From Prochlorococcus marinus str. MIT 9515 (GTDB lineage Bacteria; Cyanobacteriota; Cyanobacteriia; PCC-6307; Cyanobiaceae), in NCBI RefSeq assembly GCF_000015665.1, contig NC_008817.1:124001-188000 (forward strand): a stretch of 64,000 bases of DNA, written 5' to 3'. Made by a program: the position numbers and the translations under genes. How positions within the stretch are numbered: position 1 is the stretch's first letter; each line of letters opens with the position of its first letter. The notes below the pieces were generated by a model. That model did no database searches and was not told where the DNA came from. It worked only from the letters and a program-made list of their open reading frames with translations. Positions 1-64,000 of the stretch are shown here, in pieces.

Positions 1-2
1 GT

Positions 3-89
3 GAAAAATTTTTTGGCAGAGTTGACGGAGAGGCAGTGAAATATACCTTTGAAGGATTATTAGATGCTGCTATTGATATTTTTAGTTAG
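3..89 (+). CDS. C-terminal end of an unidentified protein (partial)
   Basis: One frame is open from the left edge to a TAG at 87-89, giving 28 residues that end in a helix-like stretch (TFEGLLDAAIDIFS). The other two forward frames close sooner; one stops at 37-39. The gene starts outside the window and I do not recognise the family from this tail. Its stop overlaps the 3' end of the convergent SRPBCC gene by a few bases, a close packing seen elsewhere in the window. Confidence 0.5.
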   Translation, partial: EKFFGRVDGEAVKYTFEGLLDAAIDIFS

Positions 90-552
90 TTAATTCATTT
101 TTGTAATTTTTTTCTACCAGATCTCGAAATCTATCAATATTTGCTTGTAATTCATTAGTTACCATTTTGCCTAAGATTTTTTCTTCCATAAAGCGAGCAA
201 GCATTTTAGGTAATTCATAGGTAACAGCTAAGTTTACTGAGGTAAATTTGTCTCCTTTTGATTCGAAAATAACAGATCCTTGAGTTGGTAATCCTCCTAT
301 AGATTTCCATTTTAATTTATTTTTCTCTATCCTTTCTGTTATCTGTGCTTTCCATTTAAATTTGAATCCATTAGCAGCTAAAGTCCATTCAGTTAAATCA
401 GGTAAAGTAGATGTTTCTTGATCAACTGTTTTCACGGATTCAATCCAGCTCATCCAGAGTGACATGGAGTCTAAATCACTCCATGTATTCCAAACGTTAT
501 CTAATGGCGCATTTACAGTTGTAATTACATCATGCTTAAGCCAAGTACCCAT
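82..552 (-). CDS. SRPBCC-family (polyketide cyclase/START-like) protein
   Basis: This 156-residue protein opens with a typical SRPBCC beginning: a polar first strand, then VWNTWSDLDSMSLWMSWIES. It continues with beta-rich segments and a long C-terminal helix (about 125-150). The fold binds hydrophobic ligands in a central cavity. It starts 2 bases after the stop of zeta-carotene desaturase on the same strand, so the two are probably cotranscribed. That linkage suggests, but does not prove, a role with carotenoids or another lipid-like ligand. No signal peptide or membrane segment is seen. The exact substrate is unknown. Confidence 0.8.
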   Translation of the reverse strand: MGTWLKHDVITTVNAPLDNVWNTWSDLDSMSLWMSWIESVKTVDQETSTLPDLTEWTLAANGFKFKWKAQITERIEKNKLKWKSIGGLPTQGSVIFESKGDKFTSVNLAVTYELPKMLARFMEEKILGKMVTNELQANIDRFRDLVEKNYKNELTN

Positions 553-554
553 AG

Positions 555-2009
555 TTAACTAACCGCACGATTTTTTGCCAATTCGACTTTCTTATCTAGA
601 ATTGCTGCTGCTGCTAGATGACCGCTCATAGTAGCCCCCTCCATTGAATCTATATAGTCTTGTTTTGTATAACTACCTGCCATAAAGAAATTTGATATTG
701 AAGTCCTTTGATCAGGTCTATATGGTTCCATACCTGGACTTTCTCTATAAAGTGATTGTGGAATCTGTACTATATTACTCCAAAGTAATTTAAGATTTTT
801 TGAAGAAGGAAATAGGCGACGGACTTCAGCATCAATTTCTTTTGTGACTTTTTCTTTTGATCTACCCATCCATCGATCACCAGGAGTTAAAACACATTGG
901 AGTAAAGATCCCATTCCTTCCTTTCTATAATCGATGGGACTTGCTAAAGCTAAATCGGCGAAACAGCTGAAAGATGCATCTGCTGAATATAAAAGATTAT
1001 CCAAACCAGAAGGGTTCTGACTTTTGTTATCATTATTTAGTTCAGTAACCCACCCATCATATCTTAATTGTATTGTTGCAACTGCAACTGCTCTGAGTTT
1101 TTTTAAACCTTTAAACTCTTTGAATTGATACCACTCTTTAGGAACTATTTTTTTAATTCCAGGTACATCACAAGCAGCGAGAAATGTATCAGCGAAAACT
1201 ACCTTATCCCCTTCAGGAGAGGAAATTTTTAGCTGCTTAACCGAATAGGCGGAAGATTCCTTTTCAAAAATAATTTCATCTACCTTATGATTTAGGTGAA
1301 TTAGGCAACCTTTTTTTGTAATGTAATCAACGATAGGTTGCGTTAGCCATTTATGAGGCGATCCCTTTAAAAGATTAAGTTTAGAGGCTTCAGTCTTAGA
1401 TGCAAACATCATAAAAATAGTTAACATGCATCTTGCCGAAATGTCTTGACAATTTATAAAACCTAAAGCGTAAGCAATTGGATCCCACATCCTTTCAAGA
1501 CTTCTAATGCTTCCTCCATGATTTAAAAACCATTCTTTAAAACTTATTTTATCCAAGTCTCTAATAATTTTCATCGCACCTTCATAGTCGATTAACCCTC
1601 TTACTATCGGGCTAGTTCCTAAAGCTAATGCATTTCTTAACTTGTCTACCCAAGTCAGTTGTTCTGTTGTGAAAAAAGCCTTCAGTCCGTTAAATGGAGC
1701 TCCCAAAGGGAATCTGAAATCTAAAGATTTTAAATTACCACCATTATTGATAAATAAATGAGTATGTTCTTTAGGAAGCAAATTATTTAATGCCCCAACT
1801 TTATTCATTAGTTTGAAGAGATTTGCATAGTTATAAAAAAATACATGTAGACCCATCTCTATGTGGTTACCGTCTTTATCTTCCCAACTTCCAACTTTTC
1901 CGCCCCAAAATGATCTACTTTCGTAAATCTCGACTTCGTGGCCTGCATCAACTAAATCAACTGCTGCTGTCAATCCTGCTAATCCTGAGCCAACTATTGC
2001 AATTTTCAC
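555..2009 (-). CDS. crtQ: zeta-carotene desaturase
   Basis: This 484-residue flavoprotein converts zeta-carotene through neurosporene to lycopene at the thylakoid membrane. The N-terminus has the FAD-binding fingerprint GSGLAGLTAAVDLVDAG (about 7-23), and the C-terminus has the desaturase signature AGSYTKQDYIDSMEGATMSG (about 444-463). It resembles the phytoene desaturase at 33822-35243 in this window; I call this copy crtQ/zds because of its different active-site region and the adjoining SRPBCC gene, a pairing known in cyanobacteria. Length fits the family. It diverges from the Fe-S carrier gene across an 98-base gap. Confidence 0.9.
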   Translation of the reverse strand: MKIAIVGSGLAGLTAAVDLVDAGHEVEIYESRSFWGGKVGSWEDKDGNHIEMGLHVFFYNYANLFKLMNKVGALNNLLPKEHTHLFINNGGNLKSLDFRFPLGAPFNGLKAFFTTEQLTWVDKLRNALALGTSPIVRGLIDYEGAMKIIRDLDKISFKEWFLNHGGSIRSLERMWDPIAYALGFINCQDISARCMLTIFMMFASKTEASKLNLLKGSPHKWLTQPIVDYITKKGCLIHLNHKVDEIIFEKESSAYSVKQLKISSPEGDKVVFADTFLAACDVPGIKKIVPKEWYQFKEFKGLKKLRAVAVATIQLRYDGWVTELNNDNKSQNPSGLDNLLYSADASFSCFADLALASPIDYRKEGMGSLLQCVLTPGDRWMGRSKEKVTKEIDAEVRRLFPSSKNLKLLWSNIVQIPQSLYRESPGMEPYRPDQRTSISNFFMAGSYTKQDYIDSMEGATMSGHLAAAAILDKKVELAKNRAVS

Positions 2010-2107
2010 TTTTTTCTGAATTATAACAAATCAACTTTGTATATCGTTTGATATATGCATGATGTATCTATATTTTTTATAGTATATGTAGAGGATTGAA
2101 TGAATTT

Positions 2108-2500
2108 ATGGAAAATTTAGAAGTAGATGAAAAAATCAAGACATCAGATGATGGTAAAGGGATTTTAATTACGAATGCAGCTATAGAGCAAGTCTCTTTT
2201 TTATTAAAGAATCAAACTGACAAAAAAGCTCTCAGAGTGGGAGTAAGGTCAGGAGGTTGTAGTGGTATGAGTTATACGATGGATTTCATTGGTGGGGATC
2301 AAATAAATGCAGATGATAAAGTATATGATTATTCACTAAGTTCAGAACAGAGTTTTAAAGTAGTATGTGACCCAAAAAGTTTATTATATATTTACGGTAT
2401 GCAGTTAGATTTTAGTAAGGATTTAATTGGAGGAGGATTTAACTTTGTTAATCCTAATGCTTCACAAACTTGTGGCTGCGGTAGCTCATTTGCAGTTTAG
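2108..2500 (+). CDS. HesB/IscA/SufA-type iron-sulfur carrier
   Basis: This small A-type carrier binds Fe-S clusters or iron and passes them to apoproteins. The three family cysteines are present: one in SGGCSGMSY (about residue 51) and two in the C-terminal TCGCGSSF (about 122 and 124). I chose the ATG at 2108, giving 130 residues, because AGAGGA at 2090-2095 is well spaced from it; an in-frame TTG at 2096 abuts that site. Fe-S clusters are needed by NdhI and photosystem I. It is followed 9 bases later by the TPR gene. Confidence 0.9.
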   Translation: MENLEVDEKIKTSDDGKGILITNAAIEQVSFLLKNQTDKKALRVGVRSGGCSGMSYTMDFIGGDQINADDKVYDYSLSSEQSFKVVCDPKSLLYIYGMQLDFSKDLIGGGFNFVNPNASQTCGCGSSFAV

Positions 2501-2509
2501 AATAAAATT

Positions 2510-2938
2510 ATGTTAGATGAAATTAATCCAATTGAATCCGATTTCAATGCTGCTTTATCTAGATATAAAGATGGGAAAGAATTAATACCAATTCTTGAAG
2601 ATTTTCAAAAAATCATTCAACAAATACCTAATCACTTTGCTGCTTGGACTTGTTTATCTTGGTTGCATCTTCTCTTGAAAAATAATGAAGAAGCATTAGC
2701 TGCTGCAAGACAAGCTGTTCGTTTAAATCAACAAGACCCACAAGCAAGGATGAATTTATCTTTAGCTCTTTTGGCTACAAATAATAAAGGTGTTCGAGAG
2801 AATGTTGAATTAATTAAAAAAATGTCAATCATGATGCCTGATGTAAAGACTGAGTTGAAAGATTCAGTTGCAGACGGCTTTAATAGATATCCAAATTGGC
2901 CAGAGTTAACCAAAATCAATAAATGGCTTGAATTTTGA
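2510..2938 (+). CDS. TPR-repeat protein
   Basis: This 142-residue soluble protein has tetratricopeptide-like helix pairs. The clearest runs about 47-80, with the W-x2-L-x2-L/A pattern followed by NNEEALAAARQAVRLNQQDP. Such repeats form scaffolds for protein contacts. It sits between the Fe-S carrier and the LpxB-like gene, and its TGA overlaps the next ATG, so translation is probably coupled. The partner is not evident from sequence. Confidence 0.75.
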   Translation: MLDEINPIESDFNAALSRYKDGKELIPILEDFQKIIQQIPNHFAAWTCLSWLHLLLKNNEEALAAARQAVRLNQQDPQARMNLSLALLATNNKGVRENVELIKKMSIMMPDVKTELKDSVADGFNRYPNWPELTKINKWLEF

Positions 2939-4129
2939 ATGTCCAGAATTTTACTATTAAGTAATGGACATGGAGAAGATTTATCTGGTAGTTTGTTAGC
3001 TAAATATTTTGCAAAGCAAGGTGATCTTGTAAATGCTCTTCCTATTGTTGGCGATGGAGAGAATTATAAAAAAGCAAATATAAGGATAATTGGTAAAACC
3101 AAAAAATTTAGAACAGGTGGCCTTGGTTATAATTCTTTTAAAGGAAGAATTGCTGAAATATTTGGAGGACAAATCATTTACTTTTTAAAAAAATTATATT
3201 TGTCTTATAAAGTAAGAAATAACTATGATTTTTATATTGTTGTTGGAGATATAGTTCCTGTTTTTTTTTCATGGTTTGCAAAAAAAGATTTTTTTACATA
3301 TTTAGTCGCATATTCAAGCCATTATGAGGGCAAATTGAAATTACCTTGGCCCTGTAAATTTTTTTTATTATCAAAATATTCAAAAAAAATATATGCTCGT
3401 GATTTGTTAACAGCAAATGATTTAACTCAACAATTCGGAAAAAAAGTTCTTTTTTTGGGTAATCCATTTATGGATAAATTTTCTGTTTTTTCAAATAAAT
3501 CAAATATTTCCCCTTCTATTATTGGATTATTTCCTGGAAGTAGATGTCCTGAACTTGTTGAAAATTTAAAAACTATTTTAGAGGTTCTTGAGACAATGTC
3601 TGACTTGAAATATTTTGAGAATATTTCTTTCAAATTTGCCATAGTAAAAGCTCTTTCTATAGAAGAAATAACGTATATATTAAATCAAAGAAAATGGATT
3701 TTTATAGAAAAAAAAGAAAATACTAATTCTTTAGTATATAAATTCGGATTTATTACACTTTATTTTAATTGGAATTTGTTTGAGGAAATACTATTTAATA
3801 GTAAGTTTGTGATAAGTATGGCTGGAACCGCATCAGAGCAAGCCATTGGGTTGGCAAAGCCAGTTATTCAAATTGAAGGTAAAGGTCCGCAGTTTACAAA
3901 ATCTTTTGCAGAAGCACAAAGAAGATTACTCGGGAGATATGTTTTTTGTTCTACTAATTACATTAATAAAGAAGATCAAATAAATCAGACAATAAATCTT
4001 ATCCTTCAAGTGATTTATCGGATAAAGCTAGACAAAAATTTTTTGAGTTCTTGCCTTCATAATGCAAATCAAAGAATCGGAGAGTTTAATTCATGTATTG
4101 ATATCATAAATGATATTAAACGGTCATGA
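2939..4129 (+). CDS. LpxB-like glycosyltransferase (cyanobacterial conserved family)
   Basis: This 396-residue protein resembles the lipid-A-disaccharide synthase fold (GT-B). The N-terminus has SNGHGEDLSGSLLAKYF (about 7-23), GLFPGSRCPEL lies mid-protein (about 194), and the nucleotide-sugar region reads AGTASEQAIGLAKPVIQ (about 297). Cyanobacteria carry such a family distinct from true LpxB, so I avoid the lpxB symbol. It may transfer a sugar to a lipid or surface molecule; donor and acceptor are unknown. It directly follows the TPR gene and is 3 bases ahead of a small membrane protein. Confidence 0.75.
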   Translation: MSRILLLSNGHGEDLSGSLLAKYFAKQGDLVNALPIVGDGENYKKANIRIIGKTKKFRTGGLGYNSFKGRIAEIFGGQIIYFLKKLYLSYKVRNNYDFYIVVGDIVPVFFSWFAKKDFFTYLVAYSSHYEGKLKLPWPCKFFLLSKYSKKIYARDLLTANDLTQQFGKKVLFLGNPFMDKFSVFSNKSNISPSIIGLFPGSRCPELVENLKTILEVLETMSDLKYFENISFKFAIVKALSIEEITYILNQRKWIFIEKKENTNSLVYKFGFITLYFNWNLFEEILFNSKFVISMAGTASEQAIGLAKPVIQIEGKGPQFTKSFAEAQRRLLGRYVFCSTNYINKEDQINQTINLILQVIYRIKLDKNFLSSCLHNANQRIGEFNSCIDIINDIKRS

Positions 4130-4132
4130 AAA

Positions 4133-4402
4133 ATGACTAATGAGAAATCTCAATCTAAATTAAAAGATATTATTGATAATTTTTTATTGATAAATTTATT
4201 TGTTGTAATTTTTTTTGCAATATTTTTTATTTTTGCAGTAATTATGGAAATAAATGGTGTATTCATTTTCCTTGATTTTTTTCAGAATCTTTGGAACCCT
4301 CTTATAGTGCCACTTATCACTATCTTAATTCTAAGTACATTAATAAGTGGAATTAATTCTTGGTGGAGGCGTAAATGGCTTTCTCAAGAAGAGGATATTT
4401 GA
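4133..4402 (+). CDS. small two-helix membrane protein, conserved-looking
   Basis: This 89-residue protein has a charged N-terminus, a long hydrophobic helix (about 17-46), a short linker, a second helix (about 54-71) and the basic-acidic tail WWRRKWLSQEEDI. It starts 3 bases after the LpxB-like gene and probably shares its operon. Its last 50 bases overlap the convergent epimerase gene. I do not recognise a named family; a membrane anchor or partner for the preceding glycosyltransferase is only a guess. Confidence 0.6.
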   Translation: MTNEKSQSKLKDIIDNFLLINLFVVIFFAIFFIFAVIMEINGVFIFLDFFQNLWNPLIVPLITILILSTLISGINSWWRRKWLSQEEDI

Positions 4403-5285
4403 ATTTATACATTTTTTCTTTTAATTTAATACTTATTACTTTCTGTCCCTCTAAAACTAATTTTGCTCCATCACCTAATAGTAATTTCAATATTGTTCCT
4501 GGTACTGGGAGTAAATCTGGTCTATTGAGACATCTCCCTAAACTTTTAGAGAAATCTTTCATTAGTACTGGTTCGGGCGCAACAGCATTAAAAACGCCAG
4601 TAAATTGTTGATCTACTAATGCTTTACTAATTAATCCACATAAGTCACTTCTGTGAATCCAACTCATCCATTGCTTTCCATCTCCGATTGGGCCTCCCAA
4701 TCCAATTTTAAAAACAGGAAGCATTTTTCCTAATGCTCCTCCTTCTGCTTCTAAGACTATTCCAATTCTAAAAATGACTAATCTTGAGAAGAATGGTTTT
4801 TCGTTAGCAACATCTTCCCATTTTTTGCAAAGGTTTGCTAGAAAATCATTGCCACATCTACTATTTTCATTAAATTCATTAGTGAGACTTGTTCCATAAA
4901 AACCTATTGCGGAAGCATTAATGATGACTTTTGGGATAATTCTGGATTTTTTTAATGTTTCCATCAAAAACTTAGTTGAATTAATCCTACTTTTTTCAAT
5001 CTCTTCTTTTTGAAGCTCGTTCCATTTTTTATCTGCTATTGGTTCACCTATTAAATTAATTATCCCTTCACAATTTTTTAAATTATTTAAAAGATGTTCA
5101 TCTTCCCAGTTTTGTTTTTTTGATAAATCGATCTTAAGAAATTTAAATTTATCCAGTGGAATATTTAATTTCAAGTTATTAATATTTTTTCTGCTAATAA
5201 TACAAAGTTCGTGGCCCTCTTTGAGCAAAGCTGGTACTAATTCTTTTCCCACAAAGCCTGTACATCCTAGGAGTAAAAGACGCAT
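4353..5285 (-). CDS. NAD(P)-dependent epimerase, TIGR01777/YfcH (SulA-like) family
   Basis: This 310-residue protein is a short-chain-dehydrogenase-type epimerase. The Rossmann motif LLGCTGFVGKELVPALL lies at about 5-21, the central region has NASAIGFYG (about 123-131), and the C-terminal half has WMSWIHRSDLCGLI and FNAVAPEPV, typical of this family. It is often annotated as a cell-division inhibitor SulA homologue, a name with weak support; the substrate is unknown. Length is normal. It overlaps the convergent membrane-protein gene by 50 bases at its 3' end. Confidence 0.85.
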   Translation of the reverse strand: MRLLLLGCTGFVGKELVPALLKEGHELCIISRKNINNLKLNIPLDKFKFLKIDLSKKQNWEDEHLLNNLKNCEGIINLIGEPIADKKWNELQKEEIEKSRINSTKFLMETLKKSRIIPKVIINASAIGFYGTSLTNEFNENSRCGNDFLANLCKKWEDVANEKPFFSRLVIFRIGIVLEAEGGALGKMLPVFKIGLGGPIGDGKQWMSWIHRSDLCGLISKALVDQQFTGVFNAVAPEPVLMKDFSKSLGRCLNRPDLLPVPGTILKLLLGDGAKLVLEGQKVISIKLKEKMYKFKYPLLEKAIYASTKN

Positions 5286-5386
5286 TTTATTAATTAAGTA
5301 ATCATCTAAGACTATTAAATTTTTATTGTAATTGTAATTATTATGATGTAATCAGTTTAAAAAAAAATTAAAGAAAAAAGTTTTTG

Positions 5387-5392
5387 TATAAT
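5387..5392 (+). promoter_or_regulatory. -10 element ahead of ndhO
   Basis: A perfect TATAAT preceded by TG lies 30 bases before the ndhO ATG at 5423, in an otherwise A/T-run intergenic stretch. No convincing -35 is seen. This would give an untranslated leader of roughly 25 bases. Confidence 0.45.
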
Positions 5393-5422
5393 AGTTTTGG
5401 AAATTAATAAATAAATCTTCTT

Positions 5423-5665
5423 ATGAGTGAGACTATACCCAAAAAGCCTCTAAAGAAAGGTAGCTTAGTTTTTGTAGATAAAAATATTTATGATAAGAGT
5501 ATCGAAGCTTTAGCTAGCGATTCAGATTTGCCTGCTTATATATTCGAAGGTCCAGGAGAAATATTAGGAATTAAGGAAGAGTATGCTCAGGTACGATGGC
5601 GTCGACCTGTTCCTGATGTCTGGTTTAAACTAGATCAACTGAAAGAATATTTAGCCTCAGAATAA
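5423..5665 (+). CDS. ndhO: NAD(P)H-quinone oxidoreductase subunit O
   Basis: This 80-residue protein matches NdhO, a small cyanobacterial and plant-specific subunit of the peripheral arm of NDH-1, which carries cyclic electron flow from ferredoxin to plastoquinone at the thylakoid. The KKGSLVFV start, EGPGEILGI and the RWRRPVPDVWFKLDQL segment near the end are diagnostic. It is a single-gene unit here, away from the other ndh genes. Its stop lies 4 bases from the convergent DnaJ gene. Confidence 0.93.
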   Translation: MSETIPKKPLKKGSLVFVDKNIYDKSIEALASDSDLPAYIFEGPGEILGIKEEYAQVRWRRPVPDVWFKLDQLKEYLASE

Positions 5666-5669
5666 TTAT

Positions 5670-6347
5670 TCAGGAAATTATAGATTTTTTATCAAAACCC
5701 ATTTTTAATTGAATTCTTTTTGCCTCTTGCATCATCTCTTTACCATCAAATAAATAATCATCTACATATCCTTGTGTATATTTGTCTAGTTCTGATAAAG
5801 CATCTTTAACTTGAGAAAAACAATGATAAAGATCTAAACCAAAAGAAGATATTGTATGTGGCACAGATTTTGACTTATAAAGTTCATCAACTTTTTCAAT
5901 TTTTTTTTGGGAAAGGTTAATATAACTACAAAATTTATCCATTAATTCTTCATCATAAGGATCAGCAGATAGCTCTTTTATTTCTTGATTCAAAGGTTTT
6001 ATTATTTGGCTAATAAATCTATTCGAGGGATAATAAATATTCTTTATCCAATTTTTAACTTCGATATCCTTTACTGCTGAACTATATTTTGTAGTATTAA
6101 CTTTCTCTGCCCAATTCTCATTATTGAAATTAGATGATTGGTTTAAAGACAAGAGTGTTTTATCATATTGTTCTTTTTTAATAGGATCATTAAGAGTTTC
6201 CCATGCATCTTGTATTGCCAGAAATCTATCTTTTTCCCCTCCTGTATCAGGATGATGTTGTTTTACTAAGCGACGATAAGAAGATTTTATTTCGCTTTTA
6301 GTCGCATTTTTTTTTAAGCCTAACTCTTCATAAAAATTTTTGATCAT
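5670..6347 (-). CDS. DnaJ-domain protein
   Basis: The J-domain begins at the chosen ATG (complement of 6345-6347): NFYEELGLKKNATKSEIK, then QHHPDTGG with the HPD motif that stimulates Hsp70 ATPase. After about residue 65 there is no Gly/Phe region or zinc finger; the rest (to 225) is a unique, helix-rich domain, so it is a J-only cochaperone. A longer reading extends the frame into cysK by overlap, but that extension (30 residues) is just the cysK shadow. It lies 16 bases downstream of cysK on the same strand. Confidence 0.85.
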   Translation of the reverse strand: MIKNFYEELGLKKNATKSEIKSSYRRLVKQHHPDTGGEKDRFLAIQDAWETLNDPIKKEQYDKTLLSLNQSSNFNNENWAEKVNTTKYSSAVKDIEVKNWIKNIYYPSNRFISQIIKPLNQEIKELSADPYDEELMDKFCSYINLSQKKIEKVDELYKSKSVPHTISSFGLDLYHCFSQVKDALSELDKYTQGYVDDYLFDGKEMMQEAKRIQLKMGFDKKSIIS

Positions 6348-6363
6348 ATCTAAATACCTCTTT

Positions 6364-7332
6364 TTATAAATAACCGTCTTGTCTAGCCTGAACGACAGTA
6401 TTAGATTCAAACATTGCTGTTGATAAATATCTTTCACCGAAACTTGGAAGGATTACTATTAATCTTTTTTTAATAAATTCTTTCCTTTTACCAATTTTTA
6501 TTGCTGCGGCTAAAGCAGCCCCACTACTAATTCCTGATAAAAGACCCTCAAGTCGAGCTAATAATCTCCCATAATAAAATGCATCATCATCATCTATCTT
6601 GATTATTTCGTCTATTAACTGGGTATTGAGGACTTTAGGAATGAAGCCTGCACCTATTCCTTGGATCGAGTGAGAACTTGGCTTTTCTCCAGATATAACT
6701 GCACTTTTTGCAGGCTCAACTGCGTAAATTTTGCAATTTGGATTCACTTTTTTTAAAAATCTAGCGCACCCAGTTATTGTTCCTCCAGTACCAACCCCAG
6801 ATACTAATCCATCAATATTTTGATTAGATTGATCCCAAATTTCTTTTGCTGTTGTTCTTTCATGAATCTCAGGATTCGCGAGATTTTCAAACTGGTTAAA
6901 TTGAAAGCTATTTGGAATACTTGAAGATAATTCATTCGCTAATTCTAATGCCCCTCTCATTCCCTCTGTGCCTGGAGTAAGTTGCAATTCTGCACCATAA
7001 GCTCGAAGCATTGCCCTTCTCTCAATACTCATGGTGTCTGGCATGGTTAGTATCAATCTATAGCCTTTAGCTGCTGCAACCATTGCTAAAGCTATGCCAG
7101 TATTCCCACTTGTTGCTTCAATTAAGGTCGTTTTTCCTGGAAGTATTAAACCATCTTCTTCGGCTGAATTTAACATAGAATACGCTATGCGATCTTTAAC
7201 AGATGCTGATGGATTGAAACTTTCAAGTTTAGCTATAATTTCAGTATGACACTTACAGTAATCTTTAATACGATCTAATTTAACTAAAGGTGTGTTACCA
7301 ACTAAGGAGGTGATATCGCTTGCGATTTCCAT
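6364..7332 (-). CDS. cysK: cysteine synthase (O-acetylserine sulfhydrylase)
   Basis: This 322-residue PLP enzyme makes cysteine from O-acetylserine and sulfide. The PLP lysine is K46 in SASVKDR; the substrate loop TSGNTGIALAM and the phosphate-binding GVGTGGTITG are intact. Length fits the family. Together with cysC (54473-55099), the window holds two steps of sulfate assimilation. CysK and CysM are hard to separate by eye; I favour CysK from the NTPLVKL start. It is followed by the DnaJ gene. Confidence 0.93.
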   Translation of the reverse strand: MEIASDITSLVGNTPLVKLDRIKDYCKCHTEIIAKLESFNPSASVKDRIAYSMLNSAEEDGLILPGKTTLIEATSGNTGIALAMVAAAKGYRLILTMPDTMSIERRAMLRAYGAELQLTPGTEGMRGALELANELSSSIPNSFQFNQFENLANPEIHERTTAKEIWDQSNQNIDGLVSGVGTGGTITGCARFLKKVNPNCKIYAVEPAKSAVISGEKPSSHSIQGIGAGFIPKVLNTQLIDEIIKIDDDDAFYYGRLLARLEGLLSGISSGAALAAAIKIGKRKEFIKKRLIVILPSFGERYLSTAMFESNTVVQARQDGYL

Positions 7333-7465
7333 GGAGAAAAAGTCTACAAAAAATGAATTTGTTTATCTTAATGATAATTGCATGTATAGATCTTTTAAAA
7401 AAAAATTTTTTAATTGAAGTTAATTTAAAAACAATTTTTTATAAAAGATTGTTCTATAGTTTGTT

Positions 7466-7471
7466 TATAAT
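7466..7471 (+). promoter_or_regulatory. -10 element ahead of the 7491 gene
   Basis: TATAAT lies 20 bases before the ATG at 7491, in the divergent gap with cysK. It would drive the two-gene unit 7491-8445 with a very short leader. No clear -35 was found. Confidence 0.4.
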
Positions 7472-7490
7472 AATGTAATCACAATTTTTT

Positions 7491-7760
7491 ATGTATTCTC
7501 TTGAAATAAGTCTCAGATATTCCCCTTTCCCCCTTTCGATTCAGAAGAAGGATTATGAGGATGTTAAAAGAATCTATGATGAAATTAAAGATTTTATGCA
7601 AGGTAAAAACACCAATTCTGACTTAATTGAAATAAGCTGTGAAAAGGTTCAGGATAAATTAATTACGGTTCTTGCTAAAGAGGTTATTTCCGTTCAGATA
7701 TATGAAAAGTCCTCAGTCGCAGGGGGTTCAAAAAGACCGGGATTTTCTCTAGATATTTGA
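7491..7760 (+). CDS. conserved-looking hypothetical protein, 89 aa
   Basis: This is a soluble 89-residue protein with alternating beta and helix segments: LEISLRYSPFPLSIQKK at the start, a charged helix DYEDVKRIYDEIKDFMQG (about 22-39), and an end rich in Gly/Ser (SVAGGSKRPGFSLDI). It starts downstream of a good -10 and is 1 base from the ABC ATPase, so the pair is an operon. I do not recognise the family. A role with the transporter is possible but unproven. Confidence 0.65.
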   Translation: MYSLEISLRYSPFPLSIQKKDYEDVKRIYDEIKDFMQGKNTNSDLIEISCEKVQDKLITVLAKEVISVQIYEKSSVAGGSKRPGFSLDI

Positions 7761-7761
7761 T

Positions 7762-8445
7762 ATGAGCGAGCTGCAGGATACTTTTAAAAATAAAGTACCC
7801 AAAATAACTTTTCAGAATGTGAGTTTTTCATGGCCAGGAAAAAAAGAGCACATAATCAATAACTGTAGCTTCTCTATTAATAAAACAGGGTTATGGATGA
7901 TTGTTGGTAAGAATGGGAGTGGTAAGAGTACCTTGCTAAAGTTAATTAATGGGCTTCTTAAACCAAGTAATGGAGTTATAAACAATTTAGCTAATGTTGG
8001 GATGGTTTTTCAAAATCCTGACCATCAAATTTTAATGCCAAATTGTAGGAGCGAACTTCTTCTCAATATAAGTAAAAAATTAAGTAGAACAGATATTACT
8101 AAAAAAATTGATTTTGCACTCAACACAGTTGGATTACCTGGATTTGAAAAAAGACCAATTCATACTTTAAGTGGTGGTCAAAAACAGCGATTGACAATTG
8201 CCTGTTCCTTGATAAGCGATAAGAATTTTGTTCTTTTGGACGAGCCCACATCGCTATTGGATAGTTCTAGTCAATTAAAAGTTTTAGAAATAATTAAAGA
8301 TCTTACAAATAATAAAAGAAATCCTTTTACCGCTTTATGGATTACGCATCGTTTAGAGGAATTAAGTTACTCAGATGCGGTTGCAGAGATGAAGAATGGA
8401 AATTTATCAGATTGGCAAAAACCATTAAACTTTCAATATAATTAA
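7762..8445 (+). CDS. ABC transporter ATPase, energy-coupling-factor/CbiO type
   Basis: This 227-residue ATPase has Walker A GKNGSGKST (49-57), Q-loop region FQNPDHQI, signature LSGGQKQR (136-143), Walker B FVLLDEPTS (156-164) and an H-loop histidine (H196). The QNPDHQI Q-loop is typical of ECF/cobalt-type ATPases that power vitamin or metal uptake. No membrane partner is adjacent, so the T and S components must lie elsewhere. It is the last core gene before the tRNA-Asn element. Confidence 0.85.
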   Translation: MSELQDTFKNKVPKITFQNVSFSWPGKKEHIINNCSFSINKTGLWMIVGKNGSGKSTLLKLINGLLKPSNGVINNLANVGMVFQNPDHQILMPNCRSELLLNISKKLSRTDITKKIDFALNTVGLPGFEKRPIHTLSGGQKQRLTIACSLISDKNFVLLDEPTSLLDSSSQLKVLEIIKDLTNNKRNPFTALWITHRLEELSYSDAVAEMKNGNLSDWQKPLNFQYN

Positions 8446-8455
8446 TACTTAGCCC

Positions 8456-8484
8456 TTGTCATAAGGGACATGAAAGGGTTAAAT
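8456..8484 (+). promoter_or_regulatory. candidate promoter of tRNA-Asn
   Basis: TTGTCA (8456-8461) and TTAAAT (8479-8484) are spaced by 17 bases, and the tRNA starts 9 bases after the -10. The -35 overlaps a small inverted repeat CCCTT-GTCAT-AAGGG (8453-8467) that could also end the preceding ATPase transcript. Assigned by eye only. Confidence 0.35.
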
Positions 8485-8493
8485 TTTATATGT

Positions 8494-8565
<72 letters not shown>

Positions 8566-8576
8566 TTCAATTTCAC

Positions 8577-8610
8577 AAGACCTCAAGTGATTTCATTCGA
8601 GGTCTTTTTT
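8577..8610 (+). terminator. rho-independent terminator after tRNA-Asn
   Basis: The stem AAGACCTC (8577-8584) / GAGGTCTT (8599-8606) with a 14-base loop runs straight into a T tract. It lies 11 bases beyond the tRNA. A related hairpin follows attR at 12396-12430. Confidence 0.8.
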
Positions 8611-8682
8611 ATTTCCCTGACTGATTTTTATGAAGAAATAGAAGATCAGACATGCTCAGGATACACCAGATTCACCATTCTG

Positions 8683-8726
8683 GTGGTGGCGATATGGTGG
8701 CGAAATAGGAATTTTCATGGTGGCGA
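8683..8726 (+). repeat. integrase arm-type repeats, left cluster (3 x TGGTGGCGA)
   Basis: The 9-mer TGGTGGCGA occurs at 8684-8692, 8695-8703 and 8718-8726, all in the same orientation. The first two form a 23-bp block (8683-8705) identical to 12275-12297 near the other end. Phage-type integrases bind direct repeats of this kind beside their attachment cores, so I infer arm sites. No protein-coding explanation is convincing. Confidence 0.6.
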
Positions 8727-8767
8727 AAAATTAAATCAAATTTATAAATTTTCTCAAAAAATTAAAC

Positions 8768-8800
8768 ATAAAAAAAAGACCAGAGAAAGGTGTCTCTGGT
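8768..8800 (-). terminator. terminator of the island's minus-strand gene block
   Basis: Read on the minus strand, ACCAGAGA and TCTCTGGT form an 8-bp perfect stem with a 6-base loop (stem arms at 8779-8786 and 8793-8800), followed by C and about eight T. It lies about 90 bases after the last gene of the block (stop at 8892). Confidence 0.75.
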
Positions 8801-8891
8801 ATGTAAATTAAATCTTAAAAGTTAATTCTTTTTCTTAGAGCGAATATCTATTTTCCCCATATCTATTTATTTGATTATTGAAAAGATGATT

Positions 8892-9299
8892 TTATTTTGA
8901 TGAATTCGCTTTCATTCTCATTTTATAGAAACTCTCTTCGCATCTCATTATCATTCCTTTGTATCCCTCAGGAAAACTAGGCATATAGTTTTTCAATATA
9001 AAATCTTCTGGGAAAACGCCTTTAATTAGAAAGACCACTTTTTTATCTTTTTTAATTAGGAAATGTGGAGGGAAATCCTTCATTAATTTTTCCCAAGTTT
9101 CATCTGAGGCAATCATTCCTTTGTAATCATCAGGGAAATGCTCTCTCATGATTGGTTTAACTGCAAGGGAAGCAGGAAATCCAGTGAGGATACGAAAGTA
9201 AACTACTTTCTTTTGCTCTAAAACAAAATATGGAAATGGTATGGGTTTTTTCCCGTATTTCTTTGCATATTCATCTGTATATTGCGATTTTCTTATCAT
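8892..9299 (-). CDS. hypothetical protein with two FP-x2-YK domains
   Basis: This 135-residue protein holds two copies of a roughly 45-residue unit. The first (about 24-72) has GFPASLAV, then HFPDDYKGMIASDETWEKL. The second (about 76-124) has GVFPEDFI, then SFPEGYKGMIMRCEESFYKM. Each begins with a beta-like strand (VVYFRI, VVFLIK). Single copies occur in the proteins at 9711-9914 and, more diverged, 10725-10913. No known fold is recognised. Its ATG overlaps the previous stop (TAATG), so it is the last gene of a coupled set. It is soluble, with no cysteine pair or obvious catalytic motif. Confidence 0.7.
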   Translation of the reverse strand: MIRKSQYTDEYAKKYGKKPIPFPYFVLEQKKVVYFRILTGFPASLAVKPIMREHFPDDYKGMIASDETWEKLMKDFPPHFLIKKDKKVVFLIKGVFPEDFILKNYMPSFPEGYKGMIMRCEESFYKMRMKANSSK

Positions 9300-9532
9300 T
9301 ATTTTTTGATTTTCTTCTCAAACTCTTTAAACGATGATTTCAATTGTCCTTTATTTTCAACTGGATCATCTTTATCCAACCCTCTGATTTTTCTCCATCT
9401 GGAGTACATATAACCCAGATAGATCCCTTGCATAAAATTCTTTGCTCCATTCTCTAAAAGATTCTTCTGAAATTTATCGTTAAATCTTCCACTTTCTAAT
9501 AATTCTTTTTTCCAATCTATTTCTTTCTTCAT
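9299..9532 (-). CDS. hypothetical protein, 77 aa, paralogue of the next gene upstream
   Basis: I chose the ATG at 9530-9532, which overlaps the upstream stop as ATGA; a longer frame to 9601 only shadows the preceding gene. The 77 residues begin MKKEIDWKKELLESGRF, continue with a Gly-containing helical stretch (KNFMQGIYLGYMYSRWRK) and end Lys-rich. W-x-K-x2-L, a central LL-x2-G-x-K and a late LG line up with the 61-residue protein at 9529-9714, so the two look like tandem paralogues. Function unknown. Confidence 0.65.
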   Translation of the reverse strand: MKKEIDWKKELLESGRFNDKFQKNLLENGAKNFMQGIYLGYMYSRWRKIRGLDKDDPVENKGQLKSSFKEFEKKIKK

Positions 9533-9714
9533 TGCTGTTGCTGCTCCTCTTGTCTTTTCTTCAATTTTTCGTATTCCACATGCAGAACACCTAAACGCCA
9601 AGCACCTTTTAATCCTTTTACACCTCCCATTAGGAGTTTTGCGTCAGAAGGCGAGTGAGATTTCATGTTTAAGAAATCTTTTTGCCAAGAAGTGTCGTCC
9701 CATTTATTGCTCAT
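9529..9714 (-). CDS. hypothetical protein, 61 aa
   Basis: This short protein starts MSNKWDDTSWQKDFLN, has a glycine-rich helix (MGGVKGLKGAWRLGVLHVEY) and ends in a charged Gln run (EEQQQQ). It overlaps the genes on each side by 4 bases (ATGA at 9711-9714 and at 9529-9532), a strong sign of translational coupling and of real coding. It resembles its downstream neighbour in layout. No family recognised. Confidence 0.65.
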   Translation of the reverse strand: MSNKWDDTSWQKDFLNMKSHSPSDAKLLMGGVKGLKGAWRLGVLHVEYEKLKKRQEEQQQQ

Positions 9715-9914
9715 ACTTTCCCCCCATACTTTTTGAACTCATCCAAAGAATTTACAACTATGCTCTTGTAATCACTTGGAAACCTTTGCTTCATTATATC
9801 TGGGATTTCTAAGCAATCTGGATAGGGATTATGCAAATAAAAGATCACTTCCTTCTTTCCCTTCAAAACGATGTAATTAGATAGTCCCCCTGCATAATTA
9901 TTCTCTTTTTTCAT
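9711..9914 (-). CDS. hypothetical protein with one FP-x2-YK domain
   Basis: This 67-residue protein is a single copy of the unit seen twice at 8892-9299: a strand KKEVIFYLHNPYPD, then MKQRFPSDYKSIVVNS and a C-terminal FKKYGGKV. It is the first gene of a four-gene run in which every junction overlaps (9914 down to 8892). The presence of one-copy and two-copy forms in one operon suggests duplication within the element. Function unknown. Confidence 0.65.
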   Translation of the reverse strand: MKKENNYAGGLSNYIVLKGKKEVIFYLHNPYPDCLEIPDIMKQRFPSDYKSIVVNSLDEFKKYGGKV

Positions 9915-9953
9915 ACTGCCACCTCTTGTCTAACAATTCTTTGAACCATTGAT

Positions 9954-10310
9954 CTAATATTCCATATCATCATTGAAATCATATCCATATCCATTTTCAG
10001 TATTTGTAAGTTCTTCCAAAACTAATCTTTCAATACTCTCCTCAAATGGGACATTTTCTTCCTGAAGCATTGCAACTCCATCACCGTGTTCAATGATATT
10101 AGTGAATGCTTTTGTGATATCCATTTTAATATCAACATCAGAGTAATCCTTATCAATTCCTTTGAATTGGTTGAGAGCACCAATTCGTTTTAACTTAACT
10201 AAATCAGGATCTCTATCTACTTTTTCTGGATACATTCCATCAAAAAATTTTATAAAGAAAGCGTTTACGCTCTCTTGAAGAATCGAAAGTTTATCAACAG
10301 CACTATCCAT
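9954..10310 (-). CDS. acidic hypothetical protein, 118 aa
   Basis: A soluble 118-residue protein with a clear ATG (complement of 10308-10310). The C-terminal half is strongly acidic (FEESIERLVLEELTNTENG, then DFNDDMEY). The first half is predicted helical (AVDKLSILQESVNAFFIKFF). It lies 39 bases upstream of the FP-x2-YK run, so it may share the transcript. No motif recognised. An acidic tail is common in DNA-mimic or protein-binding factors, but that is only a possibility. Confidence 0.6.
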   Translation of the reverse strand: MDSAVDKLSILQESVNAFFIKFFDGMYPEKVDRDPDLVKLKRIGALNQFKGIDKDYSDVDIKMDITKAFTNIIEHGDGVAMLQEENVPFEESIERLVLEELTNTENGYGYDFNDDMEY

Positions 10311-10400
10311 AATAATTCTTTGGATTTCCTAAACCATTTTTATCATTTTAAAGAACTTGTCAATTAATTTTGTAAGGGTGGATTCGATAACTTTAATAAA

Positions 10401-10718
10401 TTAGTTAATTATTTTTTTAATTTTTTCTAAATTCCATTTATCAAATATTAATTTCATTTCCCTTTCGTAGTTTCTTACTTTCTTTGAGAAAGGTAGTTGT
10501 TGAATAATTATCCCAAAGGGCAATCTAATAAAAGAAGAAATATAAACTATATAAAACTCAACGAAAGATGGTTTTTTTGGAAGCGGTAAATTTTTTACAT
10601 ATGCCCAATCAATGCATGGTTTTAGTTGCTCATCACTAGCAGCAATATTTTTTCTACATCTCCACCAAGAGAATAGATAAATGCAAATAAAAATCGGTAG
10701 TGGAAGAAGTCGCAACAT
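10401..10718 (-). CDS. hypothetical membrane protein, 105 aa
   Basis: A hydrophobic N-terminal segment (LRLLPLPIFICIYLFSWW, about 2-19) is followed by RCRK, a polar stretch and a second hydrophobic run (VEFYIVYISSFIRLPFGIII, about 53-72), then a basic C-terminus. Two membrane passes are likely. It is separated from the 9954-10310 gene by 90 bases and starts 6 bases after the 10725-10913 gene. Family unknown. Confidence 0.55.
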   Translation of the reverse strand: MLRLLPLPIFICIYLFSWWRCRKNIAASDEQLKPCIDWAYVKNLPLPKKPSFVEFYIVYISSFIRLPFGIIIQQLPFSKKVRNYEREMKLIFDKWNLEKIKKIIN

Positions 10719-10724
10719 TAAATA

Positions 10725-10913
10725 TCAAGGAGAATTTTTCTTTTTGATTGAATCAAAGGTTTCTTTATTACATATCCTCATTTTGTAAGTGGGGTAACGT
10801 GTATGCCACCACTTATTGACCGCCATCGCAATCTGACTTTTAGGATTGCCACAAATATGAACCCATAGAGTTTTATCAGATTCCCTTTTGAAGTGTTCCC
10901 ATGAGGTACTCAT
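10725..10913 (-). CDS. hypothetical protein, 62 aa, diverged FP-x2-YK-like domain
   Basis: The 62 residues include LWVHICGNPKSQIAMAV, then HTRYPTYKMRICNKETFDSI. The order (strand, G-x-P, hydrophobic helix, Y/F-P-x-YK-M, later E-x-F-x2-I) follows the units at 8892-9299 and 9711-9914, though identity is low. I treat it as a possible distant member. It precedes the membrane-protein gene by 6 bases. Confidence 0.55.
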   Translation of the reverse strand: MSTSWEHFKRESDKTLWVHICGNPKSQIAMAVNKWWHTRYPTYKMRICNKETFDSIKKKNSP

Positions 10914-10942
10914 AGATTCATATTAGAGTGATAGTTTAGTTT

Positions 10943-11158
10943 TTATGAAAACTCTTTAAAGTCAAAAGAAAAATGAGGAGAATCAAGAGGTTCTTCCTGA
11001 ATATCTGAATATCTTATGCCGTGCGCTTCCGCAATATCTTCATCTTCAAATAACTCATCGTATCTTATGCACTCATTATCTACAAAGTCGGTGAGTGCTT
11101 TTGACTCCTGAATTATTTCTACTCCTATTGAATGTGAAAAGATAGTCTTAACAACCAC
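10943..11158 (-). CDS. acidic hypothetical protein, 71 aa
   Basis: This 71-residue protein starts at a GTG (complement of 11156-11158). It is very acidic: YDELFEDEDIAEAHGIRYS and SDIQEEPLDSPHFSFDF. It would be the first gene of the minus-strand block, reading away from the two small plus-strand genes. No family is recognised, and with a GTG start and no strong ribosome site, coding is less certain than for its neighbours. Confidence 0.45.
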   Translation of the reverse strand: MVVKTIFSHSIGVEIIQESKALTDFVDNECIRYDELFEDEDIAEAHGIRYSDIQEEPLDSPHFSFDFKEFS

Positions 11159-11232
11159 AAAGCACTTCTACTCGGGTATTATTACCCTATGAATTTAAAG
11201 TAAATAGGGGGATAATAAAGGGGTAGAGATAT

Positions 11233-11266
11233 AGGAGGTTTTATGAGACTCACCACTCCATTCACT
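11233..11266 (+). repeat. duplicated ribosome-site/start block, copy 1
   Basis: This 34-bp block holds AGGAGG, four T, the ATG at 11243 and the first eight codons. It matches 31 of 34 bases at 11415-11448; the three differences are transitions. The AGGAGG is a strong Shine-Dalgarno site, much better than those of neighbouring core genes. Confidence 0.7.
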
Positions 11267-11401
11267 GCCTTCAGAAATGCAACTTCAGATATTTGGAGAA
11301 TGCATGACTTTAACTATCAATTACCAAAAGATCAAAGGCAAGGATATTGGGAAAAAGAATGCATAGATCATCCAACCAGTGCTCATTGCAAAGTTTACTA
11401 A
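11243..11401 (+). CDS. small hypothetical protein, 52 aa
   Basis: ATG at 11243, 5 bases after AGGAGG, opens 52 codons beginning MRLTTPFTAFRNATSDIWRM, with two cysteines near the end (KECIDHPTSAHCKVY). The strong ribosome site, clean stop at 11399-11401 and the paralogue just downstream support coding. The first eight residues are shared with that paralogue (MKLITPFT); the rest differs. Function unknown. It has no hydrophobic helix. Confidence 0.6.
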   Translation: MRLTTPFTAFRNATSDIWRMHDFNYQLPKDQRQGYWEKECIDHPTSAHCKVY

Positions 11402-11414
11402 TTAACAATTAATA

Positions 11415-11448
11415 AGGAGGTTTTATGAAACTCATTACTCCATTCACT
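11415..11448 (+). repeat. duplicated ribosome-site/start block, copy 2
   Basis: Second copy of the block at 11233-11266, with AGGAGG at 11415-11420 and the ATG at 11425. Only the 5' end is duplicated; beyond the eighth codon the two genes are unrelated in sequence. Confidence 0.7.
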
Positions 11449-11571
11449 ATCCTCAATCAAAAATTTCATGAAATGGATTTGATTAGAGATGCAATGAAGA
11501 ACAGAAGATTAGCAACAGAAAGATTGCATGATGATCTCAGGAAAATGTACAAAAAGCATCAATTTGCTTAA
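11425..11571 (+). CDS. small hypothetical protein, 48 aa
   Basis: Opens MKLITPFTILNQKFHEMD and continues as a basic, helix-forming peptide (KNRRLATERLHDDLRKMYKK) to a stop at 11569-11571. It has the same strong ribosome site and leader as the 52-residue gene, 23 bases upstream. The stop overlaps the convergent integrase remnant by a few bases. A small basic helical protein could bind nucleic acid, but no motif proves this. Confidence 0.6.
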   Translation: MKLITPFTILNQKFHEMDLIRDAMKNRRLATERLHDDLRKMYKKHQFA

Positions 11572-11753
11572 ATCTTTAATCCTTGTTTAATCAAAGTCTT
11601 AGACCACCATTCCATTAATTTGCTTCTCTTATCTAAAAGAGTCGAGCGATCATAATGACCTCTAGTGCTATTTAGATGTCCCATTCTTCCTAATTGACGA
11701 TCAATAATTTCATAATCAAAATTATGTTCTTGACTTGCTGTTATGGGTAATTT
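11568..11753 (-). pseudogene. tyrosine recombinase (P4-type integrase), C-terminal remnant
   Basis: Read on the minus strand from a stop at 11754-11756, about 61 codons follow, including EIIDRQLGRMGH, then HYDRSTLLDKRSKLMEWWSK, ending at TAA (11568-11570). In P4-like integrases this region follows the catalytic R-H-R box: a V/I-I-x-RQL-x-H element carries the second-histidine region, and the Y is the nucleophile before R-A/S-x-YL-x3-R-x2-LM-x-WW. Here the spacing and the H-Y-x-R-S...LM-x-WW tail match. The N-terminal and most of the catalytic domain are gone; the repeat gene starts right beyond the break. The element cannot excise with this copy. Confidence 0.75.
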
Positions 11754-11767
11754 TTAATCTCTTATTG

Positions 11768-12073
11768 CTATGACTTTCCTATTTTTGAACCCATACCTTT
11801 CTTGAGTTCCTTTTGATATGCCTCTTTGCTTGAGATTATGATATCTTCAATCGATAATTTATTAAATAATGACTTTCCTATTTTTGAACCCATACCTTTC
11901 TTGAGTTCCTTTTGATATGCCTCTTTGCTTGAGATTATGATATCTTCAATCGATAATTTATTAAATAATGACTTTCCTATTTTTGAACCCATACCTTTCT
12001 TAAGTTCCTTTTGATATGCCTCTTTGCTTGAGAGTGTGATATCTTCAATCGATAATTTATTAAATAATGACAT
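11768..12073 (-). CDS. triple-repeat protein (3 x 33 residues)
   Basis: After a start at 12071-12073 the protein (101 aa) consists of three nearly identical 33-residue units, each SLFNKLSIEDI, then SSKEAYQKELKKGMG and SKIGK. The units are separated by no linker. Each unit predicts as charged helix ending in a flexible Gly hinge. The array keeps the frame exactly. An in-frame upstream start (12106) would add 11 residues that are the shadow of the AlpA-like reading frame. Unrecognised family; a repeated peptide-binding or nucleic-acid-binding module is possible. Confidence 0.6.
   Translation of the reverse strand: MSLFNKLSIEDITLSSKEAYQKELKKGMGSKIGKSLFNKLSIEDIIISSKEAYQKELKKGMGSKIGKSLFNKLSIEDIIISSKEAYQKELKKGMGSKIGKS
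11772..12068 (-). repeat. tandem repeat, 3 x 99 bp
   Basis: Units begin at 11772, 11871 and 11970. They differ at only a few positions, for example a G/A in the AGTT-CC stretch and a change of ATTATG to GTGTGA in the unit closest to the start codon. Near identity over synonymous as well as other positions points to recent expansion. Confidence 0.9.
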
Positions 12074-12106
12074 TTTTATTTGTAAAATTGCTTTGTAGAT
12101 GATCAC

Positions 12107-12274
12107 TTAAGTTCTCAATTCTTTTATAACCCATAGCAATTTGCACTTCAATTGTGTGAGATCTTTTTTTACAAATTTTCCTATTTTGATGAAACGATCA
12201 ATTGTTGATACTGAAATACCAAGTAGATCTGATACTTCTTTCATGCTTAAAAATGGACGATTTGGTGCGTTCAT
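12107..12274 (-). CDS. AlpA-like regulator/excisionase, apparently frameshifted
   Basis: The minus-strand frame starts MNAPNRPFLSMKEVSDLLGI, then SVSTIDRFIKIGKFVKK. FLS-M-K-E-V-S-x-LLG-IS-x-STI-x-R-x2-K-x-GKF is the winged-helix start of AlpA/Xis proteins, which control prophage or P4-type integrase genes. At an A7 run (complement of 12164-12170) the frame goes on for only 20 more residues to a stop at 12107-12109. A -1 shift there instead gives KKRSHTIEVQIAMGYKRIE and more, ending at 12060, for a total near 71 residues, the usual AlpA length. It is either a mutation or programmed slippage. Confidence 0.6.
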   Translation of the reverse strand: MNAPNRPFLSMKEVSDLLGISVSTIDRFIKIGKFVKKDLTQLKCKLLWVIKELRT

Positions 12275-12297
12275 GTGGTGGCGATATGGTGGCGAAA
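12275..12297 (+). repeat. integrase arm-type repeats, right cluster (2 x TGGTGGCGA)
   Basis: This 23-bp block is identical to 8683-8705. The 9-mer lies at 12276-12284 and 12287-12295, both in the same orientation as the left cluster. It sits directly upstream of the AlpA-like start and 63 bases from attR. Adjacent AlpA-family binding would fit its position. Confidence 0.6.
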
Positions 12298-12359
12298 ATG
12301 CCCAAATCTTCTATTTTTTTATTTCATATTCTGTCAGGGACTATCAGGAAATATTAATT

Positions 12360-12379
12360 CGATTTCCGCTCGGGGAGTT
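12360..12379 (+). repeat. attR of the tRNA-Asn element
   Basis: CGATTTCCGCTCGGGGAGTT copies the 3' end of the tRNA-Asn gene with three changes. It is not part of a full tRNA. It marks the far end of the element, about 3.8 kb from the tRNA. Confidence 0.75.
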
Positions 12380-12395
12380 ATATTTTCAAGTTCCA

Positions 12396-12430
12396 AAGAC
12401 TTCAAGTTATTCCACTTGAGGTCTTTTTCT
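12396..12430 (+). terminator. hairpin next to attR, relic of the tRNA terminator
   Basis: AAGACTTCAAGT (12396-12407) and ACTTGAGGTCTT (12414-12425) form a long stem followed by a T-rich run. It resembles the terminator after tRNA-Asn (8577-8610) and so looks like the original terminator, displaced by integration. Confidence 0.65.
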
Positions 12431-12620
12431 CTCTCAAGAAAAGTTAGTAGATACCAATAACATCTAAAATTTTAATATATCTTCCATTATTAAAAAAAAT
12501 TTTGGTTAATGATTTCATATGTGGATTGAAATTTATATTTAGTTTCAGGCGTATTTAATAGAAATAGTAAATTTCAGGTTAGAGTTAAATGTCAAAGTCT
12601 TTTCTCTCTATAAAAATTTA

Positions 12621-13250
12621 ATGAGTAATAATTGTTGTCAAAATAAAACCAAAGATATAAAAAAAATTCAAAAACAACACTCTAATGTTTTATGGATTGT
12701 TCTTTTTATAAATCTTATAATGTTCGTTATCGAACTTGTGGGCGGGTTGAATGCAAAATCTTTAGCACTCAATGGGGATTCGCTTGATATGCTTGGTGAT
12801 TCTCTAGTCTATGGAAGTAGCTTATTCGTAATTTATAAATCCAAATATGCGCAAGCAAGAGTGGCATTGCTAAAAGGTTTTATTATGTTTGGATTTGGAT
12901 TGATAATTCTTATTAGAGGTTTATATAAATTATATATATGGTCAATACCCTTTACTCAAACAATGCAAAGTCTTGGAATTCTCGCTTTAGCAGCAAATTT
13001 ATCTTGCTTATTTCTTTTGACGAAGTATAGAAAAGATAATCTAAATTTGTCTTCAGTTTGGTTGTGTTCAAGAAACGATATTACTGCAAACGTATCAATT
13101 CTGATTTCTGCATGGATAACAAATATCTATTCCTCTCCCGTACCAGATATTATGGTTGGTTTTCTACTGACATTCGTTTTTATCAAATCTTCTTTGAAAG
13201 TCATTAAAGCATCTCAAAAGGAATTATCTTTAGGTATGAATCAACTTTAA
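12621..13250 (+). CDS. cation-diffusion-facilitator (CDF)-like efflux protein
   Basis: About 209 residues with some six membrane segments. The first metal-site helix reads VIELVGGLNAKSLALNGDSL then DMLGDSLVYG, with Asp positions replacing the H-x3-D of Zn transporters. A second site lies in NDITANVSILISAWITN and PDIMVGFLL. It lacks the cytosolic C-terminal domain of many CDFs, so it is a short member. A Cys pair occurs near the N-terminus (NNCCQNK). A Zn, Mn, Fe or Co substrate cannot be read from this. It lies just outside attR and is not tied to the element by overlap. Confidence 0.75.
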   Translation: MSNNCCQNKTKDIKKIQKQHSNVLWIVLFINLIMFVIELVGGLNAKSLALNGDSLDMLGDSLVYGSSLFVIYKSKYAQARVALLKGFIMFGFGLIILIRGLYKLYIWSIPFTQTMQSLGILALAANLSCLFLLTKYRKDNLNLSSVWLCSRNDITANVSILISAWITNIYSSPVPDIMVGFLLTFVFIKSSLKVIKASQKELSLGMNQL

Positions 13251-13253
13251 TAT

Positions 13254-14327
13254 TTATTTCTTATTTCCAATTCTATTGCCTGCGTAACCTGATTTTTGCA
13301 TCATTGAATGAATCCACTTAGAGTGATTCAGATACCAATAAATAGTTTTTTTTAACCCATCTTCAAAAGTTACTTTAGGAGTCCAACCTAACTTTTCTTT
13401 GATTAAATTTGAATTTATGGCGTATCTAATATCATGCCCCGGTCTGTCTGTAACATTTTTAATAAGAGATTCATGAGGAAATTCTTTGGGAGCAACCGCA
13501 TCAAGAATTTTACATATTTGAAGTTGAACTTCTTTATTAGTTCTCTCACCAAATCCCCCTATACAGTAACTCTTTCCAACTTCTCCCTTTTCAGCGATAA
13601 GTAATAAAGCTTCTACATGATCTTCTACATATAACCAATCTCTTACATTTAAACCATTTCCATAAAGAGGTATTTTTTCCCCTTTAATTCCTTTTAAAAT
13701 ACTTAAAGGGATAAGTTTTTCTGGGAATTGATATGGCCCAAAGTTGTTACTACAATTCGAAATTATAGTAGGTAAACCATATGTATGGTACCAACTTTGT
13801 GCCAAATGATCACTAGAGGCTTTACTAGCAGAATATGGACTTCGAGGAGAATATTTAGTATTCTCATCAAATTTTCCATCTAATCCCAATGATCCGAAGA
13901 CTTCATCTGTGCTTATGTGAATAAATCTAAATAATTGTTTTTTATTATCACTTAATTTTTTCCAATAAGCTCTTGAGGCCTCAAGTAAATTAAAAGTTCC
14001 TATGATGTTGCTCTCTATAAATTTTAATGGGTTATCAATTGATCGATCAACATGACTTTCAGCTGCAAGATGTATTATCAAATTAGGATTTATCTCTTTG
14101 ACTAAATTTTCTAATATTTCTTTGTTCCTTAAATCAATTTTCAAGAAGAAATGTCTAAATTTATAGTCCTCTGAATTTTTTATCCACGATAAGTCACTTG
14201 CATAGCCCATTTGATCCAAGTTATAAACAACCCAGTCTTTTTTTTCTTGCAATATCTTTCTTATTAAAGTCCCTCCAATAAAGCCTGCTCCTCCCGTAAC
14301 AATTATCTTATATTTGTTTTTTATCAT
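13254..14327 (-). CDS. rfbB: dTDP-glucose 4,6-dehydratase
   Basis: This 357-residue SDR enzyme makes dTDP-4-keto-6-deoxyglucose, the entry to rhamnose and other deoxysugars of surface glycans. It has GGAGFIGGTLI (about 12-22), the STDEVFG motif, YSASKASSDH with the YxxxK pair, and the substrate motif NVRDWLYVEDH. rfbA, rfbC and rfbD are not nearby, which is unusual for this pathway. Neighbours are a GT61 transferase and an ABC exporter on opposite strands, in line with a surface-sugar role. Length fits the family. Confidence 0.9.
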   Translation of the reverse strand: MIKNKYKIIVTGGAGFIGGTLIRKILQEKKDWVVYNLDQMGYASDLSWIKNSEDYKFRHFFLKIDLRNKEILENLVKEINPNLIIHLAAESHVDRSIDNPLKFIESNIIGTFNLLEASRAYWKKLSDNKKQLFRFIHISTDEVFGSLGLDGKFDENTKYSPRSPYSASKASSDHLAQSWYHTYGLPTIISNCSNNFGPYQFPEKLIPLSILKGIKGEKIPLYGNGLNVRDWLYVEDHVEALLLIAEKGEVGKSYCIGGFGERTNKEVQLQICKILDAVAPKEFPHESLIKNVTDRPGHDIRYAINSNLIKEKLGWTPKVTFEDGLKKTIYWYLNHSKWIHSMMQKSGYAGNRIGNKK

Positions 14328-14434
14328 GAAATATGTAAAATAAATAAATTTTTCTTTATAAAAGAAACTTTAAATAATGATAGGATATTCCTAAATTAGC
14401 TCTTATTTATTAATAGCAATAATTATATTTTTTA

Positions 14435-15577
14435 ATGTATTCAAAAATAAAAAACAAACTTAGGTTTAATAGAGTTACAAGAATAATCAGGTTTAAAAAT
14501 AGGATATCTGCTAATGAAGCATGTACCTATTGGCTGAAAAATAATAAAAACAAATTCACATATGAAGATAATAATATTAATTCCTTTAATTTGGATATCA
14601 CACCAATAGATCAAAAACCTATTCCCTTGTATTTCCTCTGGGCAAACCCTGTAATATCAAGAGCAAGGTTTATCTATTCTTTCAACAATGTAGTAGTTTC
14701 ACCTTATGAATCTCATATCTATTTTTATGATATTGATAAATCGACATCAGATCTTGGAACTAAATTTGATAATGACAAATTATCCTTATTTGATTTTTAT
14801 AAAAAGAATGAACTCTTCGCAGCTAAAGAGCTAAAAGGGAATGTTTTACATTTAGGTATTTCATCAAATCCTTCAAATTTTTATCATTGGATACATGAAA
14901 TATATGCAAGGATATTAAGAATTAAAAAAAAATATGATCTTAACAAATTTGATTTTGTGATTATGCCTAAATTAAATAATAAATTTCAGAAGGAAGCTTT
15001 AGAGTTATTAGAATTTGATACAAGTAAAATTTTAAGTAGTGAAAAATTTTATAAATGTACTGGTAATTTAGTAACTGCCAATATAGATATTATTGCTTCA
15101 GGGTTAGATCTAAGAAACTTTTTTGCTAACAATCATGAACTAAAGAGCAATAAACTTAAAAAATATTTTTTAGATAGAGACTCTAATAGCGGAATACAAA
15201 AAAGAGAACTTATAAATTTTGATAGATTTAAATCTAAATATAAAGATGCAGGATTCGAATTTGTAAAACCTGAACAATTGTCTTTTAAAGAACAACTGAA
15301 AATATTTCTTTCTGCTAAATCTCTTGTTGGTGTAAGCGGATCTGCTTTCTGTCTTGTTTCATTAATGAATGAAGGTTCAAAAGTTGTAGAGATATTCTCC
15401 AAAAGTTTCGTTGATCCTGCTATTTCTAACATATGTGCAGCATCTAATTTAAAATATGGATTTTATATTGAAGATTCATATAGACCTAAAATTGAAAATA
15501 ATTGGGTTAGAGATCTAAATTCAAAAATAAATGCGGATTTAATTGATCATGAAAAAATTATTAAATTCTTTATTTAG
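14435..15577 (+). CDS. glycosyltransferase family 61 (DUF563) protein
   Basis: This 380-residue protein has the GT61 core: NFYHWIHEIYARILR (about 149), FVIMPKLN, and the C-terminal acceptor-side motif VSGSAFCLVSLMNEGSKVVEIF (here given in parts: VGVSGSAFCLVSLMN, then EGSKVVEIFSK). GT61 enzymes transfer xylose or GlcNAc in eukaryotes; bacterial members are mostly in glycan clusters with unknown donors. There is no signal peptide, so it acts in the cytoplasm. It diverges from rfbB and converges with the ABC exporter. Confidence 0.75.
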   Translation: MYSKIKNKLRFNRVTRIIRFKNRISANEACTYWLKNNKNKFTYEDNNINSFNLDITPIDQKPIPLYFLWANPVISRARFIYSFNNVVVSPYESHIYFYDIDKSTSDLGTKFDNDKLSLFDFYKKNELFAAKELKGNVLHLGISSNPSNFYHWIHEIYARILRIKKKYDLNKFDFVIMPKLNNKFQKEALELLEFDTSKILSSEKFYKCTGNLVTANIDIIASGLDLRNFFANNHELKSNKLKKYFLDRDSNSGIQKRELINFDRFKSKYKDAGFEFVKPEQLSFKEQLKIFLSAKSLVGVSGSAFCLVSLMNEGSKVVEIFSKSFVDPAISNICAASNLKYGFYIEDSYRPKIENNWVRDLNSKINADLIDHEKIIKFFI

Positions 15578-15649
15578 ATCAATTAATCAAATCTAAATAT
15601 TTTCTAAATAAATTTTTATTATATTTTTCAAATGTCGATTAATATTCTT

Positions 15650-17410
15650 TTAATTGGAGTCATATTTATATTTGTATTCTTTTATATTTTGGTACTTAAT
15701 TAATTTTTTATTTTTTATTTCAAGTATATAATCGCAATTTTTCAATGTTTGTAATCTATGGGCAATCATTAAAACAGTTATCTCTGGATTATCAGTAATT
15801 ATATTATCAAGGATGCTTTTTTCAGTTTCCGAATCTACAGAACTTGTCGCTTCATCAAGTATTAACAGAGAATGTTTCTTATAAAGTGCTCTTGCTATTG
15901 CTAATCGTTGCTTTTGGCCTCCACTTAACCTAATGCCATTCTCTCCGACAAAGGTCTGAAGCCCATAACTAAGAGAATTTACAAGATCTTGTAACATTGA
16001 AATTTTCACTACTTTATTTAGTAGTTTGTAGTCAATTTTAGATTTAGATTTCCCAAAAACTATATTTTCTTCAATAGTTCTATCTAATAAAAAATAATCT
16101 TGAGGGACACTGGATACTGATAATCTAAATCGACGAAATAGATTAGGGTCCATTTTTTTTTCATCTATATAGATATAACCAGAATTGGGTTTTATTAAGC
16201 CTAAAAGTATATCTATAAAAGTGGACTTCCCAGTTCCAGTTTTACCAACAATACCAATTACTTCTCCTCTCTTGATAACTAAGTTTATATTTTCTAGTAC
16301 TGTATTTTCTTTATAAGAAAAACTAATATTTTCAAATCTAATTTTATTTTTTATTTCGAAATTATTTACTAATTTATCTCTTGAATTGTGTTTGTGCTTT
16401 TTGGTCTCCTTCAATAGTTGAACTACTGAATTTACACTTAATTTTTCTTGCCTTATAAAGAATACAGATCGAAATGTTTTTTGAAAAAGAGGCAATAATT
16501 TTTGCAATCCTAATATGAATGCCCCGCCTTTTGTAAGGTAGTTATAAAAATCAATTCCAGATAAATAAATAAATATGATCGATATTACAAGCCCAGACAA
16601 TATTAATGACTCCATTAAGTATCTCGGGATTTGAGAAATAGTATTAGAGTTTGTGTTGGCTAAGGTATTTTGAATATTATTTTTATCATATTCTTGAATA
16701 AAAAAACTATGCGAATCATCTAAAATGATTTGTCTTATAAAACCTAATGATTCCTGAACTATTCTTATAATATTTTTCCTAGTTTCAAATATTATTTTCC
16801 CATAGACATCAACATATTTTTTTGTCGATTTAGATGCAATCACATAGAATAATAATGAAAAAGTAAAAATACAAATTATAATTTTAGAATCAATAATAAA
16901 TAAAGAGATAGTAATACCTAAAATATTAAGAACTGAAAGACCTAGTAATAAGCTCTCAGAAATAACAGCTAAAGAGGACTCAAGCTGCTGTATCTGTGTA
17001 CTAATTAATTGACTAGAATTTGTATTTAAATGATATTCATAGTCTTGATATAAAATTTCTTTATATAATTTTTTGCCTAATTCAATATTAAGAGTGCCCC
17101 CAAAATCATTTATTTTTTTTATACAAAAAATCTTTATTAATCCAGAAAATAATATTATTATTAAAAATGAAAAAGATATAAATATAAATAATTGATCAGT
17201 TTGTTGAAAATTAAAAAAATCTGAAATTCTTCTTAAGAACTCTATTTCTAATATCTTATTTGGATTGCTGACAAAAGATATGAAAGGAACCATTGTTCCT
17301 ATTGTCATAAACTCTAAAAATGAATTTAAAAAAATAATAAATATTATAAAAATAAATTTTCTTTTTGTATGTTTACTTAAATATGAAACTAATTCAAAAA
17401 TTTTAATCAA
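15650..17410 (-). CDS. MsbA/PglK-type ABC exporter (fused membrane and ATPase domains)
   Basis: This 586-residue half-transporter has six helices in about 1-320, then an ATPase domain with Walker A GIVGKTGTGKST (about 390), signature LSGGQKQR and Walker B LLILDEATSSVD. It exports lipid-linked or hydrophobic substrates across the inner membrane, acting as a homodimer. Together with rfbB and GT61 it suggests export of a surface glycolipid. Its Lys- and Asn-rich, AT-heavy coding is like other accessory genes here. The C-terminus continues past the Walker B as a normal tail. Confidence 0.88.
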   Translation of the reverse strand: MIKIFELVSYLSKHTKRKFIFIIFIIFLNSFLEFMTIGTMVPFISFVSNPNKILEIEFLRRISDFFNFQQTDQLFIFISFSFLIIILFSGLIKIFCIKKINDFGGTLNIELGKKLYKEILYQDYEYHLNTNSSQLISTQIQQLESSLAVISESLLLGLSVLNILGITISLFIIDSKIIICIFTFSLLFYVIASKSTKKYVDVYGKIIFETRKNIIRIVQESLGFIRQIILDDSHSFFIQEYDKNNIQNTLANTNSNTISQIPRYLMESLILSGLVISIIFIYLSGIDFYNYLTKGGAFILGLQKLLPLFQKTFRSVFFIRQEKLSVNSVVQLLKETKKHKHNSRDKLVNNFEIKNKIRFENISFSYKENTVLENINLVIKRGEVIGIVGKTGTGKSTFIDILLGLIKPNSGYIYIDEKKMDPNLFRRFRLSVSSVPQDYFLLDRTIEENIVFGKSKSKIDYKLLNKVVKISMLQDLVNSLSYGLQTFVGENGIRLSGGQKQRLAIARALYKKHSLLILDEATSSVDSETEKSILDNIITDNPEITVLMIAHRLQTLKNCDYILEIKNKKLIKYQNIKEYKYKYDSN

Positions 17411-17513
17411 ATAATTAGACTAGAGAATTTATACATATTTTAAGTTAACTGACATAAATAGCAATATTTGAAAATAAAAAGGCAATAATAATTTCAATTT
17501 AAGTATCTTGATT

Positions 17514-17588
17514 TTACGATTTTAAACTACCTCCTTGATCTGAGAGAGGATTCATTAGTTGACATTCCATCGATGCCCAATAGATAAG
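17514..17588 (-). pseudogene. small ORF or C-terminal gene remnant
   Basis: Between a stop at 17589-17591 and TAA at 17514-17516 the minus strand encodes LIYWASMECQLMNPLSDQGG followed by SLKS. The composition (W, C, M, a Gly pair) looks protein-like in an otherwise non-coding area. It may be an 18-residue peptide from the ATG at 17568-17570 or the tail of a lost gene. Confidence 0.3.
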
Positions 17589-17760
17589 TTATTTACTCCA
17601 CCCATTCATGAATTTTCTTTTTAAGAGAAAAAATTTGGATATATCTAAACAATTTATATGATATTTAGGCTTTTATTTTGGAATTTTTTTCAAGAATTAA
17701 ACAATAATACAACTTAAATTAAAGATTAATATTTATTCTTTTTGTATAAGGAAAAATTTA

Positions 17761-17797
17761 GATAAAAAATCCCCTTTTAATAAATGGGGAAAGTTTT
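17761..17797 (-). terminator. terminator of the 17909-18268 gene
   Basis: On the minus strand TCCCC (17790-17786) and GGGGA (17774-17770) form a short stem with a 11-base loop, followed by TTTTTTATC. A run of A upstream means it could act on both strands. It lies about 120 bases after the stop of the 119-residue gene. Confidence 0.5.
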
Positions 17798-17908
17798 TTA
17801 AAGTATTTTATTAATTAATTTAGTAAGTAAAATCCTTTTATCTGTTGAAACGATATCAATATTATTATTGAAATTTAAATTCATCCCACACAAAATTTCA
17901 AAATTTAA

Positions 17909-18268
17909 TTAGTCATCCCACATATCTTGTTTTGCCTTGTCAAGATTATTTTTCTCAAGCAATTCTAATCTTCGCTCTTGTGTATCTTCTTCAATATTTT
18001 GAATACTCTCGTTATTGATATATTTTTGTTGAATTTCAAGAATGATAATCTCAAATTGATCTCCATAAAAATCAGACATTTCCTGCCAAGCTTCCATTTC
18101 CTCCTCTTTACCTATTGTGTTATTTATTTGATGGCTAATAATTTCTAAAACAAATTCCGTTAATTCTTTATGACTCATGCTGTTAACTTTTTTTTGAATA
18201 TAGTGTTCTTTTAGATGATGAAGCTGTTTTTTTGATAAATCAGCATATGTAATAGATTTCTTTTTCAT
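17909..18268 (-). CDS. conserved-looking hypothetical protein, 119 aa
   Basis: This highly charged, helical protein starts MKKKSITYADLSKKQLHHLK and has a dense segment NNTIGKEEEMEAWQEMSDFY in its middle, then an acidic C-terminus ending DMWDD. There are no membrane segments and no metal-site motifs. Its regular helix heptads suggest a coiled-coil or protein-binding role. It sits alone between two long gaps and has its own terminator. I cannot name the family. Confidence 0.65.
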   Translation of the reverse strand: MKKKSITYADLSKKQLHHLKEHYIQKKVNSMSHKELTEFVLEIISHQINNTIGKEEEMEAWQEMSDFYGDQFEIIILEIQQKYINNESIQNIEEDTQERRLELLEKNNLDKAKQDMWDD

Positions 18269-18689
18269 AAATATTAGGTTTGTTTTTTAACTCAGTTAAA
18301 CATTAGGATCTTAAAAAATATTTTAAGTTACTCAATTTTGTCATAATTATTTCAGGGAAACTTTAATTTAAAAATAAAAGCTTTCAATTGGAAGGTTAAT
18401 AGTTATCTAATAAATTACTATCTTAAATATTTCCTTACTAGATTATTGTTTAAGTTACTGCAGTACAGCTCATGAATTTACATTCAATTATTAAGCAATT
18501 ATTAAAATAATCGAAAGAAATTATAAAATTTATATCATCCTTTAGGCTGGTTTTTCCTTCTAATACCTTAGAGTCATTAGTTTTTTTTATTGTAATTACT
18601 CATTAAAGTTTTTATCTTAGGTCTGCAATCAATGTAAATTATTGAGAGAATATTACAAATTAACATTCAAGTTAAATAAATAGATAAAT
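18269..18689. other. 420-base gap upstream of rpaA
   Basis: No coding frame is seen in this A/T-rich gap between the 119-residue gene and rpaA. One partial TTTACATTCAATTATTAAG resembles half of an HLR1-type RpaB site, but the second half is absent. The size of the gap suggests room for rpaA regulation. Confidence 0.4.
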
Positions 18690-19472
18690 ATGAAAATTTC
18701 AATCCTTTTGATAGAAGACGATCGTGATATGCGTGAATTAGTAGCTGGACATCTCGAGCATTCCGGTTTTGATGTGCAAAAAGCTGAAGATGGTATAAAA
18801 GGTCAAGCTTTAGCACTACAGTATTCACCTGACCTAATTCTTTTGGATCTAATGTTACCCAGTGTTGATGGCTTAACACTATGTCAAAGGTTAAGGAGGG
18901 ATGAGAGAACATCAAATATTCCGATCTTAATGATTACAGCCTTGGGCGGGCTAAAAGATAAAGTAACTGGATTTAATTCAGGTGCTGATGATTACATAAC
19001 AAAACCATTTGATCTTGAAGAATTACATGTCCGCATCAAAGCATTATTAAGAAGAACTAATAGAGCTCAATTGAATTCAACAAATCAACAAGAAATTTTA
19101 AATTACGGTCCTCTTACTCTTGTCCCAGAAAGATTTGAGGCTATTTGGTTTGAATCACCTGTAAGACTTACGCATTTAGAATTTGAACTGCTACATTGCT
19201 TGTTACAAAGGCATGGTCAAACAGTTTCACCGGCACTTATTTTAAAAGAAGTCTGGGGTTATGAGCCAGATGATGATATAGAGACAATTCGGGTTCATGT
19301 AAGACACTTAAGAACAAAATTAGAACCTGATCCTCGCAAGCCAACATATATTAAAACTGTTTACGGAGCAGGATATTGCCTTGAATTACCTGATGAAGCA
19401 AAAGTTGACGTTGCAAGTCAAAAATTTACAGAATCTAGAAATTCAAGTTTAATTAATACAGTGATTGAGTAA
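18690..19472 (+). CDS. rpaA: response regulator RpaA (OmpR family)
   Basis: This 260-residue regulator has a receiver domain (about 4-120) with acidic ED pair, phosphate site D in [13 protein letters not shown], and conserved K in YITKPFD, then an OmpR-type winged helix (about 145-240; [19 protein letters not shown] and TVYGAGYCL). In cyanobacteria RpaA acts after the SasA kinase to output the circadian clock; Prochlorococcus keeps it though its kai system is reduced. Its ATG follows ATAAAT with no strong ribosome site. The gene is 3 bases from convergent holB. Confidence 0.88.
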
Positions 19473-19475
19473 TTT

Positions 19476-20435
19476 TTATAAATCTTCATTAGCTATTTTT
19501 AATAAGCTCACTTCCCAAGCTAGCCTTGGTTGGGTAAAATTCATGAGATGAATTTTCAATTTTTCTAATGTTTTAATTATCTTTTTATTTTTAGCTGTTT
19601 CCCAACATTTTTTTTGCATAAGGTTTACTAAGAATATCTGTTGATCTAACACTAGTTCCTCAGCAATTATTTTTGAAACTTTTAGTATTTCTAGATTATT
19701 CATCAATGGGAAGCTTAAATTATCTTTTATCTCGTTAGGTAATTCGTTCCACATTTTTATATTTTTCAGTATTTTCCCTGGAGAGCCATTCGCTGAATAA
19801 ATTAAATCTTCTAAATTCACTTTTTCTTCATTGTTTAATATTGAATCATCTGTATTATTTTTTATAAAAATCTCAAGTTGTTTGTATGAAAAAGATTTAA
19901 ATCTAATGAGTTGACATCTTGAGATAATAGTACCTAAAAGTGAACTTAATCTTGATGTTAAAAGAATAAACAGACCATTAGTGGGCTCTTCAAGTGTTTT
20001 TAAAAGGCAATTGGATGCAGCTTCATTTAAAAGGTCTGCATCAATAATTAAGACAATCTTTTTTCCTGATTCAATAGATTTTTGAGCCAAAAAATTTTTT
20101 ATATTCCTTATTTGCTCAATTCTTATTGTTGCTTTTTTGTTTTTTGAAGAATCGGCTTCTGAACTATTTATAAGATTACCCTTGAAAACATATGTTGGCT
20201 CTATTAATAAAAAATCTGGATGGTTATTATCTATAATTTTTTCTTGAATATTTGAATTAGAAGAATCTTGAATAAAAATTTCTTTAATAAATTCAATAGC
20301 TGTTTGTTTTTTTCCAATACCTTCAGGGCCATAAAAAATATAACCGTTAGAAAATACTTTTGTTTGAAGTATATTTTCTAAAATTTGATTGACTTCTTTA
20401 TTAATCAAAAGATTATCATTTTCAAGATTAATCAT
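19476..20435 (-). CDS. holB: DNA polymerase III delta-prime subunit
   Basis: This 319-residue clamp-loader subunit has an N-terminal ATPase fold with GPEGIGKKQT in the Walker A place, a conserved SRCQLIRFK sensor region and a C-terminal helical lid. The delta-prime subunit stays in the gamma complex that loads the sliding clamp; it is usually ATPase-dead, which fits the altered P-loop (KK-Q-T). It follows tmk by 3 bases and converges on rpaA. Tmk-HolB pairing is common in bacteria. Confidence 0.88.
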   Translation of the reverse strand: MINLENDNLLINKEVNQILENILQTKVFSNGYIFYGPEGIGKKQTAIEFIKEIFIQDSSNSNIQEKIIDNNHPDFLLIEPTYVFKGNLINSSEADSSKNKKATIRIEQIRNIKNFLAQKSIESGKKIVLIIDADLLNEAASNCLLKTLEEPTNGLFILLTSRLSSLLGTIISRCQLIRFKSFSYKQLEIFIKNNTDDSILNNEEKVNLEDLIYSANGSPGKILKNIKMWNELPNEIKDNLSFPLMNNLEILKVSKIIAEELVLDQQIFLVNLMQKKCWETAKNKKIIKTLEKLKIHLMNFTQPRLAWEVSLLKIANEDL

Positions 20436-20438
20436 TCT

Positions 20439-21071
20439 TTAGTTACGAAAAGTTTTTAGTAACGTTTCTTTAATTTCATTAGAAATAGCAGTAATATTTT
20501 GGGTCGCAGATATTACTTTCCACTTTTTTTCTTTAGCGATCAACTTGAATCCTTCATTGACTTTTTGTAAAAAATTGATACCTTCGGATTCCATTCTGTC
20601 AGGGACAAAATTTTTTCTTCGTAAAATACTCTCCTCTGCTGAAATTTCCAGAAAAATAGTAAGGTCTGGATATTCTCCTTGACAAACAATTGATTCGATA
20701 TTTTTTATTATTTCTAGATTGATATGTCTCCCATAGCCTTGATAAGCAAGTGTAGAGTCAGAAAATCTATCGCTAATTACCCAGTCCTCTTTTTTTAATG
20801 CAGGAGAAATTATTTTAGAAACATGTTCTGCTCTATCTGCAGAATAAAGTAACAACTCAGCAAGTGATGAAGGCTTATTATTTTTATTGTTGTCAAGTAT
20901 TAAATTTCTAAGTTTTTTACCTAATAAGCTTCCCCCAGGTTCCCTAGTTTTTATTAATTTTGAATTCTTTCCCATTAGACCACTAGTAGGTAGCCATCTT
21001 GAAATCTCATCAATTTGGGTTGTTTTCCCACAACCATCTATTCCTTCAATAACAATAAATTTACCTTTCAT
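20439..21071 (-). CDS. tmk: thymidylate kinase
   Basis: Phosphorylates dTMP to dTDP for DNA synthesis. The 210 residues carry [12 protein letters not shown] (P-loop), the base- and phosphate-binding [15 protein letters not shown] with the DR pair, and a TREPGG motif. The lid is of the type with basic residues outside the P-loop. It starts where the copper ATPase gene ends (1 base) and is followed by holB, all on one strand, so a three-gene transcript is likely. Confidence 0.93.
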
Positions 21072-23369
21072 TTATTCTAAAGATAAAGCATTGATTACAA
21101 CGGTTATGGAACTTGTTGCCATTAATAATGCTGCGATAGAAGGTGTTAGAAGAATGCCATATTTAGGAAAAAGAATACCAGCAGCTAAAGGAATAGCAAT
21201 CAAGTTGTAGCCAAAAGCCCAAAATATATTTTGCTTGATTTTTCTAATTGTTCTTTTTGCAAGACTAAGTGCATAAGGTAATCCAGATAAATGATCTCCC
21301 ATTAAAACAACATCTGCATTTGCTTTTGCAATTTGAGTCCCTGAGCCAACCGCTATTCCTAAATTTGATGCGGCTAACGCTGGTGCGTCATTTATTCCAT
21401 CTCCAATCATTGCTACTTTATAATTTTCTTTTAGATTTTCAATAATTTTCAATTTCATTTCTGGTAGAAGATCCCATTTTATTTCATCTTCTGGGCTACC
21501 TATTTTTTTTGCCAACTCAACTACAGTTTCTTTTCTATCTCCGCTTAAAATATTAATTTTGTAATTATCTTTTCTCAATTTTTGAACAGAACTTATCGAA
21601 TCTTCTCTTAATAAATCACCTAATAAAATAAATCCAAGTAATTCATTATTAATACTCACACCAATAACTGAATGGGATTTATTTTCTTGTGTTTCGAGCA
21701 TTTTTTGAGATTCACTATCAATTATTACTCCTTTGCTTATTAACCATTCAATGCTTCCAATATTAATTACTCCATCAATTGATTCAAGATCTCCTGAAAT
21801 ACCTCTTCCCGATTCTGTATGGATACTTTTGATTGGTAGTAAACTAAGATTTTGTTTGTTGGCTTCTTTGACTAATGCTTTAGCTATGGGATGTCTACTT
21901 TGACTTTCTAAACTTGCAGATACTTTTAACAGATATAAATTATCATCACTATTTATGTAGTTAATAATAAAAGGCTCTCCTTTTGTTAAAGTTCCTGTTT
22001 TATCAAAAATAATATGATTAATTTTTGAGGCCATTTCTATTTTGTCTCCTCCTTTAAATAAAATTCCTTTTTTTGCCGCTTTCCCTGAAGCAACAGTTAT
22101 AACAGTGGGGGTAGCAAGACCTAAAGCGCAAGGGCATGCTATTACTAAAACTGCAATTGAAAGTTGTATGGCTAAACTTAAAAAATTTTCAGCATTACTT
22201 CCTAAAGAATTATGTAATGTATGGTTGGAGGCATCTATCAATCCATGATGATCATGTATTAACAAATCCGGCCAAATTTGTTTTGCTCCTTTCCACCAAA
22301 AAAAGAAACTTGATGTTGCAATGAAGAGTACAAAGTATGTGAATTTACCTGCAATTTGATCAGCAATTCTTTGAATAGGAGGTTTATTAAACTGTACTGA
22401 TTCAATAAGATTAACCAGTTTTGCTAAAGAAGTATCATCTCCGACTTTTATGACTTTTAGTCTTAGTGTGGAATTTAGATTTAACGATCCATTAAGTAAA
22501 TGCTCACCAGGGCGTACGTTTATAGGTTTAGATTCCCCAGTAATGTGAGAAACATCTAAAGATGAATTTCCTTCAATAACAGTACAGTCAGCAGGCACTC
22601 TATCTCCAGCTAACAATTGAATTTCATCTCCAGGTTTTAAAGAATGTACTCTGACTGATTTGACTTTATTTTCTTCTAAATAAATATTTGCCATTTCTGG
22701 TTGTAGATCTAACAATTCTCCAATTGAAGAACCTGTATGGTACTTGGCTCTTTCTTCTAAAAAACGTCCAATGAGGATAAATCCTAATAACATTACTGGT
22801 TCATTAAAAAAACAAGGAAAACCAGTTGATGGAAATATTAATGATAAAAGACTTGTTATATAGGCACTAGTTACTCCAAGAGCTACTAAAGAATCCATAT
22901 CTGGTCGATTTCTTAAAAATGATTTAAATCCTTTAATTAATATCTCCCTACCAGGAAATAATAAAGCTGTTGTTGCGAGTAGAGCATGAAAAAACAAATT
23001 TCCTAATATTGGTAAATTTAAATAGCCTCCCTCTGCTAAATGCCCTAGACCTGAAAGTAATAAAAGTAAAAGTGCAAAAGTGAGTTTTTTCCATTGATTA
23101 ACCCACTTCTTTTTTTTTTCTAATTGAACTTTATTTACTTTTTTTGAAAAGTCATTAATGTATATCTTTGAAGGGAATCCGCTTTGATTAAGGTTTTCTA
23201 AAACCTGATCAATATTTTGAAAAGTTTTATTAACTTCTATATAGGCGCTCTCAGTTAGTAAGTTTACAGAGACATTTTCGATTCCATCGGAATTTTTCAA
23301 TATATTTTCTACCGTGTTAACACATCCCCCACATTTCATGCCGTTTATATTTAATTGAATACTCTTCAT
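21072..23369 (-). CDS. copper-transporting P-type ATPase (P1B)
   Basis: This 765-residue pump has an N-terminal heavy-metal domain with GMKCGGCVNTVEN (CxxC), eight membrane segments with the CPC metal site in IACPCALGLATP, the phosphorylation motif DKTGTLTKGEP, TGES, and the hinge GDGINDAPALA. In cyanobacteria such pumps (CtaA and PacS) move Cu(I) into the cell or thylakoid for plastocyanin; I cannot tell which. It shares the strand and likely transcript with tmk and holB. Confidence 0.92.
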   Translation of the reverse strand: MKSIQLNINGMKCGGCVNTVENILKNSDGIENVSVNLLTESAYIEVNKTFQNIDQVLENLNQSGFPSKIYINDFSKKVNKVQLEKKKKWVNQWKKLTFALLLLLLSGLGHLAEGGYLNLPILGNLFFHALLATTALLFPGREILIKGFKSFLRNRPDMDSLVALGVTSAYITSLLSLIFPSTGFPCFFNEPVMLLGFILIGRFLEERAKYHTGSSIGELLDLQPEMANIYLEENKVKSVRVHSLKPGDEIQLLAGDRVPADCTVIEGNSSLDVSHITGESKPINVRPGEHLLNGSLNLNSTLRLKVIKVGDDTSLAKLVNLIESVQFNKPPIQRIADQIAGKFTYFVLFIATSSFFFWWKGAKQIWPDLLIHDHHGLIDASNHTLHNSLGSNAENFLSLAIQLSIAVLVIACPCALGLATPTVITVASGKAAKKGILFKGGDKIEMASKINHIIFDKTGTLTKGEPFIINYINSDDNLYLLKVSASLESQSRHPIAKALVKEANKQNLSLLPIKSIHTESGRGISGDLESIDGVINIGSIEWLISKGVIIDSESQKMLETQENKSHSVIGVSINNELLGFILLGDLLREDSISSVQKLRKDNYKINILSGDRKETVVELAKKIGSPEDEIKWDLLPEMKLKIIENLKENYKVAMIGDGINDAPALAASNLGIAVGSGTQIAKANADVVLMGDHLSGLPYALSLAKRTIRKIKQNIFWAFGYNLIAIPLAAGILFPKYGILLTPSIAALLMATSSITVVINALSLE

Positions 23370-23488
23370 GTTTGTTGCAATGAAAGCAAATTAATGCTTA
23401 GTTTTATTCATAATAATAATAATAAATGTTATAGACTTTTTAAATAGTTAATTCTTAATTGACTAATTTAATTTTATTACAAAAAAAA

Positions 23489-24010
23489 GTGCCAAATAAT
23501 CAAAACAGAGACAATTTTATAGATAAAGCTTTTACTGTAATTGCTGAATCTATTGTCAAAATCATGCCAATTGCTGATAAAGAAAAAAAAGCTTACATCT
23601 ATTATCGAGATGGTTTAGCTGCGCAAAATAATGGCGATTATTCAGAAGCATTGGAATACTATAAAGAGAGCTTATTATTAGAAGAAAATAAAATTGATAG
23701 AGGAGAAACTTTAAAAAATATGGCAATAATATATATGAGTAATGGAGAAGAGGATTTATCCATAGAAACTTATCAAAAAGCTTTAGTTGAAAATCCTAAA
23801 CAGCCATCTTGTCTTAAAAACATAGGATTGATTTATGAAAAAAGGGGAAGATATGCTGAACAGAATGGTGACTTAGATCAAAGAGATATGTGGTTTGATA
23901 AAGCTGCTCAAGTTTGGTCTAAAGCTGTGAGGCTTTATCCTGGTGGATATTTAGATATTGAAAATTGGTTAAAAACTTCTGGAAGAAGTTCAATTGATAT
24001 TTATCTTTAG
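23489..24010 (+). CDS. ycf3: photosystem I assembly protein Ycf3
   Basis: I take the GTG at 23489 as the start (173 aa, the family length); a TTG frame start at 23459 would add ten residues not seen in the family. After [20 protein letters not shown] come three TPR units (about 32-150; for example [20 protein letters not shown]). Ycf3 is a thylakoid-surface chaperone that helps assemble the PSI core. It stands alone, convergent with radA. Confidence 0.93.
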
Positions 24011-24020
24011 ATTTTTTGAT

Positions 24021-25373
24021 TCACTCTTTTAGAACATAATTCATAGCTTCATTAATATTTGAAATTTCTTTAATCTTTATGAGAGTTTGAAAATTATCTT
24101 TAATTTCACAAGTTGTTTTAGGTATCAAAATATTTTTGAAACCAAGTCTAATAGCTTCATCAATTTTGGTTCGAAGATTATTTGCCTGCCTTACCTGACC
24201 ACTTAAACCTAATTCGCCTACAAATGAACAATTTATTAAGGGGGGAATATTTTTCAAGCTTGATAAGATTGATATTGCAACCCCCAAATCTGAAGATGGG
24301 TCATTTATTTCAAACCCGCCTCCTGTTGCTATATAACAGTCATAATCTGATAATTTAATCCCAACATGTTTTTCAATGACTGCTAATATTTGATGTAGTC
24401 TGTTGATACTGATTCCTGTAGTTGTTCGTCTTGGGTTAGTGTAAAAAGTTTTATTCACCAAAGCTTGAATATCTACTGCAAATGGTCTAGATCCCTCATT
24501 AGTTATCGTAGTTGTGACGCCGGATATATTTTCTTTATTTGTGAAAATTGAACTAGGGTTCCCAACTTCTTTTAACCCATTTTCTAACATTTCGAAAATT
24601 CCAATTTCAAAAGTAGATCCAAACCTATTTTTTACACTTCTGAGTAATCTATGTGAGGCAATATTATCTCCCTCAAAGTTAAGAACAACATCTACTAAAT
24701 GTTCTAAAGTTTTTGGACCTGCAAGAGCCCCCTCTTTAGTGACATGACCAATTATCAAGAGCGCTATATTATTTTCTTTTGCCAGGTTTTGAAGTTCAGA
24801 TGAGCAAGCCCGAACCTGGGAAACAGAGCCCGGGGAACTTTCCATTTCATCATTATTAATAGCTTGGATACTATCAATAATCGCAAAACTAGGCTTAATT
24901 TTTTTTATCTCTTCAATAATTAAAGATAAGTTTGTTTCTGCATAGATTTTTAAATCTAGGCTGCTTTGATTTAATCGTTCCCATCTTATTTTTACTTGTT
25001 CTAAAGATTCCTCTGCGGTGATGTATAAAACTTTTTCATTCAGAGAGATTATCCCTGCAGATTGCAGCACTATTGTACTTTTACCAATTCCTGGTTCTCC
25101 CCCAAGTAAAACTAAAGATCCTGGTACTATTCCACCCCCTAGAACTCTGTCAAATTCCTTAAAACCACTCGTAAATCTTGATATTGTATTTAGTTCAATT
25201 TCATGAAATAGCTTTGATTTTTTACTTTTGGTAATATTTGTTGTTTTGGATCTTGAAATTTTCCTTTCTTCAACGATTGTATTCCATTCATTACAATTTA
25301 CGCACCTACCAAAGTATTGAGAAGTTTCAGATCCGCAATTTTGACAAATAAAAGTCGAAAATTTACTAGACAT
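24021..25373 (-). CDS. radA: DNA repair protein RadA/Sms
   Basis: This 450-residue protein begins with a C4 zinc finger (FICQNCGSETSQYFGRCVNC), then a RecA-like ATPase with GGEPGIGKST (Walker A), the RadA-specific KNRFG motif, and a C-terminal Lon-like domain (IATGGGFEINDPSSDLGVA, then GELGLSGQVR). RadA drives branch migration in recombination repair. Length fits. It is 10 bases from convergent ycf3. Confidence 0.93.
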   Translation of the reverse strand: MSSKFSTFICQNCGSETSQYFGRCVNCNEWNTIVEERKISRSKTTNITKSKKSKLFHEIELNTISRFTSGFKEFDRVLGGGIVPGSLVLLGGEPGIGKSTIVLQSAGIISLNEKVLYITAEESLEQVKIRWERLNQSSLDLKIYAETNLSLIIEEIKKIKPSFAIIDSIQAINNDEMESSPGSVSQVRACSSELQNLAKENNIALLIIGHVTKEGALAGPKTLEHLVDVVLNFEGDNIASHRLLRSVKNRFGSTFEIGIFEMLENGLKEVGNPSSIFTNKENISGVTTTITNEGSRPFAVDIQALVNKTFYTNPRRTTTGISINRLHQILAVIEKHVGIKLSDYDCYIATGGGFEINDPSSDLGVAISILSSLKNIPPLINCSFVGELGLSGQVRQANNLRTKIDEAIRLGFKNILIPKTTCEIKDNFQTLIKIKEISNINEAMNYVLKE

Positions 25374-25478
25374 TAAATTTTTTTTAGATTGACGAACTGA
25401 GATGTTTGGGAATATGCCCCTCTACAAGTTAGATTGGGTTAAACATAAATTCTCTTCCAGATTAGCTAATAGAAACAA

Positions 25479-26225
25479 ATGGCTGTATCTAGTCAAACTA
25501 AAGAAACAATTCTTGTCGCTGATGACGAGGCAAGCATTAGAAGAATTCTCGAGACTCGTCTCTCAATGATTGGTTACAAAGTGGTAACTGCTTGTGATGG
25601 TAAGGAAGCATTAAAATTATTCAAAGATTATGACCCTGATTTGGTTGTCCTTGATGTGATGATGCCAAAATTAGACGGATATGGAGTCTGTCAAGAATTA
25701 AGGAAAGATTCAGATGTACCCATAGTTATGTTGACTGCATTAGGTGATGTTGCAGATAGAATTACAGGATTAGAATTAGGTGCTGATGATTATGTTGTCA
25801 AACCATTTAGTCCGAAAGAGTTAGAAGCTAGAATTCGATGTGTATTAAGACGAATAGATAAAGAACAACTTCCTGGAATGCCAAATTCAGGGTTGATTTT
25901 GGTTACGGATATTAAAATTGATACAAATCGAAGACAAGTTTTTAAAAGTGATGAAAGGATAAGATTAACTGGCATGGAATTTAGTCTCTTAGAGCTTTTA
26001 GTCAGTCGCTCAGGAGAGCCATTTAGTCGCGGAGAGATTTTGAAAGAAGTTTGGGGCTATACACCTGAAAGACATGTAGATACGAGAGTAGTGGATGTTC
26101 ACATATCGCGATTAAGGTCAAAATTAGAAGCTGATCCTGCAAATCCAGAATTAATTCTTACAGCAAGAGGAACAGGATATCTTTTTCAGAGAATAGTTGA
26201 TATATCTCCATTTGACGGTAAATAG
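25479..26225 (+). CDS. rpaB: response regulator RpaB (Ycf27, OmpR family)
   Basis: This 248-residue regulator has a receiver domain with DD-E, phosphate site D in LVVLDVMMPKLDGYG and K in YVVKPFSPKE, then a winged helix (VVDVHISRLRSKLEAD, TARGTGYLFQRI). RpaB, partnered with Hik33/NblS, controls high-light and photosystem genes through HLR1 sites and is essential in cyanobacteria. Its stop abuts the plsX ATG with no gap, so rpaB may be cotranscribed with the fatty-acid genes. Confidence 0.93.
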   Translation: MAVSSQTKETILVADDEASIRRILETRLSMIGYKVVTACDGKEALKLFKDYDPDLVVLDVMMPKLDGYGVCQELRKDSDVPIVMLTALGDVADRITGLELGADDYVVKPFSPKELEARIRCVLRRIDKEQLPGMPNSGLILVTDIKIDTNRRQVFKSDERIRLTGMEFSLLELLVSRSGEPFSRGEILKEVWGYTPERHVDTRVVDVHISRLRSKLEADPANPELILTARGTGYLFQRIVDISPFDGK

Positions 26226-27680
26226 ATGGAAAAAGATTCTTCTAATAAAAAGTCTAGAGCTATAAGAAGATTAGTTATTTGGTACAAAAGAAATTCTGCT
26301 GTAACATCAATAGTTGATACTGCTGCTAATTCTGCTGTTACTGCAGGCAATGTTGCAGGTAATGTGGTTTCGGGTGCGGGTTCTGTAGTAAATACTGCAA
26401 GTAATGTTGCAGGTAATGTGGTATCGGGTGCGGGTTCTGTAGTAAATACTGCAAGTAATGTTGCAGGTAATGTTGCAGGTAATGTAGTCTCTAGTGCTGA
26501 ATCAGTTGTTAACACTGCTAGTAGTGTTGTTTCAAATGCTAGTTCAATTGCAAAAAATACCTTGCAGCCATTAGTATTTGACCCTTTAAAACGGTTACAA
26601 AATAATGATAATTATATAAATAAAGAAGAGATATCAAATCCCAAAAGGATTTGGATAGCAGTTGATGGTATGGGTGGTGATTATGCACCTGTGCCTATTT
26701 TGGAGGGCTGCCTAGATGCTATTAGCAGATTTCCAATCAATATAAAGTTTGTAGGAAAAATTGAAAAAGTTAGATGTGAAGCAGAAAAAGCTGGTCTAAT
26801 AGATTTATTAGAAAAAGAAATTGATAATAATCGTCTTGAATTAATAGATAGCGGGGATCCAATAGGCATGAATGAAGAAGCAACAGCAGTGAGAAAAAGA
26901 AAAGATGCAAGTATAAATGTTGCTATGGATTTGGTTAAAAATAATAAGGCAGAAGCTGTTTACTCGGCAGGTAACTCAGGTGCTCTTATGGCCTCTGCAA
27001 TATTTAGAATAGGGAGATTAAAGGGGATCGAACGCCCTGCCATAGGAGCATTGTTTCCAACTAGAGATCAAACTCGACCTGTATTAGTATTAGACGTGGG
27101 CGCAAATACTGATTGTAAGCCCTCTTATCTTCATCAATTTGCACTTCTAGGGAATGTTTATGCCAAAGATGTTTTACAAATAGAAAAACCACGAATTGGC
27201 TTATTGAATATTGGAGAAGAAGAATGCAAAGGAAATGATTTATCTTTAAAAACATTTAAATTATTGTCCCAAGAAAAAAGTTTTAATTTTGGGGGTAATT
27301 GTGAAGGTAGAGATGTTTTGTCTGGCAATTTTGATGTAGTCGTTTGCGATGGCTTTACAGGTAATGTATTACTTAAATTTCTTGAGTCAGTTGGAGGGGT
27401 TCTATTAGATATTTTAAGATCCGAATTACCAAGAGGAAGAAGGGGTAAGGTTGGTTCTGCGTTTTTAAAAAGTAATTTAATAAGAATTAAAAAAAGGTTA
27501 GACCATGCTGAACATGGAGGAGCATTATTGCTTGGGGTTAATGGTATTTGTGTGATTGGCCATGGTAGTAGTAAATCTTTATCTGTAGTAAGTGCTTTGC
27601 GGTTGGCTCATTCTGCTGTAAATCATAATGTAATGGAAAATTTAAATCAACTTCAAAAGCTTCAAGTTTTAAATTCATAA
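26226..27680 (+). CDS. plsX: phosphate acyltransferase PlsX with an N-terminal repeat extension
   Basis: PlsX makes acyl-phosphate from acyl-ACP, the first step of phosphatidic-acid synthesis. The catalytic core begins near residue 140 (KRIWIAVDGMGGDYAPVPIL) and carries YSAGNSGALMASA, ANTDCKPSYL and the C-terminal DHAEHGGALLLGVNGICVIG. About 139 residues precede it, including tandem AGNVVSGAGSVVNTASNV units encoded by 54-bp repeats; ordinary PlsX lacks them. The extension may be a membrane-surface anchor. It starts the plsX-fabH-fabD-plsC run. Confidence 0.9.
   Translation: MEKDSSNKKSRAIRRLVIWYKRNSAVTSIVDTAANSAVTAGNVAGNVVSGAGSVVNTASNVAGNVVSGAGSVVNTASNVAGNVAGNVVSSAESVVNTASSVVSNASSIAKNTLQPLVFDPLKRLQNNDNYINKEEISNPKRIWIAVDGMGGDYAPVPILEGCLDAISRFPINIKFVGKIEKVRCEAEKAGLIDLLEKEIDNNRLELIDSGDPIGMNEEATAVRKRKDASINVAMDLVKNNKAEAVYSAGNSGALMASAIFRIGRLKGIERPAIGALFPTRDQTRPVLVLDVGANTDCKPSYLHQFALLGNVYAKDVLQIEKPRIGLLNIGEEECKGNDLSLKTFKLLSQEKSFNFGGNCEGRDVLSGNFDVVVCDGFTGNVLLKFLESVGGVLLDILRSELPRGRRGKVGSAFLKSNLIRIKKRLDHAEHGGALLLGVNGICVIGHGSSKSLSVVSALRLAHSAVNHNVMENLNQLQKLQVLNS
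26349..26480 (+). repeat. in-frame 54-bp repeat in the plsX extension
   Basis: Two full 54-bp units (26349-26402 and 26403-26456) start AATGTTGCAGGTAATGTGGT and encode NVAGNVVSGAGSVVNTAS. They differ at a single T/A base. A third begins at 26457 and includes a 12-bp AATGTTGCAGGT repeated twice (26457 and 26469). The near identity shows a recent expansion. Confidence 0.85.
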
Positions 27681-27733
27681 AACATATTTTGACAGATTTA
27701 TGTTTGACTTATATAAGTAATTAGATAATTCTT

Positions 27734-28741
27734 TTGGAAGTAATAAATTCAAATCAAATTGGAGTTTCATTTAAAGGCAGTGGAAGTTATGTACCTCATC
27801 AAATCCTAACGAATCATGAAATTAGCAAAAAAGTAGATACTAGTGATGAATGGATAAAATCTAGAACAGGTATCTCTCAGAGAAGAATCTCTGGATTATC
27901 CGAAAATGTTAGTGAGATGGGTTATAAAGCAGGATTGGCCGCAATTGAGATGGCTAAATGGGATATTGAAACAATTGATCTGATAATTTTAGCTACATCA
28001 ACTCCACATGATTTATTTGGTTCTGCTCCAGAAATTCAATCAAAACTCGGCGCAAATAATGCTGTGGCTTTTGATTTGACAGCTGCTTGCAGCGGTTTTT
28101 TATTTGCTGTAATAACGGCTACTCAATTTTTAAAAGCAGGAAGTTACAGGAGAGCTATAGTAATAGGCTCTGATCAACTTTCAAGTTATGTAGATTGGAA
28201 TGATAGGAGAAGTTGTATCTTATTTGGAGATGGAGCGGGTGCATTAGCAATTGAAGCTACAAATGAATTTGATAATTTAATTGGTTTTAGTATGAGAACT
28301 GATGGTCAGAGAGGTTCTTTCTTAAATCTTCCATCTCAAAAAAATAATGATCAAATTATTGATAATATTAATTTCTCAAGTGGGGGTTTTTCTACAATTG
28401 CGATGAATGGACAAGAAGTATATAAATTTGCAGTTAGAGAGGTACCATTAATTATTGATAATTTATTTAAAAAAACAAATTTTAATTCTGAGAAAATTAA
28501 TTGGCTTCTATTACATCAAGCAAATCAAAGAATACTAGATTCTGTTGGAGACAGATTAAATATTTCATCAGAAAAGATTCTCAGTAATTTAAGTAACTAT
28601 GGAAACACTTCAGCAGCAACAATTCCTTTAATGCTAGATGAGGCTATAAGAAATAAGAAAATTAAAGAAAATGATATTATTGCCACTAGTGGTTTTGGTG
28701 CTGGGTTAAGTTGGGGTGCAGCCCTGATTCGATGGGGTTAA
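27734..28741 (+). CDS. fabH: 3-oxoacyl-ACP synthase III
   Basis: Starts fatty-acid elongation by condensing acetyl-CoA with malonyl-ACP. The active-site Cys is in DLTAACSGFLFAV, the His in LLHQANQRI and the Asn in NYGNTSAA, so the catalytic triad is complete. The start is TTG at 27734, giving 335 residues as in the family; no ATG fits better. It lies 53 bases after plsX and 18 bases before fabD. Confidence 0.93.
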   Translation: MEVINSNQIGVSFKGSGSYVPHQILTNHEISKKVDTSDEWIKSRTGISQRRISGLSENVSEMGYKAGLAAIEMAKWDIETIDLIILATSTPHDLFGSAPEIQSKLGANNAVAFDLTAACSGFLFAVITATQFLKAGSYRRAIVIGSDQLSSYVDWNDRRSCILFGDGAGALAIEATNEFDNLIGFSMRTDGQRGSFLNLPSQKNNDQIIDNINFSSGGFSTIAMNGQEVYKFAVREVPLIIDNLFKKTNFNSEKINWLLLHQANQRILDSVGDRLNISSEKILSNLSNYGNTSAATIPLMLDEAIRNKKIKENDIIATSGFGAGLSWGAALIRWG

Positions 28742-28759
28742 AAATAAAAAAGGTTTATT

Positions 28760-29638
28760 ATGACAGTAGCTTGGGTATTCCCTGGTCAGGGTTCGCAAAA
28801 AATTGGAATGGCAAATGAAATTATAGATTTGCCAAATGCAAAAAATAGGTTTAATTATGCCTCTGAATTATTCGGCAAGAATTTATTACAAATTTGTGAA
28901 CTAGATTCTGCTGGTTTAAGTAATACAAAGAACACTCAAATTTGCCTTTTTTTGGTAGAGTCAGTTTTATTAGATGCTTTAAAAGAAAATGGTTTTAAAC
29001 CAAACTATATCGCTGGACATAGTTTAGGAGAAATTACGGCTTTGTATTGTGCCGATGTTTTATCTTTTGAAGATTGTGTATCACTTATAAAAGTTAGATC
29101 TGGATTAATGGGAGATGCTGCCAAGGGATCTATGGCAGCATTAATTAGTTTTGATAGAGATCAATTGGATTTACTGGTAAAGGAGATTGATGATCTCGTC
29201 ATAGCAAACGATAATAGCTCCACTCAAGTTGTTTTATCAGGAAGCGAACAGGCTTTAGATAATATTTCAAAACGAATTACGGCTAAAAGATTCCTTAAAT
29301 TAAATGTTTCAGGTGCTTTTCATTCACCATTCATGAAAGAACCATCATTTCAGTTTTCGAAATATCTAGACACTCTTGAATTTAATCAGCCTTCTTTTTC
29401 TGTTATAAGTAATTCCAATCCATCACTATGTAATGATCCAAATGAGCTTAAGGTTAGGTTAAAAAATCAAATGTGTAACGGTGTCAGATGGCGGGAAACT
29501 ATGGATTTAATGAGAGAAAATGGTATTCTCCAAATGGTTGAAATTGGCCCATCTAATGTTTTAGGTGGTTTAGCAAAAAGGCATTTAAAGGATATAAAAA
29601 TTTCTCAAATCTCATCTTCAGATCAAATTAAATACTAA
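28760..29638 (+). CDS. fabD: malonyl-CoA:ACP transacylase
   Basis: Loads malonyl groups onto ACP for fatty-acid synthesis. The N-terminal GQGSQ, nucleophile Ser in GHSLGEITAL and His in GAFHSPFM are in place over 292 residues. It follows fabH in the same operon and precedes plsC by 4 bases. Confidence 0.93.
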   Translation: MTVAWVFPGQGSQKIGMANEIIDLPNAKNRFNYASELFGKNLLQICELDSAGLSNTKNTQICLFLVESVLLDALKENGFKPNYIAGHSLGEITALYCADVLSFEDCVSLIKVRSGLMGDAAKGSMAALISFDRDQLDLLVKEIDDLVIANDNSSTQVVLSGSEQALDNISKRITAKRFLKLNVSGAFHSPFMKEPSFQFSKYLDTLEFNQPSFSVISNSNPSLCNDPNELKVRLKNQMCNGVRWRETMDLMRENGILQMVEIGPSNVLGGLAKRHLKDIKISQISSSDQIKY

Positions 29639-29642
29639 TTAT

Positions 29643-30263
29643 ATGAAGAGTAATTTTTATCAAAAATTAATTTATCAATTAGTGAGTAATGTAATTATTT
29701 ACCCGATTTATAAATTGATATTTAGAGGTAAATTACTTGGGAGAGAACATATTCCTCAAAAAGGTTCTTTTATCTTGGTATCTAATCATGGCTCCCTTCT
29801 TGATCCTCCTATTTTAGGTCATGCTGTTGGTCGAAATATATCTTTTATGGCAAAGTCAGAACTTTTTAGAATCCCCTTGCTAGGTTTCATAATAAGGTCT
29901 TGTGGCGCTTATCCTGTTAAGAGAGGCATAGTTGATAAAACAACTATAAAAATTGCGTGTGAAAAATTATCAAATAATAATAGTATTGGTATTTTTATTG
30001 ATGGGACTCGCCAAAAGGATGGTCGTGTAAATAAGCCAAAACAAGGGGCAGCACTTTTATCTTTTAAAAATCAAAAAATGTTATTACCAGTCGCAATTAT
30101 TAATTCACATAGATTAATGAGATTAAAGTTTTTTATTCCATTTTTCACAAAAATAGTTATTAAAGTTGGTAGACCGATTCCCCCTCCTAAAAGTTCATCA
30201 AAAAAAGATTTAATGGAGGTAACAAATTGTTTGCAGGAGTCAATAAATAATATGCTTGAGTGA
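29643..30263 (+). CDS. plsC: 1-acyl-sn-glycerol-3-phosphate acyltransferase
   Basis: Adds the second acyl chain to lysophosphatidic acid. The HX4D catalytic box is in SNHGSLLDPPIL, and the glycerol-phosphate binding region reads FIDGTRQKDGRVNKPKQGA. 206 residues, with an N-terminal hydrophobic segment (about 13-28) for membrane contact. It completes the run from PlsX to phosphatidic acid in one operon. Confidence 0.9.
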   Translation: MKSNFYQKLIYQLVSNVIIYPIYKLIFRGKLLGREHIPQKGSFILVSNHGSLLDPPILGHAVGRNISFMAKSELFRIPLLGFIIRSCGAYPVKRGIVDKTTIKIACEKLSNNNSIGIFIDGTRQKDGRVNKPKQGAALLSFKNQKMLLPVAIINSHRLMRLKFFIPFFTKIVIKVGRPIPPPKSSSKKDLMEVTNCLQESINNMLE

Positions 30264-30267
30264 ATGA

Positions 30268-30918
30268 TTAGTTAATTGGCGATAATGGATATAATGGAAG
30301 TACCTTCTTCCAAGTACTAGATTTGGAATTTTGTACATTGTTGTCAGATAAATTTAACAGTTCTTTTAAATCTTCTATATCAGAATATTCAGCTTGATAA
30401 GAAGAATCTATATTTATTAATTCTTCAAAAATTTTTGGAATAATTTTTTCTTTGATAGAAATTTTATTGTTTGTTTTTTCAGAAATACAAATTTGATATT
30501 TGCCTGCAATATATCCTCTCCTTTTTAATTTTTTGAAAATCCAAAATGAATTTTTATTGGAATTGATATTATTTTTTAAAGCAATTCTTTTTGCCATCAA
30601 TTCAAAAGAACTAAAACTATCTATCGAGCAATTTATTTGCTGAGCGAGAGTTCTAGCTAATACAATTATCTGTCTGGATGCATTAAAATTTGATGGTCCT
30701 GTACTTACGGATATTTTATCAATTCTTTTTAAATTTTCTTTTGTTATGAAATTGGAAAAATCAACAATTAAATTATTACATAAATCTTTCTCAAACTTTT
30801 TTGTAAAAAAGTTGTCAGAAATAGATTGATTATTTTCCCTATACGCAAAGGCAAAAGAATTATCTGTACTATGAATTGCTAGAGTTAGTTTATTAAAATT
30901 TTTTTTATCGTAAGGCAT
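30268..30918 (-). CDS. TsaB-like protein (tRNA t6A pathway), degenerate
   Basis: The 216-residue protein has the ASKHA/YeaZ layout: LTLAIHSTDNSFAFAYRENN at the start, then VSTGPSNFNASRQII where TsaB normally has GPGSFTGLRIG. The glycine-rich loop is thus changed (Gly to Ser, Thr-Gly to Asn-Ala), as in other TsaB members that lack catalytic function and act as TsaD partner. TsaB, with TsaC, TsaD and TsaE, makes the t6A modification at position 37. It ends 5 bases past plsC (convergent). It lies 7 bases after ycf34 on the same strand. Confidence 0.7.
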   Translation of the reverse strand: MPYDKKNFNKLTLAIHSTDNSFAFAYRENNQSISDNFFTKKFEKDLCNNLIVDFSNFITKENLKRIDKISVSTGPSNFNASRQIIVLARTLAQQINCSIDSFSSFELMAKRIALKNNINSNKNSFWIFKKLKRRGYIAGKYQICISEKTNNKISIKEKIIPKIFEELINIDSSYQAEYSDIEDLKELLNLSDNNVQNSKSSTWKKVLPLYPLSPIN

Positions 30919-30924
30919 TTACCT

Positions 30925-31176
30925 TTAAACTGGTAATTCTTGGCCAGGCTTACACTTAGACCACTTCCCAGCTTCTTCTAAAAAACTTGAACAAGATTTG
31001 ACATCCCAATCAGTTTTAAAATCCCCATCTAAATCTTTGATTATGCTTACGTGAATATAGGGTTTTTTAGGTTTAAAGTTGGGGAAGTCACTAATGTGTT
31101 CAACACCATGATTTTTTTCGACATCATGATATGTCATACATCTATCAACTAATTTACAGTTAATGCAAATGCACAT
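30925..31176 (-). CDS. ycf34: Ycf34 family protein
   Basis: The product (83 aa) begins MCICINCKLVDRCMTYHDVE with three cysteines in the first 14 residues, matching Ycf34, a protein reported to bind an Fe-S cluster and influence photosynthetic electron transport in cyanobacteria. A further Cys lies in DVKSCSSF. I chose the ATG at 31174-31176; a TTG two codons earlier is the alternative. It diverges from the tRNA nucleotidyltransferase, whose 5' end overlaps this start. Confidence 0.85.
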   Translation of the reverse strand: MCICINCKLVDRCMTYHDVEKNHGVEHISDFPNFKPKKPYIHVSIIKDLDGDFKTDWDVKSCSSFLEEAGKWSKCKPGQELPV

Positions 31177-32410
31177 AATCAAAGAAGAGAATCTTAAAAA
31201 TCATATTTTCATTGATCATACACTAATAATTAATGAAATAGAAAGAAGTATAAAATTTTATAATTGGGAATTTATTTTATCTTTTTTACCTTCAGGATCT
31301 TATCTGGTCGGGGGATATATAAGAGATTTAATTTTAGGGAGATTAAACTCATTGATTGATGTTGATATTGTAGTTCCAAAAAATGCTATTAAGATTGGAA
31401 AAAAAATTGCGGATAAATTTGAAGGTAAATTTATTATTCTTGATGAAGCACGTGATGTCGTAAGACTTATTTTTAAACATGTTTCAGTTGATATTGCATC
31501 TCAAATTTCTCCTTCTATTGAAATTGATTTATTCAGTCGAGATTTTTCTATAAACGCTATTGCTTTTTCTTTTGATAAGAAATTACTAATTGATCCATCA
31601 AATGGAATTAAAGATCTACAGCTCTCTTTATTAAGAACTCACTCAAAACAGAATTTATTGGAGGATCCATTAAGAATTTTAAGATGCTTTCGTTTTGTTT
31701 CTGAGTTGAATTTTAATGTTGATGTGAATTTAATAAATGTTATTAAAACTTGTAAAAATAAATTAAGTCTGATTGCTTCTGAAAGGATTAATTATGAAAT
31801 CCAGCGAATAATAATAGGTAGTGAGGCAGCTTATGCAATTAAATTAATAAATAAATTTAAAATTTTTGATTACCTACAGTCTGAAAAAAATTTGATATTT
31901 ATTGATTTACAAAAAATTAATTTTGAAGCATTTTCTAAAATTGAAAAAGATAAATTCTTTCCTTTATTTTTTCTTTCCCAGATTTTAGATGAATTTTCTC
32001 TAAAAATTTTAAAATTTAGAAAATCTGAAATTGCAAAAATTAGGTTATTAAGAAAATGGAATCTATTATTAAAGAGAAAAACTATTTATGAATTAGATGA
32101 AAGAGAAAGATTTAATTTACATCAAGAATTAGAGAACATTCTTCCTTCTTTTATTCTTTTCTTGCAAGAATCATTTTATATAGATTGGCTCGAAAGATGG
32201 AGAAATAAAGATGATAAATTATTTCATCCATCAAACTTAATAAAAGGGACAGTTTTGAAAAAATATTTAAAAATCCAGGAGGGACCTGTTTTAGGAAAGG
32301 TCATGAATTATCTTTCTATGGAGCTTGCATTTAATAGATTGAATAATTTTGATGAAGCAATTTATAAAGGAAAGCAATGGATTCAACAAAATGCGCCAAA
32401 ATGTGATTAA
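31163..32410 (+). CDS. CCA-adding tRNA nucleotidyltransferase / poly(A) polymerase family
   Basis: This 415-residue class II nucleotidyltransferase has YLVGGYIRDLILGR (GG-x2-RD) followed by IDVDIVVP with the catalytic DxD, then FSRDFSINAIAFS and EDPLRILRCFRF, all typical of the PolA/CCA family. It repairs or adds the 3' CCA end of tRNAs, which is needed here because the tRNA-Asn gene lacks CCA. It may instead be a poly(A) polymerase; the two are hard to tell apart. The first ATG overlaps the divergent ycf34 start by about 14 bases. Confidence 0.82.
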   Translation: MQMHIIKEENLKNHIFIDHTLIINEIERSIKFYNWEFILSFLPSGSYLVGGYIRDLILGRLNSLIDVDIVVPKNAIKIGKKIADKFEGKFIILDEARDVVRLIFKHVSVDIASQISPSIEIDLFSRDFSINAIAFSFDKKLLIDPSNGIKDLQLSLLRTHSKQNLLEDPLRILRCFRFVSELNFNVDVNLINVIKTCKNKLSLIASERINYEIQRIIIGSEAAYAIKLINKFKIFDYLQSEKNLIFIDLQKINFEAFSKIEKDKFFPLFFLSQILDEFSLKILKFRKSEIAKIRLLRKWNLLLKRKTIYELDERERFNLHQELENILPSFILFLQESFYIDWLERWRNKDDKLFHPSNLIKGTVLKKYLKIQEGPVLGKVMNYLSMELAFNRLNNFDEAIYKGKQWIQQNAPKCD

Positions 32411-32470
32411 ATACACATAGCTTAGTTTTGTTTAAAATTTTAGACTTCAAAATTATTTATTAAAAAATTT

Positions 32471-32890
32471 ATGAGTATTCGTATTTACATTGGCAATTTA
32501 CCTCAAGGATTTAATCCAAAAGATTTTGATAGTATTTTAAAATCAGTATCCGATTCAATCAGATTTAAAGCTGTTTTAGATAAAGAAACAAAAGAATGTA
32601 GAGGATTTGGTTTCGCTACAACAAATAATGAACAAAATGCAAATTTAATAATCGAAAAGCTTAATGGTTTTGAATTTAATGGTTCAAAATTACGTGTCGA
32701 ACTTTCAGAGAAAAAAGATTCTTCATCACACAAGAGAAATAGTTTAGGTTCTAATAAAAATAAAAAGAGGAAAGATTTCAAAAAGATAGTTCATAGTGAT
32801 GCACCTAATCTTGAAGCTCCAGATCCTAGATGGGCTGGGGAACTTTCAAAATTAAAAGATTTGTTAGCTAATCAAAAAACTCCTGCTTAG
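32471..32890 (+). CDS. RRM-type RNA-binding protein
   Basis: A single RNA-recognition motif covers about 2-78: RNP2 is RIYIGNLP and RNP1 is CRGFGFATT. The tail is basic and Ser/Lys-rich (KKDSSSHKRNSLGSNKNKKR) with an ordered-looking end. Cyanobacterial Rbp proteins of this type bind single-stranded RNA and can respond to cold or help localise mRNAs near the thylakoid. Its stop touches the convergent crtB stop. Confidence 0.85.
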   Translation: MSIRIYIGNLPQGFNPKDFDSILKSVSDSIRFKAVLDKETKECRGFGFATTNNEQNANLIIEKLNGFEFNGSKLRVELSEKKDSSSHKRNSLGSNKNKKRKDFKKIVHSDAPNLEAPDPRWAGELSKLKDLLANQKTPA

Positions 32891-33799
32891 CTATTTTATT
32901 CTTGAGATCAAAAAGGATATTGGTATTTCAAATGCTTTTACTGAATTTTTTACAAAAGCTCTATTATTGAATACATCATAATCTAGTTTTTCAATAGAAT
33001 CTAATATCCCTCTATAGAGCCGCAAAGATGTCCAAACAGGCCATCTTGCATCTGCCGATAGCCATTTAATACCATCTTCAGATTTTTTAAACCAATCCCG
33101 TGCTCTTGTTAATTGAAAATTCATAAGCATCTTCCATTGGGTATTAATTACTCCTTTCAATAACTCTTCTTCAGAGTAATTAAAGTTATTCATATCTTCT
33201 TGGGGTAAATAAATCCGACCTCTTTGTCTGTCTTCTCCAACATCTCTTAAAATATTAGTGAGTTGATTTGCAATCCCTAGTGCTATTGCTGCTTCTGAGG
33301 GGTCAGGCATATTGCTCCAAGGGGCAGATGTATAAGCACTATCAATGCCCATTACATTCTGAGTCATCAACCCAACCGTCCCTGCGACGCGATAACAGTA
33401 AAGCTTTAATTCAGAAAAATTTTCGTATCTGTATTTTTTAAGATCCATTCTCTGACCCTCAATCATATCTAGATAAGGTTCTATGTTCTGTGGAAATTTT
33501 TCTATTGTGTCGAACAGAACAGCATCTAAGTCTGATTTTATATTTCCTTTAAAAACATTTATTGTATTGGCCTCCCACTCATCTAAGTTATCGGAAAGCT
33601 CTTCTGTAGTCTTGCTTGAAGCTTCAACGCTGTCCATTATTTCATCAGTTCTTCTACACCAAACGTAAATAGCCCAAATCGCTTTTCTTTTTTCGTACGG
33701 TAATAAAAGTGTTCCTAAATAAAAAGTTTTAGCCCATTGTTGAGTTTCTTTTCGGCATATTTCATATGCTTTGTTAAGTTGAGATAATGAATTTTTCAA
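32891..33799 (-). CDS. crtB: phytoene synthase
   Basis: Condenses two geranylgeranyl-PP to phytoene, the first committed carotenoid step. Both aspartate-rich motifs are intact: RRTDEIMDS (about 49-57) and NILRDVGEDRQRGRIYLP (about 187-204). 302 residues, normal length. It follows crtP with a 22-base gap on the same strand, so the two are probably one transcript. Confidence 0.93.
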   Translation of the reverse strand: MKNSLSQLNKAYEICRKETQQWAKTFYLGTLLLPYEKRKAIWAIYVWCRRTDEIMDSVEASSKTTEELSDNLDEWEANTINVFKGNIKSDLDAVLFDTIEKFPQNIEPYLDMIEGQRMDLKKYRYENFSELKLYCYRVAGTVGLMTQNVMGIDSAYTSAPWSNMPDPSEAAIALGIANQLTNILRDVGEDRQRGRIYLPQEDMNNFNYSEEELLKGVINTQWKMLMNFQLTRARDWFKKSEDGIKWLSADARWPVWTSLRLYRGILDSIEKLDYDVFNNRAFVKNSVKAFEIPISFLISRIK

Positions 33800-33821
33800 A
33801 AAGAGTTATTAAATGGAGGTT

Positions 33822-35285
<1,464 letters not shown>

Positions 35286-35331
35286 CTAAAGTTAAGACAT
35301 AATTGTTTTTTTTGTTGATTATTTTCAGATT

Positions 35332-35679
35332 ATGGAAAAAATGCTTTTAAAGTCAACCACTAGGCATGTAAGAATATTTACTGCTGAGGTGGTCAATAAT
35401 GATTTAAAATACCATCCTAATAAATTAACACTTGACTTAGATCCTGATAATGAATTCATCTGGAATGAAGAATCATTAAAAAAAGTAAATCAAAAATTTA
35501 CTGAACTTGTTGAAGAAAGAGCTGGTAAAAGTTTAGATGATTATGAACTTCGTAAAATAGGATCAGAAGTAGAAGGTTTAATAAAATATTTGCTTCAAAA
35601 TAGCTTATTAAGTTATAACCCAGAGTGTAGAGTTATGAATTATTCGATGGGTTTACCTAAAACAAAAGAAGTATTGTGA
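35332..35679 (+). CDS. ndhM: NAD(P)H-quinone oxidoreductase subunit M
   Basis: A 115-residue subunit of the NDH-1 peripheral arm found in cyanobacteria and chloroplasts. Family hallmarks are the [10 protein letters not shown] opening, [19 protein letters not shown] in the middle, and [21 protein letters not shown] near the end. Its stop overlaps the GTG of the next gene (GTGA), so translation is coupled. Confidence 0.93.
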
Positions 35680-36296
35680 GTAGATACTCTAACAGGGGTT
35701 CAAGAAGAGGTCCCAGTAACAATTCTTACTCCTCAACCTCAATAGATGGAGATAATTACACTCCACGGAGAAGAATATCTCCCCCTAATTCTGAACAAAA
35801 AAATAATTTCAACACCGCAACAATTGCTGTACTTGCTGGAGTTTTGATATTAGGCGTAGGGATAGGAAGCGCTATAACTAGTACAACCGATGGTGGTCAG
35901 GGGAATATAGCTAGTCAACAGCAATTAGACATGGCTGTTCCAGACCCTGAATTTTGTAGGCAATGGGGAGCAAGTGCTTTTGTAATTGATGTTGAGATGT
36001 ATACAACACTTAACCCTTCAACTAGTTTTGTGACACAACCAGCACTCCAACCCGGTTGTGTTATTAGAAGAGAGAATTGGACAGTGTTACAAAAACAAGG
36101 AGCTATAAGTAATGAGGACGTTAGGGAATGTAAGCAAAGAATGAATACTTTTGCTTACATAGGTTCAATAAGAGATAAGCCTATAGTTAAATGTGTTTAT
36201 CAGACTGATGTTAATGAGAACAAATTTATTATTAAGGGAGAAGGACAGGCTGAAGATGGAGGGGTGGGAATAAATAAGGAAGCTATTCAATTTTAG
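35676..36296 (+). CDS. DUF3172-type cyanobacterial membrane-anchored protein
   Basis: The start is a GTG that overlaps the ndhM stop. The 206 residues have a charged Arg/Ser-rich N-terminus ([16 protein letters not shown]), one membrane helix (about 47-68; [20 protein letters not shown]), then a beta-rich domain with cysteines at [20 protein letters not shown] and [10 protein letters not shown]. This is the pattern of a conserved cyanobacterial family. Function is unknown; the link to ndhM suggests a thylakoid or cell-envelope role. It overlaps the convergent LysR gene by 4 bases. Confidence 0.75.
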
Positions 36297-37246
36297 ATTG
36301 AATTAATTTGCCTTAATGGACTTTCAGAGCTTGCAAATTGAGGTAATATATTTTTTTTAAACGCTTCTGAGGCTCTAGAAGTGTATCTTGATGGATTTGT
36401 AATTAATTTAAGCTCTCTTTTTACCTCTAAATCGGCTAAGTAAGATTTATGTATTGATCCACCTGCTAATTCTCTCTCAATAGAAACAACAGGTAAAAAA
36501 GAAACACCAAGACCAGATTGAACTGCGTTTTTAATTGCCTCAAGAGAATTTAACTCCATTTCGATTTTTAATCTTTGAATATCAAGACCTGAATCCTTCA
36601 AAAGTTTATCAACAACTTTCCTTGTTGTTGATTGAGAATCTAAAGTGACGAAATTCAATTTGTATAAATCTTCTTTCATAAGTTCTCTCTTATTGGCAAG
36701 TGGGTGTTTTGTTGGCAATACAAGAGCTAATTCATCAGTTGCATATGGGATTACTTGTAATAAGTTTTCTAGATCGCTTGGTAACTGACCTCCAATAATA
36801 GCAAGATCAATTTGACCATTAGCAACGCTCCAACCTGTTCTTCTAGTACTGTGAACCTGCAGTTGAACAGATACATCAGGATATTTTTGACGAAAAAGTC
36901 CTATCATCCGCGGCATTAGGTAGGTCCCTGTAGTTTGACTAGCTCCAATTATGAGTGTTCCACCTTTTAAGCTATTTAAGTCCTCAATAGCTTTGCATGC
37001 CTCATCGCATTGATTCAGTATTCTTTCGCAATATTCAAGTAATAGCTTACCTCCTTCAGTTAGAAGTGCTTTCCTACCACCCCTATCAAAAATTGTGATC
37101 TCAAGTTGTTTTTCTAAATTTTGAATTTGTAAACTGACAGCTGGTTGAGTGACGTAAAGTAAATCTGCAGCCTTTTTAAAACTTCCTTGAGCTGCAATAG
37201 CTTTTAATATTCTTAATTGGTCAAGTGTAAAAGGTAATTCGGGCAT
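36293..37246 (-). CDS. LysR-family regulator, RbcR/CmpR-like
   Basis: This 317-residue regulator has an N-terminal helix-turn-helix (about 5-64; [34 protein letters not shown]) and a substrate-binding C-terminal domain. The sequence is of the RbcR/CbbR/CmpR/NtcB group that controls carbon or nitrogen genes in phototrophs; I cannot say which. It diverges from the NnrU-family gene and has two palindromes just upstream. Confidence 0.85.
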
Positions 37247-37257
37247 TTATTGATGCC

Positions 37258-37294
37258 TACTATTTGATAGTAATTCTAATACCTAAGGGTATTA
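37258..37294. promoter_or_regulatory. two palindromes between the LysR gene and the NnrU-family gene
   Basis: TACTAT-TTG-ATAGTA (37258-37272) and TAATACC-TAAG-GGTATTA (37277-37294) are perfect inverted repeats with arms of 6 and 7 bases, centred about one or two helical turns apart. They lie 12-48 bases upstream of the LysR start and 36-72 upstream of the divergent gene. LysR proteins typically bind such sites in divergent gaps. Confidence 0.55.
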
Positions 37295-37329
37295 TTGTTA
37301 ATAATAAATAACTTGTATTTAAAAATTAT

Positions 37330-38058
37330 ATGGAGACTCATAAAACTTCTTTTTTAATTTTGGTATTAATATTTATTTTCGCAGTGATTCATAGCGGAGG
37401 AGCGGCTTTGAGAAGTAGAGCAGAGGCTGTTATGGGGCCAAGATTATGGAGATTGTGCTTTGTTTCTTTAAGTTTGCCCTCTGCGGTAATTCTAATTAGT
37501 TATTTTCTAGCTCATAGATATGATGGAATTAGGTTATGGAATTTTCAAGGAAATAACTATGTATTTTTGTTAGTTTGGATTTTAACTGCTATTAGTTTCT
37601 TATTCCTATATCCTGCAACATATAATTTGTTAGAAATTCCTTCAGTTTTAAAACCACAAGTTAGGATCTATGGCACAGGAATAATGCGCATCACAAGACA
37701 TCCGCAAGCATTTGGTCAAATAATTTGGTGTTTAGCTCATACATTATGGATAGGAACATCGTTTACATTTATAACTTCACTAGGGCTCATTTTTCATCAC
37801 CTTTTTGCAATATGGCATGGTGATAGGAGATTAGAAATAAAATTTGGTAAAGAATTTTATAAGTTCAAAGAAAGTACTTCAATAATTCCATTTGTTGCAA
37901 TATTTGATGGAAGACAGCAAATAAAAATAAAAGAATTTTTTAAATTATCACAACTTGGGATATTGATAGCAATTGCAGTAATATGGTGGTCCCATAAATA
38001 TATAAATATTGCTGTTATAACATTTAATTCATCTTTTATGTCTAAAATTTTCAGTTAG
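37330..38058 (+). CDS. NnrU-family membrane protein
   Basis: This 242-residue integral membrane protein has about six hydrophobic segments and a methyltransferase-like cytosolic loop (RIYGTGIMRITRHPQAFGQI), as in NnrU/Isoprenylcysteine-methyltransferase-like proteins. In cyanobacteria and plants members of the family include the 15-cis-zeta-carotene isomerase Z-ISO. Such an activity would complement crtP and crtQ, and the gene lies only 2 kb from crtP; I put Z-ISO as a likely candidate. It diverges from the LysR gene. Confidence 0.7.
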   Translation: METHKTSFLILVLIFIFAVIHSGGAALRSRAEAVMGPRLWRLCFVSLSLPSAVILISYFLAHRYDGIRLWNFQGNNYVFLLVWILTAISFLFLYPATYNLLEIPSVLKPQVRIYGTGIMRITRHPQAFGQIIWCLAHTLWIGTSFTFITSLGLIFHHLFAIWHGDRRLEIKFGKEFYKFKESTSIIPFVAIFDGRQQIKIKEFFKLSQLGILIAIAVIWWSHKYINIAVITFNSSFMSKIFS

Positions 38059-38091
38059 CAGTTTAGTATTAGTGTATAAATATTCTTAGAA

Positions 38092-40128
38092 ATGCCTCAA
38101 GCTTCAGAAATTGCCTGGTTAATTCCTGTCTTTCCGCTTATTGGAGCGGTACTTTCCGGCTTGGGTTTAATTTGTGCAAATAAAAAAATCAATAATTCTA
38201 GAGAAATTGTTGCCATCAGTCTTTTGTCATTCGTAGGTGTTTCTGCGGTAATTAGTTATAAAACATTAATTGAGCAAATAAAAGGTTACCACTCAGTAGA
38301 AAAATTATTTGTTTGGGCAAGTGCCGGAGACTTCACAATACCAATGGGATTTGTTCTAGACCCATTAGGTAGCGTAATGCTTACTTTGGTAACCACTATC
38401 ACTTTATTAGTCATGATTTACTCTCATGGTTATATGGCGCATGATAAAGGTTACGTAAGATTTTTCACGTATTTAGCCCTCTTCAGTAGTTCGATGATGG
38501 GTTTAATTATTAGCCCAAACTTGTTAGAAATATATGTTTTTTGGGAATTAGTAGGAATGTGTTCTTATTTATTAGTTGGTTTTTGGTACGACAGAGATGG
38601 CGCAGCTAATGCTGCTCAAAAAGCATTTGTCGTAAATAGAGTTGGAGACTTTGGATTATTACTAGGAATTTTGGGTCTTTTTTGGGCTACTAAAAGCTTT
38701 GATTTTACTGAAATTGCCCTAGGAGTATCACAATCAGTTTCAGAGAATTCATTACCTGTCTGGGCTGCATTATTACTATGCTTTTTAGTCTTTTTAGGAC
38801 CTATGGCAAAATCTGCTCAGTTTCCTCTTCATGTATGGCTTCCTGATGCTATGGAGGGACCAACTCCTATTTCAGCGCTTATTCATGCGGCGACGATGGT
38901 TGCTGCTGGAATATTCTTAGTAGCTAGGCTTCAACCTCTCTACTCATTATTCCCCTCAATTCAATTCATTATTGCTTTAGTTGGCACTATTACATGTTTC
39001 TTAGGGGCATCTATTGCTTTAACTCAAATGGATCTAAAAAAGGGTTTGGCATACAGTACTGTTTCTCAACTAGGGTATATGATGCTTGCGATGGGTTGTG
39101 GTGCACCAGTAGCCGGTATTTTTCACTTGATAACACATGCTTGCTTCAAAGCAATGTTATTTTTGGGGTCTGGTTCAGTAATTCATGCTATGGAAGAAGT
39201 GGTTGGTCATCAACCTGTACTGGCCCAAGATATGAGGTTGATGGGAGGTTTAAGAAAGAAAATGCCTTTTACTTCTACAACTTTCTTAATAGGTTGTGTA
39301 GCAATAAGTGGTATTCCTCCATTAGCTGGATTTTGGAGTAAAGATGAAATATTGGGAAACGCTTTTATCTCATTTCCAGCTTTTTGGTTTGTTGGATTTT
39401 TAACAGCAGGAATGACAGCTTTCTATATGTTTAGACTTTATTTCTTAACTTTTGAAGGCGAATTCAGAGGGGAAAATAAGGAATTACAAAAAGAACTTTT
39501 ACTCGCTGCTGAAATCAATATAGAAGAAGAACAACAACATGAAGAAGAACAACAACATGAAGAAGAACATGGTTCACTACATGAGTCTCCTTGGTCTATG
39601 ACTTTTCCACTGGTTTTTCTGGCAGTACCCTCAGTAATAATTGGGTTTATGGGATTCCCTTGGGATAGTAAATTTGCAAATTTACTAGATCCCGAAGAGG
39701 CATTGATGGCTATAGAGTCTTTTGAATTAAAAGAATTTTTACCTCTTGCTCTTGCGTCTGTTTTTATTGCCTCGATAGGAATTACTATCGCTTATCAAGC
39801 ATATTTTGCTAAGAAGATTAATTTATCAATATTATTTGCACAGAGATTTCCCTCTGTTAATAAGTTTTTAGCAAAAAAATGGTATTTGGACGATATTAAT
39901 GAAAAACTTTTTGTCAAAGGTAGTAGAAAACTTGCAAAAGAAGTTTTAGAAGTTGATTCCAAAGTTGTTGATGGAGTTGTAAATCTTACTGGACTTGTAA
40001 CATTGGGAAGTGGAGAGGGCCTCAAGTATTTTGAAACAGGAAGAGCTCAATTTTATGCCTTGATAGTTTTTGGAGGAGTAATTTTGTTAGTAGCAATATT
40101 TGGTTTCCAATCACCCCAAATAACTTAA
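38092..40128 (+). CDS. ndhF: NAD(P)H-quinone oxidoreductase subunit 5
   Basis: This 678-residue antiporter-like subunit of the NDH-1 membrane arm moves protons. Its core has WLPDAMEGPTPISALIHAAT (helix 7 region) and ISGIPPLAGFWSKDEILG, both strongly conserved. Around residues 478-497 an insertion reads EEEQQHEEEQQHEEEHGSLH, coded by an 18-bp repeat. It is followed by ndhD 84 bases later, the usual arrangement of ndhF1-ndhD1. Confidence 0.93.
   Translation: MPQASEIAWLIPVFPLIGAVLSGLGLICANKKINNSREIVAISLLSFVGVSAVISYKTLIEQIKGYHSVEKLFVWASAGDFTIPMGFVLDPLGSVMLTLVTTITLLVMIYSHGYMAHDKGYVRFFTYLALFSSSMMGLIISPNLLEIYVFWELVGMCSYLLVGFWYDRDGAANAAQKAFVVNRVGDFGLLLGILGLFWATKSFDFTEIALGVSQSVSENSLPVWAALLLCFLVFLGPMAKSAQFPLHVWLPDAMEGPTPISALIHAATMVAAGIFLVARLQPLYSLFPSIQFIIALVGTITCFLGASIALTQMDLKKGLAYSTVSQLGYMMLAMGCGAPVAGIFHLITHACFKAMLFLGSGSVIHAMEEVVGHQPVLAQDMRLMGGLRKKMPFTSTTFLIGCVAISGIPPLAGFWSKDEILGNAFISFPAFWFVGFLTAGMTAFYMFRLYFLTFEGEFRGENKELQKELLLAAEINIEEEQQHEEEQQHEEEHGSLHESPWSMTFPLVFLAVPSVIIGFMGFPWDSKFANLLDPEEALMAIESFELKEFLPLALASVFIASIGITIAYQAYFAKKINLSILFAQRFPSVNKFLAKKWYLDDINEKLFVKGSRKLAKEVLEVDSKVVDGVVNLTGLVTLGSGEGLKYFETGRAQFYALIVFGGVILLVAIFGFQSPQIT
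39523..39570 (+). repeat. 18-bp tandem repeat in ndhF
   Basis: GAAGAAGAACAACAACAT occurs at 39523-39540 and 39541-39558, followed by a shortened GAAGAAGAACAT. It encodes alternating Glu-Glu-Glu-Gln-Gln-His. The insertion is in frame between transmembrane segments, so it makes an acidic, His-rich loop. Confidence 0.9.
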
Positions 40129-40212
40129 TAACAAATGTGTGTCTTCACTGTTCATGGGATGAAAAAATCTAGATAATTTCTAGACTCTATTTAGGATCAA
40201 TTTCTTATTCAT

Positions 40213-41853
40213 TTGAGCAGCCTTTTTTTTACACATTTTGCACTAAAGACGATAGGAACATTAGGTGGAGGTTTATCTGATTTCCCTTGGCTATCTATAT
40301 CTATTCTTTTCCCCATTGCAAGTGCATTTTTGATACCTTTTTTCCCTGATAAAGGAGAGGGTAAAGAAGTAAGGTGGTTTGCTTTAAGTGTCGCTTTAAT
40401 TACTTTTCTTGTGACTGTAGGAGCGTATATAAACGGTTTTGATATTAATAATGAAAATGTTCAACTTAAAGAAAGTATAAGTTGGCTTCCAAAGCTAGGA
40501 CTGACTTGGTCAGTCGGCGCTGATGGAATTTCAATGCCACTAATATTGTTAACTAGTTTTATAACAGCGCTAGCTGTCTTAGCAGCATGGCCAGTAAAGT
40601 TTAAACCAAAATTATTTTTCTTTTTAATACTCATAATGGATGGAGGGCAAATAGCTGTTTTTGCTGTTCAAGATATGCTCTTATTCTTTTTAACTTGGGA
40701 ACTTGAACTTTTGCCAGTATATTTACTTTTAGCTATCTGGGGAGGTAAAAATAGACAATATGCAGCTACAAAATTTATTATCTATACAGCTGGTAGTTCT
40801 ATATTTATCCTTTTAGCTGCATTGGCGATGGGTTTTTATGGAACTGAAGTTCCAAATTTTGAGTTTGCTCATTTGGCTAATCAAAATTTTAGCCAAAACT
40901 TTCAAATTCTTTGTTATATAGGCCTATTAATTGCTTTTGGGGTAAAACTCCCAATTGTTCCTTTACATACTTGGCTCCCTGATGCTCATGGGGAGGCTAC
41001 GGCTCCTGTGCATATGTTATTGGCAGGTATCTTATTGAAGATGGGCGGATATGCTCTTTTAAGATTTAATGCTCAATTATTACCTGTAGCACATGCTCAA
41101 TTCGCGCCATTATTAATAGTTCTTGGAGTAGTTAATATAATTTATGCCGCATTAACTTCCTTCGCGCAAAGAAATCTTAAAAGAAAAATTGCATATAGTT
41201 CAATCAGTCACATGGGGTTTGTTCTTATTGGAATAGGAAGTTTTAGTAGCCTAGGTACAAGTGGAGCAATGTTGCAAATGGTTAGTCATGGATTAATAGG
41301 AGCAAGTTTATTCTTTCTTGTTGGAGCCACTTATGACAGGACAAAGACTTTAAAACTTGATGAAATGGGTGGAGTTGGACAGAAAATGCGTATTATGTTT
41401 GCATTGTGGACTGCTTGCTCTCTCGCTTCTCTTGCTTTACCAGGCATGAGTGGATTTGTTTCTGAATTAATGGTATTTACTGGATTTGTAACTGATGAAG
41501 TTTATACGTTGCCTTTTAGAGTAGTAATGGCTTCTTTGGCGGCAGTAGGAGTTATACTTACTCCGATTTATTTATTGTCAATGTTGCGTGAGATTTTCTT
41601 TGGTAAAGAAAATCCAAAGTTAACTGAAGATAGGAATTTAATTGATGCAGAGCCAAGAGAGGTATATATCATTGCATGTTTACTCTTACCAATAATTGGT
41701 ATTGGTTTATATCCAAGATTAGTTACAGAAAGTTATTTGGCTACAATAAGCAACTTGGTTGATAGGGATTTAAATGCAGTGAAAAGTGTTCCAAAGACAA
41801 ATATCTTTGCAGGAAACAAAAAAAGTCAAATATTAAAAGCACCAACTATATAA
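40213..41853 (+). CDS. ndhD: NAD(P)H-quinone oxidoreductase subunit 4
   Basis: This 546-residue subunit is another proton-pumping antiporter-like unit of NDH-1. It has [20 protein letters not shown] (helix 7-8 region), [10 protein letters not shown] and [16 protein letters not shown], all typical of NdhD. It starts at a TTG (40213); no nearby ATG gives the expected N-terminus. It lies directly downstream of ndhF. Confidence 0.92.
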
Positions 41854-41921
41854 TTTTCTAAATTTTTTCATTATTGTTTTGCATAAAAAATGATAAACAG
41901 ATATCTTGAAAAAAGATTTGA

Positions 41922-42797
41922 TTGACTAAAGTAACTATTTCTAAATCTATTGATAGGTACCAGTTGGGACCTAGATTATTAATAAAATTCCTTCAAGATG
42001 CTGCTGGGAGAGGAGATCTTGATCCTTGGGATATTGATGTAATAAGTGTTATCGATAGTTTTTTAGAACAATTTAAGCAAAATTTGAAATATTCCTCAAA
42101 TGATCAAATGTCATATGAAAAGGACTTATCCGAAACAAGCGAAGCGTTTTTCGCTGCCTCAGTATTAGTTAATTTAAAAGCTCAAGTTTTAGAATCTGAT
42201 GTTTTCCCAGAAGAAATATTAGGTTTTGAAGATGAAATTGATATGGATAACCAAGAATGGATTAATCAAGGATTTGACATTCCAAAATATCCTGAAAAAT
42301 ATCTTAGAAGAAGATCTGTCGCTCAACCCGTTATTAAACGAACATCGACATTAGGAGAACTTGTTAGTCAACTTGAATCGATTGCCGAAATTATTGAGAC
42401 GCAAGATCTTTTGCTGATGAAAAGGAAAAGAAATAAAAAATATTCTGATAAGATCTTAATATCTAAGGTTCAATCTTTAGCACATCGTGAAAAACTTCCT
42501 GAAACAACTAAAGCGCTTGGTAAGTTTATTGATGGATGGGAGAAAGCTTTGCAATGGACTGACTTTGAATATTTAGTTAATAAGTGGCAGAATGTAGTGA
42601 AAAGTGATTTAGATAAAGATAGGCTTGGTGTCTTTTGGGCTTTATTATTTCTATCATCAGAAAATAAAATTGAGATAAAACAAAAAAATTCTCTTTATGG
42701 TCCAATACAAATAAAAAGAATTCTTCCAGATGGAGAATTAGCTCAGTTACCTATAGACAATCTTGAGGTTGCAGAGACTTCTTCGACTGCTGCTTAA
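41922..42797 (+). CDS. scpA: segregation and condensation protein A
   Basis: The 291-residue protein matches ScpA, the kleisin bridging SMC dimers in chromosome compaction. The N-terminal half has LLIKFLQDAAGRGDLDPWDI and the acidic FFAASVLVNLKAQ; the C-terminal half has FWALLFLSSENKIEIKQ. Start is TTG at 41922. It stands between the ndh genes and the nucleotidyltransferase gene, on the same strand. Confidence 0.85.
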   Translation: MTKVTISKSIDRYQLGPRLLIKFLQDAAGRGDLDPWDIDVISVIDSFLEQFKQNLKYSSNDQMSYEKDLSETSEAFFAASVLVNLKAQVLESDVFPEEILGFEDEIDMDNQEWINQGFDIPKYPEKYLRRRSVAQPVIKRTSTLGELVSQLESIAEIIETQDLLLMKRKRNKKYSDKILISKVQSLAHREKLPETTKALGKFIDGWEKALQWTDFEYLVNKWQNVVKSDLDKDRLGVFWALLFLSSENKIEIKQKNSLYGPIQIKRILPDGELAQLPIDNLEVAETSSTAA

Positions 42798-42845
42798 AGA
42801 TATGAGAGTAATAACGTATAATCTGTTAAAAGAGGTTTAAAGCTG

Positions 42846-44024
42846 ATGAAGGCAATGATACTTGCAGCAGGTAAAGGAACGCGCATACAGCCAATTACGC
42901 ATATTATTCCAAAACCAATGATTCCTATTTTACAAAAACCTGTAATGGAATTTTTATTGGAACTTTTAAAAGAACATGGTTTTAAAGAAATAATGGTTAA
43001 TGTTTCCCATCTTGCTGAGGAAATTGAAAACTACTTTAGAGATGGACAAAGATTTGGTGTAGAGATAGCTTATAGCTTTGAAGGAAGAATTGAGGATGGG
43101 GAAATGATTGGTGATGCTTTGGGCTCGGCTGGAGGATTAAAAAAAATTCAAGATTTCCAAAATTTTTTTGATGAAACTTTTGTTGTACTTTGCGGTGATG
43201 CATTAGTTGATTTGGATTTGACTGAAGCCGTTAGAAATCATAAGCAAAAAGGAGCATTAGCAAGTTTAATAACAAAGAAGGTAACGCGAGAACAGGTATC
43301 TAGTTATGGAGTTGTGGTTTCTGATGAGAATGGCAGAGTCAAAGCTTTTCAAGAAAAACCAACAGTAGATACTGCTTTGAGTGATTCAATTAATACAGGT
43401 ATTTATCTTTTTGAACCTGAGATTTTTGACTATATCCCGTCTGGAGAAAAATTTGATATTGGAGCTGATCTCTTTCCTAAACTTGTTGAAATGGATTTGC
43501 CATTTTTCGCTTTGCCGATGGATTTTGAGTGGGTTGATATTGGAAAAGTTCCTGATTATTGGAGTGCCATTAGAAATGTATTACTTGGTAAAGTGAGGCA
43601 AGTAGAAATTCCAGGTAAAGAAATTAAACCTGGAGTCTTTACGGGTCTTAATGTCGCTGCAAACTGGGATCAAGTCGATATAAAAGGGCCAGTTTATATT
43701 GGAGGGATGACAAGAATTGAAGATGGAGCCACTATTATTGGCCCCTCAATGATTGGACCAAGTTGTTGTATTTGTGAGGGTGCAACTATAGATAACTCTA
43801 TAATTTTTGATTATTCAAAAATTGGAAAAGGAGTTCAACTAGTAGATAAATTAGTATTTGGTAGATATTGTGTAGGTAAAAATGGCGATCATTTTGATTT
43901 GAAAGATGCTTCTTTGGACTGGTTAATAACAGATTCAAGAAGATTAGATTTAACTGAGCCATCACCTCAGCAAAAAGCCATGGCAGAATTATTAGGATCT
44001 GATTTAATTAACATTCCAGATTAA
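42846..44024 (+). CDS. sugar-1-phosphate nucleotidyltransferase (mannose-1-P guanylyltransferase type)
   Basis: The N-terminus MKAMILAAGKGTRIQPITHI is the nucleotide-binding loop of GDP-mannose/NDP-glucose pyrophosphorylases; the sugar site includes EWVDIGKVPDYW. The C-terminus (about 260-370) is a left-handed beta-helix with GATIIGPSMIGPSC and IGKG repeats, as in family members without a phosphatase domain. The sugar cannot be read; GDP-mannose is the usual guess. Its last 17 bases overlap metF (convergent). Confidence 0.85.
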   Translation: MKAMILAAGKGTRIQPITHIIPKPMIPILQKPVMEFLLELLKEHGFKEIMVNVSHLAEEIENYFRDGQRFGVEIAYSFEGRIEDGEMIGDALGSAGGLKKIQDFQNFFDETFVVLCGDALVDLDLTEAVRNHKQKGALASLITKKVTREQVSSYGVVVSDENGRVKAFQEKPTVDTALSDSINTGIYLFEPEIFDYIPSGEKFDIGADLFPKLVEMDLPFFALPMDFEWVDIGKVPDYWSAIRNVLLGKVRQVEIPGKEIKPGVFTGLNVAANWDQVDIKGPVYIGGMTRIEDGATIIGPSMIGPSCCICEGATIDNSIIFDYSKIGKGVQLVDKLVFGRYCVGKNGDHFDLKDASLDWLITDSRRLDLTEPSPQQKAMAELLGSDLINIPD

Positions 44025-44898
44025 GACCAGCTTTTTCAAGTATTTCTGGGATAAGATTTTCTGCCTTGACTGCCATTATATGAATACCTTCAGCGATGTT
44101 AATAAAATCTTTAGCTTGTTCAGCAGCAATTAATATTCCTTCTTTCAGGGGGTCTTTTGCTTCTTTGAGACGATTTAAAATATTTTCAGGAATATTCGCG
44201 CCAGGTACAAATTTATTTATGAAGAGGGCATTTTTATATGATTTCAAAAGAAATACTCCTGCTATAACTGGTATCTCAAGTGGATTACTGATTTCTTGGC
44301 AAAAATCTATCAAATAATTTCTATCCATAACTATTTGAGTTTGTAAAAAATTTGCTCCTGCCTCCTTCTTCTTTCTTGTTCGATTTTTTAAACTTCTTTG
44401 ATTCCGACAACTGGGATCTACTGCAGCACCAGCAAATATGTTAGTTCTATTGTCAGCAAGTTTTTCAAAAGTAGGATCAATACCTTGATTGAAATATTGA
44501 ATTTGTTTTAATAGTCGAACTGCTTCAAATTCATGAACTGCTTTTGTTTCTTGCTGATCACCAGCTTTTACTGAATCTCCTGTAATGCATAAAATATTTT
44601 TAATACCTAATGCATTTGCTCCAAGAATATCTGATTGTAAAGCAATTTTATTACGATCTCTGCAAGAAATTTGCATTATCGGTTCTATCCCATTTTCCAG
44701 TAATAGTTTAGACATTGCTAAACTACACATCCTCATTATTGCTCTACTTCCGTCTGTTATGTTAACAGCATGTACCTTATTTTTCAGAAGTTGTGCTATT
44801 TTAAGAGATCTTATGGGGTCCCCTCCTCTTGGCGGCATTAATTCTGCTGTAATTACTTTTGAATTTTTTTCTAAAGTTTGCTGAAGTTTTGATTTCAA
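44008..44898 (-). CDS. metF: methylenetetrahydrofolate reductase
   Basis: This 296-residue FAD/NAD(P)H enzyme reduces 5,10-methylene-THF to 5-methyl-THF for methionine. It has the barrel motif AELMPPRGGDP at the N-terminus, DGSRAIMRM, and the conserved NILCITGD (FAD contact) and VIAGVFLLKS. Length is typical of bacterial MetF. The gene is alone on its strand and diverges from pedR. Confidence 0.88.
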   Translation of the reverse strand: MKSKLQQTLEKNSKVITAELMPPRGGDPIRSLKIAQLLKNKVHAVNITDGSRAIMRMCSLAMSKLLLENGIEPIMQISCRDRNKIALQSDILGANALGIKNILCITGDSVKAGDQQETKAVHEFEAVRLLKQIQYFNQGIDPTFEKLADNRTNIFAGAAVDPSCRNQRSLKNRTRKKKEAGANFLQTQIVMDRNYLIDFCQEISNPLEIPVIAGVFLLKSYKNALFINKFVPGANIPENILNRLKEAKDPLKEGILIAAEQAKDFINIAEGIHIMAVKAENLIPEILEKAGLNLEC

Positions 44899-44974
44899 TT
44901 GCTTTTTTCCCTACTTGGTTAAGAAGTTTACTGATACTGCTAAACTCAATTAATATATAAAAGGAACTGTTTAA

Positions 44975-45253
44975 ATGCAAATGGTTGAAGAAGGTATTAA
45001 CGACATTGATATGATGGGTCTCTCGTCTAGAGAGATGGAAATCATAGATTTAGTGGCTGATGGGCTTACAAATCAAGAAATTGCAGTAAAGCTTACTATT
45101 AGTAAAAGAACTGTTGATAATCATGTAAGTAATATGTTCACCAAAACAGGCTCTAAAAATAGAGTAGCACTATTAAATTGGGCAATGGATCACGGAAAAA
45201 TCTGCAGAGATGGATTTAATTGTTGCTCTCTACCTGATTCAGATCAAGATTAA
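44975..45253 (+). CDS. pedR: small LuxR/NarL-type regulator PedR
   Basis: This 92-residue protein is a stand-alone LuxR helix-turn-helix (about 15-70; LSSREMEIIDLVADGLTNQE, TVDNHVSNMFTKTGS) followed by a short tail with cysteines (KICRDGFNCCSLPDS). It matches PedR, a small cyanobacterial regulator whose redox state, through thioredoxin, relays photosynthetic electron transport; the cysteines fit that. It overlaps the convergent 61-residue gene by 38 bases. Confidence 0.8.
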   Translation: MQMVEEGINDIDMMGLSSREMEIIDLVADGLTNQEIAVKLTISKRTVDNHVSNMFTKTGSKNRVALLNWAMDHGKICRDGFNCCSLPDSDQD

Positions 45254-45401
45254 TATTATTTTCAGTATCGATAGTTTCTATTAAATTCATTAAGCAATAA
45301 TGCGATGAATTCAATTCAAAAAGTTCTGCATAATCAAGACATGCTTTTCTATCAGAATTGACAAATCTTAATACCCCATCCCTGTCATAAAGACCATACA
45401 T
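45216..45401 (-). CDS. conserved-looking hypothetical protein, 61 aa
   Basis: A clean ATG opens MYGLYDRDGVLRFVNSDRKA, then CLDYAELFELNSSHYCLMNL, ending acidic. Two Cys lie 18 residues apart. It looks like a small conserved cyanobacterial protein of unknown role and overlaps the pedR 3' end on the opposite strand by 38 bases. The overlap makes the two stops interdependent. Confidence 0.6.
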   Translation of the reverse strand: MYGLYDRDGVLRFVNSDRKACLDYAELFELNSSHYCLMNLIETIDTENNINLDLNQVESNN

Positions 45402-45475
45402 ATTAATGTTGAGTAAACTATTGCTAAACTATAAAAAAAATATAAAAGAAAAGTGAACTTTTTGGATATTTTTTT

Positions 45476-45952
45476 TTAATCTTTGTTTCCCCATTTTGAA
45501 AAAGGATTTTTTGTCAGATTTAAATTGGTATATATTTTGAGGCCAGTAATTTCTTTTGCTAAAAAAGGCGGAAGAATAATTTGTTCTTTTTCTTCAGCAA
45601 GCTCAATTTCGGCAATTTCCAAAGGAAAATTTCTATCTTTAAAGCAATCTATAATCCAATCTTTTTGGTCAATTTTTAAAAAAAATCTTTCTTTTTTAAT
45701 TGTATTCGTAAGAGTTGCCATGATTTGTTCGCCTTCACTATTTGGTATTGAGTATTCATATTCGTAATTAGTAAAATTCTTAATATGTTTTTTAAGTGCT
45801 ATTTTAAAGTTTTTGCCATTAAATCTAATTCTGATGATCCAATCTTCTAAATCATATGAAAGGTAGCCCTGCTCTATAAAAGTTTTATGAGTAATAAATG
45901 CTTTCCATTGATCATTTTTGATAAGAAATCGCCTTTCAATCTCTAATGTCAT
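45476..45952 (-). CDS. CYTH-domain protein (triphosphate tunnel metalloenzyme)
   Basis: The 158 residues start with the CYTH signature LEIERRFLI (E-x-E-R-x-F) and have acidic/basic strands that line the tunnel for triphosphate and metal (GYLSYDLEDWIIRIRFNG, EIAEIELAEE). Such proteins hydrolyse or bind inorganic triphosphate. It is the last gene of the ndhA-ppnK run, right after the NAD kinase with no gap. Confidence 0.82.
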   Translation of the reverse strand: MTLEIERRFLIKNDQWKAFITHKTFIEQGYLSYDLEDWIIRIRFNGKNFKIALKKHIKNFTNYEYEYSIPNSEGEQIMATLTNTIKKERFFLKIDQKDWIIDCFKDRNFPLEIAEIELAEEKEQIILPPFLAKEITGLKIYTNLNLTKNPFSKWGNKD

Positions 45953-46867
45953 CTAATTGAGTTGATTATTTTTTAAAGATAAATTCCCTTTCCAATCAAG
46001 CTTTTTGATCAAAGTAATGTAATAAGAAATGCTTTTATTGAACTTAATCATTTTACAGGGCTTTGTTCCTTTATTTATTTCGCAATAATCATTTTCTTTT
46101 ACAGTCATGCACTTTGATCCATCTTTCCATAGTTTTATTTCTCTTTTATTCTTTTGAACTGCTCTAATGATTACTTTACTTGTATCAGGAATAATAATTG
46201 GACGGCTGGCTAAGCTCATAGGACATATTGGATTGATTACAAATGCGTTTATTGAAGGGTGAACTATTGGCCCCCCTGCGGCCATAGAGTATGCTGTAGA
46301 ACCAGTTGAGGAAGAAATAATTAAACCATCACCTTTATATTCGTTTACTTTTTCATTATCTATTTCTATTTGAATTTGATTTGTTGGAGAAATATCTTCT
46401 TCAACGGATTTAAAATAAAAATCATTTAATGCATCATAGCTCTTGATTATTTTTCGTACTCCAAGATTTTCTTTACTATAAACTTCACAATGCAACCTGT
46501 TTCTTAAATCAATTGTGAATTCTTCCTTTTCCAAAATTTTGATAAATGATTTGTCAAATAAAAAATCTTTTTCTTGAGTTAAGAATCCTAAATTGCCTCC
46601 AATATTAAAACTTAGTAATGGGATATCATAATGAACTAATGCATTAGCAGATTTAAGAACAGTCCCATCACCTCCAAGAACAATTAATAAGTCAGGTAAT
46701 GAAGGAAGATTAAAAAGATATTGCTCTATTTTTTTTGTATCAAAATCACTTCCTATACTCTTTGATTTAATATTTCTATCTTTGAGAGCCTTCTCACAAA
46801 ATATAGATGCTTCTTTAGCAACTGAGCTGTTAGATCTATAAATGATAAGCACCAATGCAAGTTTCAC
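45953..46867 (-). CDS. ppnK: NAD kinase
   Basis: Phosphorylates NAD to NADP for photosynthetic reductant. The GGDGTVL motif (about 65-71) and the second motif [19 protein letters not shown] are complete over 304 residues. It follows ndhE by 10 bases in the same run. Cyanobacteria have two NAD kinases; which one this is cannot be told here. Confidence 0.92.
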
Positions 46868-46877
46868 TTGATGCTTT

Positions 46878-47198
46878 TTACCACTTTAATAAATTAAAAC
46901 TTTCCATATCGACAGTAACTCGATTTCTATAAAGAGATAACAATATAGCTAAACCTACCGCGGCTTCTGCGGCTGCAACTGTGATGACAAAAATCGTAAA
47001 AACTTGTCCTTGAATTAGGTTGTTATCTATATAAGAAGAGAAAGCCATCAAATTTATATTTACAGCATTCAACATTAATTCAATGCTCATTAGAACTCTT
47101 ACTGCATTTCTACTATTTAATAAACCCCAAATACCAATACAAAATAATATGGAGGAGACTATTAAAAAAGCTTGAAGAGGTATAGATTCTAAATTCAT
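46878..47198 (-). CDS. ndhE: NAD(P)H-quinone oxidoreductase subunit 4L
   Basis: This 106-residue membrane subunit has the conserved acidic helix [17 protein letters not shown] and three membrane passes. It belongs to the proton channel near the quinone site. It is next to ndhG with a 1-base gap and is part of the ndhA-I-G-E operon. Confidence 0.93.
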
Positions 47199-47199
47199 T

Positions 47200-47799
47200 T
47201 TAATTTTTTTTAATTAGCAATGGCTCACTTGGCTTCTCTATTAACTCTTGATCAACTGGTAATCCTGTCGAGATATCTTTGTTAAATACATCTCTTCTAG
47301 CTAATACTATAGCTCCAATCATCGCCATTAAAAGCAATACAGACGCCACTTCGAAGGGAAGCAAATAATCACTAAATAAATGTTCTCCAATTCTAATTGT
47401 AGATTCCTCGCCTATGGAGGAATTAGGATCTGCCAAACTCCAAACATTTGATAAGTCAACTCTAATTAATAGACTTAGGAGAGTTAAACAAATTGATGTT
47501 GATATGATTCTTCTTGAATTGATGTTATTAATAGGTTTTAAATCTTCTTTTTTATTGACTAGCATTATTGCAAAAATAATCAGAACATTAACTGCTCCTA
47601 CATAAACTAGTACTTGAGCTGCCGCAACAAAACTAGCATTTAATAAAAGATATAAGCCTGCAACACTCATGAAGACTCCACCAAGTAAGAATGCAGAGTA
47701 AACAATACTATCAAGAAGAATTACCCCTAGTGCTCCAACTATTACAACTAAAGACAATACTGAAAAACAAATAATTTGTGTTGTGACTGCTATAGACAT
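47200..47799 (-). CDS. ndhG: NAD(P)H-quinone oxidoreductase subunit 6
   Basis: This 199-residue membrane subunit has five hydrophobic segments, including the conserved [20 protein letters not shown] helix with the channel-lining Glu/Gly set, and a polar C-terminus. It follows ndhI by 12 bases. It sits in the antiporter arm. Confidence 0.93.
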
Positions 47800-47811
47800 T
47801 TATGTAGTTAA

Positions 47812-48438
47812 TTATTTATTTAGTTTGACGGCGGGATCACTCATTTCATTCGTTTTTGGTTTCATCCAATCATAAACTTCTTCAGGTAATTTACCAACAC
47901 GAGCATCGGAAGAAGAGACTTCATGAGGATCCATAACTCCTTTAGGTAAATATGCAAGTTCTCTAAGAGGTTTTACAGAAGGATCAGTCGTAACGTTTGT
48001 AGGAAGTCTGCCTAAAGCCACATTATCAAAATTTAAATTATGTCTATCGAATGTCGCTAATTCATATTCTTCAGTCATGGATAAGCAATTTGTTGGACAA
48101 TATTCAACACAATTCCCACAAAAAATACATACTCCAAAGTCTATAGAGTAATTTCTAAGTTCCTTTTTTTTAGTTTCTTTATTCATTACCCAATCTACTA
48201 CTGGCAGATTTATGGGACAAACACGTACGCATACTTCACAGGCTATACATTTATCAAATTCATAATGGATTCTTCCTCTATATCTTTCAGATGGTATTAA
48301 CTTCTCGTAAGGGTATTGAACAGTAACTGGCCTTCTTCGGAGATGATCAAAAGTTACAGAAAGTCCATCATATAAATATTTACCAGCTCCAAAGGCTTCT
48401 TTAATATAGCTATTTACTTTTTGAAGAAAGTCTTTCAT
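47812..48438 (-). CDS. ndhI: NAD(P)H-quinone oxidoreductase subunit I (two 4Fe-4S clusters)
   Basis: The 208 residues carry two ferredoxin motifs: [12 protein letters not shown] and [12 protein letters not shown], which hold clusters N6a and N6b that pass electrons towards plastoquinone. It follows ndhA by 69 bases and is followed by ndhG. The A-type carrier at 2108 could supply such clusters. Confidence 0.95.
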
Positions 48439-48507
48439 TTTAAAGTGATAACTTAGTGTCTTTAGTGTAGTGGATTAATTTAGTATTTAAGTACATTTAC
48501 TTAAATA

Positions 48508-49626
48508 TTATCCACCAAAAAATTGAGGGAGAGCTAGTTTTAGGCCAGCTGTTAAAAGGAGATTAGCAAGAGAAATAGGTAAAAGAAACTTCCAACCTAA
48601 ATCTAATAATTGATCTATTCTTACTCTTGGAGTTGTCCAGCGTAATAGTATGGCTATAAAAACTAAGAGATATGCTTTAAGAACTGTCATTATAATTCCT
48701 ATAGAAGCTGTAAATACTTGAATTACAGGGGCGTTTATTGGAAGATTTAAAACTTTAGCTATTATCTCAACAGGGATAGGAAAACCCCATCCTCCTAAAT
48801 AAAGTATGGATACTAATAATGCAGATAGAATCAAATTTATGTAACTGCCTAAATAAAATAAAGCAAATTTCATTCCAGCATATTCAGTTTGATAACCTGC
48901 AACTAATTCTTCCTCAGCTTCAGGCAAGTCAAAAGGAAGTCTTTCACATTCAGCAAGAGCACATATCCAAAAGATGATGAATCCAACAGGTTGCCGCCAT
49001 ATATTCCAACTTAGTATTCCAGCCCCACTTTGTTGATTAACAATATCAATAGTACTAAGAGAGTTTGTCATTAATACGACAGCTAATACAGATAGAGCTA
49101 GAGGTATTTCATAGCTTATAGATTGAGCAGCCGCTCTTAATCCGCCTAATAATGAATATTTATTATTAGAGGCATATCCACTCATAAGAAGACCAATTGG
49201 TTGAATACTACTTAGAGCAATCCAAAGAAAAATCCCAATGCCAACATTACTGATAAGTAAGTTTTGACCAAAAGGTACAATTAACCACGAAAGAATAACT
49301 GGTACTAATACTAATATTGGTCCAGTTGTAAAAAGAATTGAATCTGCTTTTGCAGGAATAATATCTTCTTTAACAAGTAATTTAAGTCCATCTGCAATTG
49401 GTTGCAGAACTCCTAAAGCACCTGCATATTCTGGACCTATTCTTTGTTGAGCAGCTGCAGAAATCTTTCTTTCTAACCATACTGTGACTAATACTCCGAC
49501 AACTGCTGAGACTAAAACTATTAGCATTGGTAGAGGAAGCCAAATTATATGAGCAATTTCACTAGACAGTCCGAAACCTTTTAAGATTTCATTAAAACTA
49601 TATTCGAGATCTAATCCGGTGTTCAA
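48508..49626 (-). CDS. ndhA: NAD(P)H-quinone oxidoreductase subunit 1
   Basis: This 372-residue membrane subunit forms the quinone-binding junction. It has [20 protein letters not shown] near the N-terminus and [20 protein letters not shown], both NdhA hallmarks. It starts the ndhA-I-G-E operon, 75 bases after the citrate synthase gene on the same strand. Confidence 0.95.
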
Positions 49627-49701
49627 AGTTTTGTTGTTATTTACCCTATAGGTTACCTCGCCATAAACGATATGTGTGTGTTTTTTGAAAAGCTGAAAAT
49701 A

Positions 49702-50847
49702 TTATTTTCGGTTTTCTAAACTAATCCAATCTCTTGGAGCTGATCCAGTATAAATTTGCGATGGTCTAAAAATCCTGTTTGCTCCTAATTGTTCCCTCCA
49801 GTGAGCTAACCATCCTGCTACTCTGGATATTGCGAAAATTGGAGTAAAAAGGTCTCGTGGTATTCCAAGTTTTCGATAAACAAGACCAGAATAGAAATCA
49901 ACATTTGGGAAAATGCCTTTTGGCCCTAGTCTTGGTATGGCTTCTAACTCTAAATTTTTAGCAACTTCATACATCTCATCTTTACCAAATCTGATAAAAA
50001 GCTCTTCCGCTAACTTTTGAAGAATAATTGCTCTAGGATCTTTAACCTTATATTCCCTGTGACCGAAACCCATTATTTTCTTTTTATTTTTTATAGCATC
50101 ATCCAAAAAACAACCGGCTTTTTCGGGCGTTTTAATATCTTCTAGCATTGCAATCACATCTTCATTTGCTCCTCCATGAAGAGGACCAGCGAGTGTCCCC
50201 ACCGCAGATGCAATTACTGCGTATGGATCAGTAAGAGTACTTGCTGTAACTCTCGCACTGAAGGTGCTTGCATTTAAGCTGTGTTCTGCATGAAGAATTA
50301 AGCATCTATCAAAAACTTTCGCTGCGATTGGATCTTGTTCTTTCTCTGTGAGCATATAAAGGAAATTTGATGAGTAAGATAAATCATCTCTCGGTTGGAT
50401 TGGATCCTGCCCTTTTCTAATTAGTTGGAAAGCGGCAATCATAGTAGGAATTTTGGCTATAAGTCTAATTACAGCGTTGTATATATATTTCGGGTCATCT
50501 ATGGCTCTCCTTGAATAAAAAAGGCCAAGAGACGCAGCACTCGATTGAAGAGCATCCATAGGATGTCCAGTCGCAGGAAAACATTTCATCATATCTCTAA
50601 CTCTGAAACTTAATCTCCTATGCATCTGTACTTCTTGTTCAAAATCCCTCAGTTCTATTGCTGATGGCAATTCTCCCCAAATTAATAAAAAAGCAGTTTC
50701 TAAGAAAGTACTTTTCTGTGCTAATTCTTCAATTGCATAGCCTCTATATAACAATTTCCCATTTTGTCCATCAATATCGCATATTGATGAATTAGTTACT
50801 GGGACACCCTCTAATCCTGGTTTTAAAATTAGTTTGTTAGGGTCCAA
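49702..50847 (-). CDS. gltA: citrate synthase
   Basis: Condenses acetyl-CoA and oxaloacetate to citrate, the first step of the oxidative arm of the TCA route to 2-oxoglutarate for nitrogen assimilation. The 381 residues have LHAEHSLNASTFS and the catalytic MGFGHREYKVKDPRA. It lies upstream of ndhA on the same strand. Confidence 0.92.
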   Translation of the reverse strand: MDPNKLILKPGLEGVPVTNSSICDIDGQNGKLLYRGYAIEELAQKSTFLETAFLLIWGELPSAIELRDFEQEVQMHRRLSFRVRDMMKCFPATGHPMDALQSSAASLGLFYSRRAIDDPKYIYNAVIRLIAKIPTMIAAFQLIRKGQDPIQPRDDLSYSSNFLYMLTEKEQDPIAAKVFDRCLILHAEHSLNASTFSARVTASTLTDPYAVIASAVGTLAGPLHGGANEDVIAMLEDIKTPEKAGCFLDDAIKNKKKIMGFGHREYKVKDPRAIILQKLAEELFIRFGKDEMYEVAKNLELEAIPRLGPKGIFPNVDFYSGLVYRKLGIPRDLFTPIFAISRVAGWLAHWREQLGANRIFRPSQIYTGSAPRDWISLENRK

Positions 50848-50932
50848 ATTTTAATAAGATATAAATTCTTTATAGATCTAAGATAGTCAAATAATTTTTA
50901 GTTAACCATAAGATATCAATCAAATTTAATTA

Positions 50933-52390
50933 TTAAAATATTTTCAAATTGATTTCTTCATAATATAAAGGGGTTGTTTCCGGGATAGGTTGTTTTATTA
51001 TTTCAGTAAATTTTTGACTTGATACGTTTGTCACATTTTTAAAAAAGAAATTAATTTTTTCTAAATAAGAGATATTTTTAGCTTGGATAGAGTAAGGATG
51101 ATTTAGATCAATTTTTTTATTTAAAAAATATTTTGCTTGACTATCTCCTCTGAAATTAAAAAATTCCTTTGAAATTAAATCTATCTCAGCTTCATTAACC
51201 AAATTGTTACCAATAAAGGTTAAATTTTCAGATTGAATTAAAAAAATTTTTTTGTAATTAGATTCTTTTATAATGTCTTTTTCTTTTTTGAGTATGTCTT
51301 TCGAATATATTGTATAAACATTATTATTATTTGTTAGGCTATTTTTATTTAAATCTTCTAATAATTTTAACTTCTCAAAAGAAAAATTATTCTTATCAAG
51401 AATTATCAACCAATTATTATCAGTAATTAAAAGTAGTATATTTTGTTTTAATTCTTTATTTAATTCTCTAAAAATATCTTTTTCAAAATCACTTATTTTG
51501 ATTTGATTAAGATATTTATTAGAATCAAATAAACTATTATAAGTAGAAATTTGATAGTTTCTTTTTACAATATTTTCTTTATTAATTTTTTTATAAGACT
51601 GAAAATCTAAATTCTTATTATTATTTACTAAGTAAGATTTTAATATAATTTCTTTATCTTTAAATTTAAATAATGTTACTAAATAGTCGTCTTTTGTTAT
51701 ATTATAATTTTCATTGTTTAATAGTTCAGTCTGCTTAAAATTGTTAGTTAATAAAATATTCTGTTCATTTTTATAATTATTTAATACCTCTTTAAAAGAG
51801 TATTTTCTTATAATATTTTTATCAATTTTACTTGATTCTAAGGCTTTGAGGATTAAGTTTTCATTAGAGGAAGTAATTATATAATTATCATTAGTGCGAT
51901 AAATATACTTTAAATAATTTAATTTATTATCTCTATATATTTTTATCAATTTATCAGGCTCATCAATTTTATTAGAAAGATTTAAAATATCATCTATATC
52001 TTTTTTTTCTTTAATTTTGAATATTATTAAAATATCATCAAAATCTTTTTCTTTATTATCATATGTAGTTAAAGCAAATTCATTACTATAAATATCTTTT
52101 AAATTGTTTATACCTAAATCTATACCTAGGTACGCAAAAATACTATCTTTTATTAAAACAAATTGATCTTGCTCCCTTGCTTCATAGTGATTGCTTATGT
52201 TATTTGTGATTTTTGAAATTTTAGAATTTGAAATAAATAATGCTTTATTGTCTGTAGGTAAGTACGTTAAAATTTTTAATTCTGAAATATTTTCGTGGTT
52301 TTCTTTACTTAAGCTATGAGATATTTTTTCAAATCCAAAAATTAGGAATAATGATAATATTGTTAATACAGCTAATAATTTAATATTCAT
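50933..52390 (-). CDS. DUF3352-type cyanobacterial protein
   Basis: I chose the ATG at 52388-52390 over a TTG seven codons upstream. The 485 residues open with a membrane or signal segment (MNIKLLAVLTILSLFLIFGF), then a long lysine- and asparagine-rich, beta-helical domain of the DUF3352 type, which is common in cyanobacteria. The likely location is periplasm- or membrane-side, with unknown function. Codon use is very A/T-rich. It lies 85 bases upstream of gltA on the same strand. Confidence 0.7.
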   Translation of the reverse strand: MNIKLLAVLTILSLFLIFGFEKISHSLSKENHENISELKILTYLPTDNKALFISNSKISKITNNISNHYEAREQDQFVLIKDSIFAYLGIDLGINNLKDIYSNEFALTTYDNKEKDFDDILIIFKIKEKKDIDDILNLSNKIDEPDKLIKIYRDNKLNYLKYIYRTNDNYIITSSNENLILKALESSKIDKNIIRKYSFKEVLNNYKNEQNILLTNNFKQTELLNNENYNITKDDYLVTLFKFKDKEIILKSYLVNNNKNLDFQSYKKINKENIVKRNYQISTYNSLFDSNKYLNQIKISDFEKDIFRELNKELKQNILLLITDNNWLIILDKNNFSFEKLKLLEDLNKNSLTNNNNVYTIYSKDILKKEKDIIKESNYKKIFLIQSENLTFIGNNLVNEAEIDLISKEFFNFRGDSQAKYFLNKKIDLNHPYSIQAKNISYLEKINFFFKNVTNVSSQKFTEIIKQPIPETTPLYYEEINLKIF

Positions 52391-52472
52391 TTTTATTTTT
52401 ATTTTTAACAATAAGCATATTCTTGCAACCTTACTTATTAAATTGTTAATAAGAATTAGTTAATTCAAGGAA

Positions 52473-52823
52473 TTGAGAAATTATCCGAAAATAATAAATG
52501 CTCTTGATCTTAATAAATGGTTTAATTCTGAAGATGAGAATCCTATTATTATTGATGTTAGAGAGAATTCCGAACTGGAAATAGCTTGTTTCCCTCGAGA
52601 GTTTTTACATTTACCAATAAGTAAAATTTCGCTTGATTACGTTAAAACAAAAATTAGTAATGTAAAAGACAAAAAGTTTGTTGTTCTTTGTCATGCGGGT
52701 ATCAGAAGTTATAATTTTGGACAATGGTCATTAGATAATAATCTCGTAAATGAGATTTGGAATCTAGAAGAAGGTATAGATGGATGGAGTAGGTATATTG
52801 ATCAAACAATACCTAGATATTAG
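52473..52823 (+). CDS. rhodanese-domain protein
   Basis: The 116-residue single rhodanese domain has the active-site loop LCHAGIRSYNFG with the catalytic cysteine, and a DVRE start (PIIIDVRENSELEIA). It may transfer sulfur or act as a redox-sensitive thiol protein; the partner is unknown. The start is TTG. It converges on trpB with 3 bases between. Confidence 0.85.
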   Translation: MRNYPKIINALDLNKWFNSEDENPIIIDVRENSELEIACFPREFLHLPISKISLDYVKTKISNVKDKKFVVLCHAGIRSYNFGQWSLDNNLVNEIWNLEEGIDGWSRYIDQTIPRY

Positions 52824-52826
52824 TTA

Positions 52827-54071
52827 CTAAATATCCAAAGATGATGCAACAGTATTAACATCTTTATCTCCTCTGCCTGAACAATTAATTACTATTTCTG
52901 TATTTTTTTCTAGAGTAGGACATAATTTCTCCAGCCAAGCAAAGGCATGAGCTGTTTCGAGTGCAGGAATAATCCCTTCTAGTTCACTAACAAGTTTCAA
53001 AGCATTTAAAGCTTCTGTATCAGTAACAGAGCCATATTCTGCTCTTCCTATATCTTTTAAGTAACTATGTTCAGGACCTACCCCGGGATAATCAAGACCT
53101 GCGCTTATAGAATGTGCTTCTTGAACTTGACCGTTCTTATCTTGTAAAAGAAGGCTCATTGATCCATGTAAAATTCCAACTGATCCTTTAGTAATAGTAG
53201 CGGCATGTTTGTCAGTGTTGACTCCGCTTCCTGCAGCTTCAACTCCAATTAGTCGGACTGATTTTTCTTTTACAAAGGGATGAAAAAGACCCATTGCATT
53301 TGATCCTCCACCCACACAAGCAAGCAATATATCAGGTAGTGATCCAAACGATTCTACACATTGTTTTTTCGCTTCTTCTCCTATGACTGCATGAAAATCC
53401 CTAACAATCATTGGGAATGGATGTGGTCCCGCAACAGAACCTAAAATATAGTGTGTAGTTTCTACATTGGATACCCAATCTCTAATAGCTTCACTAGTCG
53501 CATCTTTGAGAGTTGCAGTACCTGAAGTGACAACTTTAACTTCTGCTCCTAAAAGTTTCATGCGAAAGACGTTTAATGATTGTCTTTTTATATCTTCCGC
53601 TCCCATGTAGATAATGCATTTCAAACCGAATCTCGCGCATACAGTAGCAGTTGCTACTCCGTGTTGCCCAGCACCTGTTTCCGCAATTATTCTTTCCTTG
53701 CCCATTCTTATGGCTAATAAAGCTTGTCCTAATGCGTTATTGATTTTGTGAGCACCAGTATGATTAAGGTCCTCTCTTTTTAGCCATATTCTACTAGTAC
53801 AGGTTTTCGTTTGGTAATGTTCAGTAAGTCTTTTGGCTTCATATAGTGGTGTCTCTCTCCCGACATAAGTTTTCAATAAATGATTTAATTCATCAACAAA
53901 TTGTTTATCTTTCCAGGCATCAGATGCGGCTTTTTCGAGTTCAAAAAGAGCTGGCATTAAAGTTTCAGGGACATATTGACCTCCATACTTTCCAAACCTG
54001 CCTTCCTTCGAAGGTTGATTCAAATAATCGTTATTCTTATTTTGATCATGACGGGAAATTGTACTTACCAA
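52827..54071 (-). CDS. trpB: tryptophan synthase beta subunit
   Basis: Makes tryptophan from indole and serine. The PLP lysine lies in [13 protein letters not shown], with the glycine-rich [15 protein letters not shown] and the C-terminal [10 protein letters not shown]. It is 414 residues, starting at a TTG (54069-54071) followed by GTAAGT. trpA is not adjacent. It diverges from the SUI1 gene across an inverted repeat. Confidence 0.95.
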
Positions 54072-54073
54072 TT

Positions 54074-54105
54074 TTCTATAGTATAAGTATTAACTAACTA
54101 TAGAA
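54074..54105. promoter_or_regulatory. inverted repeat between trpB and the SUI1 gene
   Basis: TTCTATAGT (54074-54082) and ACTATAGAA (54097-54105) are exact inverted repeats with a 14-base spacer. They fill the 47-base divergent gap, 3 bases from the trpB start and 14 from the SUI1 ATG. Each arm holds a TATAG core that could also be a -10, so it may be two facing promoters rather than an operator. Confidence 0.4.
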
Positions 54106-54118
54106 TATATAAAAAATA

Positions 54119-54430
54119 ATGGGAAAAAAAAATTGGATTGAGTTTGTTAATGAGGAAAATAGTTACCAAGAAAAGCCTAAAGAAGATAGTTTTAGAAATA
54201 TATCAAAAATAAATATCTCAAAACAAAAAAAAGGTAAAAAAGGTAAAACCGTAACTTTGATCAAAGGTTTAGGAATTAGAAATGAAAAAGAAGTTAAAGA
54301 ATTTCTAAAAAAAATCAAAGTGTTTTGTGGTACTGGAGGAACTGTAATAGGAGAAGATATTCAATTACAGGGAGATATGGTATCCAAATCAATTGAGTTT
54401 CTTCGCAATGAAGGATTTCAAAATTTATAA
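54119..54430 (+). CDS. SUI1/YciH-type translation initiation factor
   Basis: The 103 residues have a charged N-terminal tail and the SUI1 core (about 43-100): VTLIKGLGIRNEKEVKEFLK, then KVFCGTGGTVIGEDIQLQGD. The C-G-T-G-G-T motif matches bacterial YciH. The family helps start-codon choice in eukaryotes; its bacterial role is less clear. It precedes cysC by 42 bases. Confidence 0.88.
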   Translation: MGKKNWIEFVNEENSYQEKPKEDSFRNISKINISKQKKGKKGKTVTLIKGLGIRNEKEVKEFLKKIKVFCGTGGTVIGEDIQLQGDMVSKSIEFLRNEGFQNL

Positions 54431-54472
54431 GTGAAGAGTTAAAATAGTTTTCTACATTTGAAAACTTACAAG

Positions 54473-55099
54473 ATGAAGGAACTAAATCAGAGAAATTCAG
54501 GAAAAAATATAAAATGGCATAACTTAACCATTGATAGAAATAAGTTAGAAAAAATGAGAGGTCATAGAGGAATAGTTATTTGGTTCACAGGGTTATCAGG
54601 GTCTGGGAAAAGTACCTTAGCCAATGCAGTAAACGAGATTTTACACTTTGATCGTTTGTCAACTTATGTACTAGATGGAGATAATATCAGACATGGTTTA
54701 TGTAAGGATCTCGGATTTTCTGACAAAGATAGAGAAGAAAATATAAGAAGAATCGGTGAAGTTGCTAATTTATTTATGGATGCCGGAATCATAACCATTA
54801 CAGCATTCGTCTCACCTTTCATTAGTGATAGAAATAAGGTTAGAGAAATTATTGGTTCAAAGGATTTTATTGAAGTATATTGTTCTGCAAACATTGATAT
54901 TTGTGAGAGTAGAGATACTAAAGGTTTGTATAAAAAGGCACGCTCAGGAGAAATTAAAGAATTTACAGGTATATCTAGTCCATACGAGCCCCCTATTAAT
55001 CCAGAAATAAGTGTTGATACAGGTTCTTTAGATTTAAATGATTCTGTTGAAACAGTTATAAATTATCTTAGAGAAAAGAATTTACTTGCAAATGTTTAA
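54473..55099 (+). CDS. cysC: adenylylsulfate kinase
   Basis: Phosphorylates APS to PAPS in sulfate assimilation. It has FTGLSGSGKSTLANAV (P-loop), the DGDNIRHGL motif and the APS-binding FISDRNKVR. I chose ATG 54473, giving 208 residues; a TTG five codons upstream is possible. CysK at the left side serves the same pathway. Confidence 0.93.
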   Translation: MKELNQRNSGKNIKWHNLTIDRNKLEKMRGHRGIVIWFTGLSGSGKSTLANAVNEILHFDRLSTYVLDGDNIRHGLCKDLGFSDKDREENIRRIGEVANLFMDAGIITITAFVSPFISDRNKVREIIGSKDFIEVYCSANIDICESRDTKGLYKKARSGEIKEFTGISSPYEPPINPEISVDTGSLDLNDSVETVINYLREKNLLANV

Positions 55100-55113
55100 T
55101 TTATAAAAATTTT

Positions 55114-55650
55114 TTAGTAAGTTTTTAGATAATTATCAGTCCCTAAAGTAAATAATTTACTGTTTTTAGTTCTTACTTGTGCATGCAGATTATCTCTAAA
55201 TTTTTTCATTTTTATCCTTAAACCTTCGTCAAATAAACAAAGGATTTGAATTGCTAAAAGCCCAGCATTTTTTGCTCCGTTTATGGCTACTGTTGCTACT
55301 GGAATTCCTGCAGGCATTTGAACAATTGATAATAGGGAGTCGATTCCTTTCAGAGTTTTACTTTCTACGGGCACCCCTATAACGGGAATACATGTTAGTG
55401 AAGCTAACATCCCAGGCAAGTGAGCAGCCCCACCAGCTCCAGCTACAATAACCTTTATATTTTTTGATTCTGCCTTTTTTGCATATTCCATCATTTCAAT
55501 TGGGGTTCGATGTGCTGAAAGTATACAAACTTCTGTTTCTATTCCAAATTCATGCAATATATCAACTGAAGGTTTCAAAGTTTTTAGATCTGAATCACTT
55601 CCCATTACTACCGCAACTTTAGAAATATTGCTGGAATTCAAGTCTGACAA
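55114..55650 (-). CDS. purE: N5-carboxyaminoimidazole ribonucleotide mutase
   Basis: A purine-synthesis enzyme of 178 residues. It has [15 protein letters not shown] (phosphate/ribose loop), [14 protein letters not shown] and [17 protein letters not shown], all PurE signatures. The start is TTG (55648-55650). purK is not in the window. It diverges from chlM. Confidence 0.93.
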
Positions 55651-55741
55651 AATAACAAATCAATTCTTTTCTTATAATGACGTGCAATTACCTGCGCGCT
55701 AGTTAGTTAGTATTAAAAAGACTAATTTTGTATGAATTGTT

Positions 55742-56440
55742 ATGACGTCTAATAAAAATCTTGAAAAAAACGAAGTTAAGGAGTATTTCAACGGGACTGG
55801 TTTTGATCGATGGAGAAAAATTTATAGTAAATCAGAAGAAATCAATACGGTACAGAAAAACATTAGAAAAGGTCATCAAAAGACAGTTGATGACGTTATC
55901 TCATATGTAAAAAACTACCCTGATTTAAAAAGTAAGACTTTTTGCGATGCTGGTTGCGGTGTTGGGAGTTTAGCTATACCTCTACTAAGACTTGGGATAA
56001 AAGATTTGCAGGTCAGTGATATATCTTCTGAAATGATAAAAGAAACAAAGTCACGTATTAATGAATTAGGGCTAAGTCAAAGAAAAATAAAGTTTTTAAC
56101 GAGTGATCTTGAAAAGTTAAAAGGGTTGTTTGATGTTGTTATTTGTTTGGATGTATTTATTCATTATCCTCAACCAGTTGCTGAAGAAATGGTCAGACAT
56201 TTATGTGACTTGAGCAAAGAAAAGCTAATAGTTAGTTTTGCTCCTTATACACCAATTTTAGCTCTATTAAAGAATATCGGGAAGTTGTTCCCTGGGCCAA
56301 GTAAAACCACTAGAGCCTATACATTAAGTGAAAAAGGAATCATTAATGCTGCTAATGAGAAAGGTTTTACTGTCGTTCAAAAAAAATTGAATCAAGCCCC
56401 ATTTTATTTTTCTAAATTAATTGAATTTAAGAAGTTGTAA
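55742..56440 (+). CDS. chlM: Mg-protoporphyrin IX O-methyltransferase
   Basis: Methylates Mg-protoporphyrin IX with SAM on the way to chlorophyll. It has the SAM motif FCDAGCGVGSLAIPLLRLG, then VICLDVFIHYPQP, and a membrane-facing C-terminus with FYFSKLIEFKKL, over 232 residues. The start region NEVKEYFNGTGFDRWRKIY fits ChlM. It converges on the response-regulator gene. Confidence 0.93.
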   Translation: MTSNKNLEKNEVKEYFNGTGFDRWRKIYSKSEEINTVQKNIRKGHQKTVDDVISYVKNYPDLKSKTFCDAGCGVGSLAIPLLRLGIKDLQVSDISSEMIKETKSRINELGLSQRKIKFLTSDLEKLKGLFDVVICLDVFIHYPQPVAEEMVRHLCDLSKEKLIVSFAPYTPILALLKNIGKLFPGPSKTTRAYTLSEKGIINAANEKGFTVVQKKLNQAPFYFSKLIEFKKL

Positions 56441-56444
56441 TAAA

Positions 56445-57173
56445 TTATTTTACTAAATGATTTTCAAGCGCATAACGGACTAATTCGGTTCTGCTAGATG
56501 TACTTGTTTTAATAAACAGCCTGCTTACGTATTTCTCAACATTTCTGATAGAGGTTTCAAGTTTTCTGGCAATTTCTTTGTTCATGAGACCCTCTGCCAC
56601 AAGCTGGAGTACACTTGCTTCTCTTGGAGTAAAGTTGGGGATATCTATTGAATTTTCTTGATTTAGTGGATTCTGATCTGTAAGCATAGATTTAATTTCA
56701 GTGATTTGTTTTGCCATTTTGCTTACATCAATATCGGCAAATCTTGCTGCTTCTTTGAGTAATCTCTCTTGCCTATTAATTACATTTTTAACTCTTGCAG
56801 ATAATTCATCTGGATCAAAGGGTTTAGCAATATAATCATCAATGCCAGCGAGGTATCCCTGAGTTCTATCCAAAGTCATTCCCTTCGCTGTCAGAAAAAT
56901 CACTGGCGTGCCTCCTAGCTTTTCATCTTCTCTTATTTTTTCTAATAGGGCGTAACCATTTGATCTAGGCATCATAATATCGCTAATAATGAGGTCTGGA
57001 AAAATTGTTTGTGCTTTTTCCCATCCATCCTCTCCGTCTACCGCAATAGAGATTTCAAATCCTTCGTCTTCGAGAAATGTTTTTACAGCTGTTCTTAAAC
57101 CTGGCTCATCATCTACCAATAAAATTTTTGATTTTCGAATTGTGTCATTATTGATTTGATTAGTATCGTTCAT
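56445..57173 (-). CDS. NarL/LuxR-type response regulator (Ycf29-like)
   Basis: The 242 residues have a receiver domain (about 15-130) with DDEPG, phosphate-site D in LIISDIMMPRSNGYAL and K in YIAKPFDPDE, and a LuxR helix-turn-helix at the C-terminus (TPREASVLQLVAEGLMNKEI, VEKYVSRLFIKT). The layout matches chloroplast-type Ycf29, whose targets are unknown. It diverges from the cysteine desulfurase gene. Confidence 0.82.
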   Translation of the reverse strand: MNDTNQINNDTIRKSKILLVDDEPGLRTAVKTFLEDEGFEISIAVDGEDGWEKAQTIFPDLIISDIMMPRSNGYALLEKIREDEKLGGTPVIFLTAKGMTLDRTQGYLAGIDDYIAKPFDPDELSARVKNVINRQERLLKEAARFADIDVSKMAKQITEIKSMLTDQNPLNQENSIDIPNFTPREASVLQLVAEGLMNKEIARKLETSIRNVEKYVSRLFIKTSTSSRTELVRYALENHLVK

Positions 57174-57231
57174 TTTTAAATTTTGAATTAAATTTTCTTT
57201 AGCCTAATAATAATTTTATATAATAAATATC

Positions 57232-58377
57232 ATGTTTTCTTCTCCTATACTACTAGATTATCAATCCTCAACACCTTGTTTAGAGGATGTTGTAAATTCT
57301 ATGTCACCCTATTGGAGAGAAATATTTGCAAATACCTCAAGTAAATCGAATTTAGCAGGCATTAATGCAAGTGCCATATTAGAAGTTTCAAGAGAAAAAA
57401 TACAAGAATATTTGTGTTTAAAAAAAAAGAAAGTAATTTTTACTAGTGGAGCAACCGAATCTAATAATTTAGCTTTGCTAGGTTTTGCAAGAAATTTTTA
57501 TAAAGAAACAAAGAGCTATGGCCATATTATTACTCTAAAAACTGAACATAAAGCTGTATTAGAGCCTCTAGATCAATTAAGAAAAGAAGGATTTCATATT
57601 ACTGCAATTACTCCAGAAAAAGATGGTTTAATTTCAAAGGAAAAATTTATGAGCTTTATAAGAGATGACACATTTTTGGTAAGTATCATGATGGCTAATA
57701 ATGAAATAGGAGTTATTCAGCCTTTGAAAGAAATTTCAGAAATTTGCAAATCAAGAGAGATAATTCTCCATTCTGATTATGCACAATGTTTAGGTAGTCT
57801 CGAGTTAGATAATCTTGATTCAGTAGCGAATATGTTAACGATAAGCTCCCATAAAATATATGGCCCAAAAGGTGTAGGTTTACTTTTGATAGATAGGGAT
57901 ATTGAGCTCCAACCTTTATTTTTTGGAGGAGGGCAAGAATTTGGATTGAGATCTGGAACATTACCATTAGCTTTGATTGTAGGTTTTACTAAAGCAATCG
58001 AAATAGCTGTTTTTAATCAAAAAAAGAATGCCGAAAAATTTCTTTTTTATAGAGATAAACTTTTACATGGCTTGTTAGTTAATAATTCTGGCGTGGAAAT
58101 TAATGGTTCAATGAAAGAAAGGCTCCCTCATAATTTGAATCTGACAGTTCTTGATGTAAACGGTTCAAAATTGCATAAAACTCTGAAATCTAAAATAATT
58201 TGTTCTAGTGGATCAGCTTGTGGTAATGGTGAACCTTCGCATGTATTACTAGCTCTAGGAAGATCTTTTAAAGAAGCAGAAGCCTCATTAAGATTAAGTA
58301 TTGGATTGATGACTACTTCAGAAGATATAGAAAATTCAATTCAGATAATTACAGATACTATTAATTTATTGCGATAG
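57232..58377 (+). CDS. cysteine desulfurase, NifS/IscS type
   Basis: Releases sulfur from cysteine for Fe-S clusters and tRNA thiolation. The PLP lysine is in TISSHKIYGPKG, and the active cysteine in CSSGSACGNGEPSHVLLALG, with a Ser-Ser-Gly before it. 381 residues, normal. It may feed the HesB-type carrier near the left end. It converges on rsmH by 7 bases. Confidence 0.9.
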   Translation: MFSSPILLDYQSSTPCLEDVVNSMSPYWREIFANTSSKSNLAGINASAILEVSREKIQEYLCLKKKKVIFTSGATESNNLALLGFARNFYKETKSYGHIITLKTEHKAVLEPLDQLRKEGFHITAITPEKDGLISKEKFMSFIRDDTFLVSIMMANNEIGVIQPLKEISEICKSREIILHSDYAQCLGSLELDNLDSVANMLTISSHKIYGPKGVGLLLIDRDIELQPLFFGGGQEFGLRSGTLPLALIVGFTKAIEIAVFNQKKNAEKFLFYRDKLLHGLLVNNSGVEINGSMKERLPHNLNLTVLDVNGSKLHKTLKSKIICSSGSACGNGEPSHVLLALGRSFKEAEASLRLSIGLMTTSEDIENSIQIITDTINLLR

Positions 58378-58384
58378 GGCTTAA

Positions 58385-59287
58385 TTATTTCAATTGAGCA
58401 ATTCTTAATTTTGCACTTCGAGATCTTTTATTATTTTCAATTTCTTTTTTATTAGGTGTAATTGGTTTTTTTGTAAGATTTTTTAATCTGTAATCACCTT
58501 TAAAAGAATTTTTCACCAACCGATCCTCTATTGAATGAAAGCTAATAATTGAAATTATTCCCCCAGTCAATAGCCAATCAGGAGCAATCTTTAGAAATTT
58601 TTCTAATGCTTCAATCTCGTTATTTACAGCTATTCTAAGTGCTTGGAATGTTCTAGTTGCAGGATGAATTTTTCGATATCTTTGTTTGGGCGGGAAACAA
58701 CCAGCAATTGAATATGCTAAATCTTTTGTTCCTGAATATTTACCTTTTTCTTTTAAATCTTTTTTAATTTTCCTCGAAATCTTTCGTGATAATCTTTCAT
58801 CACCAAATTTAAAAATTAAATCAGCCAGATCTTTTTCACTTAAAGTCTCAATTAAGTTCTCCGCATTCATCTTAATTAAAGGATTCATTCGCATATCTAA
58901 AGGACCATCTTTTTGAAAACTAAATCCTCTTTCCGGGCTATCTATTTGATTACTATTTACTCCAAGATCTGCTATCACAAAAGAAACTTTTTCTTTTGGC
59001 TCAAAGTTAGAAAAATTTGAAGGAATTATTTCAATCCTCGATTTGAATTCTTCAAGTTTATTAAGTGCTGATTCCCTTGCGATTGGATCGTGGTCTAATC
59101 CAATTATTTTTAAATCAGGATATTTTTTTAATAATTGATATGAGTGCCCACCACCGCCTAAAGTCGCATCTATAGCTGTTAGTTTATTGTCTGATATAAA
59201 TGGATATTGATCTATAGAATATAAAATTTCATCTGTCATCACTGACTTATGATTGAACAAAGATGAATTAGAAAGGTCAGTTTGCAT
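58385..59287 (-). CDS. rsmH: 16S rRNA (cytosine-1402-N4)-methyltransferase
   Basis: MraW/RsmH methylates C1402 of 16S rRNA. The 300 residues have DATLGGGGHSYQLL (SAM loop), LDHDPIAR, DLGVNSNQIDSPERGFSFQK and the C-terminal ISFHSIEDRLVKNSFK, all typical. It diverges from ndhH with a 38-base gap. Confidence 0.93.
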   Translation of the reverse strand: MQTDLSNSSLFNHKSVMTDEILYSIDQYPFISDNKLTAIDATLGGGGHSYQLLKKYPDLKIIGLDHDPIARESALNKLEEFKSRIEIIPSNFSNFEPKEKVSFVIADLGVNSNQIDSPERGFSFQKDGPLDMRMNPLIKMNAENLIETLSEKDLADLIFKFGDERLSRKISRKIKKDLKEKGKYSGTKDLAYSIAGCFPPKQRYRKIHPATRTFQALRIAVNNEIEALEKFLKIAPDWLLTGGIISIISFHSIEDRLVKNSFKGDYRLKNLTKKPITPNKKEIENNKRSRSAKLRIAQLK

Positions 59288-59325
59288 AACTTTCTACTAA
59301 GATTTAAATAGAGGTTAAATTATTA

Positions 59326-60513
59326 ATGGCTCAACTAGAGACTAGAACAGAACCGATGGTGGTCAACTTTGGCCCTCATCATCCATCTATGCATGGAGTT
59401 TTGAGGTTAGTCGTAACCCTCGATGGAGAGAATGTAATAGATTGTGAACCCGTAATTGGTTATTTGCATAGGGGGATGGAAAAAATAGCTGAAAACAGGA
59501 CAAACGTTATGTATGTTCCTTATGTCAGCAGAATGGATTATGCAGCTGGAATGTTTTATGAAGCTATTGTAGTAAATGCCCCTGAAAGATTAGCAAATAT
59601 TTCTGTCCCAAAAAGAGCGAGCTACATAAGAGTACTAATGTTGGAGCTTAACAGAATTGCAAATCATCTTTTATGGCTTGGACCATTTTTAGCAGATGTG
59701 GGAGCTCAAACTCCATTCTTTTATATATTTAGAGAAAGAGAGATGATTTATGACCTTTGGGAAGCTGCTACGGGACAAAGATTAATAAATAATAATTTTT
59801 TCAGAATAGGAGGTGTGGCATGTGATTTGCCTTACGGGTGGTTAGAAAAATGCATTGACTTTTGTGACTGGTTCGCGCCAAAGATTGACGAATACGAAAA
59901 ATTAATAACAAATAATCCTATATTCAAAAAAAGAATAGAAGGTCTTGGCACTATAGAAAGAGATCAAGCAATTAATTGGTCACTTTCTGGACCAATGCTT
60001 AGGGCCTCTGGAGTCTCTTGGGATTTAAGAAAAGTTGATAATTACGAATGTTATGACGATTTTGACTGGAAAATCGCTTCAGAAAAAGAAGGCGATTGTT
60101 ATGCCAGATACCGAGTAAGAGTTGAAGAAATGAGGCAATCATTAAAAATTATTCGTCAAGCCTGCGAAATGATTCCTGGTGGTCCAACGGAAAATTTAGA
60201 AGCTAAACGTATGGCTACAGATGATAAAAAAAGTGATATTTTTGGCATTGACTATCAATATGTAGCTAAGAAAGTAGCACCAACTTTTAAGATTCCTAAT
60301 GGAGAATTATATACAAGATTAGAATCTGGGAAAGGTGAAATAGGCGTTTTTATTCAGGGAAATAATGAAGTTACACCTTGGAGATTCAAAATTAGAGCTG
60401 CTGATTTAAATAATCTGCAAATATTACCTCACATTCTAAAGGGAGCTAAAATAGCAGATATTATGGCAATACTTGGCTCAATCGATGTGATCATGGGTTC
60501 TGTAGATAGGTAA
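59326..60513 (+). CDS. ndhH: NAD(P)H-quinone oxidoreductase subunit H
   Basis: This 395-residue 49-kDa-type subunit shapes the quinone pocket next to NdhI. It has [35 protein letters not shown] and [18 protein letters not shown]-like segments ([20 protein letters not shown]). It starts by ATG at 59326 and is 8 bases from the thioesterase gene. Confidence 0.95.
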
Positions 60514-60521
60514 ATCTTTTA

Positions 60522-60974
60522 ATGAACCCTCATAGTTGGTTAATATTGAAAAGAAAAGTAAGGTTTGGAGATTGTGACTCGGCTGGAGTAATACATTTTC
60601 ATAACCTTTTAAGATGGGCCCATGAAAGCTGGGAAGAAAGTATAGATATTTATGGTATCTCGCATCAAGTGATTTTTCCTTCTTGTCATTCTCATGAAAA
60701 TCAAAATATATTACCCATAGTTAATTGTGAAGCTAACTTTTTATTACCCATAAAGCTTGGGGATTTACTTACAGTTAAGATCTTTCCAAAAAAAATTAGC
60801 AACCATTTGTTTCAAGTAAATACATTATTTCTTAAGGATGAAATTAAAGTTGCAGAGGGAAAAATTATCCATTGCTCTTTAGATATGAATTCAAAATTGA
60901 AGGTTAAATTACCTGATCAACTCGAGAGATGGATAGAGGCTTCGAATATAAATACTCATTTAAAAGAGTGCTAA
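60522..60974 (+). CDS. hot-dog thioesterase, likely 1,4-dihydroxy-2-naphthoyl-CoA hydrolase
   Basis: The 150-residue hot-dog protein has the 4-hydroxybenzoyl-CoA-thioesterase start [20 protein letters not shown], with the active-site Asp in GDCDSAG. It would cleave DHNA-CoA in phylloquinone synthesis, which fits the adjacent menE-menC-menA genes. It is just after ndhH and converges on menE. The DHNA-CoA assignment rests on context. Confidence 0.8.
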
Positions 60975-60981
60975 TTATTAT

Positions 60982-62202
60982 TTATAATTTTGTAAACATG
61001 TAATTTGAATTTTTAATATCATCTTTTTTAGGTTTACCAATAATCCAATTTTTCGGCCTCTCATGTTTAGGCCAATTTTTAGAAAAGTTTTTTAATAGTT
61101 TTAATGAATATTCAATATTTGTTTTATCAGTTTGTTTTTTGAAATTAATAATGATTACCATTTTATTTCCCCATTCTTTATTAGGTATGTTGGAAATTAT
61201 GAAATTTTCTATTGGAATTTTTTTATTTAGGATAAATTCATTTAATCGTAATTTAATGACTTCTGGAAAAACTATTTCCCCTCCAGAATTAAAAGCATTA
61301 TCTGTTCTTCGAATAAATTTCAAATACAGAGAATTATTCAATTTTTGGATTTCTCCGGAATCACTGCTTTCCCACCACCCATTTTTATCTTTGAAATTTT
61401 TAGTTTGATATGATTCCAGCAATTCAATTCCTATTCTGTCTGATTGAATTTGGATTAAACCATTTTTACTAATTCTTAATTTTATATCAGTTAATATTTC
61501 CCCAACATTATCAAGCCCTTCTAAAAATTCTTTAGGTTTTAAGCTTGTCACCATAGCGGCAGTTTCAGTTGATCCGTAACAGGGTGCTAAATTTATTTTT
61601 TCGAATCTGCACTTTCGAGAAGTTTCAATAGATAGAGATGCACCACCAATCCATATTAAATCAAAAATTTTTAACCAATCAATTCCATTTTTTTCAGATA
61701 AAAGTCTTTTTAATTGTATTGGAACTAATGAAGTTATAAGATGATGTTTATCTTTTTTTATCTTATTAGTGAAGACTACTAATTCCTTGGGGTTTTTAAT
61801 TAATGCTGGGGAAATATTGATATGTTCACAATCCCAAATTTGACTTCTAAAAAGCGGCATCAATCCACTGATATGATTTAACGGCAAAGTATTAAAAACT
61901 AAACAGTGTTTTAATTTAAATCCTTGTCGTTCAAGCCAAATTCCAGATGCCTTAGCAGACGAATAGAGATTTTCTAATTTATGAATACATTTTCTAGGCT
62001 TTCCACTACTGCCACTGCTATTTAAGATAACTGCTGGTCCTCTTATATTAATAGCCTTATATATTTCTTCATATTCGTGAGATCTATTTTTTATGTAAAT
62101 TATTTTCTTTTCCTTAATGTTTTTAAGAATTTTCTTCGTAGATTCTTTTTCATTATTTTCAACTTCAATAATATGAATTTTGTTTTTCATAGTTGATCCC
62201 AT
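60982..62202 (-). CDS. menE: o-succinylbenzoate-CoA ligase
   Basis: Activates OSB to OSB-CoA in phylloquinone synthesis. The AMP-forming motif is reduced (NSSGSSGKPRKCIHK), but the acyl-adenylate site YGSTETAAM and the late GEIVFPEVI are present, over 406 residues. Its start overlaps the menC stop by 16 bases. Its N-terminal domain is short for the family, as in other compact cyanobacteria. Confidence 0.85.
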   Translation of the reverse strand: MGSTMKNKIHIIEVENNEKESTKKILKNIKEKKIIYIKNRSHEYEEIYKAINIRGPAVILNSSGSSGKPRKCIHKLENLYSSAKASGIWLERQGFKLKHCLVFNTLPLNHISGLMPLFRSQIWDCEHINISPALIKNPKELVVFTNKIKKDKHHLITSLVPIQLKRLLSEKNGIDWLKIFDLIWIGGASLSIETSRKCRFEKINLAPCYGSTETAAMVTSLKPKEFLEGLDNVGEILTDIKLRISKNGLIQIQSDRIGIELLESYQTKNFKDKNGWWESSDSGEIQKLNNSLYLKFIRRTDNAFNSGGEIVFPEVIKLRLNEFILNKKIPIENFIISNIPNKEWGNKMVIIINFKKQTDKTNIEYSLKLLKNFSKNWPKHERPKNWIIGKPKKDDIKNSNYMFTKL

Positions 62203-63152
62203 ATCTTTTGTGCCTTATTTAGAAAAAGAAAAGAATTGGGATTTTTTTTTAAAGCCAAACCAGGAACTTTTGGAGTTGGTCCCAATAACTGTAAAGAGGA
62301 TAAATGAAAAAGCCATCTATTACCTATTCCTGTTTCAAAAGAAGTACTTAAGGATCTAAAACCTTTTTTATTTTTTAACTCTTCTAAAAGATGCATCGGA
62401 TTCTTTTCTTGGGAAGGTCTTCTAATCTGCCAACCATCCCATTCATTAATCAAATGTGGATATTTTAATAGTGATTCATCCAAAGCTATGGGCATCCTTT
62501 TATTAATTTCCCTTAAACCCTCAATATCATCTTTAGAAAGAGGTTGTTCCAACCAATCTATGTTTTTAATATCTTTAAGAATATCTACCCATCTATTCGC
62601 TATTCCCCTCTCCCAAGAGCCATTTGCATCTATTCTTAATTTAATATTACTTGTTAATTGATTTAATATCTGAATTAGAGTTTTTTCTTCAGAGGCATTG
62701 TCATATATAGCTACTTTCCATTTTATTGTAAGTAATTTCCCTTTTAATAGTTTATTCTCTTTCAATTTTTTTAATTCTTGCAAAGCGTTATTAGGATTTA
62801 AAAGTATAGCTGTTTGATCAATTGCATTAAAGAAATAATTTTCTTTGAAAATTATTTTTCTTTCGATTTCAGCTAACGCAGAATTAATTGCTGATTGAAT
62901 ACATGGGTGAAAGGTATTTATCAGTTCCGATATATTTTTTGAATTAATATATTTAGGAATCTTATTTAATTCTATTTGACATTTAACTAAATCTTTATTA
63001 CTTAAAGGATTTACTTCCCCAAAACCAACACCTTTCTCAACATTTTTTAATTTAATTATCCACCCAGATTTATTTTTAAATGTTGTCTTTGAATTTTCTA
63101 CCTTAGAAGATAATTTAAATAAAAAAGATTTTTTTTTAAAAGTTAAGTTCAT
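62187..63152 (-). CDS. menC: o-succinylbenzoate synthase
   Basis: A muconate-lactonising/enolase-type enzyme that dehydrates SHCHC to OSB. It has LTIKWKVAI with the catalytic Lys, the metal Asp in LRIDANGSW, the Glu in WLEQPLSKDDI and the late Asp in IALDESLLKYP. 321 residues. It overlaps menA by 4 bases and menE by 16. Confidence 0.88.
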   Translation of the reverse strand: MNLTFKKKSFLFKLSSKVENSKTTFKNKSGWIIKLKNVEKGVGFGEVNPLSNKDLVKCQIELNKIPKYINSKNISELINTFHPCIQSAINSALAEIERKIIFKENYFFNAIDQTAILLNPNNALQELKKLKENKLLKGKLLTIKWKVAIYDNASEEKTLIQILNQLTSNIKLRIDANGSWERGIANRWVDILKDIKNIDWLEQPLSKDDIEGLREINKRMPIALDESLLKYPHLINEWDGWQIRRPSQEKNPMHLLEELKNKKGFRSLSTSFETGIGNRWLFHLSSLQLLGPTPKVPGLALKKNPNSFLFLNKAQKIWDQL

Positions 63153-64000
63153 TTATTAATCAAGTAATCAATAATTAATCCTGCTATTAATCCAATTCCA
63201 TTTAGAGTTTGAAATTTGACCGCAATAAATTTACAATTTTTTATTACTTCAGGTTTGTTATATGAAGATTTCAATAAAGTTATAAGCTTTATTGATTGTG
63301 GCAAACTAATAAGAAAAAGAATACAAAGTATGGGAATAAATCCATTAATAATTATAAAAAGTTGGAAAAAATAAACTATAAAAACTATCCATGGTATTAG
63401 TTTGGCTCCTTTTTTTGGGCCTAAACGTACTAAAGGTGAATTTTTACCATGTTTTTTATCTTCTTCGATTTGATGAAAATGAGAGCAAAATAGTATTAGA
63501 GTTGTTGCTAATGAAGATCCTGAACCAAGTAAAAATGAATCTTTCCAAGGGATAGTAATCGTATATATATCTGATGGGTTGAGTGCAATTAAAGCAGCGG
63601 AGTAAGTTAAGGGCCCAAAAGCTAACCAGCATAATGGCTCTCCCAAACCTTGGTATCCCAAACGAAAAGGTGGTCCTTGATATAAATATCCTAAGAAGCA
63701 GCATGAGACTACCAATATCATGACATTTATGCTTGTCGATATTGAAATTATGGCAATTACCAATAACCCAATCAATAGAGATGTATATGCGATAGTTGAA
63801 ATTATTTTTTTACTTCGAACAAGGTTGACTATGGAATGGAATTTAAATTCATCAATTCCTGTTTCTGAATCAAATAAATCATTAGTTAGATTTTCCCAAA
63901 TGAGTATTAATATTGCAGCTATTGTGAATGCTATTAAGTTAGATATTTTGATATTTTTAAAAGAGTTGAGGGTATAAGCTCCTGAAATAAAAACTGGTAA
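63149..64000 (-). CDS. menA: 1,4-dihydroxy-2-naphthoate phytyltransferase (partial)
   Basis: The minus-strand frame is open to the right edge, so the N-terminus lies outside. The visible part includes ENLTNDLFDSETGIDEF (63818-63868 region), the UbiA prenyltransferase motif (N-D-x2-D-x3-D), and the second GYQGLGEPLCWLAFGPLTY-type stretch, plus eight or so membrane segments. It adds phytyl to DHNA to make demethylphylloquinone. A shorter start at 63775 would cut the motif, so it is wrong. Confidence 0.9.
   Translation of the reverse strand, partial: LPVFISGAYTLNSFKNIKISNLIAFTIAAILILIWENLTNDLFDSETGIDEFKFHSIVNLVRSKKIISTIAYTSLLIGLLVIAIISISTSINVMILVVSCCFLGYLYQGPPFRLGYQGLGEPLCWLAFGPLTYSAALIALNPSDIYTITIPWKDSFLLGSGSSLATTLILFCSHFHQIEEDKKHGKNSPLVRLGPKKGAKLIPWIVFIVYFFQLFIIINGFIPILCILFLISLPQSIKLITLLKSSYNKPEVIKNCKFIAVKFQTLNGIGLIAGLIIDYLINK

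Follow-up and report, generated by a model that had tools for sequence, protein, structure and literature searches.

Four units encoded within a 3.9-kb block of the window (the whole 64,000-nucleotide stretch of Prochlorococcus marinus MIT 9515 DNA analysed here) are copies of one genuine small protein domain, FPYK, of about 53 amino acids. Our searches support the view that it is undescribed in Pfam, NCBIfam and PHROGs. In the reading that we prefer, to which we give a probability of roughly 45%, FPYK would be a mobile helper protein in the operons with which mobile elements process DNA, acting with a partner family, D, on the DNA transactions of elements or phages. Prochlorococcus is among the ocean's most abundant phototrophs, and FPYK, being defined by sequence, offers a testable way into the hypothetical small genes that fill its islands.

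FPYK is one domain in four window units

The ORFs in which a preliminary description had noted an undescribed, repeated domain were found where it had placed them, on the minus strand (Table 1). For the comparison, seven copies of the domain in other genomes, initially recruited with an A1+A2+B profile and without involvement of C, were combined into a profile. Searched unfiltered against the 553 window ORFs, this profile ranked the three FPYK ORFs first to third (8895-9317, E = 3.1e-19; 10728-10922, E = 5.4e-11; 9714-9929, E = 1.1e-10), the fourth-ranked ORF having E = 0.16; one domain is thus present in all four units, as proposed. Pairwise alignment scores were each tested against 2000 shuffles. 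The scores of A1-A2 (74), A1-B (86) and A2-B (60) were reached in 0 of 2000, that of A1-C (40) in 1 of 2000; A2-C (517/2000) and B-C (208/2000) were not significant. A1, A2 and B therefore stand unaided, and unit C is, as had been noted, a weaker copy, significant pairwise against A1 alone.

Table 1. Features of the FPYK-carrying block (window positions)
Feature	Positions	Strand	Evidence or remark
tRNA-Asn (GTT), island integration site	8493..8566	+	ARAGORN
Left iterons TGGTGGCGATA, TGGTGGCGAAA and third copy at 8718	8684..8728	+	iteron search
Two-domain FPYK protein A1-A2, 135 aa	8892..9299	-	pairwise tests and profile
FPYK unit A2	8901..9083	-	72.8 bits
FPYK unit A1	9069..9248	-	79.1 bits
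D2, phrog_16908-type small protein, ATG at 9532	9299..9532	-	PHROGs E 3.8e-12
D1, D2 paralogue, start overlaps B stop (ATGA)	9529..9714	-	PHROGs E 5.3e-8
FPYK unit B, 67-aa protein with one domain	9711..9914	-	pairwise tests, profile, model
46-nt remnant, small serine recombinase gene 3' end, last 14 codons (RSMVQRIVRQEVAV-stop)	9911..9956	-	
Acidic 118-aa ORF, pI 4.2; stop codon at junction with recombinase remnant	9954..10310	-	
105-aa ORF, conserved beside C in L065 and L067	10401..10718	-	
FPYK unit C, 62 aa	10725..10913	-	profile, model
Tyrosine integrase C-terminal remnant, 61 aa	11571..11753	-	matched by a five-integrase profile (other genomes)
Excisionase-like helix-turn-helix ORF, 55 aa	12107..12274	-	phrog_66 E 1.4e-5; HTH_17 E 1.3e-4, below Pfam cut-off
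Right iterons TGGTGGCGATA TGGTGGCGAAA	12276..12297	+	
Degraded tRNA-Asn 3' end copy and terminator hairpin, island right end	12358..12428	+	two pieces, each 82% identical

The earlier impression that no known family is involved was borne out, since no credible match to FPYK was obtained in Pfam, NCBIfam or PHROGs. At E <= 1 the three window proteins had no match in Pfam or NCBIfam and two weak rows in PHROGs (E 0.41 and 0.15). For 25 diverse members (E <= 0.1), all rows concerned single members (Pfam 3, best 0.01; PHROGs 2; NCBIfam 1) and were taken as chance. Among the papers listed in literature searches, none was seen to treat the domain.

Structure prediction, suggested earlier as a check, gave AlphaFold models of units B and C with the same element order, beta-beta-alpha-beta-alpha (B: E14-17 E22-26 H30-44 E50-54 H57-64, pLDDT 82.6; C: E5-10 E15-20 H27-39 E44-48 H50-60, pLDDT 82.9). 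The input for unit C consisted of C-type rows only (alignment A12, 6 rows); in the alignments of the A1-A2 protein (A10, A11) nearly all rows fall on the second half. In structural comparison the best VIA Z was 4.3 for B (rmsd 4.6, 62 aligned) and 5.5 for C (rmsd 3.0, 60 aligned). Foldseek returned E values of at least 0.37 against the PDB for B and C, and of at least 0.14 against BFVD for B. Among the folds compared (KH-II, gelsolin-like, GspE N-domain and others) no match rose above noise, and no solved fold appears to stand out for the predicted domain; hence no function can be deduced from structure.

A decayed island at tRNA-Asn

The four units lie in an island of 3.9 kb that was inserted at tRNA-Asn and has since decayed, as read from its degraded copy of the tRNA end, its end-paired iterons and the C-terminal remnant of a tyrosine integrase. 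At the far boundary the 3' end of the tRNA is repeated in direct orientation (12358-12428 versus 8546-8609, 82%). Iteron matches number 5 in the window against 0.63 expected, a count reached in 0 of 100 shuffles, and the tandem pair occurs at just two places in the genome, namely both island ends; the iterons are probably arm-type sites of the integrase. When the integrase profile was run against the 553 window ORFs, the remnant was the only significant match (E 1.2e-25; next 0.079), covering model positions 379-437, the profile's last. One member of that profile (L161) matches PF00589 (E 4.5e-7); another, L170, which position and score identify with the L065 sequence, had no Pfam match. No intact tyrosine integrase is present in the island, which holds the 61-aa remnant alone.

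A serine recombinase has been lost as well. Its remnant is identical at 46 of 46 positions to the recombinase gene of locus L067 (best score of 200 shuffled islands, 12) and ends in the ATGA that starts B. This identity shows that unit B has kept the last 14 codons and what looks like the ribosome-binding stretch of the lost gene. The preliminary description had spoken of overlapping genes. This is true of B, D1, D2 and A1-A2, joined by ATGA, ATGA and TAATG, but not of C, from which two other ORFs separate the rest.

Tycheposons are reportedly tRNA-integrated Prochlorococcus elements with variable cargo. The window island is likewise tRNA-integrated and has the tRNA 3'-end repeat, but it measures 3.9 kb and is without an intact integrase. 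A preprint (PMC10187409) describes new tyrosine-integrase elements of marine picocyanobacteria at tRNA-Phe and tRNA-Cys, with a small serine recombinase near the new integrase whose mechanism is stated there as not yet known. The FPYK-linked serine recombinase is possibly the same one. Its passages on these elements do not name FPYK or D, and the window island differs from the elements treated there in lying at tRNA-Asn and in having an integrase remnant only.

Old subtypes and a portable gene

FPYK is found almost only in Prochlorococcus. Its profile matches 129 of 400 genomes of that genus's own family (E <= 0.01) and, in a wider cyanobacterial survey, 13 of 292 genomes, 12 of which belong to the same family; the thirteenth (G719, E 7e-4, three stops) was taken as chance. 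Broken copies occur, among them one with an internal stop in a larger genome of the family (G407). FPYK was not found in 50,697 phage records (queries A1A2, A2-type, B and C; E <= 1) or in viral contigs in six pattern-based scans covering types other than C. A plasmid search with one query gave Borreliella alone among the matches listed (E 0.4-0.5, taken as chance), and a search for FPYK hidden near cyanophage D genes gave no hit better than E 0.17. FPYK ORFs lie within 5 kb of a tRNA in 52 of 157 cases, versus a proportion of 0.213 when positions are drawn at random from these loci, a weak excess in a set that includes some reverse-orientation duplicates. In several genomes FPYK is near a tRNA without a recombinase of that cluster.

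The proposal that the domain had been multiplied inside the element is not supported by the identities. The window units are at most 0.40 identical to one another, and their closest relatives among 130 distinct domains lie elsewhere (A1 0.75, A2 0.78, B 0.96, C 0.95). Outside domains closer than any window neighbour number 18 for A1, 32 for A2, 82 for B and 12 for C. Judged by these values, the subtypes are old and have been assembled side by side; their assortment varies among genomes.

Comparison of 103 B gene pairs at least 93% identical in DNA shows that the gene behaves as a portable, ORF-sized module, apparently transferred intact. Upstream DNA was non-homologous in 47 pairs, homology beginning at the start codon, and downstream DNA in 23, homology stopping at the stop codon; 39 pairs shared both flanks. 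The breaks coincide with the borders of genes and show microhomology around the Shine-Dalgarno sequence. FPYK thus exemplifies single ORFs with codon-exact homology borders in Prochlorococcus.

Gene neighbours and possible function

A small serine recombinase lies within 6 kb of FPYK in 42 of 110 distinct loci. Nearly all such recombinase ORFs (41/43) share the strand of FPYK and precede it, at distances of -261 to +361 nt (stop-to-stop ORFs), and some pairs have one small ORF in between. Across 140 contexts of FPYK, the nearest gene upstream was a recombinase 33 times (gap -4 in 31, -1 in 1, 110 in 1), another FPYK 18 times (14 at -4), a 64-aa ORF 8 times, a tyrosine integrase twice (L063, gap -1; L037, gap 11), D once and something else 35 times; 43 had no close upstream gene by the ORF rule applied. 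HsdR directly precedes FPYK in one context (L146). In a tally of 150 PF00239 rows, among the matches listed, FPYK lay 159-655 bp downstream in 29 of 55 rows from genomes of up to 2.05 Mb and in 0 of 95 from larger genomes.

In IS607-type transposons, too, the gene of a small serine recombinase overlaps the ORF that follows; there the DNA-binding domain precedes the catalytic one and TnpB lies downstream. The two FPYK-linked recombinases that we scanned have the opposite order: they matched PF00239 (E 7.9e-25 and 1e-28; Resolvase 4-142) and then, weakly and below cut-off, HTH_7 from 145 or 147. The ORF following the recombinase here is FPYK, D or some other small one, and FPYK and D are not TnpB.

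The window proteins D1 and D2 match phrog_16908 / phrog_869, which FPYK does not. FPYK often precedes one or two D-family genes. D is present in 73 phage records and is shared with cyanophages including P-TIM68, whose recorded host is MIT9515.

A 4-nt stop/start overlap often joins FPYK to the 3' end of a small serine recombinase gene; in a few cases the gene to which it is attached encodes a tyrosine integrase or HsdR. In our preferred reading FPYK would be made by translational coupling as an accessory protein. Together with D it would most likely act as a small protein-interaction module in recombination, replication or restriction. The contexts with no close upstream gene, the genomes with FPYK near a tRNA but no recombinase of that cluster and the B pairs with both flanks in common weigh against this reading. 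It is unlikely to be dedicated to one recombinase, because identical FPYK proteins sit downstream of recombinases just 28-32% identical and because FPYK survives recombinase loss, in the window as in L065, L113, L149, L150, L157, L162 and L167. The 32 B-linked recombinases have a median identity of 0.30, against 0.83 for B, and co-evolution was not seen among them (Mantel r 0.02, 1531/5000). The slot itself, rather than FPYK, may matter, since behind some serine recombinases it holds D, the 64-aa ORF or another small ORF.

The persistence of FPYK after recombinase loss and its attachment to HsdR argue against a role in recombination. They are consistent with a real, if unlikely, alternative: that FPYK is independent cargo directed at phages or rival elements (defence, exclusion, counter-defence), riding on any recombinase or restriction gene that gives it a ribosome-binding site. 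The intact FPYK genes of the window, where both recombinases are lost, fit such cargo, as do the occurrence of the partner D in cyanophages and the unlike subtype assortments; against it, PADLOC gave the window FPYK and D proteins no match better than E 0.029, and FPYK itself was not found in the phage records and viral-contig scans.

It is improbable that FPYK is a directionality or architectural factor directly required by the recombinase. The 4-nt coupling to serine recombinases, the position next after the tyrosine integrases of L063 and L037 and the basic character of the window members (pI 9.0-9.8) would suit such a factor, but identical FPYK proteins accompany divergent recombinases and the gene is kept where the recombinase is gone. 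Excisionases (Xis, AlpA, Cox) have a winged helix or a MerR-like helix-turn-helix; in the window proteins and 25 members, FPYK matched no helix-turn-helix, winged-helix or MerR-like sequence in Pfam, NCBIfam or PHROGs, and its predicted order is beta-beta-alpha-beta-alpha.

Distinctly improbable, too, is a serine-recombinase-headed cassette system in Prochlorococcus, in which exchangeable cassettes, each the size of one ORF (among them FPYK, D and the 64-aa ORF), with Shine-Dalgarno/ATGA joints would be shuffled by the recombinase or by recombination at the conserved joint. ATGA is present at 50 of 71 recombinase ends; when the ATGA junction was inspected by eye for a symmetrical recombination motif, nothing was conspicuous apart from ATGA and a Shine-Dalgarno-like sequence. 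In integrons, small genes downstream of a recombinase are likewise exchanged as exact ORFs, with an IntI-type tyrosine integrase and attC sites. Here a serine recombinase stands at the head, and by eye no attC-like repeat was seen at the junctions.

A toxin-antitoxin-like maintenance pair of FPYK and D is very improbable: the genes are small, translationally coupled, mobile and paralogous, but at 83 of the 129 distinct ends of FPYK the next family member inside 600 nt is not D (18 FPYK, 65 with none at all; some are locus ends), D also occurs without FPYK, and no known toxin-antitoxin family was matched in the libraries searched. Scarcely credible is ordinary gene-border mosaicism sweeping along non-functional small ORFs, for which the border breaks with Shine-Dalgarno microhomology and the broken copies might speak, since FPYK shows the signature of purifying selection, with a median dN/dS of about 0.1 over 68 distinct B sequences (B 0.096, A1 0.126, A2 0.135, N 0.209; pairs not independent).

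The FPYK domain, its predicted fold and distribution

The four FPYK units of the window (A1, A2, B and C) were compared pairwise. The scores of A1-A2, A1-B and A2-B were equalled by 0/2000 shuffles and that of A1-C by 1/2000; the likeness of A2-C and B-C was not significant (2000 shuffles). A profile of seven sequences from other genomes, gathered using a profile of A1, A2 and B, ranked the three FPYK-bearing ORFs first to third of 553 window ORFs, with E 5e-11 for the unit C ORF. The preliminary description of the units as one domain thus holds, A1, A2 and B being joined by the shuffles and C by the seven-sequence profile. The alignment, read by eye, gives the approximate consensus PPH-x-V-x4-KEV-x-F-x-I-x-SG-FP-x2-L-x-I-x3-MK-x2-FP-x-DYKG-x-V, followed further on by F or W. 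No paper about the domain came up in searches of the open-access literature.

Features of the window's tRNA-Asn island
Feature	Position	Strand
tRNA-Asn end	8566	
FPYK units A1 + A2, one ORF	8892-9299	minus
FPYK unit B	9711-9914	minus
FPYK unit C	10725-10913	minus
Short ORF 1	11243-11401	plus
Short ORF 2	11425-11571	plus
99-nt tandem repeats	11768-12106	minus
Excisionase-like helix-turn-helix ORF	12107-12274	minus
Degraded copy of tRNA-Asn 3' end + terminator	12358-12428	

Structure prediction also speaks for B and C sharing one domain: AlphaFold2 models of unit B (54 rows; pLDDT 82.6, pTM 0.70) and unit C (C-type rows only, n = 6; pLDDT 82.9, pTM 0.63) agree in element order, beta-beta-alpha-beta-alpha. 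Foldseek and VIA-align searches with the FPYK models gave no match rising above the common background, which does not in itself demonstrate a new fold, and the best E of a sequence profile against solved structures was 0.066.

Profile searches of cyanobacteria and phages, proposed in the preliminary description, found relatives in the former only: four queries gave no match in phage records, and six pattern-based scans of viral contigs detected no FPYK. The A1/A2/B profile matched 45 of 266 genomes of the genus at E <= 1e-3 (hand count of rows) and 86 at E <= 1, many of these rows being chance-like. A 25-row FPYK profile had matches at E <= 0.01 in 129 of the 400 family genomes searched and in 28 of 59 genera; the weakest rows may be chance. 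In a sample of the phylum 13 of 292 genomes match, one of which (G719) we take as chance. All 67 FPYK loci from one scan of a named genome collection were labelled Prochlorococcus.

The tRNA-Asn island and the origin of its FPYK copies

The preliminary description had the domain multiplied inside the element. We find units elsewhere to be far closer to those of the window (identity 0.75 for A1, 0.78 for A2, 0.96 for B and 0.95 for C) than the window units are to one another (at most 0.40). Judged by these identities, the FPYK copies are not multiplied in place. A1 and A2 are separate adjoining genes at six other loci (L022, L027, L057, L059, L071, L072) and fused, as in the window, in L058 and L025, the latter with an internal stop. 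Elsewhere, L109 has FPYK genes within a 369-nt inverted pair (98%; 310-678 and 6058-6426) that flanks 5.4 kb, and L107 has them within a direct pair of identical 300-nt copies spaced by 1.7 kb (14212-14511 and 15907-16206).

The paired iteron TGGTGGCGATATGGTGGCGA has two sites genome-wide, each just inside one island end. A 61-aa island piece matches the last positions of a five-integrase profile from other genomes at E 1.2e-25; this is the independent value, 2.2e-28 having come from a profile that included the piece. The 46 nt directly upstream of B equal the 3' end of the L067 serine recombinase gene (46/46), including the ATGA that starts B; the maximum in 200 shuffled islands was 12. The order in L067 is an acidic ORF, C (with altered C-terminus), a 105-aa ORF, the recombinase, B, and two phrog_16908-type genes (family D), D1 and D2. 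From this order and the 46-nt tail, the island resembles a decayed form of an L067-like array in which the recombinase tail, with its ribosome-binding-like stretch GAGGTGG, was retained. In 8 of 78 contexts classed 'other' or 'none' upstream, window included, a tail of this kind stands with no intact recombinase; some are missed, as the tail pattern recovers only 21 of 33 intact recombinase cases.

Other island features were noted. The match of the excisionase-like ORF to PADLOC mad1 (E 1e-6) is confined to residues 5-37 and probably reflects no more than a general likeness among helix-turn-helix motifs. The tandem repeats, three in number and 93-100% identical, code for a 33-aa repeat (SLFNKLSIEDI...KGMGSKIGK) with a relative in L120. 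The two short ORFs have a common 41-nt start region (85%), and relatives of the second adjoin FPYK genes of subtype N in L034, L035 and L045. N-type genes in L033-L035 and L045-L047 lie 156-298 bp from tRNA-Asn or tRNA-Phe, and no recombinase of the upstream small-serine-recombinase cluster was found at these loci; L033 is a second FPYK locus in the window's own genome (C1:315881). After the same tRNA-Asn in several genomes (L261-L287), differing short direct repeats are seen by eye ~100 bp on, as if each genome carried arm sites of another integrase.

Gene context, exchange and possible role

FPYK is a portable, selected small protein, and its gene often overlaps a mobile-element gene at the latter's end. 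Within 6 kb of FPYK, small serine recombinases form the most frequent neighbour cluster (42 of 110 distinct loci), followed by a TPR-like cluster, named by eye (41). Two recombinases scanned carry PF00239 and a weak C-terminal HTH_7, and 41 of 43 recombinase ORFs of the cluster precede FPYK in the same orientation. The next upstream gene in 140 distinct contexts is a recombinase in 33, FPYK in 18, a 64-aa ORF in 8, a tyrosine integrase in 2, D in 1, other in 35 (including a longer serine recombinase in L049 and HsdR in L146, gap -4 in each) and none in 43. Among 71 distinct recombinases, 44 have an FPYK or D gene; for 31 of these, the start of the first such gene (taken at ATG) shares 4 nt with the end of the recombinase gene, stop codon included. 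Because the genes overlap, we infer that FPYK would be translationally coupled to the upstream gene. Among the recombinase matches listed, a listed FPYK lies downstream in 29 of 55 from genomes <= 2.05 Mb and 0 of 95 from genomes > 2.05 Mb. The slot behind other recombinases holds D or other small ORFs. In L096, L110, L111, L118, L136, L141, L152 and L158 the 64-aa ORF, which is conserved (MDECVVNAC...GEWMYNPLSEEI or a closely similar sequence), overlaps the recombinase stop by 4 nt at its start and is followed by FPYK.

B proteins of 100% identity were found behind recombinases of 28-32% identity, and a Mantel test over 32 pairs shows no relation between the identity matrices of B and recombinase (r 0.02, 1531/5000). 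Among 103 B gene pairs at least 93% identical in DNA, which are not independent of one another, upstream DNA is unrelated in 47 and downstream DNA in 23, and both flanks are common to 39. Upstream-break pairs show a low, uneven identity that climbs over about the last 13 nt (the ribosome-binding region), reaches 1.00 across ATGA and stays mostly > 0.8 within the gene; in downstream-break pairs it drops two nt past the stop codon. Median dN/dS values of 0.10-0.21 show the FPYK protein to be under selection.

On the leading reading, FPYK would be an accessory factor, probably working alongside D, for the DNA transactions of either the element or competing phages. A cargo or defence role is close behind, because recombinases are exchanged ahead of the same FPYK, FPYK-B overlaps by 4 nt the stop of a Type I restriction HsdR gene (L146, 6858-10171), and FPYK outlasts recombinase loss. 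These same observations make a dedicated recombinase subunit unlikely.

The FPYK (F) or D genes following FPYK in 129 cases read 'DD' in 30, 'D' in 14, 'FD' in 2, 'F' in 18 and none in 65. D is a cyanophage family, with 73 phage records matched by one query and 52 by another; the three inspected are all Kyanoviridae. Cyanophage P-TIM68 (L190), whose recorded host is MIT9515, carries two tandem overlapping D-family ORFs at 4872-5331 (E 7e-15 and 5e-7).
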